In this document: in pieces, positions 1-51,598 of the stretch
How positions within the stretch are numbered: the stretch's first letter is position 1
Layout of the letters: each line of letters begins with the position of its first letter
DNA from: Thermoplasmatota archaeon
GTDB taxonomy: Archaea; Thermoplasmatota; Thermoplasmata; Thermoplasmatales; Thermoplasmataceae
Assembly: GCA_023489435.1 (NCBI GenBank)
Contig: JAMDCA010000044.1
Span: 1-51,598 of the forward strand
Direction of reading: 5' to 3'
DNA: 51,598 bases
Notes under the pieces: generated by a model
Told to the model about the DNA's origin: nothing
The model's input: the letters and a program-made list of their open reading frames with translations, nothing else
Database searches by the model: none
Translations under genes and position numbers: made by a program

Positions 1-94
1 CACAAACTATAAATGAAAGTCAAGAGAAGGAAAACCCAGAAAATGAAAATTGGAAAAATGGATTTTAATTGTGGAATGAAAAATCAGGAGAGAA

Positions 95-1012
95 CTAATG
101 TCTTCTCCTGACAACATAGACCGTTGCAGCGACTCCAACGATCAACACCACTGCGATAAGGTAGTAGTAGGTGTTGACTGGCGGCGTGGTTGGCGTAGTG
201 GAACTGCCTGTGCTGCTGGCACTGCTGACGGTAATGGTGTTATTACCTGCAGTTGCGTTCCCAGGCATGGAGATGGCGTATGCCGGATCAATCGTAAGGT
301 TCATCGTCATGTTCATTCCACCCACCCCAGGATGAGGTGACATTGTAGTTTCATTGTTGAGGCTGAGCACGACTCCCGCGTTATAGACAAATGTCGTCAC
401 ATTGGATGAGGAACTGTAAGTCCTTGTCCACTGTGAAAGTGGCCTGGAAAATTTCGAGAAGTTGATGGCAGATGCCGAAGCAGTCTTGTTACTCCCAACC
501 TGGTTGACGTTTGTCCCGTTTACACTCAGCGGTTTGGACATCGTGAAGTTCCTCCAGGACATGTTAGCTGAACTGTTGTTGAAGATCCCGTAAAGCACCA
601 GGTGCATGTACATCGAGTAGTTGACATAGAAGATTGCTGTATCGCTTGTGCTCGCATTAGTGAAATTCACGTTGAAGCTCATGCTCACGTTCCTCACCGA
701 CGCACCATGTGTCGAGGGGGCTATTGAATTGTTAAAGTCATTTACCGTTGTGGCGTTCATCCTCGAGTTGTTGAAATGCATCTTGGTCATGTTGCTGAAG
801 GTGCCACCCATGACATGTTCCATATCGTCAACCATGAATTTTGAACCGTTGATGGTCATCTTCATGGTAGTATTCACATAGGCATTCACGGTGGCATCGT
901 TTGCCTTTGGATTTAAGGTCACACTGACAGATGTTGCATTCGTGCTGGGTATGAGCAGAGACAAGACTATGAGGCATATTATGATAATCCCGAACATAGA
1001 CTTTTTATACAT
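95..1012 (-). CDS. Sequon-rich, membrane-anchored surface protein of unknown function
   Basis: 305 residues. Residues 1-27 form a signal peptide (MYKKS followed by a hydrophobic stretch ending in TNA). Residues about 281-300 form a C-terminal membrane helix followed by the basic tail RRRH, so the body faces the outside. The body is rich in Asn, Thr and Ser and has more than twenty N-x-S/T sequons, implying heavy N-glycosylation. A Ser/Thr/Pro linker precedes the anchor. I recognise no enzymatic domain. The ATG at 1012 has a TATA-like element about 25 nt upstream, which fits a leaderless transcript. The PNGase A-like gene on the same strand ends 257 nt upstream behind poly-T tracts, so the two are probably separate transcripts. 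A surface-layer-associated or substrate-binding role is possible but unproven. Confidence 0.8.
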   Translation of the reverse strand: MYKKSMFGIIIICLIVLSLLIPSTNATSVSVTLNPKANDATVNAYVNTTMKMTINGSKFMVDDMEHVMGGTFSNMTKMHFNNSRMNATTVNDFNNSIAPSTHGASVRNVSMSFNVNFTNASTSDTAIFYVNYSMYMHLVLYGIFNNSSANMSWRNFTMSKPLSVNGTNVNQVGSNKTASASAINFSKFSRPLSQWTRTYSSSSNVTTFVYNAGVVLSLNNETTMSPHPGVGGMNMTMNLTIDPAYAISMPGNATAGNNTITVSSASSTGSSTTPTTPPVNTYYYLIAVVLIVGVAATVYVVRRRH

Positions 1013-1032
1013 ATTACATTAAATACATAAAT

Positions 1033-1044
1033 GATATAAATAAA
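1033..1044 (-). promoter_or_regulatory. TATA box for the anchored surface protein
   Basis: On the minus strand this reads TTTATTTATATC, centred about 26 nt before the ATG at 1012. That is the distance expected from TATA box to start site, so transcription probably starts at or next to the start codon. Confidence 0.5.
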
Positions 1045-1220
1045 GGTTTGTACTGTCGCAACTTTGATGTGGTGCCTAAGAGCCTAGAAAAGAGTGAATA
1101 TTATTTAAGAGCGGATATCCCGTGTCAGGTGGGATAATATCGCTTTCATCCTCTCTATTTTGGAAAAGGATTCACGCTCAATTTTGTTAAATTCGTCACG
1201 GAATCATTGGAAAGGAAGAC

Positions 1221-1251
1221 AAAAAAATGATTGGATTTTGTTCAAAAAAAA
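1221..1251 (-). terminator. Tandem poly-T terminator of the PNGase A-like gene
   Basis: On the minus strand, two T tracts (8 T at 1251-1244 and 7 T at 1227-1221) follow the stop codon of the gene ending at 1270. T-rich tracts without a strong hairpin are the usual archaeal termination signal. Confidence 0.5.
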
Positions 1252-1269
1252 GGAGGGAAGTTGAAGATT

Positions 1270-3117
1270 TTAGGGCCCTCCGTGAGAAGACTTGATGACC
1301 GTCCTGTAAAGTAGTGTTCCATTTCTGTTTACCAGCGAGTCATTCACAGCTTTTTCATTCATGTAGTAGAAGCTGGAGCCTGTCCTTGATGAAAACGCAT
1401 GACTGGTTACAGTCTTCTGAGTTACAGCATGGTTGTACGTGAGACTTGTTATGGTGAACTGGCTATTCAGTTGTGCGTCAAAGATGCCGTTGCCCTGGAC
1501 AACATCCGATGTTGTATTGGAGTGGAAGTTTCCGGTATGGCCAAAACTCGTTGACGCCGTTGAGTACGTAGATGTGGACACGTCCCGGATCTGTGTTACG
1601 TTGAATCCAAGAACCACAGAGAATGGATTAAGGACAACGTACTCGATGAGAGTCCCATTCACCTGGTAATACTGATTCGATGTGGACCCGGTCATGCTAT
1701 ATGCCTGACTAATCATCCCGGCACGACTCTGAACAATGGTTGACGTCGTCGTGTTTATGTACTCCCGCAGGTAGAAATTCTCCACATAAACTAATGCAAC
1801 ACCGAAGCTGGTATTCTGTATGATGTTGAAGCTTGGATCAAATGTTGTGGAGTTTGCGAAGAAAGATACGGCCTGGTCAGTGGTAGAGTAAATCGACTGT
1901 GCTCCATTGGGTACAACTCCTGAGGAAGTGAGAGATTCATTCACGAATTGAGTATCATTCAGATAGGCAGCGTTTTGAGGGATGCTTTCCGTTGTCGCGT
2001 TTGTAAGGGGAGACTGGTAGTATGAATCACTGAATTGTAACGCGCTGCTTGTGTGTCCCTGCCCATCGGGATTATGGGAAGTCGTAAGCATGAAGTTGGC
2101 GGCGGCCCTTATCCACACATTCTCATCGTTGAGTACTTCCACTGTTACATTTTGCTTTCCCTTGAGGAGGCTCAGGTACGGATTCAGGTTTATTGTGTGT
2201 GGAGGATACATTTCCGCCCCTATTGCAAGTATGGGCTGCCAGAGGAACAGGTCACCTCCCCCTGTCTGGATGTTGGGATAGGGCTGGACTGTCGCCACCA
2301 GAGTATTAGCTATGAAAACTCTGAACTCCCGGTACGGCGGCTGGAGAGTATACCAGAACTCATCATTTCCGTTCTGCTGCTCATACAGGTTCAAGTACGC
2401 TGATGTCACGTTTTCAGGGAATGTAACGTTCGAAGTGCGTGAAACGTTAAAGGGAATAGGAACATTGTTTGGGAATGCGTTTCTTGGAGTGGGGAAGTTG
2501 ACGTTTGTGAATGCGGGTATCACCTTGTTTGGTTCCGCTGGAGGCGTTCCATTGTAGAATGTGAACCAGACACTCAACGCAGACGAGTAGCCCGGGTTGA
2601 ACTGCGGTGAGGTTACGAATACTGATGAGGTTGCGTTCATTATGCTTCCATATTCTGTTATGTTCTGAGTAACACTGGTGTTTTCCAGTTCTAGTGTGTT
2701 CCCGGCAAGCACTTCCACCCCATTAACCGTCACAACAAAGCTGTCATCGAAGGGGTTGGATATGTATTGGTCAAAGAACGAGACCGTGATTTTTGAAAAG
2801 TTTCCGCTGGGGAAATGAACACTGTTATTCTGCTCATTTGAAGTTGTATTGTGCGAGACAAAGGCATTGTACACAGGCACCACAACAATACTGTTGCTTG
2901 GGTGGGGAATCAGGGGGCCCGAGGAAGCACTGGGCGTGTTATCCAGTGCCATATTCACGATGCGATGGTTTCCAGAACCGCTGGAACTCCAGGTTGTTGA
3001 AGGCGCGCTAGTTGCGACACGACTGCTTACGCTGTCCGGTTGGTATGAAATAACCATCATACTTCCGAGCAACAAAAGAGCAACGGCAACAGCCAGCACG
3101 ATGCTACTTTTTTTCAT
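1270..3117 (-). CDS. Secreted PNGase A-like peptide:N-glycan amidase
   Basis: 615 residues with an N-terminal signal peptide (MKKSS plus a hydrophobic stretch to about residue 24) and no C-terminal anchor. The region from about 45 to 360 matches the A-type peptide-N4-(N-acetyl-beta-glucosaminyl)asparagine amidase family known from plants and fungi. The visible match includes an FDDSFVVTVNGVEVL segment followed by 'VTQNITEY', the block NDEFWYTLQPP (about 250-258), and LFLWQPILAIGA followed by a 'hydrophobic-x-LxPYLSLLKGK' segment (about 290-318). Such enzymes cut the bond between Asn and the first GlcNAc of N-glycans and are generally acid-tolerant, which suits an acidophile. The C-terminal 240 residues are unassigned and rich in Asn/Thr/Ser. 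The neighbours (TrmB, GH1, oligosaccharide-type importer) suggest glycan scavenging. Family call is fairly sure; substrate is inferred. Confidence 0.72.
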   Translation of the reverse strand: MKKSSIVLAVAVALLLLGSMMVISYQPDSVSSRVATSAPSTTWSSSGSGNHRIVNMALDNTPSASSGPLIPHPSNSIVVVPVYNAFVSHNTTSNEQNNSVHFPSGNFSKITVSFFDQYISNPFDDSFVVTVNGVEVLAGNTLELENTSVTQNITEYGSIMNATSSVFVTSPQFNPGYSSALSVWFTFYNGTPPAEPNKVIPAFTNVNFPTPRNAFPNNVPIPFNVSRTSNVTFPENVTSAYLNLYEQQNGNDEFWYTLQPPYREFRVFIANTLVATVQPYPNIQTGGGDLFLWQPILAIGAEMYPPHTINLNPYLSLLKGKQNVTVEVLNDENVWIRAAANFMLTTSHNPDGQGHTSSALQFSDSYYQSPLTNATTESIPQNAAYLNDTQFVNESLTSSGVVPNGAQSIYSTTDQAVSFFANSTTFDPSFNIIQNTSFGVALVYVENFYLREYINTTTSTIVQSRAGMISQAYSMTGSTSNQYYQVNGTLIEYVVLNPFSVVLGFNVTQIRDVSTSTYSTASTSFGHTGNFHSNTTSDVVQGNGIFDAQLNSQFTITSLTYNHAVTQKTVTSHAFSSRTGSSFYYMNEKAVNDSLVNRNGTLLYRTVIKSSHGGP

Positions 3118-3446
3118 TTAAATCTAAAAATTCAATTGAAATATGTATATTAATATTATGAACAAAAATTCCATGTCGCTGAAGTATGGAGATAGTGCAA
3201 ACATCTTTGTATAGCATTCATGCTGATTTTACTCAGCTGACTTGTAGAGCGAAATAAAGTCAGATTGCTCAAATCATTCATGAATCTATTCTAACTCAGA
3301 AGCATTGATTCTCTTCCCATCCATGAACGGTTGACATTAAAGTCAGAAGTTTTCAATAGGACCAAATATCTTGAAATAACGAATATAATCAATGTTCAGT
3401 CCACCCTAGAGGTAAAAGCTTTATATCTTCAGTTGGATAATTTGAT
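3118..3446. other. Divergent promoter region between PNGase A-like gene and trmB-like gene
   Basis: 329 nt without an ORF. It is AT-rich next to both start codons: AATATTAATATACATA-like sequence lies on the minus strand at 3145-3160 and TTTATAT lies on the plus strand at 3420-3426. It contains the 10-nt perfect palindrome ATTCATGAAT (3276-3285) and a direct repeat TAAAGTCAGA (3255-3264 and 3338-3347). Either could be a regulator site, but both are short enough to occur by chance. Confidence 0.5.
3420..3426 (+). promoter_or_regulatory. TATA box for the TrmB-family regulator
   Basis: TTTATAT ends 21 nt before the GTG at 3447. No Shine-Dalgarno sequence precedes the GTG, which favours a leaderless mRNA and supports this start. 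Confidence 0.45.
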
Positions 3447-4475
3447 GTGAAAGAAGAGGAGCTTGTTGAAGGCCTTTTAAGATTTGGCCTAACTCCGTAC
3501 GAGATAAAGGTCTACAGGAGCCTTTTGCTATATGGCCCACAGCCTTCTGCAGGAATCGTGAAGAACTCAAGCATACCTCAACCAAGGGTTTACGATGTTT
3601 GCAACACGCTAATCAAGAAAGGCCTCATAGAGGTGAGCCCGGGAAGGACAAGGATCTACAGGGCGATCCCGATTTCATTATCCCTGAAAAAGAATGTCGA
3701 GAGCCTGAATACGTTTGTGGATGAACTGGAGACTTACGTGATTTCCCTTGGAAACCACAAGAAGAGTGAAACTCCATACATGTGGCTCGTCGAGGATAAT
3801 GTGAACATTCTCGAAAAATTCAGGAGCATGATAGTCAGGTCCAGGGAAGAACTCATCATTTCCCTTTCATCGGAGCACCTGAGTATGCTCGGCAGAGAAC
3901 TGGATGCTGCTGTCTTCAGGGGAGTAACTGTTGCGCTTGTCGTTTTTTCAGACACGTCAAGCCGACAGATAGCAAGCCTGCCAAAGAGCATTGTTCTGAG
4001 ACAGAGGGTTGCAAGAGCTGCCGAAATCGCCATCTCAGACAGAACAGCCGCAATCGTAAATATGTCCATAATTGACAAGACCACCCCATATGGCGTGTTC
4101 TTCGAAGAAAATGAAATGATACACATTCTTGGCTATTACTTCATGAGCACTATATGGAAACCTTCCAGTATTGTGAGGGATTTCACTGATCTGCAATCAA
4201 GGTCATTCAAGACCGGCTGGCTTGCATGTGAAGCTATTGCCGCTTATCTCAAAGCAGGTCTGACCCTTTTTGCAAATGTGGAAGGAATATCTGAAGGAAA
4301 GAAAGTTGAAATCAGCGGCCAGGTGGAGGGCTATGAAATAATGGAGGGACAGAAATACTCATTCATAGTGAATGACGGCACCAGAAAATATAGTGTCGGG
4401 GGAAAAACCGCAACTCTCGAGGATGTGGCAATGCACAGGCTTTACCTCTACAAGCCAACTACCGTGAAAGAATAA
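3447..4475 (+). CDS. TrmB-family sugar-responsive transcriptional regulator
   Basis: 342 residues from a GTG start; the overlapping ATG at 3445 runs straight into TGA and cannot be used. Residues 1-75 are a TrmB-type winged helix-turn-helix (LTPYEIKVYRSLLLYGPQ, then PQPRVYDVCNTLIKKGLIE). A short helical linker follows, then the TrmB C-terminal effector domain (about 110-335), which in characterised members binds di- and oligosaccharides and controls sugar uptake operons. The gene lies just upstream of and co-oriented with a beta-glycosidase and an Opp-type importer, so it most likely senses the imported sugar and controls that cluster. Full-length, with no damage seen. The ligand cannot be read from the sequence. 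Confidence 0.85.
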   Translation: MKEEELVEGLLRFGLTPYEIKVYRSLLLYGPQPSAGIVKNSSIPQPRVYDVCNTLIKKGLIEVSPGRTRIYRAIPISLSLKKNVESLNTFVDELETYVISLGNHKKSETPYMWLVEDNVNILEKFRSMIVRSREELIISLSSEHLSMLGRELDAAVFRGVTVALVVFSDTSSRQIASLPKSIVLRQRVARAAEIAISDRTAAIVNMSIIDKTTPYGVFFEENEMIHILGYYFMSTIWKPSSIVRDFTDLQSRSFKTGWLACEAIAAYLKAGLTLFANVEGISEGKKVEISGQVEGYEIMEGQKYSFIVNDGTRKYSVGGKTATLEDVAMHRLYLYKPTTVKE

Positions 4476-4531
4476 GGTCACCTGGCTATCTGGCAGCTAC
4501 AGCAGGAACTAACTCATTATACTACTTTACC

Positions 4532-4554
4532 GGGTACACCCAGAATATTTATTA
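4532..4554 (+). promoter_or_regulatory. Promoter of the GH1 gene with an adjacent inverted repeat
   Basis: An AATATTTATTA TATA box (4544-4554) lies about 26 nt before the ATG at 4576. The inverted repeat GGGT-AC-ACCC (4532-4541) abuts its upstream side, where TFB/BRE contacts would be. A regulator bound there could control the promoter; the operator role is a guess. Confidence 0.45.
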
Positions 4555-4575
4555 TTGTTGTAAAATGGGTTGGCT

Positions 4576-6027
4576 ATGTTCTCCAAGGATTTCAAATTCG
4601 GTTTTTCTGAGGCTGGGTTTCAGTCGGAGATGGGCATTTCCGATCCTGACACGAATTCAGACTGGTATGTATGGACCCATAATCCCAGTAATATTTCGAA
4701 GAAGCTTACATCCGGAGATTTGCCTGAAAACGGGCCGGCTTACTGGGATCTATACCGGGAGGACCATGACAATGCAAAATCTATCGGCATGAATGCGGCC
4801 AGGTTAAGCGTTGAATGGTCGCGTATTTTCCCGTCATCCACAGAGAAAGTGAAAGTTGGCCTTGACGAGGATGGAGACGATATATTCAACATTGAGGTTA
4901 CTGAAAAAAATCTCGAAGAACTGGACAGGCTTGCAAACAGGCATGCGGTTGACCATTACACTGAAATGTTCAGGGACTTCAAATCGAAGATGGATTACCT
5001 TGCCCTCAATCTTTACCACTGGACAGTTCCACTCTGGATAAACAACCCTGACGGAAATGAGAATGGGATATATGGTCGCCCATTCGGTGGAGGATTTGAG
5101 CGGACACAGACCATTGAATTCGCAAAGTATGCCGCCTACATTTCGTGGAAATTCGGTGAACTCGCCGACACCTGGGTAACTATGAATGAGCCTAACATGG
5201 TCTTCCTGGGCTGTGACAAGGACACCAGCTTAGCAGCACTGGCGAAAAGGAAAAAGCACTTTGCCCAGGCTCATGCAAGGGCATATGAAAACCTTAAAAG
5301 ATATTCTGGCAAAAAAGTCGGGATAGTCTATGCAAACGGCGACGTCCAGCCACTAACCCCGGAGGACATATCAGCTGCCAGACTTATGACCACAGTCCAG
5401 CGATATTCATTTTTTGACACCATTGTAAAAGGATCCATGGCCCGGAATAATCAGGATATGGGTGATGATTCTGAATTCAGAACAAAAGATAACCGGACCG
5501 ACCTTGCAAACAAGGTGGACTGGATTGGTGTGAACTATTACAGCAGGGATGTCGTGAGCGCAACAGAAAACGGCTGGAAGATAGAGCCGGGATACGGGTA
5601 TGCAACTGGTGACAAGGCAAAGTCGCTTGACGGAAGATCAGTCAGCGATACCGGCTGGGAAGTCTATCCCGATGGCATTTACAACCTTCTGATGGAATAT
5701 CACGATCACTACCACCTTCCCATGATGATAACAGAAAATGGCATTGCAGATGCCGCGGACGCCCTGAGACCCAGGTACGTTGCTTCACATATTTTCAATA
5801 TGGAACGTGCCATGAAAGACGGGGCAGATGTAACTGGATATTTCCACTGGGCCCTGACGGACAACTATGAATGGGCATCGGGCTTCAGTAAGAGGTTTGG
5901 CCTTTTTGGTGTCGATCTTGAGACCAAGGCAAGACTCTTAAGGCCAAGCTCCATGGTATTCCGGGAGATAATGGAAAACAATGGTGTTCCGGACAATCTC
6001 CTCTGGATGACAGAAGGAAAAATCTGA
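4576..6027 (+). CDS. GH1 beta-glycosidase (LacS-type)
   Basis: 483 residues. Glycoside hydrolase family 1, retaining, cleaving terminal beta-D-glucosides and galactosides in the cytosol. It closely resembles the Sulfolobus beta-glycosidase from the start (MFSKDFKFGFSEAGFQSE, SGDLPENGPAYW, SVEWSRIFP). The general acid/base is E205 in TMNEPN and the nucleophile is E387 in ITENG, nearly the same positions as in the Sulfolobus enzyme. I chose ATG 4576 over the in-frame TTG at 4570 because it aligns with the family N-terminus and sits the right distance from the TATA box. It is followed after 26 nt by the ATPase genes of an importer and preceded by a TrmB regulator. No signal peptide, so substrates must be imported first. 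Complete. Confidence 0.93.
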   Translation: MFSKDFKFGFSEAGFQSEMGISDPDTNSDWYVWTHNPSNISKKLTSGDLPENGPAYWDLYREDHDNAKSIGMNAARLSVEWSRIFPSSTEKVKVGLDEDGDDIFNIEVTEKNLEELDRLANRHAVDHYTEMFRDFKSKMDYLALNLYHWTVPLWINNPDGNENGIYGRPFGGGFERTQTIEFAKYAAYISWKFGELADTWVTMNEPNMVFLGCDKDTSLAALAKRKKHFAQAHARAYENLKRYSGKKVGIVYANGDVQPLTPEDISAARLMTTVQRYSFFDTIVKGSMARNNQDMGDDSEFRTKDNRTDLANKVDWIGVNYYSRDVVSATENGWKIEPGYGYATGDKAKSLDGRSVSDTGWEVYPDGIYNLLMEYHDHYHLPMMITENGIADAADALRPRYVASHIFNMERAMKDGADVTGYFHWALTDNYEWASGFSKRFGLFGVDLETKARLLRPSSMVFREIMENNGVPDNLLWMTEGKI

Positions 6028-6053
6028 TTCAAAGTGACCTGGAGTAGAGTTTA

Positions 6054-6857
6054 TTGAGTATCCTCGAGACAAAAGACCTGACAAAAAAGTTTGTTGTGAA
6101 GAGCGGACTGATTGGGGGAAACAGCATCGTTGCGGTTGACGGCGTCAGTGTAACCATAGATCCTGCAGAAATAGTCGGGATAGTGGGTGCAAGCGGCAGC
6201 GGCAAAAGCACTCTTGCAAGACTCCTTGTAATGCTGTACAGAGCCAGTTCAGGGCAGATCATCTATAATGGCGTGGACATAACCAACCTCAAGGGGAAAA
6301 AACTCAAGGAATACCGAAGGAACATACAGATGGTTTTCCAGGACCCGTATGCATCGCTTGATCCAAACCACACTGTAGAATGGCACTTGAGGAGACCACT
6401 GCTCATTTCCGGTGACAAAAAGGACATTGATGGGCGAATAGACGAGTTGCTTGAACTCGTCAAAGTGTCTCCCCCGTCGGTTTACAGAGGGAAGTACCCT
6501 CATCAGCTTTCCGGAGGGCAGAGACAGAGGGTCTACCTCGCAAGAGCTCTGGCAGTCAACCCGAAGATACTCATCGCGGACGAACCCGTTTCAATGCTGG
6601 ATGTATCGGTCAGAGTGGAGATACTGGAAGTCCTGCAGTCACTGAGGGAAAGGCTCGGGGTGAGTATTTTTTATATTACTCACGACTTGAATACCGTGGG
6701 CATGGTAACCGACCGCATTTATGTGATGCAGCACGGAAAAGTAGTTGAATCAGGCACTACCGACGCTGTACTGAACAATCCCGCGGATGATTACACAAGA
6801 AAACTAATCGAAGCTACACCAGACCCTTACAAGAGGATAACACCCAGGCAGGCATAA
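6054..6857 (+). CDS. Oligopeptide/oligosaccharide ABC importer ATPase, OppF-like
   Basis: 267 residues. Cytosolic ATPase that powers an Opp/Dpp-type importer. Walker A is GASGSGKSTL (about 44-53), the signature is LSGGQRQRVYLARAL, and Walker B is LIADEPVSMLD with the H-loop in ITHDL. The TTG start at 6054 is preceded by GGAG ten nt upstream and by no better in-frame start. The GH1 stop is only 26 nt before it, so cotranscription is likely. It lacks the C-terminal oligo_HPY extension present in the next gene. In archaea and Thermotogae many Opp-family systems carry cello- or other oligosaccharides rather than peptides, and the beta-glycosidase next door supports that here. Confidence 0.88.
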   Translation: MSILETKDLTKKFVVKSGLIGGNSIVAVDGVSVTIDPAEIVGIVGASGSGKSTLARLLVMLYRASSGQIIYNGVDITNLKGKKLKEYRRNIQMVFQDPYASLDPNHTVEWHLRRPLLISGDKKDIDGRIDELLELVKVSPPSVYRGKYPHQLSGGQRQRVYLARALAVNPKILIADEPVSMLDVSVRVEILEVLQSLRERLGVSIFYITHDLNTVGMVTDRIYVMQHGKVVESGTTDAVLNNPADDYTRKLIEATPDPYKRITPRQA

Positions 6858-6861
6858 CTAC

Positions 6862-7893
6862 ATGAAAGGAAGTCAATCGGTCAAGCAGCAGTCAAAAGCG
6901 GAATTCAACAAGTCTCTTGAAAATATTATAGAAGTGAGGGACCTCTCAGTTGGATATCATGGCGAAGATGGTTTTGTGACCATTATTGAAGGCCTGAACT
7001 TGAATATCAGAAGAAACATCATATTTGGCATAGCAGGTGAATCAGGTTCCGGGAAGAGTACCCTTGCCGCGGCCATTTTCAGGAATGTGAAGTATCCTGG
7101 AGAAATTTCCGGAGGCGGTGTTCTGTTTGACGGTGTGGAAATCGGCAGCCTCAAGCGCGGTGAACTGAGGAGAATGAGGGGCGGCAGGTTTTCATATATA
7201 CCTCAGGCAGCAATGAACTCCCTGAATCCAGTGAAAAGGATAGGTGATCAGTTTCAGGATATACTCATGGCCCATGACCTTGACCCAGAATCGAATGCGG
7301 ATAAAGTGAGGGAGTCCATCAGCATGGTGAGGCTGGATGAAAATGTCCTGAATATGTTTCCGCATGAACTTAGCGGTGGAATGAGGCAGAGGGTCGTGAT
7401 TTCTATGGCTCTTCTGCTGAAGCCTGAAGCAGTTATTCTTGATGAACCAACCACGGGGCTTGATGTGCTGGTGGAACATGAAATGCTCAGGGACCTTAAG
7501 ACCATACAGCAGAACTTGAACCTTACCATGATTTTTATCACACATGATCTTTCAATACTTTTCCAGATGGCTGATGAAATAGCCATAATGTATGGAGGGG
7601 AGCTGGTGGAGCAGGGTCCGTACAGTGAACTTCTCAGGTCTTCTGCAAATCCATACACCTACCTCCTTCTGGAAAGCATGCCGAGAATTGGATCCTCCAG
7701 GAAAGGGTTCGCGAAAATGAAGGGTGGGCAGAACGACTTCACTGCACAGTTGAAGGGCTGTAAATTCTCACCCCGCTGCCCATACTCAATGCCAGACTGC
7801 CGGGAACGGCACCCGGATTTGAGGAAGACAAGCACAGCCAATCATTACTACAGATGCCACAGATATCCAGAGTGGAAACCGGCAAACGCCTGA
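6862..7893 (+). CDS. Oligopeptide/oligosaccharide ABC importer ATPase, OppD-like
   Basis: 343 residues, beginning 4 nt after the OppF-like stop. Walker A is GESGSGKSTL, the signature is LSGGMRQRVVISMALL and Walker B is AVILDEPTTGLD. The C-terminus (about 285-340) is the oligo_HPY extension with a cysteine cluster (GCKFSPRCPYSMPDC, later YRCH). Such cysteines bind an iron-sulfur cluster in some Dpp/Opp ATPases. It should pair with the OppF-like subunit as a heterodimer under the two permeases. The order F then D is reversed from the usual bacterial arrangement. The first 20 residues are polar and poorly conserved, so a slightly later start is possible. Confidence 0.88.
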   Translation: MKGSQSVKQQSKAEFNKSLENIIEVRDLSVGYHGEDGFVTIIEGLNLNIRRNIIFGIAGESGSGKSTLAAAIFRNVKYPGEISGGGVLFDGVEIGSLKRGELRRMRGGRFSYIPQAAMNSLNPVKRIGDQFQDILMAHDLDPESNADKVRESISMVRLDENVLNMFPHELSGGMRQRVVISMALLLKPEAVILDEPTTGLDVLVEHEMLRDLKTIQQNLNLTMIFITHDLSILFQMADEIAIMYGGELVEQGPYSELLRSSANPYTYLLLESMPRIGSSRKGFAKMKGGQNDFTAQLKGCKFSPRCPYSMPDCRERHPDLRKTSTANHYYRCHRYPEWKPANA

Positions 7894-8070
7894 TCCGATA
7901 ATAACCGAATGGCATGCGGAAATGCTTGCAAACGTACCATGAATTGGACATATATCCTGCAGTTGTATGCTCTGATACTCATCTGTTTCAGGCAATTTTT
8001 CAGCTTTCGCTGTTCAATATATTTAAACTTGTATTCTTTGATATACTCTTTCATGTAGTATCTGGATAAG

Positions 8071-8080
8071 TTTATTATAT
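8071..8080 (+). promoter_or_regulatory. TATA box for the importer binding-protein gene
   Basis: TTTATTATAT is centred about 24 nt before the TTG at 8099. It gives the binding protein its own promoter inside the importer cluster and supports the TTG start over the later ATG at 8123, which has no Shine-Dalgarno sequence. Confidence 0.5.
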
Positions 8081-8098
8081 CAAACTAAAAATCGACTC

Positions 8099-9964
8099 TT
8101 GTTAAAAAAGGTGTATCAAAGAATGATTAAGAAACATTTTAGAAACCTATCGGTCTTGATACTGGCCCTAGTGGTTTTGTCAATGGCATTTGTTGGAATT
8201 GGCGGAACATACCAGGCTGGTGCATCCGGTTCGACCCCGGCTTTGCAGACCAACGGCAGTGCAAGCATTCCGCATAATGGAACCCTGTATATGTCAACGG
8301 GCCCGGGTCCGGCATTTGTCGACAACTTTAATCCGTTCAATATCTGGTCCCCTCCAGCAGGCATAATGTCTCTGTTCTATGAGCCTCTTCTCCAGATAAA
8401 CACGTATAACGGCACAGTTATACCATGGCTCGCAACCGGATACAACTGGACTGACAACAACCTCGTACTCAACATGCAGCTGAGGCAGGGAGTCACATTC
8501 AGCAACGGAATGCCATTCAACTCCTCCGATGTGGTATTTACATTCCATGACCAGATGAAACTCTTTGGCCAATGGGGTTTCCTCAGCAATGTAACCGCAA
8601 ACGGACCTTACCAGGTGAACTTCACCTTCAAGACCCCCCAGGTCCAGGACCTCTTCTACATAGGGTCAAACTTCATAATTCCAAAGGCGCTCTGGCAGAA
8701 CTATTCTACTCCGCAGAAAACCGTAGTCACAAATCCAATTGGTACCGGGCCATTTGTCCTGAGCCAGGTCACGGCACAGACCATAACCCTCACGAGGAAT
8801 ACAAACTACTGGATGCCCAATGAACCGCACCTTAACAAGGTGGTGTTTGTGGATTACACAAGCAACAGTGCCCTGACGCTTGCCCTGGGCCAGGGAAAGA
8901 TCCAGTGGTCTGCCCTGTTTGCTCCTAACATTACGTCAGTATTTGTGAACAAGAACCCATCCGCAAATCATTACTGGTACCCTCAGGGGCAGCCTGTTAC
9001 ACTGATTACAAATGACAACCAGACCCCGTTGAATCATTCATTCTTCAGGCAGGCAATGAGCCTCTCAATCAACAGGACCCAGATATGGCAGACTGGAGAA
9101 TACGGTTATGAGCAACCTGCAAACGCAGCAAACATATTGAAACAACAGCTTTTCTGGCTTAATTCCACCAACTCCCAGCTCGCAGAGTATCTTTCCTCAT
9201 ACAATGTGTCTGCAGCAATCAAGCTCCTGAGCGACCATGGATACAATATAGTCAGCGGGAAACTTACGGCCCCGAACGGGACGGCAGTGGCACCGATGAC
9301 ACTTATGACAGTTGCAGGGTATACTGACTGGGACACAGATATCGGTCTCATTGCAAATGATCTCAAGGCAATCGGGCTTACCGTTAATATCGTAACACCG
9401 ACACAGGGTGCTCTGTCCACAGATATCGCTGATGGCAATTACACAATGGCCCTTTACACGGACACGGGAATAGGGCCGAACCCATGGTATGACTGGAGCG
9501 GTCTGGTAGGAAAAGTTCTTGCTGCCGGAAACCCAGCATCAGTTAACGTGGAGAGGTGGAATGCTTCCTCAACAAATTTCATGCAGTACTTCAACAGCTT
9601 CGGCAACGTCAGTTCAGCAAGCCAGCAGAAAGTGCTCATAAATGATATGGCCACCATAATGCTTAACCAGATGCCCATGATTCCACTTGTCTACTCAGCA
9701 AACTGGTATGAATATGTCAACTCTACTATCGGAGGGTTCCCCAACGCGGCAAACCCATACTGGATACCCATGCCGTGGTACCCTGGCCCGATGGAAGTAG
9801 TAACACTGCACCTTTATGATATTGCTGCTGTGCAGAATGCCACCAGTGGCACATCACAGCTGGCACATTACGAACTGATAGGTGGAGTGGTGGCAGCAGT
9901 CGTAATAATTGGAGGTGTCGTTGGATACAGCCTATCCAGGAAGAAGAGGATGAAGGAAGACTGA
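8099..9964 (+). CDS. ABC importer substrate-binding protein, family 5 (Opp/Dpp type)
   Basis: 621 residues. Extracytoplasmic receptor that captures the substrate for the importer encoded around it. It has an N-terminal signal/anchor (about 15-35), a family 5 solute-binding fold (LRQGVTFSNGMPFNSSDVVF, IGTGPFVLSQ, FRQAMSLSINR) and a C-terminal helix (about 590-612) followed by SRKKRMKED, typical of membrane-tethered archaeal binding proteins. N-x-S/T sequons are frequent, as expected for a surface protein. The separate 205-nt upstream gap with its own TATA box would allow higher expression than the ATPases. Ligand is not deducible; the neighbouring GH1 favours an oligosaccharide. Confidence 0.88.
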   Translation: MLKKVYQRMIKKHFRNLSVLILALVVLSMAFVGIGGTYQAGASGSTPALQTNGSASIPHNGTLYMSTGPGPAFVDNFNPFNIWSPPAGIMSLFYEPLLQINTYNGTVIPWLATGYNWTDNNLVLNMQLRQGVTFSNGMPFNSSDVVFTFHDQMKLFGQWGFLSNVTANGPYQVNFTFKTPQVQDLFYIGSNFIIPKALWQNYSTPQKTVVTNPIGTGPFVLSQVTAQTITLTRNTNYWMPNEPHLNKVVFVDYTSNSALTLALGQGKIQWSALFAPNITSVFVNKNPSANHYWYPQGQPVTLITNDNQTPLNHSFFRQAMSLSINRTQIWQTGEYGYEQPANAANILKQQLFWLNSTNSQLAEYLSSYNVSAAIKLLSDHGYNIVSGKLTAPNGTAVAPMTLMTVAGYTDWDTDIGLIANDLKAIGLTVNIVTPTQGALSTDIADGNYTMALYTDTGIGPNPWYDWSGLVGKVLAAGNPASVNVERWNASSTNFMQYFNSFGNVSSASQQKVLINDMATIMLNQMPMIPLVYSANWYEYVNSTIGGFPNAANPYWIPMPWYPGPMEVVTLHLYDIAAVQNATSGTSQLAHYELIGGVVAAVVIIGGVVGYSLSRKKRMKED

Positions 9965-9967
9965 TAA

Positions 9968-11005
9968 ATGATGGAAAAGGAAAAACGCGGGGAGCACAGG
10001 GCCCCCGTACCCATTAAATATATTTTAAAGCGCCTGCTCCAGTTCTTCGGAGTGTTTTTTGGTGCAATCACCCTTAATTTTGCCCTACCGAGGCTTATAC
10101 CCGGCAATCCGGCTCAATTGGCCTACCTGAATCTTGTCAAGACAGGCGGCGGAACTGTAAATCCCGCATACCTTAACCAGCTTATGGTGGAATACGGCAT
10201 ATCGAATAAACCTCTTTATGTTCAATACTTCCAGTATCTTTTGGGCCTTTTGCATGGAAATCTTGGAGTGTCCATTGCATTCTATCCCGATCCCGTTTCA
10301 ACCGTTCTTCTGGGGGCACTTCCCTGGACACTTTACCTGGTTGCAACATCCACCACAATCTCGTTCTTCATTGGCAACAGACTTGGCAGGTACGCAGGAA
10401 TAAACAGAAACACCGCCAAGGACATACTCGTAGACCTAGCAACCATGTTCCTTGCATCTTTCCCGGCGTTTGTTCTCGCATTCATAGTACTTACGCTGTT
10501 TGCAGTTCAGCTACCAATATTTCCCGTTTCAGAAGCTTATTCACTCAATGTGACGCCGGGGCTGAACCTGCCTTTCATCATAAGCGCCACATATCATTCC
10601 ATCCTGCCAATAGCCACAATTATTATGACATCACTTGGCGGATGGGTTCTGGGAATGAGAAATAACATTATTCCGAACCTTAACAGTGATTTTATCAACT
10701 TCTCAGAATCCCTTGGGCTGAGGGATCACCAGATCAAGAGTATTGCCTACAGGAACGCACTACTCCCCAACCTAACGGGTTTTGCAATGTCAATTGGTCT
10801 TTCGGTCAGTGGTGTCATAATTGAGGAGTCTATCTTTTCCTATCCGGGAGTCGGGCTTTACATGATAACCGCAATCAACGCCCTTGATTATCCGTTAATT
10901 CAGGGAATTTTCCTTATGGTGATCATTGCCGTTCTTGTTGGTAACCTTATTGTGGATATACTATACGGATTCCTTGATCCCCGTATAAGGCAGGAGGTGT
11001 CCTGA
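9968..11005 (+). CDS. ABC importer permease, DppB/OppB-like
   Basis: 345 residues with six membrane helices. Forms half of the translocation channel. N-terminal YILKRLLQFFGVFFGAITLNF is the typical DppB opening helix, followed by a large periplasmic loop. The cytoplasmic coupling segment SLGLRDHQIKSIAYRNALLP corresponds to the EAA loop that docks on the ATPase. Starts 3 nt after the binding-protein stop; ATGATG gives two adjacent start choices. It pairs with the DppC-like gene that follows. A basic 15-residue N-terminal leader precedes the first helix. Confidence 0.9.
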   Translation: MMEKEKRGEHRAPVPIKYILKRLLQFFGVFFGAITLNFALPRLIPGNPAQLAYLNLVKTGGGTVNPAYLNQLMVEYGISNKPLYVQYFQYLLGLLHGNLGVSIAFYPDPVSTVLLGALPWTLYLVATSTTISFFIGNRLGRYAGINRNTAKDILVDLATMFLASFPAFVLAFIVLTLFAVQLPIFPVSEAYSLNVTPGLNLPFIISATYHSILPIATIIMTSLGGWVLGMRNNIIPNLNSDFINFSESLGLRDHQIKSIAYRNALLPNLTGFAMSIGLSVSGVIIEESIFSYPGVGLYMITAINALDYPLIQGIFLMVIIAVLVGNLIVDILYGFLDPRIRQEVS

Positions 11006-11006
11006 T

Positions 11007-11984
11007 ATGGATATAGCACCTCTGCCCGGGGATGACGTGAAAGCTAAACGCAGAAGTGAATCCACGAGACGTTTTCTGAAGCCGTTTTCCATACTCCTTA
11101 ATAACAATAAAGCAAAAGTTGGTTTTGCCCTCCTCATTGCCCTTGTTGCTGTGTCGATTATAGGCCTGTTGGCCGCGCCGTACAATCCAAATGCAGACAT
11201 ATACGCCAGGGGGCAGGGACCCACAAGTGCACACCTGCTGGGTACGACGGCCTATGGACAGGATGTGCTTTCACAGCTCCTGGTTGGTGCAGGTCCCACA
11301 CTGATGGTTGGTTTCGCCGTAGGTCTCGCAGGTACACTTATTTCCGTCATTATAGGTGTGATTTCAGGATTTGCCTCTGAAAGGGTAAATGCACTTATAA
11401 ACGGGATTGTCAACATCTTTCTCATTGTGCCTGGCGTGCTTCTCATAATGCTGTTCGGCACATTTTTCCTGGGAATTCACCAGTCCCTTGGCTATGCCCC
11501 AACCATTTTAATTCTTGTTATAACGGGGTGGGCATTTGGAGCCAGGACATTCCGTTCAGTTACAATGTCCATTGGAAAACGTGATTTCATCCTGTCATCG
11601 ATTCTAATAGGTGAATCCAGAATGAGCATCATTTTCCGGCAAATTATCCGGTCCATAGTTCCCATTATTGTGTCCAACTTTTTCTTTACAGCCATGTACG
11701 GAACCATGGGGCTCACTTTCGTTGAGTACCTTGGAGTGGGAAATCTTCTTCAGGTCAACTGGGGAACCATGCTTTACTGGGCCATAAACAATGAAGCTTA
11801 CCTTACAGGGCTATGGTGGTGGATCCTTCCCCCAAGCATCATGATTTCAGTCCTCATGTTCTCCTTCACCCTGCTGAACTTTGGAGTGGACGAGATTGCA
11901 AACCCATCCCTTAGAAGGTTCAAGGCCGTGAAAAAGAATCCACGCCAGCAGGAATTGAAGGAAAAAGTGGACTTTAACGCTTGA
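11007..11984 (+). CDS. ABC importer permease, DppC/OppC-like
   Basis: 325 residues. Second channel subunit. A cytosolic N-terminus (about 30 residues), first helix KVGFALLIALVAVSIIGLLA, then the DppC motif GTTAYGQDVLSQLLVGA and five further helices. The EAA-like loop (ESRMSIIFRQIIRSIVPIIV) is diverged. AGGAGGTGT at 10990-10998 is an unusually complete Shine-Dalgarno sequence 8 nt before ATG 11007, and the upstream stop is adjacent, so it is an internal operon gene. It closes the import operon; 217 nt without a gene follow. Confidence 0.9.
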   Translation: MDIAPLPGDDVKAKRRSESTRRFLKPFSILLNNNKAKVGFALLIALVAVSIIGLLAAPYNPNADIYARGQGPTSAHLLGTTAYGQDVLSQLLVGAGPTLMVGFAVGLAGTLISVIIGVISGFASERVNALINGIVNIFLIVPGVLLIMLFGTFFLGIHQSLGYAPTILILVITGWAFGARTFRSVTMSIGKRDFILSSILIGESRMSIIFRQIIRSIVPIIVSNFFFTAMYGTMGLTFVEYLGVGNLLQVNWGTMLYWAINNEAYLTGLWWWILPPSIMISVLMFSFTLLNFGVDEIANPSLRRFKAVKKNPRQQELKEKVDFNA

Positions 11985-12201
11985 AACACACCATATTATC
12001 TGAGGTTATTGGTTGTGTTATTCCACTATACCTTACATTGGTTGAACTCCGCTTGCTATCCGACAAAGCAGATTCTCCTGTTTTCCAACGAATGTGAGGT
12101 AAAATAGCCAATACTGCCTATATCTTCTATATATGGCTAATTTCCAATCAATATGTCTCTCAATAAAATGTTAACTAAAACAACCCAATGGGAATATCTC
12201 T

Positions 12202-13275
12202 ATGGTATCCATAATTCTTAAGGGCATTTCTAAGAAGTACGGTGCAAAGACAGCACTCTTTCCTTCAGATCTTGATATAAAGGACCGGGAAATATTCTGT
12301 TTAATTGGCCCAAGCGGCTCTGGAAAGACCACATTGCTCAGAATAATAGCAGGACTGGAGACTCCAACAGAAGGAGAGGTCTACTTTGACAAGAGAGAAG
12401 TAACTTCCCTCAAGCCCAGCCGGAGAAATATTGGAATGGTGTTCCAGGATTACGCACTCTGGCCCCATATGGATGTTTATCATAATGTTTCAATGGTTTT
12501 GAAAAACAAAATACAGAAGGATGAGGAGAGGAGAAAAGTGGAAAGCATACTGAAAAGGGTAGGTCTCTCTCACAAATCCGACTCAAGAATTTCTGAGCTC
12601 TCAGGTGGTGAAATGCAAAGGGTAGCCCTTGCGCGTGCTCTCATAATGGAGCCGGATATTCTTCTAATGGATGAACCGTTAAGTAACCTAGATGCAAAGA
12701 TAAAACAGTCCTTGATGGTGGAAATGCTGAGAATAATAAAAGAACAGAGGATAACCACAGTATTTGTTACACACGCGCAGGAAGAAGCATACGAGATGGC
12801 AGATAGAATTGCAGTAATGAACAGGGGGGAGGTGGAGCAGGTGGGAGAACCAGAGGACCTTTACAGGAACCCGACCAACCTCTTCGTTGCGGATTTTATG
12901 GCGGACAATATATTGATGCCGGTGACTCTTTCTGGAAGATCTCAAGTGTCTGTTACAGTAACCGGGAAAATGGGCACCATGAATTTTGGAACAGGCAAAC
13001 TTCCTCTTGGTTTTGAGAGTGGCATTATTGTAGCCCGCATTAGTGCTCTTTCGGTTAAAAATTCCATGATAAATCCCTCCTTATCCGCAACTATTCTGGA
13101 TTATAAATTCAAGGCCGGAGGCTATGATATGCTGTTGCAATTGCCCGATTCCACCATTATAACCAAGAATGTTGAAAAAAAATCTATACAGATCGGTAAA
13201 ACAGCCTATCTAGGCCTGGAGGAGGGGAGTTATCATATATTCCCCAATGAGTCAAATATTCCAGTACCGGCATGA
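12202..13275 (+). CDS. ABC importer ATPase with TOBE domain (FbpC/PotA/UgpC class)
   Basis: 357 residues. Walker A is GPSGSGKTTLLRI (about 34-46), then the Q-loop in MVFQDYALWP, the signature LSGGEMQRVALARAL, Walker B LLMDEPLSNLD and the H-loop VTHAQEEA. Residues about 240-350 form the C-terminal regulatory TOBE region found in importer ATPases for Fe3+, thiamine, phosphonates, polyamines and sugars. It points toward the permease and binding-protein genes on the opposite strand (13428-16126), which lack an ATPase of their own, so the three almost certainly make one transporter split over convergent transcripts. A 217-nt leader region precedes the ATG. Confidence 0.87.
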   Translation: MVSIILKGISKKYGAKTALFPSDLDIKDREIFCLIGPSGSGKTTLLRIIAGLETPTEGEVYFDKREVTSLKPSRRNIGMVFQDYALWPHMDVYHNVSMVLKNKIQKDEERRKVESILKRVGLSHKSDSRISELSGGEMQRVALARALIMEPDILLMDEPLSNLDAKIKQSLMVEMLRIIKEQRITTVFVTHAQEEAYEMADRIAVMNRGEVEQVGEPEDLYRNPTNLFVADFMADNILMPVTLSGRSQVSVTVTGKMGTMNFGTGKLPLGFESGIIVARISALSVKNSMINPSLSATILDYKFKAGGYDMLLQLPDSTIITKNVEKKSIQIGKTAYLGLEEGSYHIFPNESNIPVPA

Positions 13276-13293
13276 TGCATTACATTTCCCTGC

Positions 13294-13307
13294 CTCATGA
13301 AAATGAG
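13294..13307. terminator. Small hairpin between convergent importer genes
   Basis: CTCAT-GAAA-ATGAG, a 5-bp stem with a GAAA loop, 18 nt after the ATPase stop. It could help termination for the plus-strand gene, but the stem is weak. Confidence 0.25.
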
Positions 13308-13427
13308 ACATAATGAGAAAAAAGCAACTTTTCACATTTTGACCAGTATTAACATCAACTGATAGAGTCCAACGGAAAACTCCTATAATATTGACGCTCC
13401 TTCCAACATTAGTGTATGAGAAGTTAT

Positions 13428-15056
13428 CTATGTGACATTTCTGGACCTCATCCTGTAAAGATAATACGACACAGGAATGGTAATTGCAAGTATCATGAGA
13501 GACATGGCGGCTCCCGGACCGAGCTCTCCAGTTATTATGAAGCTGTAAGATGAAAGAGAAAGTGTTGTCCAGTTTATTGGGGCGAGAAATACTGTGGAAC
13601 CATAATCTATGGCCGACCTAACCAAAACCAGAAGGAAGCCTTCAAGGAGACCTGGCAGTACAAGAGGCATGATTACCCGGTAAAAGGGGCTCTTTTCACT
13701 TGGAATCATGAGCCTCGAAGAGTGTATTATGCTGTCAGAGAGTGAATCAACTGATAGCCTCACTGAATTGGCTGCATATCCAAGCCTGGCAAATACGTAT
13801 CCAATCAGAAGAACAACCGGGACGGAGTTGATCAGAAAACCAGTGGTTCTGTTACTGAACATGGACAGATAGCTTATCCCTATTATGGTGTTTGAAAGGC
13901 TAAAAACAACAAGAATGAGAAGATTCATATACTCCGAGGCCCCGACAGAACCAGTCCTGTTCCCGTATGTGATCGCGAGAGTGAGCAATACTGCAACTAA
14001 TCCTGCTCCAGCACCTATGAACAAAGTTGAAAACGGAGAGAAAGGGTAAAGTGAAAGGCCCGCAATCAGATTTGATGTCGTAAATCCAATTGGAAGCGGT
14101 GTCCCGGCCCATTTCTTGCCGAAGGCATAACCTCCTATGATAAATATCTCACCAATGAATATCACAACAAAAATTAGTGAATAGGCGAACAGGCCATAGC
14201 TGACAGCCCTGCTTGAATTTTTCAATGTCCTGAAGCCTTTTCCTGAAACAGTTTTAGGAATGCGCTTTGATAGCTTTACGTAAAATAGGACTGCAATTAT
14301 GTTAACTATGAAAATCAGAATCAAATCCGATGATGCGAGGGTCCAGTTGAAAAATGACAGGAGCTCCGAGTACGCAAGGGGAGCGAGAAGTGGGAATGAG
14401 GGAGGCGATAGAAGCAGAGGCACAGATAAGGAACCCGTTGTAAGGAGAAATACCACTATAAAACCAGACATTATTCCCGGGATAAGAAGCGGTATTGTGA
14501 CACCAAAAAGAGTACGGACCTGATCAATACCATTTGCCTTTGCCGCCTCAATAAGCCTGTAATCTAGCCTCTCGAAAGATATTGTGGAGTACAGGACCTG
14601 AAAGGGGACGGAAGAAAGAGATAATGCGATTAGGACCCCCCAGAATGTGTGTACATGGAAACCTGAATGGAAAATACTCCCGGTAAACACAATCATTACC
14701 AGGGAAACAATGAATCCGGGAATACCTAACCCCATCATCTGCGTGGTCCTGATAAATTTCTTCAAAGGCATATCTGTCCACGAAAGACCGTAGGAAACTG
14801 GCAGGGAAATAACCAGCGAAAGAAGGGCGACTCCAAGGCTTAGCAGAACAGTGTCCATTAGAGCCTTAAGATCATAGGAAGAATTGACAATTGAAATGTA
14901 GGATGAAAGTGTGAAACCGAATCTGCCTTCAAATATACTTGTGTTGGATGAGTTCAGGGATGTGAGAACCAGGGTTATCAAAGGCCCAAGTGTAAAAAAA
15001 GATAGAAAAATAAACAGCGATATGGTTATCGCTGTCCTGTTTCCGGTATGCCTCAT
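13428..15056 (-). CDS. Fused two-domain ABC importer permease (FbpB/ThiP type)
   Basis: 542 residues with about twelve membrane helices in two homologous halves, the fused arrangement of Fe3+, thiamine and 2-aminoethylphosphonate permeases. The first half has a clear EAA loop (EAAKANGIDQVRTLFGVTIP, about 175-195). In the second half the corresponding loop (MIPSEKSPFYRVIMPLVLPG) has diverged. Its ATG overlaps the stop of the binding-protein gene by one base (TGATG), so translation is coupled. The ATPase partner is the convergent gene ending at 13275. Substrate is unknown; the family spans Fe3+, thiamine, sulfate-like anions and organophosphonates. Confidence 0.85.
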   Translation of the reverse strand: MRHTGNRTAITISLFIFLSFFTLGPLITLVLTSLNSSNTSIFEGRFGFTLSSYISIVNSSYDLKALMDTVLLSLGVALLSLVISLPVSYGLSWTDMPLKKFIRTTQMMGLGIPGFIVSLVMIVFTGSIFHSGFHVHTFWGVLIALSLSSVPFQVLYSTISFERLDYRLIEAAKANGIDQVRTLFGVTIPLLIPGIMSGFIVVFLLTTGSLSVPLLLSPPSFPLLAPLAYSELLSFFNWTLASSDLILIFIVNIIAVLFYVKLSKRIPKTVSGKGFRTLKNSSRAVSYGLFAYSLIFVVIFIGEIFIIGGYAFGKKWAGTPLPIGFTTSNLIAGLSLYPFSPFSTLFIGAGAGLVAVLLTLAITYGNRTGSVGASEYMNLLILVVFSLSNTIIGISYLSMFSNRTTGFLINSVPVVLLIGYVFARLGYAANSVRLSVDSLSDSIIHSSRLMIPSEKSPFYRVIMPLVLPGLLEGFLLVLVRSAIDYGSTVFLAPINWTTLSLSSYSFIITGELGPGAAMSLMILAITIPVSYYLYRMRSRNVT

Positions 15057-16126
15057 CAGGAATCGTAGGTCGTAAACAGGTTGTCAATCTGGGTGGCATG
15101 GCTCACAGTGAATGACTGGTTGTAAGGGAATGCCACTGGAATGATGCTACTGAGAGAGAATGAACCCGCAGGAATTGGTACTCCTGATATTACCGGAGGT
15201 TTGTGGAGGATTGTTCCAATATCTGTCTGACCCTGCTTTGAGAGAATCCAGTTCACAAATGCCTCTGCTGCTTTCTGGTGTGGTGCACCATTGACTAGAG
15301 CCATTGCAGATGCTCCAAGAACAGCGGTTGACAGCAACTGTGGTTTCAAGGTATAGCCATTAAGCTGCTGGTAGAGTGTTGGCATATATGACCAGTCAAT
15401 AGTTATGGCTCCACCGCCCTGGCCTAGAACAACCTCAGCATTCTCATCATCTGATGGTGTTTGTGCAACACTGTTGTTAAAGAGTGCTCTCATGTATGAA
15501 ACGAATTTCTGCGTTCCTGTTGTGTTTCCATAGTGATTAATGTAGTACTGCTCAACCATTGAATAGAAGGCAATTCCTGTTGTGGTCGATGTGGCCGGAT
15601 TCTCAAGCACAATCTTTCCCTTGTAAATGGGATTGGTCAGATTCGTGAAGTTTGTTGGATCAGATGAGTTTGCCAACAGGTGGTAGTTTATAGACAGGCC
15701 AAGAACAGCGTAGCTGTATGGGAACCATGTCCAGTTGCCTGATCTCCATAGAACGTGATTTCCGATATATTCTGACTGGTTTGCAAGCGCAGAAGGTGTG
15801 TAGCTCTGCAGTATTGACTGGTTTTCAACACTGATATATGCTGAAGGTGCACCGCCAAAGAGAACGTCTGCCTGTGGTGCGTTCCTGGAAGCTATAAGTT
15901 TGCCCTGAAGTGTGCCCATAGCTCCATACTGGACTACAGCCTTTATGCCTGTTGCATTCTGGAAATCGTTAAAAAGTGGCTGGACAAGTGATGGCGAATA
16001 GTCTGCGTAAATTACAACCTCCTGTTGCTGATTTGAGGCTGCAAAATGCTCGTATAAGCCTGCTCCACTTCCAATGACAGCCACTACAATCACTACACTA
16101 ATTATAGCTTTTATTTTATTTTCCAT
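15056..16126 (-). CDS. ABC importer binding protein (FbpA/ThiB/PhnS-like, family 1)
   Basis: 356 residues. Signal-anchor at about 7-25, then a class II periplasmic-binding fold: VVIYADYSPSLVQPLFNDFQ, then KLIASRNAPQADVLFGG, PYSYAVLGLSINYHLL and a late region QKAAEAFVNWILSKQGQ. This is the Fe3+/thiamine/phosphonate-type binding family. I cannot identify the paired tyrosines that would prove iron binding. It lies directly upstream of the fused permease. Sequons are common, as in other surface proteins here. The upstream minus-strand sequence has ATATTTAAG at about 16166-16172, roughly 42 nt before the ATG, so this mRNA probably has a short leader. Confidence 0.83.
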   Translation of the reverse strand: MENKIKAIISVVIVVAVIGSGAGLYEHFAASNQQQEVVIYADYSPSLVQPLFNDFQNATGIKAVVQYGAMGTLQGKLIASRNAPQADVLFGGAPSAYISVENQSILQSYTPSALANQSEYIGNHVLWRSGNWTWFPYSYAVLGLSINYHLLANSSDPTNFTNLTNPIYKGKIVLENPATSTTTGIAFYSMVEQYYINHYGNTTGTQKFVSYMRALFNNSVAQTPSDDENAEVVLGQGGGAITIDWSYMPTLYQQLNGYTLKPQLLSTAVLGASAMALVNGAPHQKAAEAFVNWILSKQGQTDIGTILHKPPVISGVPIPAGSFSLSSIIPVAFPYNQSFTVSHATQIDNLFTTYDS

Positions 16127-16317
16127 GTTTTATCACTGGTGCAGTAAAATTTGAGAGCATCTCTTAAATATCTGGCATTTAAAATAAATAGCTTAAGTGG
16201 GTCTTCGGTACCAGTATAGAAACTATATGGCAAGAGTACATACTTCTAGGAAAACGCCCTTGGAAGGTAAACATCTTGTGCAGTCCCTGAAACAGCACGA
16301 TGTGATTAATGTAACAT

Positions 16318-17043
16318 TTACCTGCCGAGTGCTTTCAGAACCAGATCCGGTCTATCCGATGTTATGGAGTCCACATTCATAGATATCATTTTTGATATGT
16401 CGCCCGGGAAGTTGACCGTCCATACGTTGACAGGAACGCCAGCTGAGTGGCAGAGAGAAACATAAGAAACTTGAATGCCGCCATGGTCCAATGAGAGAAA
16501 ATCTGCACTGCATGCTTTCACCACTGAAACGGGATCAACGGGAAAACCGCTTAGCAATGCCCCGGTTTTTACCGAGGTTAACTCTCCCTTTAAAATTTTC
16601 AGGGATTCATGAAAAAAGGAGATAACCTTGCATCTTCTAACATAGGAGGGTTGTTTCCTGAACAGTTCAACTATTTTTGGAACGGCTGAAGGCGTCTTTA
16701 TTTCCACAAAAAAGTCTATCTTGAAATCTCTAAGTATATTCTCCAGATCAGGAGTGTTTTCTCCCCCGGGAAGCTTCACAGCCGAAATCTCCTCATACGT
16801 CAATTGGGAGACGAATCTTCGGTCACCGTAAACACGGTAAAGATCAGGATCGTGTATCACAACAATCCTTCCGTCAGAACTGAGTCTTACGTCAAGTTCA
16901 ATGGCGTCTGCCCCCATTTCCTCAGCCCTGGCAAAAGCTGTGACTGTATTCTCAGGAGCTAACCCGGCTCCTCCTCTATGTGCTACCACCTTAATATTTT
17001 CTCCAAAATCAGATTGTTTCATACTACTACCAACTCTCTTCAT
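16318..17043 (-). CDS. Glycerophosphodiester phosphodiesterase (GDPD)
   Basis: 241 residues, cytosolic. Hydrolyses glycerophosphodiesters to glycerol phosphate plus an alcohol. Visible family blocks are VVAHRGGAGLAPENT (about 18-32, catalytic His and Glu), AIELDVRLSSDGRIVVIHD (metal-binding E/D and second catalytic His), FFVEIKTPS and VNVWTVN near the end. An internal ATG seven codons in (17022) would also serve as a start and gives a more usual N-terminus. It sits directly upstream of the binding-protein gene on the same strand with 191 nt between. In bacteria a GDPD (UgpQ) often accompanies a glycerol-phosphate importer; whether that link holds here is open. Confidence 0.9.
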   Translation of the reverse strand: MKRVGSSMKQSDFGENIKVVAHRGGAGLAPENTVTAFARAEEMGADAIELDVRLSSDGRIVVIHDPDLYRVYGDRRFVSQLTYEEISAVKLPGGENTPDLENILRDFKIDFFVEIKTPSAVPKIVELFRKQPSYVRRCKVISFFHESLKILKGELTSVKTGALLSGFPVDPVSVVKACSADFLSLDHGGIQVSYVSLCHSAGVPVNVWTVNFPGDISKMISMNVDSITSDRPDLVLKALGR

Positions 17044-17503
17044 ACTGCCGGCCCACTATGGCCTCACCAATGATGCTTATCATGATATTGAAAGGCAAGA
17101 ACAAAATAGACTTGGATGTTTTATTTTTTCCCCTGAAACATTGGGACATCGAATGAATGGGAATTCACAGGGTTCATCCATGAAATGTATCGCATCTTTG
17201 GATCAGTTGAAAATGCAATGTCACATCGGATTTTTGTAGGGAACCCCTAGGAGTGGGAACTTATGAAAGCCTGTTTTTCTTTGGATAAACCTAATTACAG
17301 GAAAACGGGAGCGTGAAATCTCACCCGTACCAAAAAATTTGAAAGAATGGGCCCTGCTTCCTATTTGTTGATCAAGTTTACCCAGATGAAAGCGGGAAGA
17401 GCCTTAAAGAATATCTGATATGTAATTTTCTTCACGTTTCTGCCCGTGCCTGACAGCAATTTCACTTGAAAACAAATAAAGGTCAGTAAGCCTTCCCTTT
17501 TTC
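17044..17503. other. 460-nt divergent intergenic region
   Basis: It holds promoters for GDPD (minus) and the Dph6-like gene (plus; AAACAAATAAA at about 17470-17480, about 26 nt before ATG 17504). The middle part is less AT-rich than a typical promoter region and has one plus frame that reads like decayed protein (17137-17418, listed separately). It also contains an imperfect hairpin at 17305-17328 (ACGGG...CCCGT with an inner TGA/TCA pairing). No tRNA, rRNA or known ncRNA was recognised. Confidence 0.5.
17137..17418 (+). pseudogene. Possible decayed coding sequence
   Basis: One frame reads as protein-like sequence interrupted by TAG at 17248 and TGA at 17314. The three segments include EFTGFIHEMYRIFGSVENA, KACFSLDKPNYRKTGA and PASYLLIKFTQMKAGRA, ending at a TGA at 17416-17418. 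The composition looks coding, but I cannot name a family. A transposase remnant is one possibility. A competing open frame of about 50 codons exists on the minus strand, so this could be chance. Confidence 0.22.
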
Positions 17504-18181
17504 ATGGTTAGCTCTAATCTTCCAAAAGCAGCAATATCCTGGAGTTCTGGAAAGGATTCCACAATGGCGCTTTACAAAACCCTTATGTCACATGAAATTC
17601 AGCCAGTTACTTTATTGACGACCGTAAATGTGGACTATGAAAGGGTCTCGATGCATGGGGTAAGGGAGGAATTGCTATTTAAGCAGGCAGAAATGTGCGG
17701 ACTCCCCCTGTTGAAGGTAGAAATTCCCAAAGTCAGCAGTAACCAGATTTATGAGAATGCCATGAGGAGAGCCATAAACAAACTTAAGGAAATGGATGTA
17801 AAATATGTGGTATTTGGAGACATTTTCCTTGAAGATGTGAGGGATTACAGGATCGCAATGATGAAGGGGACAGGCATTGAACCTGTTTTTCCTTTATGGG
17901 GGCAAAACCCGCATCAGTTGGCCAATGAAATCATCAATGCCGGAATAAAGGCGAAGATCGTATGTCTTGATCCGAGAAAATTGGACGAGTCATTTGGAGG
18001 GAGAGATTTTAATGGAGGATTTCTTAAGGATTTGCCGAAAGAAGTGGATCCCTGCGGGGAGAATGGAGAATTCCACACATTTGCATACAGTGCACCTTTC
18101 TTCTCTGAATCCATAAAGATCAGGGTTGGGCAATCTGCTTTCAGGGACGGCTTTTATTTTACTGATTTGACCCCAGTATAG
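17504..18181 (+). CDS. Dph6-like diphthine--ammonia ligase (PP-loop ATPase)
   Basis: 225 residues. Member of the Diphthami_syn_2/DUF71 ATP-binding family. In eukaryotes this catalyses the last, ATP-dependent amidation step of diphthamide on elongation factor 2. The PP-loop is AISWSSGKDSTMAL (about 10-23). The family-specific tail is present: VVFGDIFLEDVRDYR, FPLWGQNPHQLA, then VDPCGENGEFHTFAY (about 180-195). Length is normal for the archaeal form. Start ATG 17504 has a TATA element about 26 nt upstream. It stands alone between divergent GDPD and a co-oriented amidohydrolase with its own upstream gap. Archaeal members may act on other substrates, so the exact reaction is inferred from the family. 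Confidence 0.82.
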   Translation: MVSSNLPKAAISWSSGKDSTMALYKTLMSHEIQPVTLLTTVNVDYERVSMHGVREELLFKQAEMCGLPLLKVEIPKVSSNQIYENAMRRAINKLKEMDVKYVVFGDIFLEDVRDYRIAMMKGTGIEPVFPLWGQNPHQLANEIINAGIKAKIVCLDPRKLDESFGGRDFNGGFLKDLPKEVDPCGENGEFHTFAYSAPFFSESIKIRVGQSAFRDGFYFTDLTPV

Positions 18182-18251
18182 AACAAGACGGCACCCTATC
18201 TTTACATTATTTTCTGAACAATGGTTAAATGTGAAATATGCATAATTATTC

Positions 18252-19430
18252 GTGATTACTTCGGAGGATTTTTCGCACAAAAATCAGTGGGATGTTGCCC
18301 TAAATATTCATGAGTTGAATGAGACCGGCAGTCAGGAATTCAAATCTGCCAAATACTTGTCAAGTGTATTGAAATCCAGAGGTTTCAAGGTTACAGAAAA
18401 ATACGCGGGAATTCCAACTGCATTCCGCGCTGAGAAGGCCGTCGGCCAGGGTGGCCCAACAATTGCATTTCTTGCTGAATACGACGCTCTACCAGGCATA
18501 GGTCATGCCTGTGGCCACAATCTCATTGCTGCTTCCGCTCTGTTCTCCGCCATCAAATCAGCTGAAAAGGTCCATAACGCCAGGATTGTTGTCATAGGGA
18601 CTCCAGATGAGGAAGGAAGCGGCGAGTATTCAGGTTCCAAAATCCTGATGGCCAACAGGGGATTTTTTGATGATGTTGACATAGTTCTGGGCTCCCATCC
18701 CGGTGACAGCTGGGATGTTGGCAGGCAATCCCTTGCTGTGCAGGATTTTGAAGTTACATTCACTGGAACAGCATCCCACGAAGCTGCCGATCCTGACAAG
18801 GGTAGAAGTGCTCTGGATGCCGCCATTCTGACCTACACCGGCGTGAACATGATGAGGCAGCACGTCCGAAGAGACCTTAATGTGGTTATACATGGAATAA
18901 TCAAGGAAGGCGGAACAGCATCAAATGTTACACCTGAAAAGGCAGTTCTTGTTTACGGGATCAGGTCATCAGACATCAAGTACCATGGTGAACTTGTAAG
19001 AAGATTTTCAAAAATTGCAGAGGGATGTGCAAGTGCCACGGATACATCGTGCAAAATCAGGGAAATAGGGCCATTATTCACGACCACCAAAATCAACCCG
19101 GCCCTATCAAATTTCATAAGGGACAGGCTTGTTGGCAGAGGTGCGAAGTGCCCATCGCTGGAGGAAACTTTCTCCAAGCAACCGGGAGGATCCACTGATT
19201 TCGCAAATATTTCACAGATTAAGCCGGCCCTCGAACTGGATTTCCAGATTGCTGATGAGGGGACGCCATGGCATTCTCATGTCTCACTTGAAGCGGCAAA
19301 GTCAATAAAGGCCAAAAAAGCACTGGATCTAGTCATTGAAGTATTGAGTGATACGGCGAAAAAGTTCGCCGAGGACGAGAGTTTCAGGGAAAAGATCCGG
19401 CATGATTTCCTTACGAATTCTTTGTCATGA
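18252..19430 (+). CDS. M20 family amidohydrolase/metallopeptidase (AbgB/M20D-like)
   Basis: 392 residues. Zinc-dependent amidohydrolase of the M20D group, which removes acyl or aminoacyl groups from small amides. Metal ligands are visible in GIGHACGHNLIA (about 86-97) and GTPDEEGSGEYSG (about 116-128, catalytic Glu pair). The dimerisation/lid region contains FTGTASHEAADPDKGRSALD, and the C-terminal ligand region contains EGTPWHSH. It resembles p-aminobenzoyl-glutamate hydrolase subunit B more than carboxypeptidases. The GTG at 18252 lies in an AT-rich promoter context (AAATATGCATAA just upstream). The physiological substrate is unknown. Complete, with normal length. Confidence 0.85.
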   Translation: MITSEDFSHKNQWDVALNIHELNETGSQEFKSAKYLSSVLKSRGFKVTEKYAGIPTAFRAEKAVGQGGPTIAFLAEYDALPGIGHACGHNLIAASALFSAIKSAEKVHNARIVVIGTPDEEGSGEYSGSKILMANRGFFDDVDIVLGSHPGDSWDVGRQSLAVQDFEVTFTGTASHEAADPDKGRSALDAAILTYTGVNMMRQHVRRDLNVVIHGIIKEGGTASNVTPEKAVLVYGIRSSDIKYHGELVRRFSKIAEGCASATDTSCKIREIGPLFTTTKINPALSNFIRDRLVGRGAKCPSLEETFSKQPGGSTDFANISQIKPALELDFQIADEGTPWHSHVSLEAAKSIKAKKALDLVIEVLSDTAKKFAEDESFREKIRHDFLTNSLS

Positions 19431-19549
19431 CTAAGCAGGATGAACCAGCCGAGTCACCAAAATTTCAAGTAATTTCAAACCTCTAAGGTATGAATAAGCC
19501 AGATGTCCATGGCAAAGGTGGCTTATGTTAATCAGAGGAAAGATCTAAA

Positions 19550-20119
19550 ATGGCAGATAGAGGTTCCGCACCTACCAAAAAACAGATGGATTTCATCGAA
19601 AAGCTCAGGAACGCTTCCACAGAAAGGGAAGAGGCTGTCCTTAAATTTCTTAAATCTAAGGATAAGGGTAACATTGGTGAACTCACAGTTCCTGAGACTT
19701 CTGAGTTAATAGACAAACTTAAGGCTATCAAGGTGGAGGGAGAGAACCTCTCTGCCGGATTTGCAACGGGTAAGCAGATAGGTTTCCTGACCAACCTCCA
19801 GGATACGGAGGAAAGAAGGTCGAAGGCCAGAGATTTTCTTAAGGAGCATCGCAAGACTTCGGTAAACGAGCTTTCAATTAACGAAGCTTCTGAACTCATA
19901 GATAATCTGATGACGATGCCCAAAGGTGATAGGCTGGATGCTTCGGAACTTGCTCCGACAACGAAGCAGCTCAAGTTCATACAGAACCTCCAGAAAACTC
20001 CCAATGGTTCAGGAATTTCAAGTTCCTACCTCAAGAAATTGAGGAAGGCTCAACTGGAGGAACTGACCAGAAAGGAAGCTAGCGAGTTGATTGAGTTGCT
20101 GAAAACTTCACCACAATAA
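19550..20119 (+). CDS. Small protein made of three copies of a KQ-x2-F...EASELI module
   Basis: 189 residues, cytosolic, highly charged. It is three tandem repeats of about 55-60 residues. Each opens with A-x-x-KQ-x-x-FI/L-x-x-L (PTKKQMDFIEKL at 8; ATGKQIGFLTNL at about 70; PTTKQLKFIQNL at about 136) and closes with EL-x3-E-x-SELI-x-x-L (ELTVPETSELIDKL, ELSINEASELIDNL, ELTRKEASELIELL). The module resembles the short DUF3072-like helical motif also seen at the ends of phage recombination and replication proteins, where it is thought to aid nucleic-acid or protein contacts; that link is from memory of the pattern. No other domain is present. Next to it are an amidohydrolase and a fasciclin gene, neither informative. 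Confidence 0.8.
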   Translation: MADRGSAPTKKQMDFIEKLRNASTEREEAVLKFLKSKDKGNIGELTVPETSELIDKLKAIKVEGENLSAGFATGKQIGFLTNLQDTEERRSKARDFLKEHRKTSVNELSINEASELIDNLMTMPKGDRLDASELAPTTKQLKFIQNLQKTPNGSGISSSYLKKLRKAQLEELTRKEASELIELLKTSPQ

Positions 20120-20191
20120 ACTCCTTTTCCTTATAATATATTTCAAAATATTCCAAAGTTGGATTTTGTGATTCATTGTACCAATATAATT

Positions 20192-20200
20192 ACTATATAC
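20192..20200 (+). promoter_or_regulatory. TATA box for the fasciclin-domain gene
   Basis: ACTATATAC lies about 22 nt before ATG 20218, giving a probable leaderless transcript and supporting that start. Confidence 0.45.
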
Positions 20201-20217
20201 CTATTGTATAACCGAAC

Positions 20218-20649
20218 ATGGGTTCGGTCATAGACCTAATGTCATCATCAGGAAAAATGAAAATCGTTACTGATGCAATTAAGTCCGCCCAGATGGTGGA
20301 CTTACTGAAGAGTGATGGGCCCTTTACCGTTTTTGCCCCAATTGACCTGGCAGTGGCACAGGGGCCAGCAGGAAAGTTCAGGGATGTACGGGGAGATCGT
20401 GAACAGTTCCAGTTGCTGGTCAAGTACCATATTGTCAAGGGCAGTTATACAACCAGTTTAATTCAAGAATCCCTCAAGAAGAAGAACCACCTTGAACTTG
20501 AGACCCTTTGCGGGAAAAAACTTATTTTAAAATATTCAGGGTTTTTTAGGAGCCACATAAAAGTGAACGAAGCCTCAATTGTGTCATCCGATTTGTTAGC
20601 AGACAATGGCATAGTCCATACCATTGATACCGTACTTTTTCCTCCTTAG
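20218..20649 (+). CDS. Single FAS1 (fasciclin) domain protein, no signal peptide
   Basis: 143 residues, a single FAS1 domain. Both conserved blocks are present: the H1-like GPFTVFAPIDLA (about 35-46) and the H2-like NGIVHTIDTVLFP at the C-terminus, with the YH pair (VKYHIVKGS, about 70) between. FAS1 domains usually mediate adhesion outside the cell, but here there is no signal peptide or anchor, so it is predicted to be cytosolic unless exported by another route. It is convergent with the SDR gene, only 24 nt apart. The role is unknown. Confidence 0.87.
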   Translation: MGSVIDLMSSSGKMKIVTDAIKSAQMVDLLKSDGPFTVFAPIDLAVAQGPAGKFRDVRGDREQFQLLVKYHIVKGSYTTSLIQESLKKKNHLELETLCGKKLILKYSGFFRSHIKVNEASIVSSDLLADNGIVHTIDTVLFPP

Positions 20650-20673
20650 AGTGAGCAAAAATAGAGTTGCGGA

Positions 20674-21420
20674 CTAGATTCCTATTCCGCCATCCACTAC
20701 GAGAGTATGGCCTGTGATGAAGGTGTTTTCCGGATTGATGAGAAACGCGACTGCCCTTCCGATATCCTCGGGCTCGCCCCATCTTCCCATCGGTGTAACT
20801 TTCTTTATCCTTGAATTAAAAGAGTCACTCTCCCATCCACCCCTGTTCATATCGGTTCTCACATAACCTGGTGCCACTGCATTTACTCTAATGGAAGGGG
20901 CAAGTTCTTTTGCGAGTCCTTTTGTAAGATGGATCAGTGCAGCCTTGGATGCCTGGTACCCATGTGCCCATGGATCTGCCCTGAAACCGTAAACAGAAGA
21001 GATGTTTATGATGGAGCCGCCTTCCACTATGATGCGATTTAGGTTTCTTGCAAGATAGAAAGGAGCTGAAAGGTTTAGCCCAATTATTTTCTCCCAATCT
21101 TCGTCCTTGATTTCGTTAAGAGTGTTTCCCTGGTATATTCCAGCGTTGTTGATAAGTGCAAAGAGCTTGGCATCGCGCTCTAGAATTTTCCTGGTGAAAA
21201 CTTCAATCTGAGATCTTGAAGAAAGATCGACCTGAAAAGATTCTGCTTTCACATTAAGGCTGGAAATATCCTTTGCTGTTTTTTCAGCTTCTTTTGCTCC
21301 GGAATTGTACGTAAACATGATGTCATAACCTTTGCTGGCAAGCTCCATTGATATGGCCCTGCCAATTCCCCTGCTACCTCCCGTTACAAGTACTGTACCG
21401 GAATTAGAAACTACTGACAT
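20674..21420 (-). CDS. Short-chain dehydrogenase/reductase (FabG-like)
   Basis: 248 residues, classical SDR fold. The nucleotide-binding motif is TGGSRGIGRA (about 13-22), NNAG at about 93-96 stabilises the sheet, the catalytic Ser is in ISSVYG and the catalytic Tyr/Lys are in YQASK. The C-terminal PEDIGRAVAFLINPEN and VVDGGIGI are typical of FabG-like 3-oxoacyl reductases and glucose/sugar dehydrogenases. An Arg after the first Gly-rich loop favours NADP(H). Archaea of this group lack fatty-acid synthase, so an alcohol or sugar reductase role is more likely than FabG proper. The peroxiredoxin gene ends 27 nt upstream on the same strand. Confidence 0.87.
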   Translation of the reverse strand: MSVVSNSGTVLVTGGSRGIGRAISMELASKGYDIMFTYNSGAKEAEKTAKDISSLNVKAESFQVDLSSRSQIEVFTRKILERDAKLFALINNAGIYQGNTLNEIKDEDWEKIIGLNLSAPFYLARNLNRIIVEGGSIINISSVYGFRADPWAHGYQASKAALIHLTKGLAKELAPSIRVNAVAPGYVRTDMNRGGWESDSFNSRIKKVTPMGRWGEPEDIGRAVAFLINPENTFITGHTLVVDGGIGI

Positions 21421-21447
21421 ATTCTGTTAACATGCAAGACACCAATT

Positions 21448-21927
21448 TTATGGTTGTGCTGCCTGTTTGCCTCCAACAATCCTGAGTTTCTTCAGTGCAT
21501 TAAGGGCTTCCTCAACGTGATGCTTTGCATTCATCTGAGAATTGTATACATGTGCAATCTTCCCATCCCTGGATATAACAAAAGTAGTCCTGGGAGGCAG
21601 GATTGAACCCTTTACATCATATTTGCGCCTGATTTCCTTGTCACCATCGCTGACTAGTGTGAACTGGAGCTGGTGATGTTCCTTAAATTTCTTGTGCGAT
21701 TCTGAAGAGTCTGAACTGATTCCGATCACTTCTGCCCCCAGTTCCTTGATATCGTCCCAGTGGTCCCTGAAAGAACAGGCTTCAGCGGTGCATCCTGGTG
21801 TTTCATCCTTTGGGTAGAAATACAGAACCACTTCCTTCTCCCTGAGAATGTTACTTAATCTTAGTTTGGAACCAGAATCTGTTTGCGCCTCGAAATCGGG
21901 GGCGGTATCCCCTGCGTTCAATGCCAT
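21448..21927 (-). CDS. bcp: Peroxiredoxin, PrxQ/Bcp type
   Basis: 159 residues. Thiol peroxidase that reduces peroxides using thioredoxin-type donors. The active site is PKDETPGCTAEACSFRD, with the peroxidatic Cys at about 46 and a resolving Cys five residues later, the atypical two-Cys arrangement of PrxQ. The conserved Arg lies in PPRTTFVI. The C-terminal tail GGKQAAQP is unconserved. CTTAAATAG on the minus strand lies about 25 nt before the ATG, so it has its own promoter although it follows the RHH-like gene by 69 nt. A stress-defence role suits a moderately aerobic acidophile. Confidence 0.92.
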   Translation of the reverse strand: MALNAGDTAPDFEAQTDSGSKLRLSNILREKEVVLYFYPKDETPGCTAEACSFRDHWDDIKELGAEVIGISSDSSESHKKFKEHHQLQFTLVSDGDKEIRRKYDVKGSILPPRTTFVISRDGKIAHVYNSQMNAKHHVEEALNALKKLRIVGGKQAAQP

Positions 21928-21996
21928 GGGTAATACCAGTAATAACTTCTATTTAAGAATTCATAAAGTAAAGATTGCAGATAATTTGTTTACAGA

Positions 21997-22425
21997 TTAG
22001 TCACTGTTTTTAGCATTTTCGAGTTCGGCCCATTTCTTTTCCAGCGATGCTTTGAGGTTGGTGGTCTTTACGCTTTTATCCTCCTTCTTGCGGAGCTCTT
22101 CGGGAGACCTTAGGCCGTTGCCCACGTCATATCTGAAGTTAATTATGGAGGATTTTGTTGTTTTATACCTATTGGACAATTCAGCGATTCTAGAATCCAC
22201 TGAACTTAGAACATGTTTCATGACTCCATATTCAAGAGAATCCTGCAGGGCCCTTCTTATGACATCCATGGCAGATTCATCTTCCTGCCTAAGAAGGTTG
22301 ATGGCGGAAAGTTCCTCTAGACCTAGGGTTATGGTGACCTCTCCCAGGTTCTCAAAATTCTCGAGGTCTTCCGGCTCTTCCGGTCCCGATTCAGTTTTTT
22401 TCCCTTTATCTGCAACCATGAACAT
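21997..22425 (-). CDS. Ribbon-helix-helix-like small protein downstream of the actin gene
   Basis: 142 residues, no database-style name recognised. Residues about 28-70 fit a MetJ/Arc/CopG ribbon-helix-helix: a short strand GEVTITLGLEELSAINLL, a turn, then MDVIRRALQDSLEYG as the second helix. Before it is an acidic leader (PEEPEDLENFENL); after it is a charged, mostly helical tail ending in KKWAELENAK that could contact a partner. It follows the ParM/Ta0583-like actin gene on the same strand with an 84-nt gap that contains two inverted repeats, one covering its ribosome-binding region. This is the layout of a ParR-type adaptor/repressor, but the function is inferred. M3 (22419) is an alternative start. 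Confidence 0.6.
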   Translation of the reverse strand: MFMVADKGKKTESGPEEPEDLENFENLGEVTITLGLEELSAINLLRQEDESAMDVIRRALQDSLEYGVMKHVLSSVDSRIAELSNRYKTTKSSIINFRYDVGNGLRSPEELRKKEDKSVKTTNLKASLEKKWAELENAKNSD

Positions 22426-22450
22426 TCATCCTTACTTCATCAAAGGATGA
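22426..22450 (-). promoter_or_regulatory. Inverted repeat covering the start of the RHH-like gene
   Basis: TCATCCTT (22426-22433) and AAGGATGA (22443-22450) form perfect 8-nt arms around a 9-nt spacer. On the minus-strand mRNA the downstream arm contains AAGG and abuts the ATG at 22425. It could act as an operator for the RHH-like protein or as a hairpin that hides the ribosome-binding site. Confidence 0.5.
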
Positions 22451-22497
22451 TTTCGATCAATATTGAATATAAATAGTTTCAGGCTAAATAAAAGTGA

Positions 22498-22526
22498 CAA
22501 GTAGATCATTTACTTAGATCTACTTG
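22498..22526. promoter_or_regulatory. 10-bp inverted repeat over the end of the actin gene
   Basis: CAAGTAGATC (22498-22507) and GATCTACTTG (22517-22526) form perfect 10-nt arms with a 9-nt spacer that includes the actin stop codon. On the minus strand it is followed by CACTTTTATTT. It may be a terminator/attenuator for the actin mRNA, or a binding site for the protein encoded next to it. Confidence 0.55.
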
Positions 22527-23490
22527 CTGCATCCCTATAGCCCAGAGCATTGGCGAACTGCACATCCTCGGACGGGATTTTTATCATTGCGCCGGGAGCC
22601 AGAGCTTCCAGTTTGTGCCCAATCAGGCTTGATCCTCCACCAACCGGAATCAGTGCAGTTATCCTGTCAAGTTCCTCTCTTAGGTTTTCCCTGAGTTTAT
22701 CAAGGACCCTTGACGCGAGATTGTTAAGTATAGGCTCTGAGACTTTTGGTCCACCCACCTCTCTCTGCTTGAAAACAACAGTTTGAGAGATTGCTTCCCT
22801 TGCAATATCTGTTGGCACTAAGAAACCGGTTTCTTTTGCAATTGCCTTGCCTATTCCTGATACGACATCCCCAACACCAGCCTGGATACTGAATGACATT
22901 CCGACCACAGGCTCCATGTTCTTGAGATTTACTGTAAGAACATCAGTCGTTCTTGAACCGATATCAATTACCACACCATATCCATACTGCGTCTTTATGA
23001 GACCCTGATCAAGAAGGAACAGCGCTGCTCCAACACCCTGTGGCCTCATGACAAGCTTTGATAATTTGAACTTTCTAACTTCGCCTGATGCGAGAGATTT
23101 CAGAGTGAGCTGTTTTCCCTCAAGGAATTCCTTCGCAGCTGCAAGTTCGTGCTCGAACGTTCCCAGAGGTGTTCCACTGCCTATTGTCAGTTCAGTTAAG
23201 TTTCCATCTGTGCCAGCGCCACTCATCCAGAGTGCACCAGCGAGCAATGGAAGTGAGTCAGGATCAGAAAGCCTTCCATCTCCCTGTGGTTCCCTTACGC
23301 TTGCTCCAGCAGCATCCTCTCCAAAGAAGAATGGTTCGCCATCATCTATTGTAAGTACTGTTGTAGTTCCACCAAATCCCCATGCCTTGGCTTCTGTTGA
23401 GGCCCATCTGGAGGGGAACTTCTCCCTTTTTCCATCAGCCCCGACGACTTTTGTATCTCCATATCCCAAGTCAATTCCAATTGTTATCAA
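22510..23490 (-). CDS. ParM-like archaeal actin (Ta0583 homologue)
   Basis: 326 residues, actin/HSP70 ATPase fold. It matches Thermoplasma acidophilum Ta0583, a filament-forming actin of ParM type, over its full length. The phosphate-1 loop is GIDLGYGDTKVVGADG (about 4-19), then FPSRWA, IGSGTPLGTFE, the phosphate-2 loop VVIDIGSRTTDVLT (about 173-186) and the adenosine loop IPVGGGSSLIG (about 278-288), ending FANALGYRDAA. The TTG start at 23490 aligns with the family N-terminus and is preceded by GGTGAGG, a good Shine-Dalgarno match. Expected to polymerise with ATP for segregation or cytoskeletal use. It is followed by an RHH-like gene in the manner of parM-parR. Complete. Confidence 0.92.
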   Translation of the reverse strand: MITIGIDLGYGDTKVVGADGKREKFPSRWASTEAKAWGFGGTTTVLTIDDGEPFFFGEDAAGASVREPQGDGRLSDPDSLPLLAGALWMSGAGTDGNLTELTIGSGTPLGTFEHELAAAKEFLEGKQLTLKSLASGEVRKFKLSKLVMRPQGVGAALFLLDQGLIKTQYGYGVVIDIGSRTTDVLTVNLKNMEPVVGMSFSIQAGVGDVVSGIGKAIAKETGFLVPTDIAREAISQTVVFKQREVGGPKVSEPILNNLASRVLDKLRENLREELDRITALIPVGGGSSLIGHKLEALAPGAMIKIPSEDVQFANALGYRDAASRSK

Positions 23491-23813
23491 ATATCCTCAC
23501 CTTTTCCTTAATCCCGGAACCATAACATGGCATGTCGCAAACAATGACAAACTCTGGCTATTCCTAAGGTAGCCATATTGTCAGATTTAGCTAATAGTGG
23601 TTCCATGCTACTCTGTTCCAGTTTACTTCAATTGTCAAATATGCATTTAAATTTTTCCATCGTCATCATGATAGTTCGTTTTTATGCATTCCGTGTTTTC
23701 TAAGTTCCATATAAAATATATACCTTAGGTACACATTTGACCTTTTTTTCTGATTTTGCTGCATCACAGGAACTTTTAGGAATTTAATATATATTTTTCT
23801 GGTATTACAAGGC
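23491..23813. other. 323-nt divergent promoter region between actin and prpD
   Basis: AT-rich, no ORF. It has an inverted repeat TGGCTA/TAGCCA with a 9-nt spacer (23555-23575), a nine-base element TACCTTAGG on the plus strand at 23721-23729 that recurs in reverse orientation at 23563-23571, and CAATTGT followed by CAAATAT at 23629-23642, which echoes the same two blocks with a 3-nt insertion across the actin start (23478-23494). No clear iteron array. The prpD TATA box is at its right end. Confidence 0.45.
23783..23794 (+). promoter_or_regulatory. TATA box of the prp operon
   Basis: TTTAATATATAT is centred 25 nt before ATG 23814. With no Shine-Dalgarno sequence before that ATG, a leaderless mRNA is likely. 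Confidence 0.55.
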
Positions 23814-25148
23814 ATGGACAAAATTGTAAGCCAGATCTTCGATCATGCTGCAGAAGTTGGGTCCAAAGGATTGGAGCCAAAGGTTCTAGACGAAATGAAG
23901 AAGAGAATTGCTGATTCCCTCATTACATCTTATGGTGCAATGAGTGCTCCACCAGTTTCAATTGAAAAAAAAGCTCTCCTTCCATCAAGTGGAAAACTCA
24001 ACTCACCTGTATATTTTACTGATATGAAAGCCTCTGTTGACATCTCAACTTTTATCAACGGTTCCATGACCAGATACTTAGATTTCAACGACACTTATTT
24101 GTCAAAAGAGGCACTGCACCCTTCAGACAATGTGCCACCAATCCTTTCAATGGCATACGCTAAAGATCTCAGTGGCCTGGATGCTGCCAAAGCTGTTTCA
24201 GTTGCTTATGACGTAGTGGGTGCGTTGTCCGATGCCGTTTCCATAAGAGACAGGGGCTGGGACCATGTAACATATATTTCCATTTCAGCTGCAGCAGGTC
24301 TTGGCCTTCTTCTTGGTTTTAGCCATGAAAAATATGAAAACCTGATAAATCTTGCAATCAACAATAACATCAGCCTAAGGCAGACAAGAGCTGGAGAATT
24401 GTCCATGTGGAAAGGGTGCACTGCTTCGGATGCCAGCAGGAATTCTGTTTTTGCGGCACTTCTTGCCCTAGAAGGCTTCACCGGGCCATCTCCAATTTTT
24501 ACCGGAGAAATGGGCTTCTTCAAGCAGGTATCTGGGGAATTTGAATTAAACCTCAAGCCCGGAAAGGTACTTAGGACAATGATCAAAAATTACCCGGTTG
24601 AGTACCATGCTATGAGTGCTGCAGAAGTTGCCCTGAATCTCAGAGAAGAAATTTCGGGCAGGATTGAGAAAGTAGAGGTGGAGACATTTGAAGTTGCACA
24701 CAAAATTATAATTAAAGACCCAGAAAAATTAAGGCCAAGAACCAGGGAGACTGCAGACCACAGCATGCCTTACATTGTTGCCTTTACCCTGAAAAATGGC
24801 GCACCTACCCCGACGTCCTATGATGACATTTATCTGAAAGACAGGGAGATCCTGAGAATCATCGATGTTTCAAGCTACAAGGTCACATCGAGGTTTAATG
24901 AAATGTATCCTGAGAACCTTCCTGTGAAAATCAGAGTTACTACTGACAAGGGTGCATTTGAGCAGGAAATGGATGTCCCTAAGGGACACTTCAAGAAGCC
25001 ATACACATGGGAAGATCTGAAAAACAAGGGGAAATCAGTTATTGGTGAGAACAACGCGAAAATCCTGGTTGACTTCATGAAAAATTTTGAGAAGAAGAGT
25101 GTCAGGGAACTGTTTGAGGTGATTTCCGATGTCAATTTTAAAGGATAA
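23814..25148 (+). CDS. prpD: 2-methylcitrate dehydratase (MmgE/PrpD family)
   Basis: 444 residues. PrpD dehydrates 2-methylcitrate to 2-methyl-cis-aconitate in propionate breakdown. Family blocks include MTRYLDFNDTYLSKEALHPS (about 83-102), YDVVGALSDA, RDRGWDHVTYISISAAA and KNYPVEYHAMSAAEVAL. The N-terminal helical bundle and C-terminal mixed domain are both complete. It overlaps the next gene, prpB, by 20 nt in another frame, and that in turn overlaps a citrate-synthase-type gene, so the three steps are tightly co-expressed. MmgE/PrpD proteins alone can be ambiguous (some act on other tricarboxylates or on itaconate), but prpB and prpC next door make methylcitrate the best reading. Confidence 0.88.
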   Translation: MDKIVSQIFDHAAEVGSKGLEPKVLDEMKKRIADSLITSYGAMSAPPVSIEKKALLPSSGKLNSPVYFTDMKASVDISTFINGSMTRYLDFNDTYLSKEALHPSDNVPPILSMAYAKDLSGLDAAKAVSVAYDVVGALSDAVSIRDRGWDHVTYISISAAAGLGLLLGFSHEKYENLINLAINNNISLRQTRAGELSMWKGCTASDASRNSVFAALLALEGFTGPSPIFTGEMGFFKQVSGEFELNLKPGKVLRTMIKNYPVEYHAMSAAEVALNLREEISGRIEKVEVETFEVAHKIIIKDPEKLRPRTRETADHSMPYIVAFTLKNGAPTPTSYDDIYLKDREILRIIDVSSYKVTSRFNEMYPENLPVKIRVTTDKGAFEQEMDVPKGHFKKPYTWEDLKNKGKSVIGENNAKILVDFMKNFEKKSVRELFEVISDVNFKG

Positions 25149-26013
25149 TGTGAATCTTGGACCGGGTAGACTCAGAGAATTGCTGAAAAACGAATTCGTG
25201 GTTGCTCCAGGCGTCTTCAATGGAATAACAGCCCTTCTCACCGAAAAGGCTGGATTCAAGGCAGCATATCTCTCTGGATCAGGCGTAGCAGGGGCAATGG
25301 GGCTTCCTGACCTGTCCGTTACAACTTCTACTGAAGTGGCTGAAGAGATCAGGAGGATAACCTCAGTGAGCAGGGTTCCGCTCATTGTTGATGCGGATAC
25401 CGGTTTCGGAGAACCTGTGAATGTTTCCAGAACCGTCAGACTCTTTGAGGGCGCTGGAGCAGCAGCCTTGCACCTTGAGGACCAGGTTCTCCCTAAGAGG
25501 TGCGGGCACCTTAACGGGAAAAAGATCGTTGAGAGATCGGAGATGGCCAGAAAGCTCAGAATAGCATCCGACACCAGGAAGGATCCTGACTTCATGATTA
25601 TTGCCAGGACAGATGCGAGGGCGGTTAATGGCATGGAAGATGCAATAGAGCGTGCAAACCTCTATTTGGAAAGCGGTGCAGACATGATTTTTACTGAAGC
25701 TCCCGAAACTGAAGAAGAATTCAGGGAGTTCCGGAAAGGAATAAAAGGCCTGCTCCTTGCCAACATGACTGAATTTGGAAAGAGTCCTCTGCTTTCGGTT
25801 GAGGAACTCAAGAAGATAGGGTACAATGCAGTAATTTTTCCCTTGACCGCCTTCCGTGTGTCTCTTAAGGCCATGGAAAAAGCTTACAGCGACCTGAAGA
25901 CAACTGGAACACAGAGAGATTACATTGACAAACTTATGACCAGGGCTGACTTTTATGAAGTTATAGGTTATAACCAGTATGAAAGGGAAGACGCAGAGCT
26001 ATCCCGGACTTAA
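25129..26013 (+). CDS. prpB: 2-methylisocitrate lyase
   Basis: 294 residues. PEP mutase/isocitrate lyase superfamily; splits 2-methylisocitrate into pyruvate and succinate. It has PGVFNGITALLTEKAGFKA, the Mg-binding DADTGFGE (about 84-91), the substrate motif HLEDQVLPKRCGHL with the PrpB-type KRCGH active-site loop (Cys about 124), IARTDARAV and MIFTEAPE. Starts 20 nt inside prpD, indicating translational coupling, and its own end is overlapped by prpC. KRCGH is shared with isocitrate lyases, but the short length without the extra ICL domain and the context point to PrpB. Confidence 0.9.
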   Translation: MSILKDNVNLGPGRLRELLKNEFVVAPGVFNGITALLTEKAGFKAAYLSGSGVAGAMGLPDLSVTTSTEVAEEIRRITSVSRVPLIVDADTGFGEPVNVSRTVRLFEGAGAAALHLEDQVLPKRCGHLNGKKIVERSEMARKLRIASDTRKDPDFMIIARTDARAVNGMEDAIERANLYLESGADMIFTEAPETEEEFREFRKGIKGLLLANMTEFGKSPLLSVEELKKIGYNAVIFPLTAFRVSLKAMEKAYSDLKTTGTQRDYIDKLMTRADFYEVIGYNQYEREDAELSRT

Positions 26014-27091
26014 GGTGAATTACGTGGCAGAAGAGATAACAGTACCAAAAGGGCTTGTAAATGTAATTGTGGACAAGACCGCCATAGCGACCACTGACAG
26101 CAACGGCAATCTCCTGTACAGAGGATACAAAGTCGTCGACTTAGTGGAGAAGAAGGGTTTTGAGGATACGGCATACCTCATAGTAAATGGCAAGCTGCCA
26201 GACCAGAAGGAAAAGGAATATTTCTCGGCAAAGATAAGAAGCAATTTTGGTGTTGATGCAGAAGCGAGAAAAGTGATAGGAGTCCTGAAGGAAAAGGACC
26301 TCATGAGGGCACTCAGGGACATTGTTTCCTTCTACCACTATAAACATACTCAGGGGGATGACTTGATGATTGAGATGGCTGCCAAGTTTCCTGAGTTCAT
26401 CTCACTCTCATACAGGCTGGCCCACGGGCTTGAACCACTTGAGCCAATTGATGGTACATATTCAGAAAGATTCTACCACCTCATCACCGGGAAAAAGGAC
26501 CCCCTCAAGGCAAAGTACCTCGATATGCTGATGACACTTTACATGGAGCATGAATTCAATGCTTCAACGTTCGCCCTGAGAGTAACTGCTTCAACCCTGG
26601 CCGATCCCATATCTTCTTTTACGACCGCGCTGGCTACACTTAAAGGTCCGCTGCATGGTGGCGCAAATGCTGAGATACTGGATTTCTTCAAGAATTTCAA
26701 AAACACGGATGAAGCAGTGAAATACGTTGACCAGCAGATAGCAAAAGGGGAGAAGGTCATGGGATTCGGGCACAGGATATATAAAAGGCTGGACCCAAGA
26801 GCTCAATTTGTGAAGGCAAAGCTAAAGGAAATTGCCCCTGACTCAAAGGTTTTACAAATTGCAGAAGTAGTAGAAAACCGGATGTGGGAGAAAAAAAGCG
26901 TTCCTGCAAACCTGGATTTCTACGCTGCCATTTACATGGATATCCTTGGCATATCGCAGGACTTTTACACACCTATTTTCGCAGCTTCAAGGGTTTTCGG
27001 CTGGATTGCCCATTACAAAGAACAGATCGCTGACAACAGGCTCATTAGGCCGTCTTCCTCTTATTCCGGGCCACTTGGGTTGAAACTCTAA
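25979..27091 (+). CDS. prpC: 2-methylcitrate synthase / citrate synthase
   Basis: 370 residues, type I archaeal/bacterial short citrate synthase. Condenses propionyl-CoA (or acetyl-CoA) with oxaloacetate. Catalytic His residues are in GPLHGGANAE (about 223-232) and MGFGHRIYKRLDPRA (about 261-275), and the catalytic Asp lies in NLDFYAAIYMD. The oxaloacetate-binding Arg is probably in QIADNRLIRPSS near the end. The ATG lies 35 nt inside prpB. The operon context argues for methylcitrate synthase, though many archaeal enzymes accept both acyl-CoAs. A separate housekeeping citrate synthase would be expected elsewhere. Confidence 0.88.
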   Translation: MKGKTQSYPGLKVNYVAEEITVPKGLVNVIVDKTAIATTDSNGNLLYRGYKVVDLVEKKGFEDTAYLIVNGKLPDQKEKEYFSAKIRSNFGVDAEARKVIGVLKEKDLMRALRDIVSFYHYKHTQGDDLMIEMAAKFPEFISLSYRLAHGLEPLEPIDGTYSERFYHLITGKKDPLKAKYLDMLMTLYMEHEFNASTFALRVTASTLADPISSFTTALATLKGPLHGGANAEILDFFKNFKNTDEAVKYVDQQIAKGEKVMGFGHRIYKRLDPRAQFVKAKLKEIAPDSKVLQIAEVVENRMWEKKSVPANLDFYAAIYMDILGISQDFYTPIFAASRVFGWIAHYKEQIADNRLIRPSSSYSGPLGLKL

Positions 27092-27099
27092 ATTTATTG

Positions 27100-27124
27100 C
27101 CGATCTGCCCTCAAGGCAGTTCGG
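27100..27124. terminator. Hairpin between convergent prpC and JAMM genes
   Basis: CCGATCTGCC (27100-27109) and GGCAGTTCGG (27115-27124) pair over ten positions with one T-T mismatch around a 5-nt loop. It fills the gap between two convergent stop codons. No strong T tract follows on the plus strand, so it may be an RNA 3'-end stabiliser as much as a terminator. Confidence 0.45.
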
Positions 27125-27125
27125 T

Positions 27126-27488
27126 TCATATTACTCTTACTTCTACCCGGTTTCCGTTCCTATCGTAAGCTATGAAGTTGTTAATGCCATAAGGGTACCC
27201 CACAATAATGTGTATAGAACCTGTGTTCTGGAACATGTTCAGATCGGCATCGGATGGAATTGGCACGCCGGATGGGTGGGAGTGCACGGATCCGACTACG
27301 CTGAAATCGATGGGTTTATTGTAAAGGTAGAACAGAGTGTGGTGATCTCCCTGAACTGTCCCGGGAAGTATAGCGATCTCGTAGATCACATTCTTCTCCG
27401 CTTTCATAAATGCCCCAAATTCCTTTGGGTAGGAATCTAGAGAGGCTTCCATGATCATCCTGAGGGTCCGTTGCCTAATTGACCACAT
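27126..27488 (-). CDS. JAMM/MPN+ family metalloprotease-like protein
   Basis: 120 residues, a lone JAB1/MPN domain. The zinc-protease JAMM signature is complete: an upstream Glu in PKEFGAFM (about 21-28), then H69-S-H71-P-S-G and S79-x-x-D82 in IPSDADL. In archaea such proteins can remove ubiquitin-like SAMP modifiers or act in sulfur-carrier processing. The gene starts inside the end of the NAD kinase gene (14-nt overlap), so it is the last gene of a chain running from uS13. No cofactor or tail domain. The target in this organism is unknown. Confidence 0.85.
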   Translation of the reverse strand: MWSIRQRTLRMIMEASLDSYPKEFGAFMKAEKNVIYEIAILPGTVQGDHHTLFYLYNKPIDFSVVGSVHSHPSGVPIPSDADLNMFQNTGSIHIIVGYPYGINNFIAYDRNGNRVEVRVI

Positions 27489-28293
27489 GCTTGATGAGCT
27501 TCTCCCGAATTTTATCGTAGAATGAGTCCCTGAAAGTTATGAACTCTGCCTTGTTTTTAGAGGCGGTGATTTCAATCTCGTCATTCTCATTCACGGGATA
27601 TTCAGCCTGGCCGTCCAGTATTACAATGGATTCCTGGCCCGTACCAGCCAGTTTAATCCTGATTGACTGCTCTGCCGGTATAACCATTGGCCTCACTCTT
27701 GACCTGAAAGGTGCAAGGTATGTCAGGACCATTACATTCAGGGATGGATGGATGATGGGTCCGCCTGCACTGTAGTTATAGGAAGTAGACCCGATTGGAG
27801 TTGAGACAATTATGCCATCAGCGCTTCCGCTGTCAAGGAAATTCTCTCCAGCATAAATATTGAATTTTCTTATCTTGGCAATCTTGCTGGTGTGGATAAC
27901 TGCTTCATTGGTGCAGTCTAGAACCTCCAGGCCATTGATCTTGACCTTGAGCTTCATGTCTTTTTCTATCTTGTACTCTCCCTTAATGAGCTTGTATATT
28001 GAGTTTTCAACATCGCCAATTTCAACTTCTGTAAGGAATCCCAGGCCACCCATGTTTATTCCAAGTACGGGGCCCTTGGCCATCTGAGTAGCCCTCAATG
28101 CAGTACCGTCGCCCCCAACGGCAATAATTATGTCTGCGACGATTGCTTCAAGGTCAGTCCCCCTGACCTCGAGGAATTTTGCACATTCCTTGTCATATAG
28201 TTTCTGCCAGTCGTCAGGGATAAGATCAACTATCCTGCTGACAACCCTGGCACACCTCTCACAGTTCCTGCGTATTGTAAAGGCGATCCTCAT
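27475..28293 (-). CDS. nadK: NAD kinase
   Basis: 272 residues. ATP- or polyphosphate-dependent phosphorylation of NAD to NADP. The signature GGDGTALRATQ (about 59-69), GINMGGLGFLTEV (about 78-90), the NAD-binding TPIGSTSYNYSAGGPI (about 165-180) and the C-terminal VILDGQAEYPV are all present. It overlaps the IMPase/FBPase gene by 4 nt (ATGA) and the JAMM gene by 14 nt. Some archaea carry NadK fused to or paired with an inositol-phosphatase-type domain that acts on NADP, so the pairing with the upstream phosphatase could be functional. Two extra cysteines near the N-terminus (CERCARVV) are unusual. Confidence 0.93.
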   Translation of the reverse strand: MRIAFTIRRNCERCARVVSRIVDLIPDDWQKLYDKECAKFLEVRGTDLEAIVADIIIAVGGDGTALRATQMAKGPVLGINMGGLGFLTEVEIGDVENSIYKLIKGEYKIEKDMKLKVKINGLEVLDCTNEAVIHTSKIAKIRKFNIYAGENFLDSGSADGIIVSTPIGSTSYNYSAGGPIIHPSLNVMVLTYLAPFRSRVRPMVIPAEQSIRIKLAGTGQESIVILDGQAEYPVNENDEIEITASKNKAEFITFRDSFYDKIREKLIKHVVN

Positions 28294-29060
28294 ATGAGAT
28301 CACCAAGTACTTCTCTGTTTCTTGCTGCCATAATATTCGTCCTTACCGTTACATCCAAGCCCATGTTGAATTCAGAGCCACTCTGGTCCACAACAACTCC
28401 CCCAGCTTCCCGAACTATGATTACACCGGCTCCCACATCAATATTCCTGATGTATGACTCTCTTCCAACGTAAGCCATCATATCCACTGATCCCCTTGCT
28501 ACAAGTGCCATTTCAAGTGATGCACATCCAAGGGACCTGTGCCTTCCCGGGAGTTCGATCAGCTTTCGCCTCATATCGTCGCTGCATGTCCCCACACTTA
28601 TTGTATAACCATGTATGGGAACAGGAGAGACCCTGATTGGATCGCCGTTATGCCTGCTTCCCTTGCCCTTCTCCGCATAAAATACATCGCCCCTGGCAAG
28701 GTCCTTGATATAACCCCTGGTGAGGCTGTTGAAATCATCCTTTAAGGTTGCGATGGATACGGAGTAAAAAGGAATCTTGTTTTCAGCGTTAAATGTACCA
28801 TCTAGAGGATCTGTGAGAATGGTTTCGTCATAACTCCTGTCAAGGAATCCGAGCTCTTCGCTCATAATGTTGAATGGAAGATCGTTTTCTTCTACATACC
28901 TTACGATTATGTCTTCGCAGGCTTTGTCCATAGCATGGGTCGCCGTGCCATCTGCACCTATCCCTACGACATTCTTGTTCCTGTATTCGCCGCCTGATGA
29001 GCGCAGTGACTCGAATATCTGGTCCCCAATATTGGAAAAATCCCTGTAGAAATCTTCCAT
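28290..29060 (-). CDS. Inositol monophosphatase / fructose-1,6-bisphosphatase (class IV) family
   Basis: 256 residues from ATG 29060. Mg-dependent sugar phosphatase. Metal-binding motifs are visible as SEELG (about 69-73), TDPLDGTFN (about 85-93) and a late D-I-DVGAGVIIVREAGG block. Archaeal enzymes of this family dephosphorylate inositol-1-phosphate, fructose-1,6-bisphosphate and sometimes NADP. An open frame continues upstream to 29129, but that would run into the end of rpoD, and residues 1-23 of it have no family resemblance, so I use the later ATG. Ends in a 4-nt overlap with nadK. Confidence 0.85.
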   Translation of the reverse strand: MEDFYRDFSNIGDQIFESLRSSGGEYRNKNVVGIGADGTATHAMDKACEDIIVRYVEENDLPFNIMSEELGFLDRSYDETILTDPLDGTFNAENKIPFYSVSIATLKDDFNSLTRGYIKDLARGDVFYAEKGKGSRHNGDPIRVSPVPIHGYTISVGTCSDDMRRKLIELPGRHRSLGCASLEMALVARGSVDMMAYVGRESYIRNIDVGAGVIIVREAGGVVVDQSGSEFNMGLDVTVRTNIMAARNREVLGDLI

Positions 29061-29103
29061 GCTCTTACGAATAATGTCTTGGAATAAAAAATAATGTTTG
29101 GGT

Positions 29104-29925
29104 TTAATCTGGTGTCGTAAGACTCTCAAGAAGTGTGTTCAATCTCTGTGGAAGCCTTTTCAGTGCATACTCCAGAACCTCGATAGCCTTGTATGAGCCA
29201 TCTGTTTCAAACTGGAACACAAACTGGGTGTCATCTTCCACAAGCTTCACAAAGGAATAATCAAGCAACTGCCTTACGGCCTTGCAGGAATTGTCATCAG
29301 TGAACCTGATTGTCTTTGAATCCTCTGATAAGACACTTTGCGGACACTTCTCCTTTATTGATGCCCATTTCTCAAAGTCCGATTTTGTTACAACGAATTC
29401 CCTGTGGTATTTGTAAAAAACACCGGAGGTAACCTGCCACTTGGTATGTGTCTTGCCCCTTCCCATTATAGCCTCTCCCGTTACCAGGATAGCCTGTTTT
29501 GGGCCAAGTTTCACTATAGGTATGTCAGGATCGCTGGGCACAAGTTCCGGATTTCCCATTGGCTGCAGGTCCGCTGATGTAACTACAGATGGGCCTATCT
29601 TGTTGATTGAGTAGGACATTGTGCACAGAGGGCAGCCCTTTCCTTCACAAACGCACTCTTCCCTGAAGTTCATCTTCTGGTCACTGACTAGTGGAACCAG
29701 TGATAGCCTGTGTGCAACTATCTCATCAAACAATGGAAGGGATGAGTCGTAAACGTTTCCTTCCCTGTCCCTAATCTGACCGTGGTGAAATATTACCCTG
29801 TCTATTGCAAGTTTAGGAATGTCGTCCAGCAGTGTTCTTCTCAGGGCATTGGCTACGGGAGTCGTGATGCCGTCTATTGTAAACCTTATGAACCTGTCTT
29901 CTGCCTTAAGAATCTTCAGGGACAT
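29104..29925 (-). CDS. rpoD: RNA polymerase subunit Rpo3 (D)
   Basis: 273 residues from ATG 29925. Archaeal alpha-like assembly subunit that dimerises with Rpo11 to nucleate the polymerase. Opens with [19 protein letters not shown] and [21 protein letters not shown], the typical dimerisation helix, then [15 protein letters not shown]. An inserted domain carries a Cys cluster [11 protein letters not shown] (about 90-100), the kind of ferredoxin-like Fe-S site known in some archaeal D subunits. ATG 29925 is chosen because it matches the family start and has GGAG about 11 nt upstream; an in-frame ATG ten codons earlier would overlap uS11. It follows uS13-uS4-uS11, the conserved archaeal order. 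Confidence 0.93.
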
Positions 29926-29929
29926 GTAA

Positions 29930-30313
29930 TTAAACTCTCCTTCCCCTCTTTCCACCCTTCTTCTTTGTGCCGTCGTGCGGGATCGGGGTAACTTCTTCTA
30001 TCCTCAGGATTTTGAAGCCTGCTCTTGAGAGCGCCCTGATTGCAGACTGGGCACCTGGTCCCGGGATCTTGGACTTGCTGCCTCCGGGTGCTCTTACCTT
30101 TATGATCAGATCAGAAATTTCTTTCTCCCTGAGTTTTTCAGCAATAAGGTCTGCGGCTTTCATTGCAGCATATGGGCTTGATTCTTCCCTGTCATTCCTT
30201 ACAACCATTCCGCCAGTTGCCTTGGCAATGGTTTCTGCTCCGGTTGTGTCAGTTACAAGTATAATGGTGTTATTCTGCGAGGCATAAATATGTGCGATAC
30301 CAGTTTTGTTCAT
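29930..30313 (-). CDS. rps11: 30S ribosomal protein uS11
   Basis: 127 residues. Small-subunit platform protein. Typical blocks are [54 protein letters not shown] and the basic C-terminus [13 protein letters not shown]. The ATG overlaps the stop of uS4 by 4 nt (ATGA). 4 nt after it, Rpo3 starts. Complete and of normal length, with no oddities. Confidence 0.97.
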
Positions 30314-31038
30314 TGTTTCCCTTCTCCTTTTCCTGGAGTTCTCCTTGGTCTCCGGTCATAACCTGGCCTTCCCATAGGGGGCCTTGGCCTTCTTTGCCCA
30401 TTGAATTGCGTCGGTCTCCTGGATCCTTCGGTTTTCGTCTTTGCGCCATCAGTCCCCGGAGTTTCGCCTTCTGTTCCCGGCTCTGCCGTCACTTCCTTTT
30501 CAAGAGGGCCGCTGGTGATGACCTGTCTAATTGGGTGAAGGTCGTCAGTGAACGGTGATCTTTCGTGGTAAATGATTGAGTTCTCGAGAGTGCCTTCAAC
30601 AAGCATTCCCGGTACAGTTACTCTTCTTCCATTTAATGTAACATGTCCGTGGGTGATCATCTGTCTTGCCTGTTTGGGTGTCCTTGCAAGATTCTTCTTG
30701 AAAACAATAGTCTGGAGCCTTCTTGAAAGAATATCATCAATAGAAAGGGAAAGCACGTCATCAAGAGTGGCAGTATGACTCAGTATGTTGTATCTTACAA
30801 GTCTGTGTATAAGGGCCTGAAACTGCTTTTCTGCGTTTGCATCGCTGACCCTCATTCTTGCCTGAAGGTCTCTTGCCTGGCTTCTGAATGATTTCAACAC
30901 CTCCATGCCTTTCCAGAGTTCTCTTTTGTTCTTAAGGCCGTATTTGCTGAGAATTTCCTTCTCTGCATCAATCCTGTCCTTTTGCCATGGATGTCTGGGC
31001 GTTGCGTATGTCTTTTTCGGAAATTTAGGATCTCCCAT
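30310..31038 (-). CDS. rps4: 30S ribosomal protein uS4 with a long disordered tail
   Basis: 242 residues. Binds 16S rRNA early in assembly. The N-terminal two thirds are normal: [39 protein letters not shown] and the S4 RNA-binding domain [19 protein letters not shown] / [19 protein letters not shown] (about 100-145). From about residue 180 there is a 60-residue tail, first acidic/Thr-Gly-rich then Arg-Pro-Gly-rich, longer than usual archaeal uS4 (about 170-180 residues). Eight nt separate it from uS13. The tail is probably lineage-specific and unstructured. Confidence 0.96.
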
Positions 31039-31046
31039 TGGTCATC

Positions 31047-31517
31047 TCACTCCTTCTTCCTCTGGACACCCATGGTGAGACCGTGCCTTCCATTGGATCT
31101 GGTTCTCTGGCCTCTGACCTTCTTGCCCTTTTCGTGCCTTACTCCTCTGTAAGACTTGATCTTCTTCATTGCGTTTATATCGTCATTGATTTGAATATCG
31201 AGATCGTTGGAAACCAGGTTCAGGTCATCTCCTGTTACCATTTCCCCTCTGTGGTTGTAAGCCCAGCTTGGTATTCCTTCGTACTGCTTTGTATCGATAT
31301 ACTCTCTTAGCTCATCCAGTTGCTTTTCGCTCAGCTCCCCAATCTTCTTGTTGGCGGGGAGTTCGAGCTCCTTTATGATCATTTGAGACAGCCTGATACC
31401 AATGCCTTTCAAATCGGCAAGCGCGAGCTGAACGGTGCGCTCTCCATCAAGGTCTCTGCTGGAGACTCTTACGATGTATTGGAAATCATCTCTCTTCTCT
31501 CTTTTTGTTTCAGCCAT
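31047..31517 (-). CDS. rps13: 30S ribosomal protein uS13
   Basis: 156 residues. Head protein contacting the P-site and 50S. DFQYIVRVSSRDLDGERTVQ, ALADLKGIGIRLSQMI, the central loop GIPSWAYNHRGEM and the C-terminal SYRGVRHEKGKKVRGQRTRS are all typical. First gene of the uS13-uS4-uS11-Rpo3-IMPase-NadK-JAMM chain; the 120-nt region upstream (31518-31637) should hold its promoter, although no textbook TATA box stands out there. Confidence 0.97.
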   Translation of the reverse strand: MAETKREKRDDFQYIVRVSSRDLDGERTVQLALADLKGIGIRLSQMIIKELELPANKKIGELSEKQLDELREYIDTKQYEGIPSWAYNHRGEMVTGDDLNLVSNDLDIQINDDINAMKKIKSYRGVRHEKGKKVRGQRTRSNGRHGLTMGVQRKKE

Positions 31518-31637
31518 TGAACCATCCTTCGTTTTTGTTTAGCTTACCCCTATTGTATCATGTATTAAGATACTTTCTTGGTCCAGATTTTTTCTGAGTG
31601 AGATTCAAACTTGGTTGGGATTTAGATTCGCATGCTA

Positions 31638-31922
31638 TTATTTATAATGGGTAAAGAGCCTATGATCCTCGCCACCGTCCAGAACACCCAGCCGAACCAG
31701 GCAATCAATCCACCCGTAAGAATAGTTCAGGGCAGCAAAGGCATTGATAAAATCCCCCTTTTCCTGGAAATGCTTTGCATCACTGTAGTAACTCTGTATC
31801 ATCTCCATGGCATTCCTGGTGAAATCGCCTAGAAAGGAGTTTTCTGGAACTGATATCTTCAGCTTTTCCAATGCCTCACTTTCAATGCTGATGTATCTTT
31901 CCACTTTTTCCTTGAGGTCCAC
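31638..31922 (-). CDS. DUF357 family helical protein
   Basis: 94 residues, all-helical, starting at GTG 31922. It shows the DUF357 pattern: YYSDAKHFQEKGDFINAFAA followed by LNYSYGWIDCLVRLGVLDG. This family is widespread in Euryarchaeota, small, and without a settled function. The gene stands alone between the ribosomal operon and a divergent ABC exporter. The C-terminal GGEDHRLFTHYK is unconserved. Confidence 0.82.
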   Translation of the reverse strand: MDLKEKVERYISIESEALEKLKISVPENSFLGDFTRNAMEMIQSYYSDAKHFQEKGDFINAFAALNYSYGWIDCLVRLGVLDGGEDHRLFTHYK

Positions 31923-32037
31923 CTTACAATAAAGCGCGAATCCATATTAGTAGTTGTACCTGTTTATAGAATGGGTTAACTAAATGCCCATATTTCCCTA
32001 TTCTTAAGTAGGTCCATTTTATCTATCAACTTATAAA

Positions 32038-32877
32038 ATGATAGAAGTGAATAACCTCGTCAAAAAATACTCAGATGGTGTTGTCGCCCTTAGAGGCATC
32101 TCTTTCAATGCAAACGAGAGACTCACGTCCATCATAGGCCGTAATGGGGCAGGAAAAACTACCCTGTTAAGAATACTTTCCACCCAGCTTATGCCCACTT
32201 CAGGTTCTGTAACAATCAACGGAATTGACATCATCCGCAAACCTGATGATATTAGGAACAAGATTGTCAGCATTCCACAGGAAGCGTCGCCCATAGGGGT
32301 TCTCACAGCTTTCGAACAAGTGAAATTATACCTTGTGGGGAGACGTTTCTCATATATGGAAGCCACCAGGGAAGCAAACAGGTCCCTCAATGAGATTGGC
32401 CTCGGAGATTTCAAGAATACTCCTACAGACACTCTTTCTGGAGGCATGAAGAGGAAAGTGTTTGTTGCTATGGCTCTTGCATCAAATGCTGAAATTGTAT
32501 TTCTCGATGAACCGACCACCGGGCTTGACCCCCTTTCCCGTATGGAAGTATGGTCCGCAATAAGGCAGATAGATTCACATGTCATCCTGACAACTCATTA
32601 CATGGAAGAGGCCATGGAACTATCTGATGAAGTTTTTCTTGTGGATACTGGAAATATTATTGAGCAGGGGACTGTTGAAAGCCTTCTCAGTAAATTCGAG
32701 GGTATGTTCAGGGCCGAGACCACAGAACCTTGCAGTGACTGTATCAGAGTGTCCAACACGTACATCCGGTACATCAAGAAAAACAAAGTTCAGGAGTATT
32801 TGGAAAAGGGCTTCACAATCAAAAACGTGACTCTCGACGACTTATTCATAAGCAGGGGGGTTAGCCTTGAATCCTAA
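32038..32877 (+). CDS. ABC exporter ATPase
   Basis: 279 residues. ATPase of an ABC-2 type exporter. Walker A is GRNGAGKTTLLRI (about 37-49), the signature LSGGMKRKVFVAMAL, Walker B IVFLDEPTTGLDPLS and the H-loop TTHYMEEA. The last 60 residues (after about 215) form the usual C-terminal extension and include CSDC (about 235-238), an unusual pair of cysteines. ATG 32038 lies just after an AT-rich promoter stretch without a Shine-Dalgarno sequence. It overlaps the permease gene by 11 nt. The exported substrate is unknown. Confidence 0.87.
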   Translation: MIEVNNLVKKYSDGVVALRGISFNANERLTSIIGRNGAGKTTLLRILSTQLMPTSGSVTINGIDIIRKPDDIRNKIVSIPQEASPIGVLTAFEQVKLYLVGRRFSYMEATREANRSLNEIGLGDFKNTPTDTLSGGMKRKVFVAMALASNAEIVFLDEPTTGLDPLSRMEVWSAIRQIDSHVILTTHYMEEAMELSDEVFLVDTGNIIEQGTVESLLSKFEGMFRAETTEPCSDCIRVSNTYIRYIKKNKVQEYLEKGFTIKNVTLDDLFISRGVSLES

Positions 32878-33589
32878 ATTCACTTTGCTGCTGGCCTGGT
32901 ATTACGGAATAAGAACAATCTCCAGAGGTCCCTCGTACATAATAGCTGCACTTAGCACCCCTCTTGCACTCCTTTTCCTGGTTTATGTCCTATCAGACGG
33001 GGCCCTGGTTAAATATGCCCTTGTTGGAGGATTCATCGCCATTGTTGCATCTGTGGCACTTCAGAGTTCTGGAGATGCTGCTTTCTTCAGGCTTCAGCTC
33101 AGAATTCAGGACCTTTATGTGGCCAGCTCAGTTTCTCCGTCCGATTATATGATTGGCCTTACACTGAGTTATCTGATGTTTTCATTGCCCGGAATTATTC
33201 TCTATGGGATTCTGGGGGCCATCTATCATCTGTTTTCTCTGTTCTCAATCCTAATGCTAATACTGGTTCTGGCTCTGCTTGTGCTTTCTACTTCCTCCAT
33301 TTCATTCATCATTTCCAGCAGCATAAAGCACATCAGAAACATCTGGGGAATTGCGGGAATACTGTCAGTCCTTATGACAATCCTGCCACCAACTTACTAT
33401 CCATATGAATCCATTCAGAGGGGGTTCCTGTACCTGCTTTCCATTACACCAGTTACACCCGCAGCAGTCGTGGCACAATATTCATTTGGGCTATCTCCTG
33501 CAATGCCGGCAGAACTGTATATCCTTATTGTGGAAACTGTTCTTTTCTTTACTATGGCGAGGTACTTGACCAGATGGCGCGAAAAGTAA
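32867..33589 (+). CDS. ABC-2 type exporter permease
   Basis: 240 residues with six predicted membrane helices, opening LLLAWYYGIRTISRGPSYII. It starts at TTG 32867 inside the ATPase gene; the purine-rich AGCAGGGGGG just before it (32851-32860) can serve as a ribosome site. ABC-2 permeases of this size usually act as dimers with the adjacent ATPase. A substrate cannot be named. Complete; its stop lies 8 nt before the convergent stop of the next gene. Confidence 0.83.
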   Translation: MNPKFTLLLAWYYGIRTISRGPSYIIAALSTPLALLFLVYVLSDGALVKYALVGGFIAIVASVALQSSGDAAFFRLQLRIQDLYVASSVSPSDYMIGLTLSYLMFSLPGIILYGILGAIYHLFSLFSILMLILVLALLVLSTSSISFIISSSIKHIRNIWGIAGILSVLMTILPPTYYPYESIQRGFLYLLSITPVTPAAVVAQYSFGLSPAMPAELYILIVETVLFFTMARYLTRWREK

Positions 33590-33597
33590 CGCCTTGT

Positions 33598-33912
33598 TTA
33601 CCTGACTTTGCTGTAATCTCCGATAAGGTTGTATAATTTCTTCTGGGTAGAATCGTCAATAATCCCCTCGTCAAAAATTTTGGAGATATATTCCCTGGCT
33701 TCTTTTGTCCCCTGCTTTGAAGCAATGGAGTAAAGTCCGCCTTTGATGGCGCCCCTTACACTATCTGGAAGCTCTTCAACTATCTTGTTTAGCATGTAAT
33801 TGAATTCTTCCGTCTTTCTCATATCCAGCCTTCTGGATCTCCGGGTTTCAGTATTGTTTCTCTGGGTGTTTACCTTGTTGTAATTACGAGGTTTCCTGTT
33901 GAATCTTCTCAT
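33598..33912 (-). CDS. Small basic-tailed protein of unknown function
   Basis: 104 residues. Residues 1-32 are very basic and Asn/Arg-rich (MRRFNRKPRNYNK, then RRSRRLDMRK), likely disordered and suited to RNA or DNA binding. Residues 33-104 look like a compact helical domain (FNYMLNKIVEELPDSVRGAI, then AREYISKIFDEGIID). I recognise no family. It lies between a divergent-side exporter and the tyw2-type gene, co-oriented with the latter about 110 nt downstream of its stop. The combination of basic tail and ribosome/tRNA gene neighbourhood makes an RNA-related role conceivable, nothing more. Confidence 0.65.
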   Translation of the reverse strand: MRRFNRKPRNYNKVNTQRNNTETRRSRRLDMRKTEEFNYMLNKIVEELPDSVRGAIKGGLYSIASKQGTKEAREYISKIFDEGIIDDSTQKKLYNLIGDYSKVR

Positions 33913-34021
33913 TGGTATCTATTGAAGTCAGCGAAGTTATAAAAATGTTATTAGCCTTTGTGTCTCCCGACTCATATTTTTCATTCCCAACGGTTAATGA
34001 AAACTGGCAGAGTCTGGAATA

Positions 34022-35038
34022 TCATAACGTTCTGGAGACAACCATCTTGGTTGAAACATGCCATAAATGCGGCCCATAGGACTTTACCACATTCTGGTTC
34101 TTGAAATCTATAAGGTAACCCAAATGGCTGGCTTTTTCCTGAATCTTTTGCCAGTGTGTGTTTAAGGAGGATGTATCGCATAGAATATGCATATTTATCA
34201 GAGTTCCTTTGTGGCTCATTCTGAGGGCTGCAGAAAGGAAATTCAAGGAGTCAAAGTGGCCCATCAGGATGTAATCAGCACTTACACCGGCCGTGGATAA
34301 CCTGCAGTCACCTGGCAATGGCACAATTGACTTTCCCAACCTGTTCTTCTCAATATTCTTGACCAGGTAACTGTATGAATTTGGATTTAGTTCACACGCA
34401 TAGACTTTTCCCCCCTGTGATCCCTTTGCGACTTGAAGAGAAAAATAACCAATTCCAGCAAACATATCCACCACAGTCATATTGTCCAGAGTCTCTCTTG
34501 ATTCCCTGATTCTTGCATTCACGTTGCCGGGGGAGAACATTACCTTGGTGGGGTCGAAGGAGTAAAAAATGCCGTTTTCTTCATGTACTGTGGTGCCGCC
34601 CTCTCCCCATAGCAAAACCACATCTGGTTCTCTTATGGGGGATTCACCAATGCCTCTGTCGAGATAAATACTGCTTGCCTGAAACTCTTCTGCCGCCATA
34701 CTGTATACTTCTCTTGGAAAAATTGGCATCCTGCTTTCCTTGATGAACAGGGAATCCCCCAGCTTAATGAACTTCTCGGGAAATTTGCTCTTGATTCCCA
34801 TTTTCTTTAGATTAAGATTGACCCGTTCCACTGGTGGAACTTGCAAATTCCTCCTATGGAAGTTAAGTTTCCCGTTAGAGGCACCTTCAATGGCAACTGC
34901 ACGTTTCAAAGGTATGTGCACATTTTCCGGATCATTGTTGATTTTCAGGTCCTTCCTGACCATATCGCACTTGAGGAGATATGAAAGGATTCCATTTGCA
35001 TTCTCTTTGGGTACAGTCAGGCTTTCGCAGATAACCAT
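34022..35038 (-). CDS. taw2: tRNA(Phe) wyosine enzyme Tyw2/Taw2-type (aminocarboxypropyltransferase)
   Basis: 338 residues. Class I AdoMet-dependent fold of the Trm5/Tyw2 family. Tyw2 transfers the 3-amino-3-carboxypropyl group to demethylwyosine at G37 of tRNA-Phe. Tyw2-type features are VVDMFAGIGYFSLQVAKG (about 193-210), CELNPNSYSYLVKNIEKN, the GDCR segment and YILMGHFDSLNF where Trm5 would have N-L-P; the end SYGPHLWHVSTKMV also matches the Tyw2 pattern. The first 60 residues resemble the D1 domain of Trm5 (VPKENANGILSYLL). It diverges from hemC with 56 nt between. Trm5 is the main alternative. Confidence 0.78.
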   Translation of the reverse strand: MVICESLTVPKENANGILSYLLKCDMVRKDLKINNDPENVHIPLKRAVAIEGASNGKLNFHRRNLQVPPVERVNLNLKKMGIKSKFPEKFIKLGDSLFIKESRMPIFPREVYSMAAEEFQASSIYLDRGIGESPIREPDVVLLWGEGGTTVHEENGIFYSFDPTKVMFSPGNVNARIRESRETLDNMTVVDMFAGIGYFSLQVAKGSQGGKVYACELNPNSYSYLVKNIEKNRLGKSIVPLPGDCRLSTAGVSADYILMGHFDSLNFLSAALRMSHKGTLINMHILCDTSSLNTHWQKIQEKASHLGYLIDFKNQNVVKSYGPHLWHVSTKMVVSRTL

Positions 35039-35094
35039 GCTATTGAAGAACCTCCATAAGCTATCCTTTTTACCAATATAGCAATAGTGTATTT

Positions 35095-35994
35095 ATGCCA
35101 GCAATCCGCATTGGAACCCGTCCAAGCAGACTAGCGATAAGACAGGCCGAAATGGTCTCATCACTGCTGAACCTAAATGGTTTCGAAACGGAAATAGTTG
35201 CCATAAAATCAACGGGAGATCAAGATAACACAACTCCTCTTTATGAATCAAAGGGAACTGGAGTTTTTGTCGAAGAGATTAACCGGGCTGTAATTGAGAA
35301 CAGGGTTGATCTGGCTGTTCACAGTGCAAAGGATTTACCGTCATGCCTCCCGGAAGGGCTTGAGGTGTTGGCTGTTTTGCCCCGGGAAGACCCCTCCGAC
35401 GTGCTTGTTTCTAAAGAGCCCTTAATGAAAATGCCACTGGGTTCTGTCATAGGCACCTCCAGCATGAGAAGAATCAGGGAACTTAAAATGGTAAGGGGGG
35501 ATCTCAAAACTGCCAATATCAGAGGCAATCTCGATACAAGGCTAAACAAGCAATTGACAGGAGAATATGACGGAATAATTGTTGCCAAGGCTGGTTTGAA
35601 GAGGCTTGAGCTAAAGGCGGACATGCATGATCTCAATACAGATGACTTCCTGCCTGCACCGAACCAGGGAATCATTGCAGTTGTTGGGATGCCTGATTCA
35701 TCCTTTATCTTGGCCACTGCTAAAATTAACCACTCTGAAACCATGGAGATTTATAACGTTGAGAGGCACATCGTCCGTTCCCTGAATTTGGGCTGTTCAA
35801 TGCCTGTGGGCATCCTCTGCACTAAAACTGATATCGGATTCAATGTCAAATGCAGGTTCTATTCAAGTTTTATAAGGGAGTTCAAGGAATTCAGGCTCAG
35901 CTTCTCAAATTTGGAAGCGGTGGAAGAGCTAATTAACAATATAAAGGACAAGGTGCCCGCATCATACGGGTACAGCTTCAGGGAAGGCAGATGA
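35095..35994 (+). CDS. hemC: Hydroxymethylbilane synthase (porphobilinogen deaminase)
   Basis: 299 residues. Joins four porphobilinogens into hydroxymethylbilane. N-terminal IRIGTRPSRLAIRQAE, AVHSAKDLPSCLPEGL (about 78-93), GTSSMRRIRELKM, NIRGNLDTRL and the dipyrromethane-cofactor Cys in LNLGCSMPVGI (about 233-243) are all present. The ATG at 35095 follows an AT-rich stretch with TTTTTACCA about 25 nt upstream. It overlaps hemD by 4 nt. Tetrapyrrole synthesis from glutamate would need further hem genes elsewhere. Confidence 0.95.
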   Translation: MPAIRIGTRPSRLAIRQAEMVSSLLNLNGFETEIVAIKSTGDQDNTTPLYESKGTGVFVEEINRAVIENRVDLAVHSAKDLPSCLPEGLEVLAVLPREDPSDVLVSKEPLMKMPLGSVIGTSSMRRIRELKMVRGDLKTANIRGNLDTRLNKQLTGEYDGIIVAKAGLKRLELKADMHDLNTDDFLPAPNQGIIAVVGMPDSSFILATAKINHSETMEIYNVERHIVRSLNLGCSMPVGILCTKTDIGFNVKCRFYSSFIREFKEFRLSFSNLEAVEELINNIKDKVPASYGYSFREGR

Positions 35995-36716
35995 GAAGTA
36001 AGATAATAGTTACAAGACCGGAAGAAAAATCACCATTAGCTTATTCGGGGAAATGCTTTGAAACTTTGAACATCCCGGTTACAAGGCTGGTGAGAAACCG
36101 TAATGTAGATACTGCAAAAATCACGGCTTTCATGCCAACTATTTGCGTATTCACCAGCTCCAGGGGAGCAGAAATTTTCCTTGAACTTTTCACTTCCGGG
36201 ACAATTTCAGAAGCAAAAGTCGTTGCCATAGGGGATAAGACTTCCAGCACCCTTTCTGCAATGTACCATGGAGTATTAGTGCCGGAAGAGAAGACTTCAA
36301 GGGGAGTCAACTGCCTCTTGAATAACATTGTCAAAGAAGGGGACAGAATAGTACTGTTCTCGAGCGCAAAGACGAATAGGGTCATCCTCAGGCATTTAGA
36401 GGAAAGAAAATGGAACCACCTGTCCGTGGAACTTTATGATGCTGAGACTCTGGACATTGATCCTGTTTCGCAGGAACTTGCAAAAAGCAATTGTTTCGGC
36501 ATCCTGGTGACCTCTTCCATGGAGGCAACTGCCATATTCGGCCAGCGAAATTCCAAAAGTCTCACCGAATCTGATGTGGCTGGAAAGCGGGTTTTCGCCA
36601 TAGGGGAAACTACTGCAAATGCCCTGAGGGAACTTGGAATTAAAGTGTCTGAACCTGTCGGAAAATCAGATATTAAGGCACTCCTGATAGAAATAGAAAG
36701 AGTTTACTGCAACTAA
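35991..36716 (+). CDS. hemD: Uroporphyrinogen-III synthase
   Basis: 241 residues. Cyclises hydroxymethylbilane with D-ring inversion. Sequence conservation in this family is low. The bilobed pattern is visible: IIVTRPEEKSPLA at the start, VFTSSRGAEIF (about 47-57), VVAIGDKTSSTL, the second lobe with ILVTSSMEATAIF and VFAIGETTANALRELGI. The ATGA overlap with hemC is strong contextual support. The end is 3 nt from the initiator tRNA gene on the other strand. Confidence 0.88.
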   Translation: MRSKIIVTRPEEKSPLAYSGKCFETLNIPVTRLVRNRNVDTAKITAFMPTICVFTSSRGAEIFLELFTSGTISEAKVVAIGDKTSSTLSAMYHGVLVPEEKTSRGVNCLLNNIVKEGDRIVLFSSAKTNRVILRHLEERKWNHLSVELYDAETLDIDPVSQELAKSNCFGILVTSSMEATAIFGQRNSKSLTESDVAGKRVFAIGETTANALRELGIKVSEPVGKSDIKALLIEIERVYCN

Positions 36717-36718
36717 AA

Positions 36719-36793
36719 TAGCGGGGAATGGATTTGAACCATTGATCTACGGGTTATGAGCCCGTCGGGATCTCCTAACTACCCCACCCCGCT
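36719..36793 (-). tRNA. Initiator tRNA-Met (CAT)
   Basis: 75 nt including the discriminator A, no encoded CCA. The acceptor stem is AGCGGGG/CCCCGCT, giving the A1-U72 pair typical of archaeal initiators. The anticodon arm ACGGG-CTCATAA-CCCGT has the three consecutive G-C pairs next to the loop that mark initiator tRNA, with anticodon CAT. The T arm is ATGGTTCAAATCCAT. Starting at 36793 it lies 46 nt downstream of the pno1 stop on the same strand, but has its own TATA box. Confidence 0.95.
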
Positions 36794-36815
36794 TCGCTCC
36801 AATATTGTAGCAGCC

Positions 36816-36824
36816 AATATAATA
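36816..36824 (-). promoter_or_regulatory. TATA box of the initiator tRNA gene
   Basis: TATTATATT on the minus strand is centred 27 nt before the mature 5' end of the tRNA, so the primary transcript should have almost no leader. Confidence 0.5.
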
Positions 36825-36839
36825 CTTCGCGATTGGGAT

Positions 36840-37424
36840 TTACCCGAAGGATTCTTCAATGCGCTTCAGCCTGAGTTCCCTCGCGTTCTTTTCCAGGAAG
36901 GTGTAAACTGTTCTCTGTTTGCTCCCGTTTATGAGCATATTCATTGCTTCCTTGGCGTATTCAACAGCCACATAGTCTCCGATAATTGAAACGGTATCCC
37001 CGTATATGGAAATATGAGTTGAAGTCAACTCCTCAACCACTTTCCTTGTCTTTCCTCCGGTGCCAATAAGTCTTGCCCTGATCTGCTCCATCCTTCGCGA
37101 TCCGGGCTTGGCAAAATCCCTGAGTGATATGACAATAAGCTGGTGATTTTCCTCATAAAGCAGTGAAGCGTTGAACGGGCTGAATCCACGGCCAATGGCA
37201 TGGATGATGCTTGCCGTGATGTTTGCCTTCAAGGGGTCTCCCCTCTGGATAATGGTAACGTCACCTGTGTCTGATTGGATAGAGAGTCTAACTTCACCCA
37301 CTGCCTCTATCTGTTTCTTCGATTCCCCTTCCTTCCCAATGATCACTGCTACGCGTTCCCTTGGTACCCTGACCTGGAAAGAGTGCCCCTCAGATCGTTC
37401 TGCCATTAATCTTTCACCTTCCAT
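36840..37424 (-). CDS. KH-domain ribosome assembly protein, Pno1/Dim2-like
   Basis: 194 residues with two KH domains. The first (about 14-80) begins FQVRVPRERVAVIIGKEGES with the GxxG loop GKEG. The second (about 100-165) has ARLIGTGGKTRKVVEELT. It matches the archaeal homologue of eukaryotic Pno1/Dim2, which binds the 3' end of small-subunit rRNA during late 40S maturation. It is the third gene of aIF1A-Rio1-Pno1 with 21 nt after Rio1; in eukaryotes Pno1 and Rio1 act on the same pre-40S particle, so the operon is functionally coherent. Confidence 0.9.
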   Translation of the reverse strand: MEGERLMAERSEGHSFQVRVPRERVAVIIGKEGESKKQIEAVGEVRLSIQSDTGDVTIIQRGDPLKANITASIIHAIGRGFSPFNASLLYEENHQLIVISLRDFAKPGSRRMEQIRARLIGTGGKTRKVVEELTSTHISIYGDTVSIIGDYVAVEYAKEAMNMLINGSKQRTVYTFLEKNARELRLKRIEESFG

Positions 37425-37445
37425 TAGCGACCATGTCTAATAAAT

Positions 37446-38222
37446 TTATTCTGCAACAGAGCCACCTTTAACCGTCCTTAACAGATCCTCAAAGTTGCAT
37501 TTTATGCCCTTGGATGAAAAGAATCTGACCACATTTCTGATATCCCTCTCAAGGAAGTAATCAGCAGCAGGGTGGCCTCTGTCTACTGCCTGGCCAACGT
37601 CCACAAAATAAGCCTTTCTTCTGTGGTAGAGAAGGTTGTACTCGCTCATATCCGCGTGAACCAACTTTGCTTTCCTGTACATTGTTCCCATGTCTTCCAC
37701 AACCTGATAATAAATGGAACTGAAATCCACGTCCACTTCCTTTAACATTGGCGCAGGGGCAACCTTTGTCCCCACATATGACATCAGCAGGAGGTTCTTG
37801 TGGAATGCAATGGGCCTGGGGCAGGGAATCCCGTACCTCTTCAGTTGCTTCAGGTTGGTGAACTCCTTCTTTGCCCAGATATTCACTATATTGGAGCGGT
37901 GAATCCTTTCTTTGGAAAACCGATAATCGCCCTCAATGTACCTCCAGATGTTTCCAAACCTTAGTGTAGAAAGTTTGTAAACCTTTATGACAACCGGTTT
38001 TCCTTTACTGTATGCCTTGAAAACAACTGATTCTTTTCCTGAAGATATTGGGAAATCTATATAATCAATGGAATTTCTGCTCATGAACTCGTACAGTGCT
38101 TTGAGAGTCCTGCCATCAAAAACAAGGTCTGCTGTTTTCCTGTCGAGATTGACATGGTAAAGGAATTCACGTGACTTTAGCAGTGATTCCAGTGCAGATA
38201 ATTCATTTTCCGGCATATTCAC
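37446..38222 (-). CDS. rio1: RIO-type atypical protein kinase, Rio1
   Basis: 258 residues. Rio1 ATPase/kinase that releases assembly factors from pre-30S/40S particles. The P-loop-like STGKE/SSGKES segment (about 60) and the ATP-binding Lys in PVVIKVYKLSTLRFGN, catalytic loop LVHADMSEYNLLY (about 190-202), metal-binding AYFVDVGQAVDRGHP (about 207-221) and the Rio1 signature WAKKEFTNLKQL are visible. The GTG at 38222 overlaps the aIF1A stop by 4 nt; the ATG two codons in could be used instead. Complete. Confidence 0.93.
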   Translation of the reverse strand: MNMPENELSALESLLKSREFLYHVNLDRKTADLVFDGRTLKALYEFMSRNSIDYIDFPISSGKESVVFKAYSKGKPVVIKVYKLSTLRFGNIWRYIEGDYRFSKERIHRSNIVNIWAKKEFTNLKQLKRYGIPCPRPIAFHKNLLLMSYVGTKVAPAPMLKEVDVDFSSIYYQVVEDMGTMYRKAKLVHADMSEYNLLYHRRKAYFVDVGQAVDRGHPAADYFLERDIRNVVRFFSSKGIKCNFEDLLRTVKGGSVAE

Positions 38223-38554
38223 TTGAAGATGTTGATTACGTCCGGCAGGAGATTGTTTCTGCTCAGATAGTTAGCTTGGGTTTGTGTATACCTGTAGACC
38301 ACATCCGCCTTCTCATTCTGGAATGGCCAGGGTTTCACAATAACAAGGTCGTTTTCCCTGATCCACATTCTCTTCTTCATTTTGCCAGGTATTCTGCAAC
38401 TCCTGGTAAAGCCATCTTCACACATAACATTGAGTCTGGAAGCCCCCGCAAGTTTTTCAACTATGCCGAACATCTCTCCTTTTCTCTTGTTTGGAAGAAT
38501 AACCCTGACGGTTTCCACCTGATTAGGGTCTTGAGCACTTTTTTCTGGTTCCAT
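38219..38554 (-). CDS. eif1A: Translation initiation factor aIF1A
   Basis: 111 residues. OB-fold factor that promotes scanning and start-site selection on the 30S A site. ILPNKRKGEMFGIVEKLAGA, LNVMCEDGFTRSCRIPGKMK, KKRMWIRENDLVIVKPW and KADVVYRYT are the standard blocks. The N-terminal 14 residues are acidic and polar. A TATA-like TATTTATAT (38582-38590) lies about 30 nt upstream. First gene of the aIF1A-Rio1-Pno1 operon. Confidence 0.95.
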   Translation of the reverse strand: MEPEKSAQDPNQVETVRVILPNKRKGEMFGIVEKLAGASRLNVMCEDGFTRSCRIPGKMKKRMWIRENDLVIVKPWPFQNEKADVVYRYTQTQANYLSRNNLLPDVINIFK

Positions 38555-38581
38555 TTTGGAATTGCAGTATCTGAACCATCA

Positions 38582-38590
38582 ATATAAATA
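38582..38590 (-). promoter_or_regulatory. TATA box of the aIF1A-rio1-pno1 operon
   Basis: Reads TATTTATAT on the minus strand, about 32 nt before ATG 38554, which implies a very short leader. Confidence 0.4.
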
Positions 38591-38621
38591 TAGCCTAAAA
38601 TAGGAAAAATATGGTATTTTT

Positions 38622-38636
38622 AAAAAAGTAAAAAAA
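38622..38636 (-). terminator. Poly-T terminator after the APC permease unit
   Basis: On the minus strand TTTTTTT-AC-TTTTTT begins 12 nt after the stop of the small membrane protein gene. It separates that unit from the aIF1A operon. Confidence 0.55.
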
Positions 38637-38647
38637 TGGTAAATTTA

Positions 38648-38833
38648 TCAGGCTTCTTGTTTTAGCTGGTAAGTCGTAATGAGTGCCATTACGCCAATAG
38701 CCAGAATAAGAGCATAAAGCACACCAATTTTATGGAAAGCTCCTCCCCCTGTAAGGGTATCATAGGACAGGAGTACCAATCCAATTAATGCGACAATTCC
38801 TGATATTATTATTCCAACATCTATTGTTTTCAT
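38648..38833 (-). CDS. Two-helix small membrane protein paired with the APC permease
   Basis: 61 residues. Two membrane helices (about 6-25 and 37-55) joined by a short loop LTGGGAFHK, ending TTYQLKQEA. No family recognised. Translation is well supported: GAGGTGA lies 3 nt before ATG 38833, one of the best Shine-Dalgarno sequences in the window, and the gene follows the permease stop by 38 nt. A poly-T terminator comes directly after it. It may be an accessory subunit or regulator of the permease, by analogy with small partner proteins of other secondary transporters; this is inference. Confidence 0.72.
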   Translation of the reverse strand: MKTIDVGIIISGIVALIGLVLLSYDTLTGGGAFHKIGVLYALILAIGVMALITTYQLKQEA

Positions 38834-38871
38834 AGTTCACCTCAAATGAGATAAAGCAGGGAAGCCCTATC

Positions 38872-40599
38872 TTACGGAGCCTCCTGCATTCCCTCCTTGC
38901 CGAACTCTTCTGGAATAACATACTGGGAGTCTGAATCGATCATAGTCTTGATCTCCTCAGTCTTGATTCCACTGTATATAGACCAGAAGTAGAACACGAT
39001 GGCAACCAAGACGACCATTATCATGTCGTATGGGTATGGCACGTAGTTTGCGCCTCCAAGGGTGCTCTCTCCGATGTATGACTCCACTGACAGAACTATC
39101 ACATAGACTGGAACCCACATTCCTGACATCAGATGTTCCCTGCTGAACAGTGACACCATGCCATTGGCTTTGCCGCCGCCCAGGTAGAAAATTGCGTAAA
39201 CAATTAGTCCCAGAGCGATGGCAATTGCAAGGTAACCGACTGTGGGCCACATTGACCAGTAAACAACCAGTGAAGCTCCTATGAAAGCCAGGGGTGCCAG
39301 TATTTCTGAACCTGGCAGCTTGAATGGCCTCTGAAGCTCGGGGGCGTGTTTCCTGAGTACCCTAAGGGATGGGCCTCCTACGATATACGTGAATACTGTT
39401 GCGCCAGTTATGAAACCAACTAACTTGTACCAGCTTGGGAACGGCGCGAAAAACACGAATCCAAGGATAAGGCTCACGAACAGTGGAAGCACAGGTATCC
39501 TGTACTTGTCGTTGACCTTGGTAAGGGATTTCGGGAGGAATTTCAGCATACCAATTCCGAAGAGGGTCCTCATTGATGTCCCAAGGTAAACACTCAGTGT
39601 TCCGCTTGGTGATACATATGCATCTGCGAACAGTACATAGGATAGACCTACCAGGCCAGCAGATGATGCCAGTGTGGCGAATGGCGCACTATATAATGTA
39701 CTAATTGAAGTTGTGGCAAAGGCTCCACTGGAATTGGGTATGAAAAGATTCCATGAGCCACTTGGCACGCCGAGGGTGTGCCAGTTTATTGCACCAATAA
39801 AGGCTACCTGTAGCAACACATAGATCGCGATACCAATGAGCACGGAAAAGACCGTTGCTATTGGCACTGACTTCTGCGGGGTTTTTGCTTCTCCAGCGTA
39901 GTCCAGGCCCTGCCTGAAACCAAGGAAAGAGAAAACTATTCCCGAAGTTGCTACAGCAGCAAGCACAGGAGCGAAACCATATGGCATGAAAGCTGATCCT
40001 GATGTGGCCAAGCGCGTAGTGAAATTCGCTACACTGAAATGAACTGCCATCAGTATGACAATTGTTGCGATTGGAAGTACTAGCTTCCACCATGTCATTC
40101 CAGTATTGGTCTTGCCCATTACCTTTATTCCAAAGTAATTCAGGAAGAAGAAGAGTACCATCAGCAAACCAGCAAATACGATACCAGTTGCAGAAAGAAC
40201 TGCTCCATTATACAGTGTCGGATAGTACGCGGAAGCGTATCCTACAACAGCTTCTGCCTCAATAGCAGGCACAGATACGGCCGAAAGGAAATATGCCCAG
40301 GCAAGGAAATACCCAGCAAAGTTTCCATGTGAGAACTGACCGTACCTCACAATTGAACCAGACCTAGGGATCATGGCTCCCAGTTCTGCGTAATTCAGGG
40401 AAATTATGAGGACAATGACGCCCCCAATAATCCAAGAAAGTATGGATGCAGGCCCGGCTAAACCAGACGCGGCGAAGGCAGCAAAAAGCCACCCCGATCC
40501 TATAATTCCGCCCAAACTGAGAAATAGGAGATCCCAGGTGTTCAAACTTTTTCGTAATTTCCTGTCGGAAATTCCAACTTTAGTCGAACTTGTCTCCAT
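38872..40599 (-). CDS. APC superfamily amino acid permease
   Basis: 575 residues, about 12-14 membrane helices. Secondary transporter, probably cation-coupled amino acid or amine uptake. The first helix has the APC motif LLFLSLGGIIGSGWLFA (about 25-41), where the broken helix GSG binds the substrate carboxylate and amine; then GGVIVLIISLNYAELGAMIP. The C-terminal part has two extra helices and an acidic cytosolic tail. TTTAAATATAT (40620-40630) lies about 25 nt upstream of ATG 40599, giving a nearly leaderless mRNA. Co-transcribed with the 61-residue protein. It occupies the place where uS12/uS7 genes often follow nusA. Confidence 0.88.
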   Translation of the reverse strand: METSSTKVGISDRKLRKSLNTWDLLFLSLGGIIGSGWLFAAFAASGLAGPASILSWIIGGVIVLIISLNYAELGAMIPRSGSIVRYGQFSHGNFAGYFLAWAYFLSAVSVPAIEAEAVVGYASAYYPTLYNGAVLSATGIVFAGLLMVLFFFLNYFGIKVMGKTNTGMTWWKLVLPIATIVILMAVHFSVANFTTRLATSGSAFMPYGFAPVLAAVATSGIVFSFLGFRQGLDYAGEAKTPQKSVPIATVFSVLIGIAIYVLLQVAFIGAINWHTLGVPSGSWNLFIPNSSGAFATTSISTLYSAPFATLASSAGLVGLSYVLFADAYVSPSGTLSVYLGTSMRTLFGIGMLKFLPKSLTKVNDKYRIPVLPLFVSLILGFVFFAPFPSWYKLVGFITGATVFTYIVGGPSLRVLRKHAPELQRPFKLPGSEILAPLAFIGASLVVYWSMWPTVGYLAIAIALGLIVYAIFYLGGGKANGMVSLFSREHLMSGMWVPVYVIVLSVESYIGESTLGGANYVPYPYDMIMVVLVAIVFYFWSIYSGIKTEEIKTMIDSDSQYVIPEEFGKEGMQEAP

Positions 40600-40619
40600 T
40601 AGGAACTTCTACTAACAAC

Positions 40620-40630
40620 ATATATTTAAA
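40620..40630 (-). promoter_or_regulatory. TATA box of the APC permease gene
   Basis: TTTAAATATAT on the minus strand is centred 26 nt before ATG 40599. Confidence 0.5.
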
Positions 40631-40675
40631 CCTTTCCAAATCGACTGTTAAAATTCTGCTTGAACATCCGCAATT

Positions 40676-41104
40676 TTATTGCTTGATGTTCAGACTCTTG
40701 ATGTTGAAACTTCTTGAAATAGCTTCCCTGAAGAGTTTTATGTTTCTTCCTTCCTTGCCGATGGCCTTTCCAATCTCGCCCTGTTCAACAGCTACAAGAA
40801 TGTCAGTCTGGCCCTCCTTCCAGTTAATGTATATTTCCTTGACCTTAAACCTGAAGAATACATTCCGCACATAAGTAAGGAGGTCCCTGGAAAACTCTGC
40901 CACGAGGATGTGTTTGTTGACTTTCTCCTTCAGGCTTGTTATGATGTTTGGGTTTCTCTTGAACAATTCCGCCAGTTTTCTCTCACCGACGATGAACAGC
41001 ACCATATCTTCGTTCTCAAGACATTCCCTTAGTTCCACACGTCCAATCTTTTCAAAAAGGGCTATATAGCCCATAATTTTGTTATCTATTGTTACTTCTT
41101 TCAT
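40676..41104 (-). CDS. nusA: NusA-like KH-domain transcription factor
   Basis: 142 residues from ATG 41104 (a GTG two codons earlier, 41110, is also possible). Archaeal NusA is short: it lacks the bacterial N-terminal and S1 domains and keeps two KH domains. Here the second KH has EQGEIGKAIGKEGRNIKLF (about 108-126). It interacts with RNA and probably with the elongating polymerase. Gap to rpoA2 is 80 nt. The usual archaeal order is rpoA2-rpl30e-nusA-rps12-rps7; eL30 is missing here and rps12 does not follow. Confidence 0.9.
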   Translation of the reverse strand: MKEVTIDNKIMGYIALFEKIGRVELRECLENEDMVLFIVGERKLAELFKRNPNIITSLKEKVNKHILVAEFSRDLLTYVRNVFFRFKVKEIYINWKEGQTDILVAVEQGEIGKAIGKEGRNIKLFREAISRSFNIKSLNIKQ

Positions 41105-41184
41105 TGACACACTGTTCCAGGTTTTGAGAAATTGCCTATTTTAAACTTTATAAGCTTGCATATAAAAAATACTTTCGCAGGAGC

Positions 41185-42714
<1,530 letters not shown>

Positions 42715-45378
42715 TTATTGCACCTCCTCGTTTTCAAGGTCAAATGCAAGGTAGTCAACATCCACTGTTTCGCCTTTGTCGCTCCTGGTCGGGTCAACCC
42801 CATCCTCACCGTACTTAAACTGTATTACAGCCCCGACGGTGTCCTGAACTCTCAGGGAGTCGTCGACCTTGAGGTCCTCGAAAGCGTTGATCAGCCTTCT
42901 CTGCATGTAACCGCTCCTTGACGTCCTGACCGCAATATCCACCAGACCTTCCCTTCCTCCAATACTGTGCATGAAGTACTCCAGCGGGTTCAATCCTTCC
43001 TTATATGAGGACTTGACAAATCCTCTAGCCATTGCACCAATATCTTCTGTTTTGAAATGAGGAAGCGTCCTGCCATAGTATCCCCTGTTAAGCCGGCCTC
43101 CTCTTACGGACTGCTGCCCCACCATTCCAGCCACCTCGGAGATGTTAAGCATTTTGGCCCTTGCTCCGGATCTGGCCATTATAACTGATGGGTTGCTCAG
43201 ACCAAGGAAAGCACTGGCTATCTTTCCTGACTCATCCCTTACTGAACCTGTGGTTGAAAGAATTTCAATCTCGAGAGTGTCCTCGACCGATCTTCCGGGA
43301 GCGGGCTGCAACTGACCTGCCCTGTATGTTTCCACAAGCTTGTCTGTCCTGTCAATAGCCTGCTGCGATATTTCCTCGATTCTTGCGATAGCGCTCTCTG
43401 GAATATCGTAGTCATTGATGCCTGTTGAAAAACCTCTTCCGCTTATAAAAGCGACTCCAAGCCTGGTCATTCTGTCGATGAACTGAGCAGCTTCCTCAGA
43501 CCCGTATTTCCTGAAAATCTTGTCAATAATCTCTCCCGAGAAAGAGCCCACGGCTGCCTCGTCTATTGTGCCATGTGTCATTTTTCCGTTGATGATGTAG
43601 ACGTCCTTGTCAATGGGTTCTATCTCAAAATCACATTTTTCCTTAGCCGAAGAGCAAAGTTTGCTGGGGAACTTGAGATTAAGCCCCTCCGGAAGAATAA
43701 GTGAGAAGATATCCCTTCCCCTGTAGAATTTCTTTCCGCCAACCACTTCAACTGGTGGCATCCTGTTGAGTTTGAGGTAGCTCAGCATGTGCACTGTCTG
43801 TGCCTCGGGAAAGAGAGGGTTGCCGTGTGTCAGAAGGAACATTGCAGTAATATGGTCGTGGATGCCACCTATAATTGGCCCACCAAACCTTGGAGACATA
43901 ATCTGCTCCTGCACTTTCATGATGATTCTAGCTTCAGCCCTTGCCTCTTCTTTCTGGACAATGTGAAGATTCATCTCATCTCCATCAAAGTCAGCATTGT
44001 AAGGCGTACAGACTGCAAGATTGAACCTGAAAGTCTGGCCGGAAAGTATCCTCACGGTATGTCCCATCATAGACATTCTGTGTAACGAAGGCTGCCTGTT
44101 GAATAGTACAATGTCGCCTTCAGTGAGCTGCCTTTCCACGATCCATCCCGGTTCAACTCTCTTGGCATTTTCCTCGGCATTCTGTGCTGTAAGCTTTATT
44201 CTTCTGCCGTCAGGCCTGATGATGTAATTCACGCCGGCAAGGTATTTTCCGAATTCGTCCCTTGGCTCCGGGCCTCTGGCAACTACCTCCCTCACGTGAT
44301 CTATGTTGAAGATGTTCACGGTAACAGGAACTGTGAGTTCCCTTGCTGCCTTTTCCGGAACACCAACCTCATTGATTGAAAGGAACGGTTCCGGTGAGAT
44401 GACTGTCCTTGCTGAGAAATTTACCCTCTTACCTGAAAGGTTGGATCTGAATCTTCCTTCCTTTCCCTTCAGCCTCTGCACTAGAGTCTTCAGGGCTCTT
44501 CCTGACCTGTGCCTTGCTGGAGGTATCCCGGCAGTCTGGTTATCGAAGTATGTTGTAACATGGAACTGCAGAAGGTCCCAGAGATCCTCTATAATGAGCT
44601 GTGGAGAACCATTATCCCTGCTTTCCCTCAACCTCTGGCTTATTCTGATAATATCCACAAGCTTGTGGGTGAGATCATCCTCGCTTCTCTCTCCGGTTTC
44701 CAGTGTGATTGAGGGCCTGACATTGATTGGCGGTACTGGCAGTACAGTGAGAACCATCCACTCCGGCCTTGCAACTTCATGGTTAAGGCCAAAGAACTGA
44801 AGATCGTCATCAGGAATTCTCTCAAGTCTCTCCCTGATTTCCTTGGGAGTAACTTTTATCCCTTCTTCCCTGAAAGTTGTTGGTTTGTCAAGTATTATCT
44901 TGATTTGCTGTGCGCCACAGTGCGGGCAGACCATCCTTGTTGAAGCCTCATCTGTAACCTTCTTGCTCATCAGCCCGATTATTTCAGGGTCGGATGAAGA
45001 GAAAGAATACTGGCTGAATTTCTCGGAATATGACTTGACCTCGTCCTCAGTGAGCTTGATCCTCCCACAGGATTTGCAAGTGGAATCCAGTAGAGTCTTG
45101 ATTTCCTTTATGAAACCCACATGAACAACAGGCATGGCAAGTTCAATGTTCCCGAAATGGCCAGGGCACTCGTCGACTTTTCCACCGCATGTAGCACATT
45201 TGAGCCCCGGTTCAATTACACCCATATGGAGATCCATTAGACCTCTTTCGATTGGATATCCGTCATCGTCATAGGTGTCTGCAGTTATGACTTTCACCTG
45301 TGACATCTTTCTAATCTCCTCAGGGGAGAGGAGAGCAAATTGTATCCTGTAAATTCTCTTAGATATTCCGCCGGTCAT
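42715..45378 (-). CDS. rpoA1: RNA polymerase subunit Rpo1N (A')
   Basis: 887 residues. N-terminal part of the largest subunit. The N-terminal clamp zinc sites are visible ([16 protein letters not shown] at about 60-75; CKSCGR and CPHCGAQ later), then [33 protein letters not shown] and the catalytic Mg motif [11 protein letters not shown] (about 460-470). Ends ...LENEEVQ directly before rpoA2. The ATG overlaps the rpoB stop by 4 nt. Normal length for A'. Complete. Confidence 0.97.
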
Positions 45379-48300
45379 TTTAGATCACCCAAAATAAGTC
45401 TCATCATTACACCCATTGAACTCAACTCGTCCCTCATAAGCTTGAAGGCATAGCTGGTCTCAACTGGATGGATATTTCCCGTGTTTCCACAGACAGGACA
45501 CCTTGGCGTCCCTTTCTTTCTGTCAAGTATTGCGATATGGCCACACTTAGGATTGCCACACACATAGAGGATTGTTCCATCACTCTGGTCAAGCAACCTG
45601 TCTTTGATTACCATTGCAGCGCCGTGGGCAATGAGGGTATCCCTTTCCATTTCTCCAAATCTGAGACCACCCTGCCTTGACCTTCCTTCAGTTGGCTGCC
45701 TTGTAAGTATCTGGACTGGCCCCCTGGATCTTGCATGGAACTTTCCAGCAACCATGTGGTGAAGCTTCTGGTAATAAATCACACCGGTGAATATATCGGC
45801 GTCGAATTTTCTGCCAGTTACTCCGTCATACATGACTTCAGTGGATGATTGCCTGAACCCGAGTTTAACCAGGTCCTCCCTAAGGCTCTTCTCCGGCTCT
45901 CCGCTGAAGATTGTGCCGTCAACGACCTCTCCCTTCTGGGAGGCAATTTTGCCACCGATCATCTCAAGGATATGCCCGACAGTCATTCTTGATGGAATTG
46001 CATGAGGATTGATGATGATATCAGGAATTATTCCTTCTTCAGTGAACGGCATGTCCTCCTGCGGAACCACTGCACCAATGACACCTTTCTGCCCGTGCCT
46101 TGAAGCGAACTTATCCCCAAGTTCAGGAATTCTCTCGCTTCTCACCCTAATCTTTACAACTCTGCTGTTGCTCTCAGATACAGTGAGGATAACATTGTCA
46201 ACGAAGCCTTTCTCATTGGGCCTCATTGTAATCGAGGATTCACGCCTTCTCTGCGGGCCCAGCTTGTCGCCGCCTTCTTCAAGGAATCTTGGCGGGGAGG
46301 TCTTCCCTACGAGAACTTCTGATCCTTCCACATAAGACTCAGGATAAATGATACCGTTCTCATCGAGATTTCTGTAGAACTCCTCAGCCCTTGCGCCAAG
46401 GACATCGTGGGTAGGGATCTCAAACCGGTCTTCCTGGCCACCTGGGTATCTTCTCTCCTCGGCGCTGTATGTCCTGAAGAATGTGCTTCTGCCCAAACCT
46501 CTTTCCACTGCAGACTTGTTGAACACAATTGCATCCTGGATGTTGTAGCCCTGGTATGACATGATCGCTACTACAAAGTTCTGCCCGGCAGGTTTTTTCT
46601 CGTACTTGATGAAATCCATGACTCTGGTCGTGACAAGCGGCACCTGAGGGTAGTGAAGCACATGTCCCCTGGTGTCAGTCCTTATCCTGAAATTGCTGGA
46701 AGAAAGACCAATTGACTGTTTTGTCATGGCTGCGGCCATTGTGATTCTGGGAGATGAGTTGTGTTCCGGGTATGGCGTTACCGAAGCTGTAACCCCGAGA
46801 ATCAGCGAAGGATCAACCTCAAGATGGGTGTGCTCTGCTGTGAGAAGAGACTGCGCCTCAAGCTTGTTGCCACAGTGCTCGCACTGCAGGAGTGCAGGTG
46901 AATCCGGGTTCTCTTTCTCTCCTGGATTGAGCCATTTTATCTTGCTCCTGTACATGTACTGGTTGCACTTTGGGCATCTTTCAGGGAAGTCATATCCATA
47001 CACAGCTATGTACAGGTTTTCTTCCTCCTCTGCGTCCACAAGTTCAAGGGCACCCCTTTTTATTAGATCTTCAATGCCATATTCCCCGGTCTGGAGTTTC
47101 TTCAGCATGTCACTGTTAATCACAGTGCTGGCATTTTTAACCACGAGCAGTGGCCTTCTGATCCTTCCCCTGTCACAGTTAATTATTACTTCCCTGGTTG
47201 AATCATCATACCTTACATTTACCTCGGGTGAAATTTTCCCTCTCCGTCTCTCTTCCCTGACTCTTACAGTAAGATCAGTGGGATCATCATGATATCCGAC
47301 AAAGTCCCCATTCAGGTACACTCTGCCTGCATCAGGATTTTCCCCTTCAACTTCCTGAAGATCCATTCCTTTCAGGGTCTCAAGGACTATAGTGGGGTTA
47401 TATCCCTCTGTAACGTTAATTATAAGTGCAGCATTCTTAACAAGACCACAATTCTGGCCCTCGGGAGTCTCGTTAGGGCATATCCTTCCCCATTGCGTTG
47501 GATGAAGGTCTCTTGCCTCAAAGTGCGGCTGAGACCTAGTGAGAGGAGAAATAATCCTCCTAAGATGGCTCAGAGTGCTTACATTGGATACTCTGTCCAA
47601 AAGCTGGGACACACCGGTCCTGCCTCCAATCCAGTTTCCAGTTGCCATTGCATGGAGAATCTTTTGTGAGAGAAGATCCTGCCTTACTGCAGGTTTCAGC
47701 CTGATGCCTTTCTTCCTGTTGTAGGTTCTTTCAAGCTGGTACTTGAGATCTTTCATCACTGCCTGGAATGCATTCCTGAAAAGTTCATCGAGAAGGTCTC
47801 CGGCAAGCTTTACCCTCTTGTTTGCAAGATGGTCCTTGTCATCTTCCTTCCTGATTCCAAGATGAAGCTCAAGAAGGGATCTTGCCATTCTTCCAAGATA
47901 AATTGCCTTCTTCATCCTGTCTTCAGGCCTGTCGCCCAGGTGTGGCAGAAGTGATCTGTCAAGCATCTGTGAAACTTTCTTTTCCCTGAATTCCTTTGCC
48001 TGGCCAGCTGCGAATCTCTTCTCGAGGTATGCAATTGCATCCTCGTTGTTGCTTACCCCGTTTGGAGGGAAGATCTTGGGGCTCTTCGACTCTTCAATGT
48101 TAGCATAAATGATTGGCTCCATTCTGTCTGCTGACGCAATTGAGTTGTGAACGTCCACATCCCTGTCCATTCCAAGTGCCTTTAATAGAATTGCCAGTGG
48201 AATTGAGCCTGCAACGCTGGGAATTGAAACTGATATAATGCCGTCGTTTCCCCTTTCCATTGAGGTTAACGCCCTGAATCCTGCTTTCTGGGAGAAAACC

Positions 48301-48977
48301 TTTGCAACCTCGACCTTGCTGTCATATTTTTCTTCAAACTCAACAAGGATTTTGTTGGGGGCAAGGTCCTCAAGTGAAGTGATGACTCTTTCAGAGCCGC
48401 CAATGATGAAGTAGCCTCCTGAATCATCAGGATCTTCGCCCACATACTGGAGCTTCTCCCTTCTGCTCGCATCTATTGGACCGTTATTCTTTTCAACATA
48501 AACATCAAGGTTATTTCCCGTAAGGGAGCATACCTTTGACCTTATCATCACAGGCAGGTCTCCAATCTTTATATTCTCAGGCTCTTTTTCCATTCCGTCT
48601 TCAACAACCCTTACCCTGAGGGTTATGGGTGCCATGTAGTTGAGATCCCTGAGCCTTGCCTCATTTGGTGTGATCTGGTTGGAAGCGCCTGATGCCTCCT
48701 TGATTTCCGGTGAACCCACCCAAATGGTTGGTTCCCCAACAAACCTGCCTTTTTCCCTGACTCTTCCGTAATAAACCCTGATTTCCCTGCCGCCAGTTTT
48801 TGTTGGATCAAGAACCATCAGTCCTGGTTCTTCCTCGTCTGAGACCTTTGTCTCGTCAACTATCTGCTGCATAACGCTTTCAGGGTTGCCAAGGGTCGCT
48901 ACAAAATTATTGTATGAATCGATTTGATGACTTACTACACTCTCATTCTTGAAGAAAAAGTCTACAAGCTCCTTCAT
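45375..48977 (-). CDS. rpoB: RNA polymerase subunit Rpo2 (B), unsplit, with a zinc-ribbon insert
   Basis: 1200 residues in a single chain, as in Thermoplasmata and Crenarchaeota, not split into B'/B'' as in methanogens and haloarchaea. Standard blocks: [54 protein letters not shown] and the C-terminal zinc ribbon CGNPKCGH...CPVCGN. It is some 70 residues longer than usual unsplit B subunits; most of this is an inserted ribbon with C668-x2-C671 and C699-x2-C702 between NLYIAVYG and [11 protein letters not shown], where other archaeal B subunits run on directly. Overlaps rpoH and rpoA1 by 4 nt each. Confidence 0.97.
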
Positions 48978-49237
48978 TTAAAAACCTCGCTAGATATTGC
49001 CCTGTAATATACGGAGTATCCCATAGTCGGACTCTTGCGTATGATTTTGATTATGGTGCCACTTTCCAGTGGGCCGTGAATCTCCTCAAGAGCCTTGATT
49101 GCTGGATCACTCCTGCTTATTTTAGGCAAAAGGTCTCTAGCTATCCCAATCTCACTTAAAACCTTATCCTCGTCCTTCTTCGGAACAACATGGTGTTCCG
49201 CTACCAGCTCGTGCTGTAGCACATTGAATTTTCCCAC
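48974..49237 (-). CDS. rpoH: RNA polymerase subunit Rpo5 (H)
   Basis: 87 residues from GTG 49237. Rpb5 C-terminal-like subunit at the downstream jaw. [35 protein letters not shown] and [20 protein letters not shown] are typical. An in-frame GTG three codons earlier (49246) also exists, but GGGGAG (49247-49252) would then touch the start; it is spaced 9 nt from 49237, so I prefer the later GTG. First protein gene of the rpoH-B-A1-A2-nusA operon, only 18 nt after the tRNA-Lys gene. Confidence 0.93.
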
Positions 49238-49255
49238 TTTTTTCACTCCCCGTAA

Positions 49256-49329
49256 CGGGCCCAGAGGGATTCGAACCCTCGACCACCTGGTTAAAAGCCA
49301 GATGCTCTACCTAGCTGAGCTATGGGCCC
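49256..49329 (-). tRNA. tRNA-Lys (TTT)
   Basis: 74 nt including discriminator G. The acceptor stem is GGGCCCA/TGGGCCC, D arm GCTCAGCTAGGTAGAGC, anticodon arm CTGG-CTTTTAA-CCAG with anticodon TTT, and T arm GAGGGTTCGAATCCCTC. No CCA is encoded. The rpoH start lies 10-18 nt after its 3' end, leaving no room for a separate promoter, so the tRNA probably heads the polymerase operon transcript. Confidence 0.96.
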
Positions 49330-49365
49330 AGAGCGCAACGTTGCGTCCACAGATATCTCCACAGA

Positions 49366-49374
49366 TTATAAATA
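49366..49374 (-). promoter_or_regulatory. TATA box for tRNA-Lys and the RNA polymerase operon
   Basis: TATTTATAA on the minus strand. A start site 26 nt downstream (near 49344) leaves a leader of about 15 nt that contains the perfect palindrome CGCAACGTTGCG (49334-49345). This is the nearest promoter-like sequence upstream of rpoH. Confidence 0.5.
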
Positions 49375-49489
49375 TTCTTGGAAATCACAAGAACTTTTTC
49401 TTGCTATAAATTTTCTTTATTTTTCTATTTCCGCTTCAAACCAATAGAGCAGGCATATAAATGTAAATAAAAGGGTTTTAGAAATTGGG

Positions 49490-49502
49490 TTTTTTAAAAA
49501 AA
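49490..49502 (-). terminator. Poly-T terminator of the ABC-2 permease gene
   Basis: On the minus strand TTTTTTT follows directly on the stop region at 49503 and is continued by AAAAAAC. It ends the exporter unit and faces the tRNA-Lys promoter region beyond it. Confidence 0.45.
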
Positions 49503-51041
49503 TTAATCCCTTGACCTTGCCAGGAAGAACGAGATCAAGGATGGCACCATGATCCAAATGGCACCAACAGCCACCACCGCGGCCAGCGTAATCCCCATGG
49601 AAGATGCAGAAGCCAGACTCAACCCCGTAGTTAATCCAAAAGTCGGCGGATATACTCCTGTGACATAGGAGTTTACCAGGGTTGGGAAGAATGTTGGGCT
49701 AATGGCTAGCAGCTTGATGCTCATGCTGTATCCAGCCACGGTTGCAGAATTCACATGGAGGTACAGGAGGAGGACGTCAACGACTATACTCCAAACAAAC
49801 ACCAACAGGAAGAATATCCCTATGCCTATCCCCAGAAGCGCGCCCTGTGATTTCACAAACTGTGAAATTATATACATGATCCCGGAGAAAGCTATGGCCT
49901 CAATGGTGTAACCTAAAACCAGCCCAAAGAATGAATCCCATCCCATCAGTGAACCTGTGTAATGCAGCAGCAAGAGGTCCGCCATGAGTATTGCTATGAT
50001 AATGGCTACAAAGAATGTTGCAGCTGTCCCGACGAATCTCGATGCGAAGAGCCTCCCCTTTGTTACAGGCCGCGTTATGACAGATTCAAGAACACCTGAA
50101 GTTCTGTCCTTGCCATAGTAAAAGTAGGCAGAGAAAATCCCAATTATCGGTATCAGGAATTCATAGGGAAATTCTAGCAGGGTCTGCAAAATTGCTGCCG
50201 GCGATACATAGCTGTAAAGAACATAATTGTTTCCTCCAAGTATGGCACCTGTGGAGTTAGCAAAAACCACCTGTACGTTCTGCCTGGCTGCAGTCTTGTT
50301 TAAGGGGATTGTAAAGAGATAGTGGTTGGAACCGGTCAGATTCTTGTAGAATGTCATGCCGTGTGTAGACGACGGTAGACTGGGAGATGTACTGCCGGTT
50401 ATGTTGTAATAGACACTAATGGCTGGTACGACAGTTTCATTGGATGCAGCAAAATATACCATTTCGCTTGAAAGAGACTGGCTGGAAGGGTTTGCAACTT
50501 TCAGAAAATAAAGAACGTTAGTGGTATTCTTCAAATTGTTCAGACTTGATGCGCCATACGCATTGGGGTAGAACGTAGTAGTCCCTTTGGGGGAAAAGAG
50601 TAAAAAAGCCTCCCCGGCGGAATTGCCTATACCATTGCTGAAACTGTTGGAATAATTGTAAACCAGCTCATTCAAGGTTGTATTTCCATCCATGTGGAAG
50701 TAAACGAAACCCTGGGAGTTTGTTGTGCCGTTAAGGTACACTTTACCGCCAATTGTATTTGACCCGTTGTACATAGTCGCGTTGGAATTAATCGCAAGAC
50801 CAGAAACTGGTTGCCCATAACCGTTTACCACGTAGTCTGTAAAATTGAATCCATTCTGTGACTGGTAAATCTCAGGGAGAAGGTAGGCTGAGGTTGATGG
50901 GGACCCGCCTGGGTTGCTGGATGCTGATATGGCAACCCCTGCATATGTTAAACCAACAGAGGCCAGAATAATCAGTATTATCATTATGATGGTAAATTTT
51001 CCAGTAAATGTCCTCCTGAAATCATACAGGAAATCTCTCAT
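49503..51041 (-). CDS. ABC-2 type exporter permease with large extracytoplasmic domain
   Basis: 512 residues. The first helix is at about 15-38, then about 230 residues of Ser/Asn/Thr-rich extracytoplasmic domain with many N-x-S/T sequons, followed by five or six C-terminal helices that carry the ABC-2 permease core (YFYYGKDRTSGVLESVITRP then VTKGRLFASRFVGTAATFF). This layout resembles NosY/ABC-2 family exporters with an inserted external domain. The ATG overlaps the stop of the ATPase gene by 4 nt. Substrate unknown. Confidence 0.82.
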   Translation of the reverse strand: MRDFLYDFRRTFTGKFTIIMIILIILASVGLTYAGVAISASSNPGGSPSTSAYLLPEIYQSQNGFNFTDYVVNGYGQPVSGLAINSNATMYNGSNTIGGKVYLNGTTNSQGFVYFHMDGNTTLNELVYNYSNSFSNGIGNSAGEAFLLFSPKGTTTFYPNAYGASSLNNLKNTTNVLYFLKVANPSSQSLSSEMVYFAASNETVVPAISVYYNITGSTSPSLPSSTHGMTFYKNLTGSNHYLFTIPLNKTAARQNVQVVFANSTGAILGGNNYVLYSYVSPAAILQTLLEFPYEFLIPIIGIFSAYFYYGKDRTSGVLESVITRPVTKGRLFASRFVGTAATFFVAIIIAILMADLLLLHYTGSLMGWDSFFGLVLGYTIEAIAFSGIMYIISQFVKSQGALLGIGIGIFFLLVFVWSIVVDVLLLYLHVNSATVAGYSMSIKLLAISPTFFPTLVNSYVTGVYPPTFGLTTGLSLASASSMGITLAAVVAVGAIWIMVPSLISFFLARSRD

Positions 51042-51598
51042 TTTTTCTCACCTACCAGTTCGATGAAATAATCTTCCAGATCCTCACCAGAAATCTCAAA
51101 AAATGAGACGTCATATTCGCTCTTTGCAAGTTCTTTGTTTATTTTGTTGGCTTCAGCGGAGTCTATTTTCAAGTCCTTTACGATCAAAGTATGATCCACT
51201 GTCTCCACTTTGCCGTATTTCTCAAGAATTGCCATTGCGCCTTTGTCCATGTTGTCGATTCTGATCCTGATAGCAGTTGAACCCAGGCTGGAGAGTTCAC
51301 TTCTCTCAACGACCCTGATTAGTTCACCCTTCTTGATTATGGCAATCCGGTCAGCTACATTTTCCAGCTCAGACAGTATGTGCGACGATAGAAACACCGC
51401 TTTACCATCTTTCTTAAGCTGCAACATGACCTCCCTCATGTTTCTGACACCTTCCGGGTCAAGCCCGTTAAGTGTCTCATCAAACAGGAAATTCTGTGGT
51501 TCGCCAATCATTGCAGCGGCTATGGAAAATCTCTTTTTCATTCCCTGTGAGTATTCCTTTAATTTCTTATTCCTTGCTTCCCAGATATTGAACCGCTT
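51038..51598 (-). CDS. ABC exporter ATPase (cut by the window edge)
   Basis: C-terminal 186 codons of an ABC ATPase; the reading frame continues past 51598, so Walker A and the true start are outside. Visible are the signature YSQGMKKRFSIAAAM, Walker B FLFDETLNGLDPEG and the H-loop SSHILSEL. The C-terminal 80 residues form a regulatory extension. The ATG at 51541 lies inside the signature motif and is not a real start. Walker B ends D-E-T instead of the usual D-E-P, a small oddity. It partners the permease that starts at its stop codon. Confidence 0.88.
   Translation of the reverse strand, partial: KRFNIWEARNKKLKEYSQGMKKRFSIAAAMIGEPQNFLFDETLNGLDPEGVRNMREVMLQLKKDGKAVFLSSHILSELENVADRIAIIKKGELIRVVERSELSSLGSTAIRIRIDNMDKGAMAILEKYGKVETVDHTLIVKDLKIDSAEANKINKELAKSEYDVSFFEISGEDLEDYFIELVGEKK

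Follow-up and report, generated by a model that had tools for sequence, protein, structure and literature searches.

A Ta0583-type actin and a ParR-like neighbour form a chromosomal ParMR-like gene pair in the Thermoplasmatales

Does an archaeal actin of the Ta0583 type have a DNA-binding partner of its own, and does it move DNA rather than shape the cell? Ta0583 is known from its crystal structure and biochemistry, with roles in shape or cytoskeleton and in partition both suggested, and this T. acidophilum actin has featured in discussions as a model of the cytoskeleton of eukaryotes. The locus analyzed here lies on a 51,598-nucleotide contig from a member of the Thermoplasmataceae, a family of acidophilic archaea that lack a cell wall. 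This contig, referred to as the window, is chromosomal: it carries rpoB, rpoA1, and rpoA2 at 41–49 kb as well as two tRNA genes. The preliminary description singled out two consecutive genes as a candidate ParMR-type pair:

22510–23490, minus strand: Ta0583/ParM-family actin, 326 aa, TTG start (phmmer match to 2fsj, Pfam domains, start kept in relatives).
21997–22425, minus strand: ParR-like partner, ORF of 142 aa, with the likely true start at ATG 22419 (140 aa, 21997–22419; adjoins the actin in 29 genomes, dN/dS, near-invariant M3).

A phmmer search of the PDB aligned the actin with Ta0583 (2fsj) across residues 1–325 (E = 5e-131), in agreement with the end-to-end match originally claimed, and this full-length homology makes it a Ta0583-type actin. 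The Pfam domains ALP_N (1.8e-30) and MreB-like_C (4.6e-45), both over their cut-offs, and a match to the ParM of pCBH (E = 2.7e-13, phmmer against the PDB) identify a ParM-family actin with predicted ATPase activity. Such actins were 58–87% identical between genera in the alignment, the archaeal sequences formed one clade in the tree, and a dN/dS of about 0.01–0.05 in congeners revealed strong purifying selection. No relatives of the actin appeared among the viral contigs searched. The non-ATG start (TTG, 23488–23490) is conserved in the genus and its sister genus. Elsewhere in the window, positions 19550–20119 encode a 189-aa protein with about three repeats (TKKQ..FI..L....), for which only weak GemA/DUF3072-like matches were obtained.

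The partner ORF follows the actin after a gap of 84 nt. Its start is probably M3 (22419), because this column is near-invariant in alignment A2 and a Shine-Dalgarno-like AAGGATGA stands before it. By sequence criteria the ORF is a real gene under strong purifying selection, since it has 23 homologues and dN lies far below dS in congeners (NG86; dN 0.02–0.10 versus dS 0.8–2.6, dN/dS about 0.03–0.06). Sequence searches of PDB, Pfam, NCBIfam, and PHROGs disclosed no significant family for the protein, and Pfam, its RHH families included, gave nothing above threshold. Only E65, E129, and W132 are invariant in the 23-member alignment. Conservation is two-ended, residing in an N-terminal region and in a C-terminal L...LE..W helix, joined by a linker whose length differs by over 100 residues between members.

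To what extent the two genes travel together was evaluated in relatives. In a single-sequence search of 101 of them, 35 genomes proved to carry the actin and 16 the small protein. Reading the ORF directly 3' of every actin then recovered divergent homologues that this search had missed, ranging from 102 to 237 aa and alike in start pattern and end. A profile built from 23 members was searched in 77 family genomes and returned 30 strong copies in 29 of them; 29 copies sit directly downstream of an actin, the arrangement of an adaptor gene in ParMRC systems, and the thirtieth (G027) is cut by the contig end. Counted by genus, nine carry actin and partner, two the actin only, none the partner only, and eight neither (Fisher p = 7e-4, genera not being fully independent). 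The pair exists and is co-inherited, and its anticipated conservation across Thermoplasmatales extends to nine of the 11 actin-bearing genera of the family. One genome (G013) has two paralogous actins, each with its own partner. Locus neighbors are common to relatives, with MmgE/PrpD upstream and, in two genera, a peroxiredoxin downstream.

The family also includes Ta0583 itself. The actin of T. acidophilum (G042, locus L046) is a full-length match to the PDB Ta0583 sequence (2fsj; also 2fsk and 2fsn), of the same actin family as ours from end to end, and a 102-aa member of the partner family begins 8 nt after its stop codon; the actin of known crystal structure therefore also has a partner. 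The partner is missing from Ferroplasma and Acidiplasma, where the actin gene is often broken or lost. In these two genera the actin stands without a partner at L075, L074, L066, L070, L072, and L073. Among the Ferroplasma genomes, four have an intact partnerless actin, two a broken gene or a remnant, and in four no actin was detected; separately recorded were a frameshift in G054, a remnant in G043, and no actin in G264 and G454–G456. In Thermogymnomonas acidicola (L090:6001–6986) the actin is frameshifted in a draft assembly and the partner is intact, reflecting either an assembly error or a pseudogene.

The N-terminal end of the partner was described at the outset as a strand-helix-helix pattern resembling ribbon-helix-helix (RHH) proteins.

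22201–22350, minus strand: N-terminal RHH-like domain, residues 26–75 (strand about 30–35, helices 36–45 and 52–74; hhalign, AF2, Foldseek).

Profile comparison and predicted secondary structure both reproduced this pattern. The N-terminal 50 residues aligned by hhalign over 40 columns, with a probability of 83%, to an RHH set of 17 sequences made up of CopG, Arc, and 15 RHH_1 proteins from relatives. The score of 25.3 was above anything produced by 200 column shuffles (at most 19.1), and reversing the alignment gave 8.7. For residues from about 25 to 75, the AF2 model did not depart from an RHH fold: at a mean pLDDT of 89.8 it shows an extended segment, then a helix of 10 residues (H11–20 in fragment numbering), then a long second helix (H27–49). 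In the model, this succession of strand, 10-residue helix, short loop, and helix of 15 or more residues has the order and spacing of an RHH. Foldseek against the PDB gave eight matches for the fragment, all with E between 1 and 9 and none below 1, among them three ParD chains, one MazE, and one DNA-binding protein (1xrx); we take ParD and the matched MazE to be RHH antitoxins. These E-values are not significant alone; what counts as evidence is that RHH proteins are over-represented in such a short list of matches. As far as profile comparison and the monomer model reach, an RHH head like that of a ParMRC adaptor is well supported.

The charged helical tail noted in the preliminary description is also present, and its last part proved to be the most conserved piece of the protein.

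22021–22056, minus strand: C-terminal motif LKASLEKKWAEL, residues 124–135, candidate actin-binding helix (conservation, AF2 helix).

Within a helix modeled at residues 108–141, E129 and W132 are invariant and L124 and L128 near-invariant across the 23 members. The L...LE..W signature occurred in the gene just downstream of the actin at all nine partnered loci checked and near the end of none of 231 ORF fragments around six partnerless actins. On the actin side, 148 positions are conserved where the partner is present. Six of them differ in five or more of the six partnerless actins, and half of those six (D320, R324, and S325) fall in the last seven residues. In the actin fold, the C-terminal segment borders the barbed-end cleft. 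The change at the actin C-terminus in partnerless lineages points to a contact with the tail, as a suggestive sign only, given that one or two loss events underlie it. A C-terminal 17-residue peptide of ParR binds the barbed end of ParM (PMC9178275), and the partner motif is, by its anatomy, of the kind expected of a ParR tail that binds a filament end. Judged from these alignments, the tail likely binds the actin.

Among known systems, the plasmid ParMRC partition loci of pSK41 and R1 are close in layout: there too, the gene after the actin encodes a small protein that joins a DNA-binding RHH head to a conserved tail. The nearest structural relative of pSK41 ParM is Ta0583, and the first 52 residues of pSK41 ParR are enough for parC binding (PMC4911067). 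In contrast to those loci, the present pair is chromosomal and archaeal, has no parC repeats beside its genes, and encodes an adaptor with no detected sequence relation to theirs. Dh-cParM1 and Cb-cParM, from bacterial chromosomes, are also ParM-type actins with ParR-like neighbors, and they are kept within genera (PMC12270681). Dh-cParM1 differs in being bacterial and matches the window actin weakly (E = 0.0074, PDB search). In the open-access literature, to which the two original descriptions of Ta0583 do not belong, no paper naming a ParR-like partner of Ta0583-type actins was found.

As far as anatomy tells, the pair would work like ParMR. We consider it probable, with room for doubt, that the two genes are a chromosomal ParMR-like module of plasmid ancestry in which the small protein is an adaptor from DNA to filament and the actin moves or tethers DNA; DNA binding, actin binding, and DNA movement are what we infer for the pair. 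Two partner copies would pair through the N-terminal strand into an RHH that grips DNA, and the LxxxLExxW helix, carried by the variable linker, would bind the filament at its exposed end, close to the C-terminus of the actin. Growing filaments could then move or tether the adaptor-bound DNA. Autoregulation by the adaptor may come in addition. The DNA site might be a single palindrome, might lie elsewhere on the chromosome, or binding might be non-specific.

Three candidate cis elements lie in or around the genes:

22426–22450, minus strand: inverted repeat TCATCCTT-N9-AAGGATGA just before the partner gene, ribosome-binding-site hairpin or operator (conserved in the genus and sister genus).
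22498–22526, minus strand: 10-bp inverted repeat spanning the actin stop codon, a hairpin followed by a T-rich stretch, terminator or processing hairpin (from sequence).
23630–23660, minus strand: conserved TATA-like block AAATTTAAATGCATATTTGACAATTG upstream of the actin, candidate promoter or operator (inferred from an upstream alignment of two genera).

The right (3') arm of the first repeat, AAGGATGA, is likely the Shine-Dalgarno site. Among nine sequences, the changes in L061 and L062 keep G-U pairing in RNA and break the DNA symmetry; an RNA hairpin is therefore favored over a protein operator. A hairpin over the partner's likely ribosome-binding site is a candidate for translational control. 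Use of this palindrome as a dispersed parS-like site was rejected, there being essentially one per genome. At the archaeal loci tested, no parC-like repeat cluster rose above shuffled background in the 600 bp upstream, between the genes, or in the 500 bp downstream, with the exception of one two-copy 10-mer in L063. Because a repeat centromere was looked for and not found, the pair is not filed as ParMRC: it is a chromosomal ParMR-like pair.

The lack of centromere repeats near the pair is also what would be expected if the partner were a true RHH adaptor in a module that had ceased to segregate DNA, acting instead as an autoregulator and a regulator of actin assembly (nucleation, capping, or depolymerization), with the actin serving shape, division, or trafficking. 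Autoregulation or translational control would agree with the one palindrome that precedes the partner gene, and a bacterial chromosomal ParR acted as a depolymerization factor on mature filaments (PMC12270681). However, a pure autoregulator would need no C-terminal motif more conserved than its DNA-binding head, and a layout like that of ParR suggests that DNA is coupled to a filament. We hold this for a serious minority option, at perhaps one chance in four.

A second alternative denies DNA binding altogether: the small protein would be a helical coiled-coil protein that binds actin, its N-terminus merely resembling an RHH. Its weak HMM matches fall on coiled coils no less often than on RHH proteins, and some members have a strand of rather low polarity. 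The full-length AF2 model is confident in helices only and consists mostly of long helices; Foldseek with it returned no RHH fold and no useful match. Against this stand the RHH profile match, whose 40-column score none of the 200 shuffles equaled, strand and helix lengths in the AF2 fragment that are those of RHH, and the leading place of ParD and MazE antitoxins among the fold matches. These leave a coiled-coil protein unlikely.

The plasmid ancestry in the favored ParMR-like reading comes from the bacterial relatives. In 85,000 genomes, the only other close actins came from Bacillota MAGs from acid sites, 37–47% identical and several per MAG, and their ParB-like or coupling-protein-like neighbors (judged by eye) suggest plasmids or conjugative elements. 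The readable ones are followed by a protein of 85–125 aa that opens with a strand-helix-helix pattern and ends in an L..LE.RW/AF..DD-type tail. At one locus (L092:6961–7290), about 80-bp units with CTGGGCCA/TGGCCCAG palindromes form an iteron array between the actin and the small gene, likely parC by its sequence and the only array of direct-repeat centromere type found, the archaeal pairs having none. Similarly, the conjugative plasmid pY0017 of Sulfobacillus thermotolerans carries a ParM/StbA gene (25.9% identity) and then a 93-aa protein (WP_014107011.1) with a CopG-like start KKLTIRLSDDTL and an acidic tail; unlike our pair it is a true conjugative plasmid, and its adaptor is weakly similar to the archaeal partner. 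The Bacillota small proteins gave no significant match to the archaeal partner family or the RHH set. Direct homology between the archaeal and Bacillota small proteins is undemonstrated, layout and an LE..W-like tail being all they share. The distribution fits a plasmid partition module that entered the chromosome of an ancestor of the family and then descended vertically with losses. That the module is instead decaying, kept by chance or as an incompatibility or defense factor against related plasmids, agrees with its patchy distribution (11 of 19 genera), the broken or missing actins in Ferroplasma, and the plasmid-type relatives in Bacillota of the same kind of habitat, but is very improbable given strong purifying selection on both genes, a single archaeal actin clade, and the neighbors common to relatives (MmgE/PrpD, peroxiredoxin).

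Whether the ParMR-like pair would segregate DNA is a narrower claim. Each of the ten genomes checked encodes SMC. T. acidophilum (G042), G021, and the window genome (only 82% complete) gave no strong match to ParA (E below 1e-40); the actin pair is therefore the main partition-like module found in some genomes, not all. ParA genes (E about 1e-60) occurred within 2–3 kb of an extra Orc1/Cdc6 gene at G013:C1:395309–399325 and 609138–612975, G004:C11:107–3793, G016:C1:1080964–1084464, and G028:C1:1557773–1561615; such loci probably represent plasmids that have integrated or else a Thermoplasmatales ParA-Orc element. A link to the origin through closeness to orc1/cdc6 was dropped as inconsistent: the distance is 54 kb in G042 and 38 kb in G007, but over 700 kb separate the pair from the main orc1/cdc6 in G016 and G021. 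Counted against the ParMR-like module as a whole are the co-occurrence of SMC, ParA in some genomes, the inconsistent distance to orc1/cdc6, the persistence of the actin without partner in some Ferroplasma and Acidiplasma, the lack of parC-like repeats at archaeal pairs, sub-significant Foldseek and Pfam RHH results, and the missing sequence match between the Bacillota small proteins and either the archaeal family or the RHH set. The evidence suggests that the actin moves DNA rather than shaping cells, and we give a role in DNA segregation an even chance at best.

For the family, the conserved ParR-like neighbor provides a concrete candidate partner and mechanism, for Ta0583 as well. A bolder and tentative proposal, which we rate at around one in three, is that Thermoplasmatales segregate their chromosome with a domesticated plasmid-type actin and a dedicated RHH adaptor, through a centromere other than a local repeat array. 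If true, the movement of DNA by actin would reach to the chromosomes of archaea, and this would weaken the case for the Ta0583-type actin as evidence of an archaeal shape cytoskeleton.
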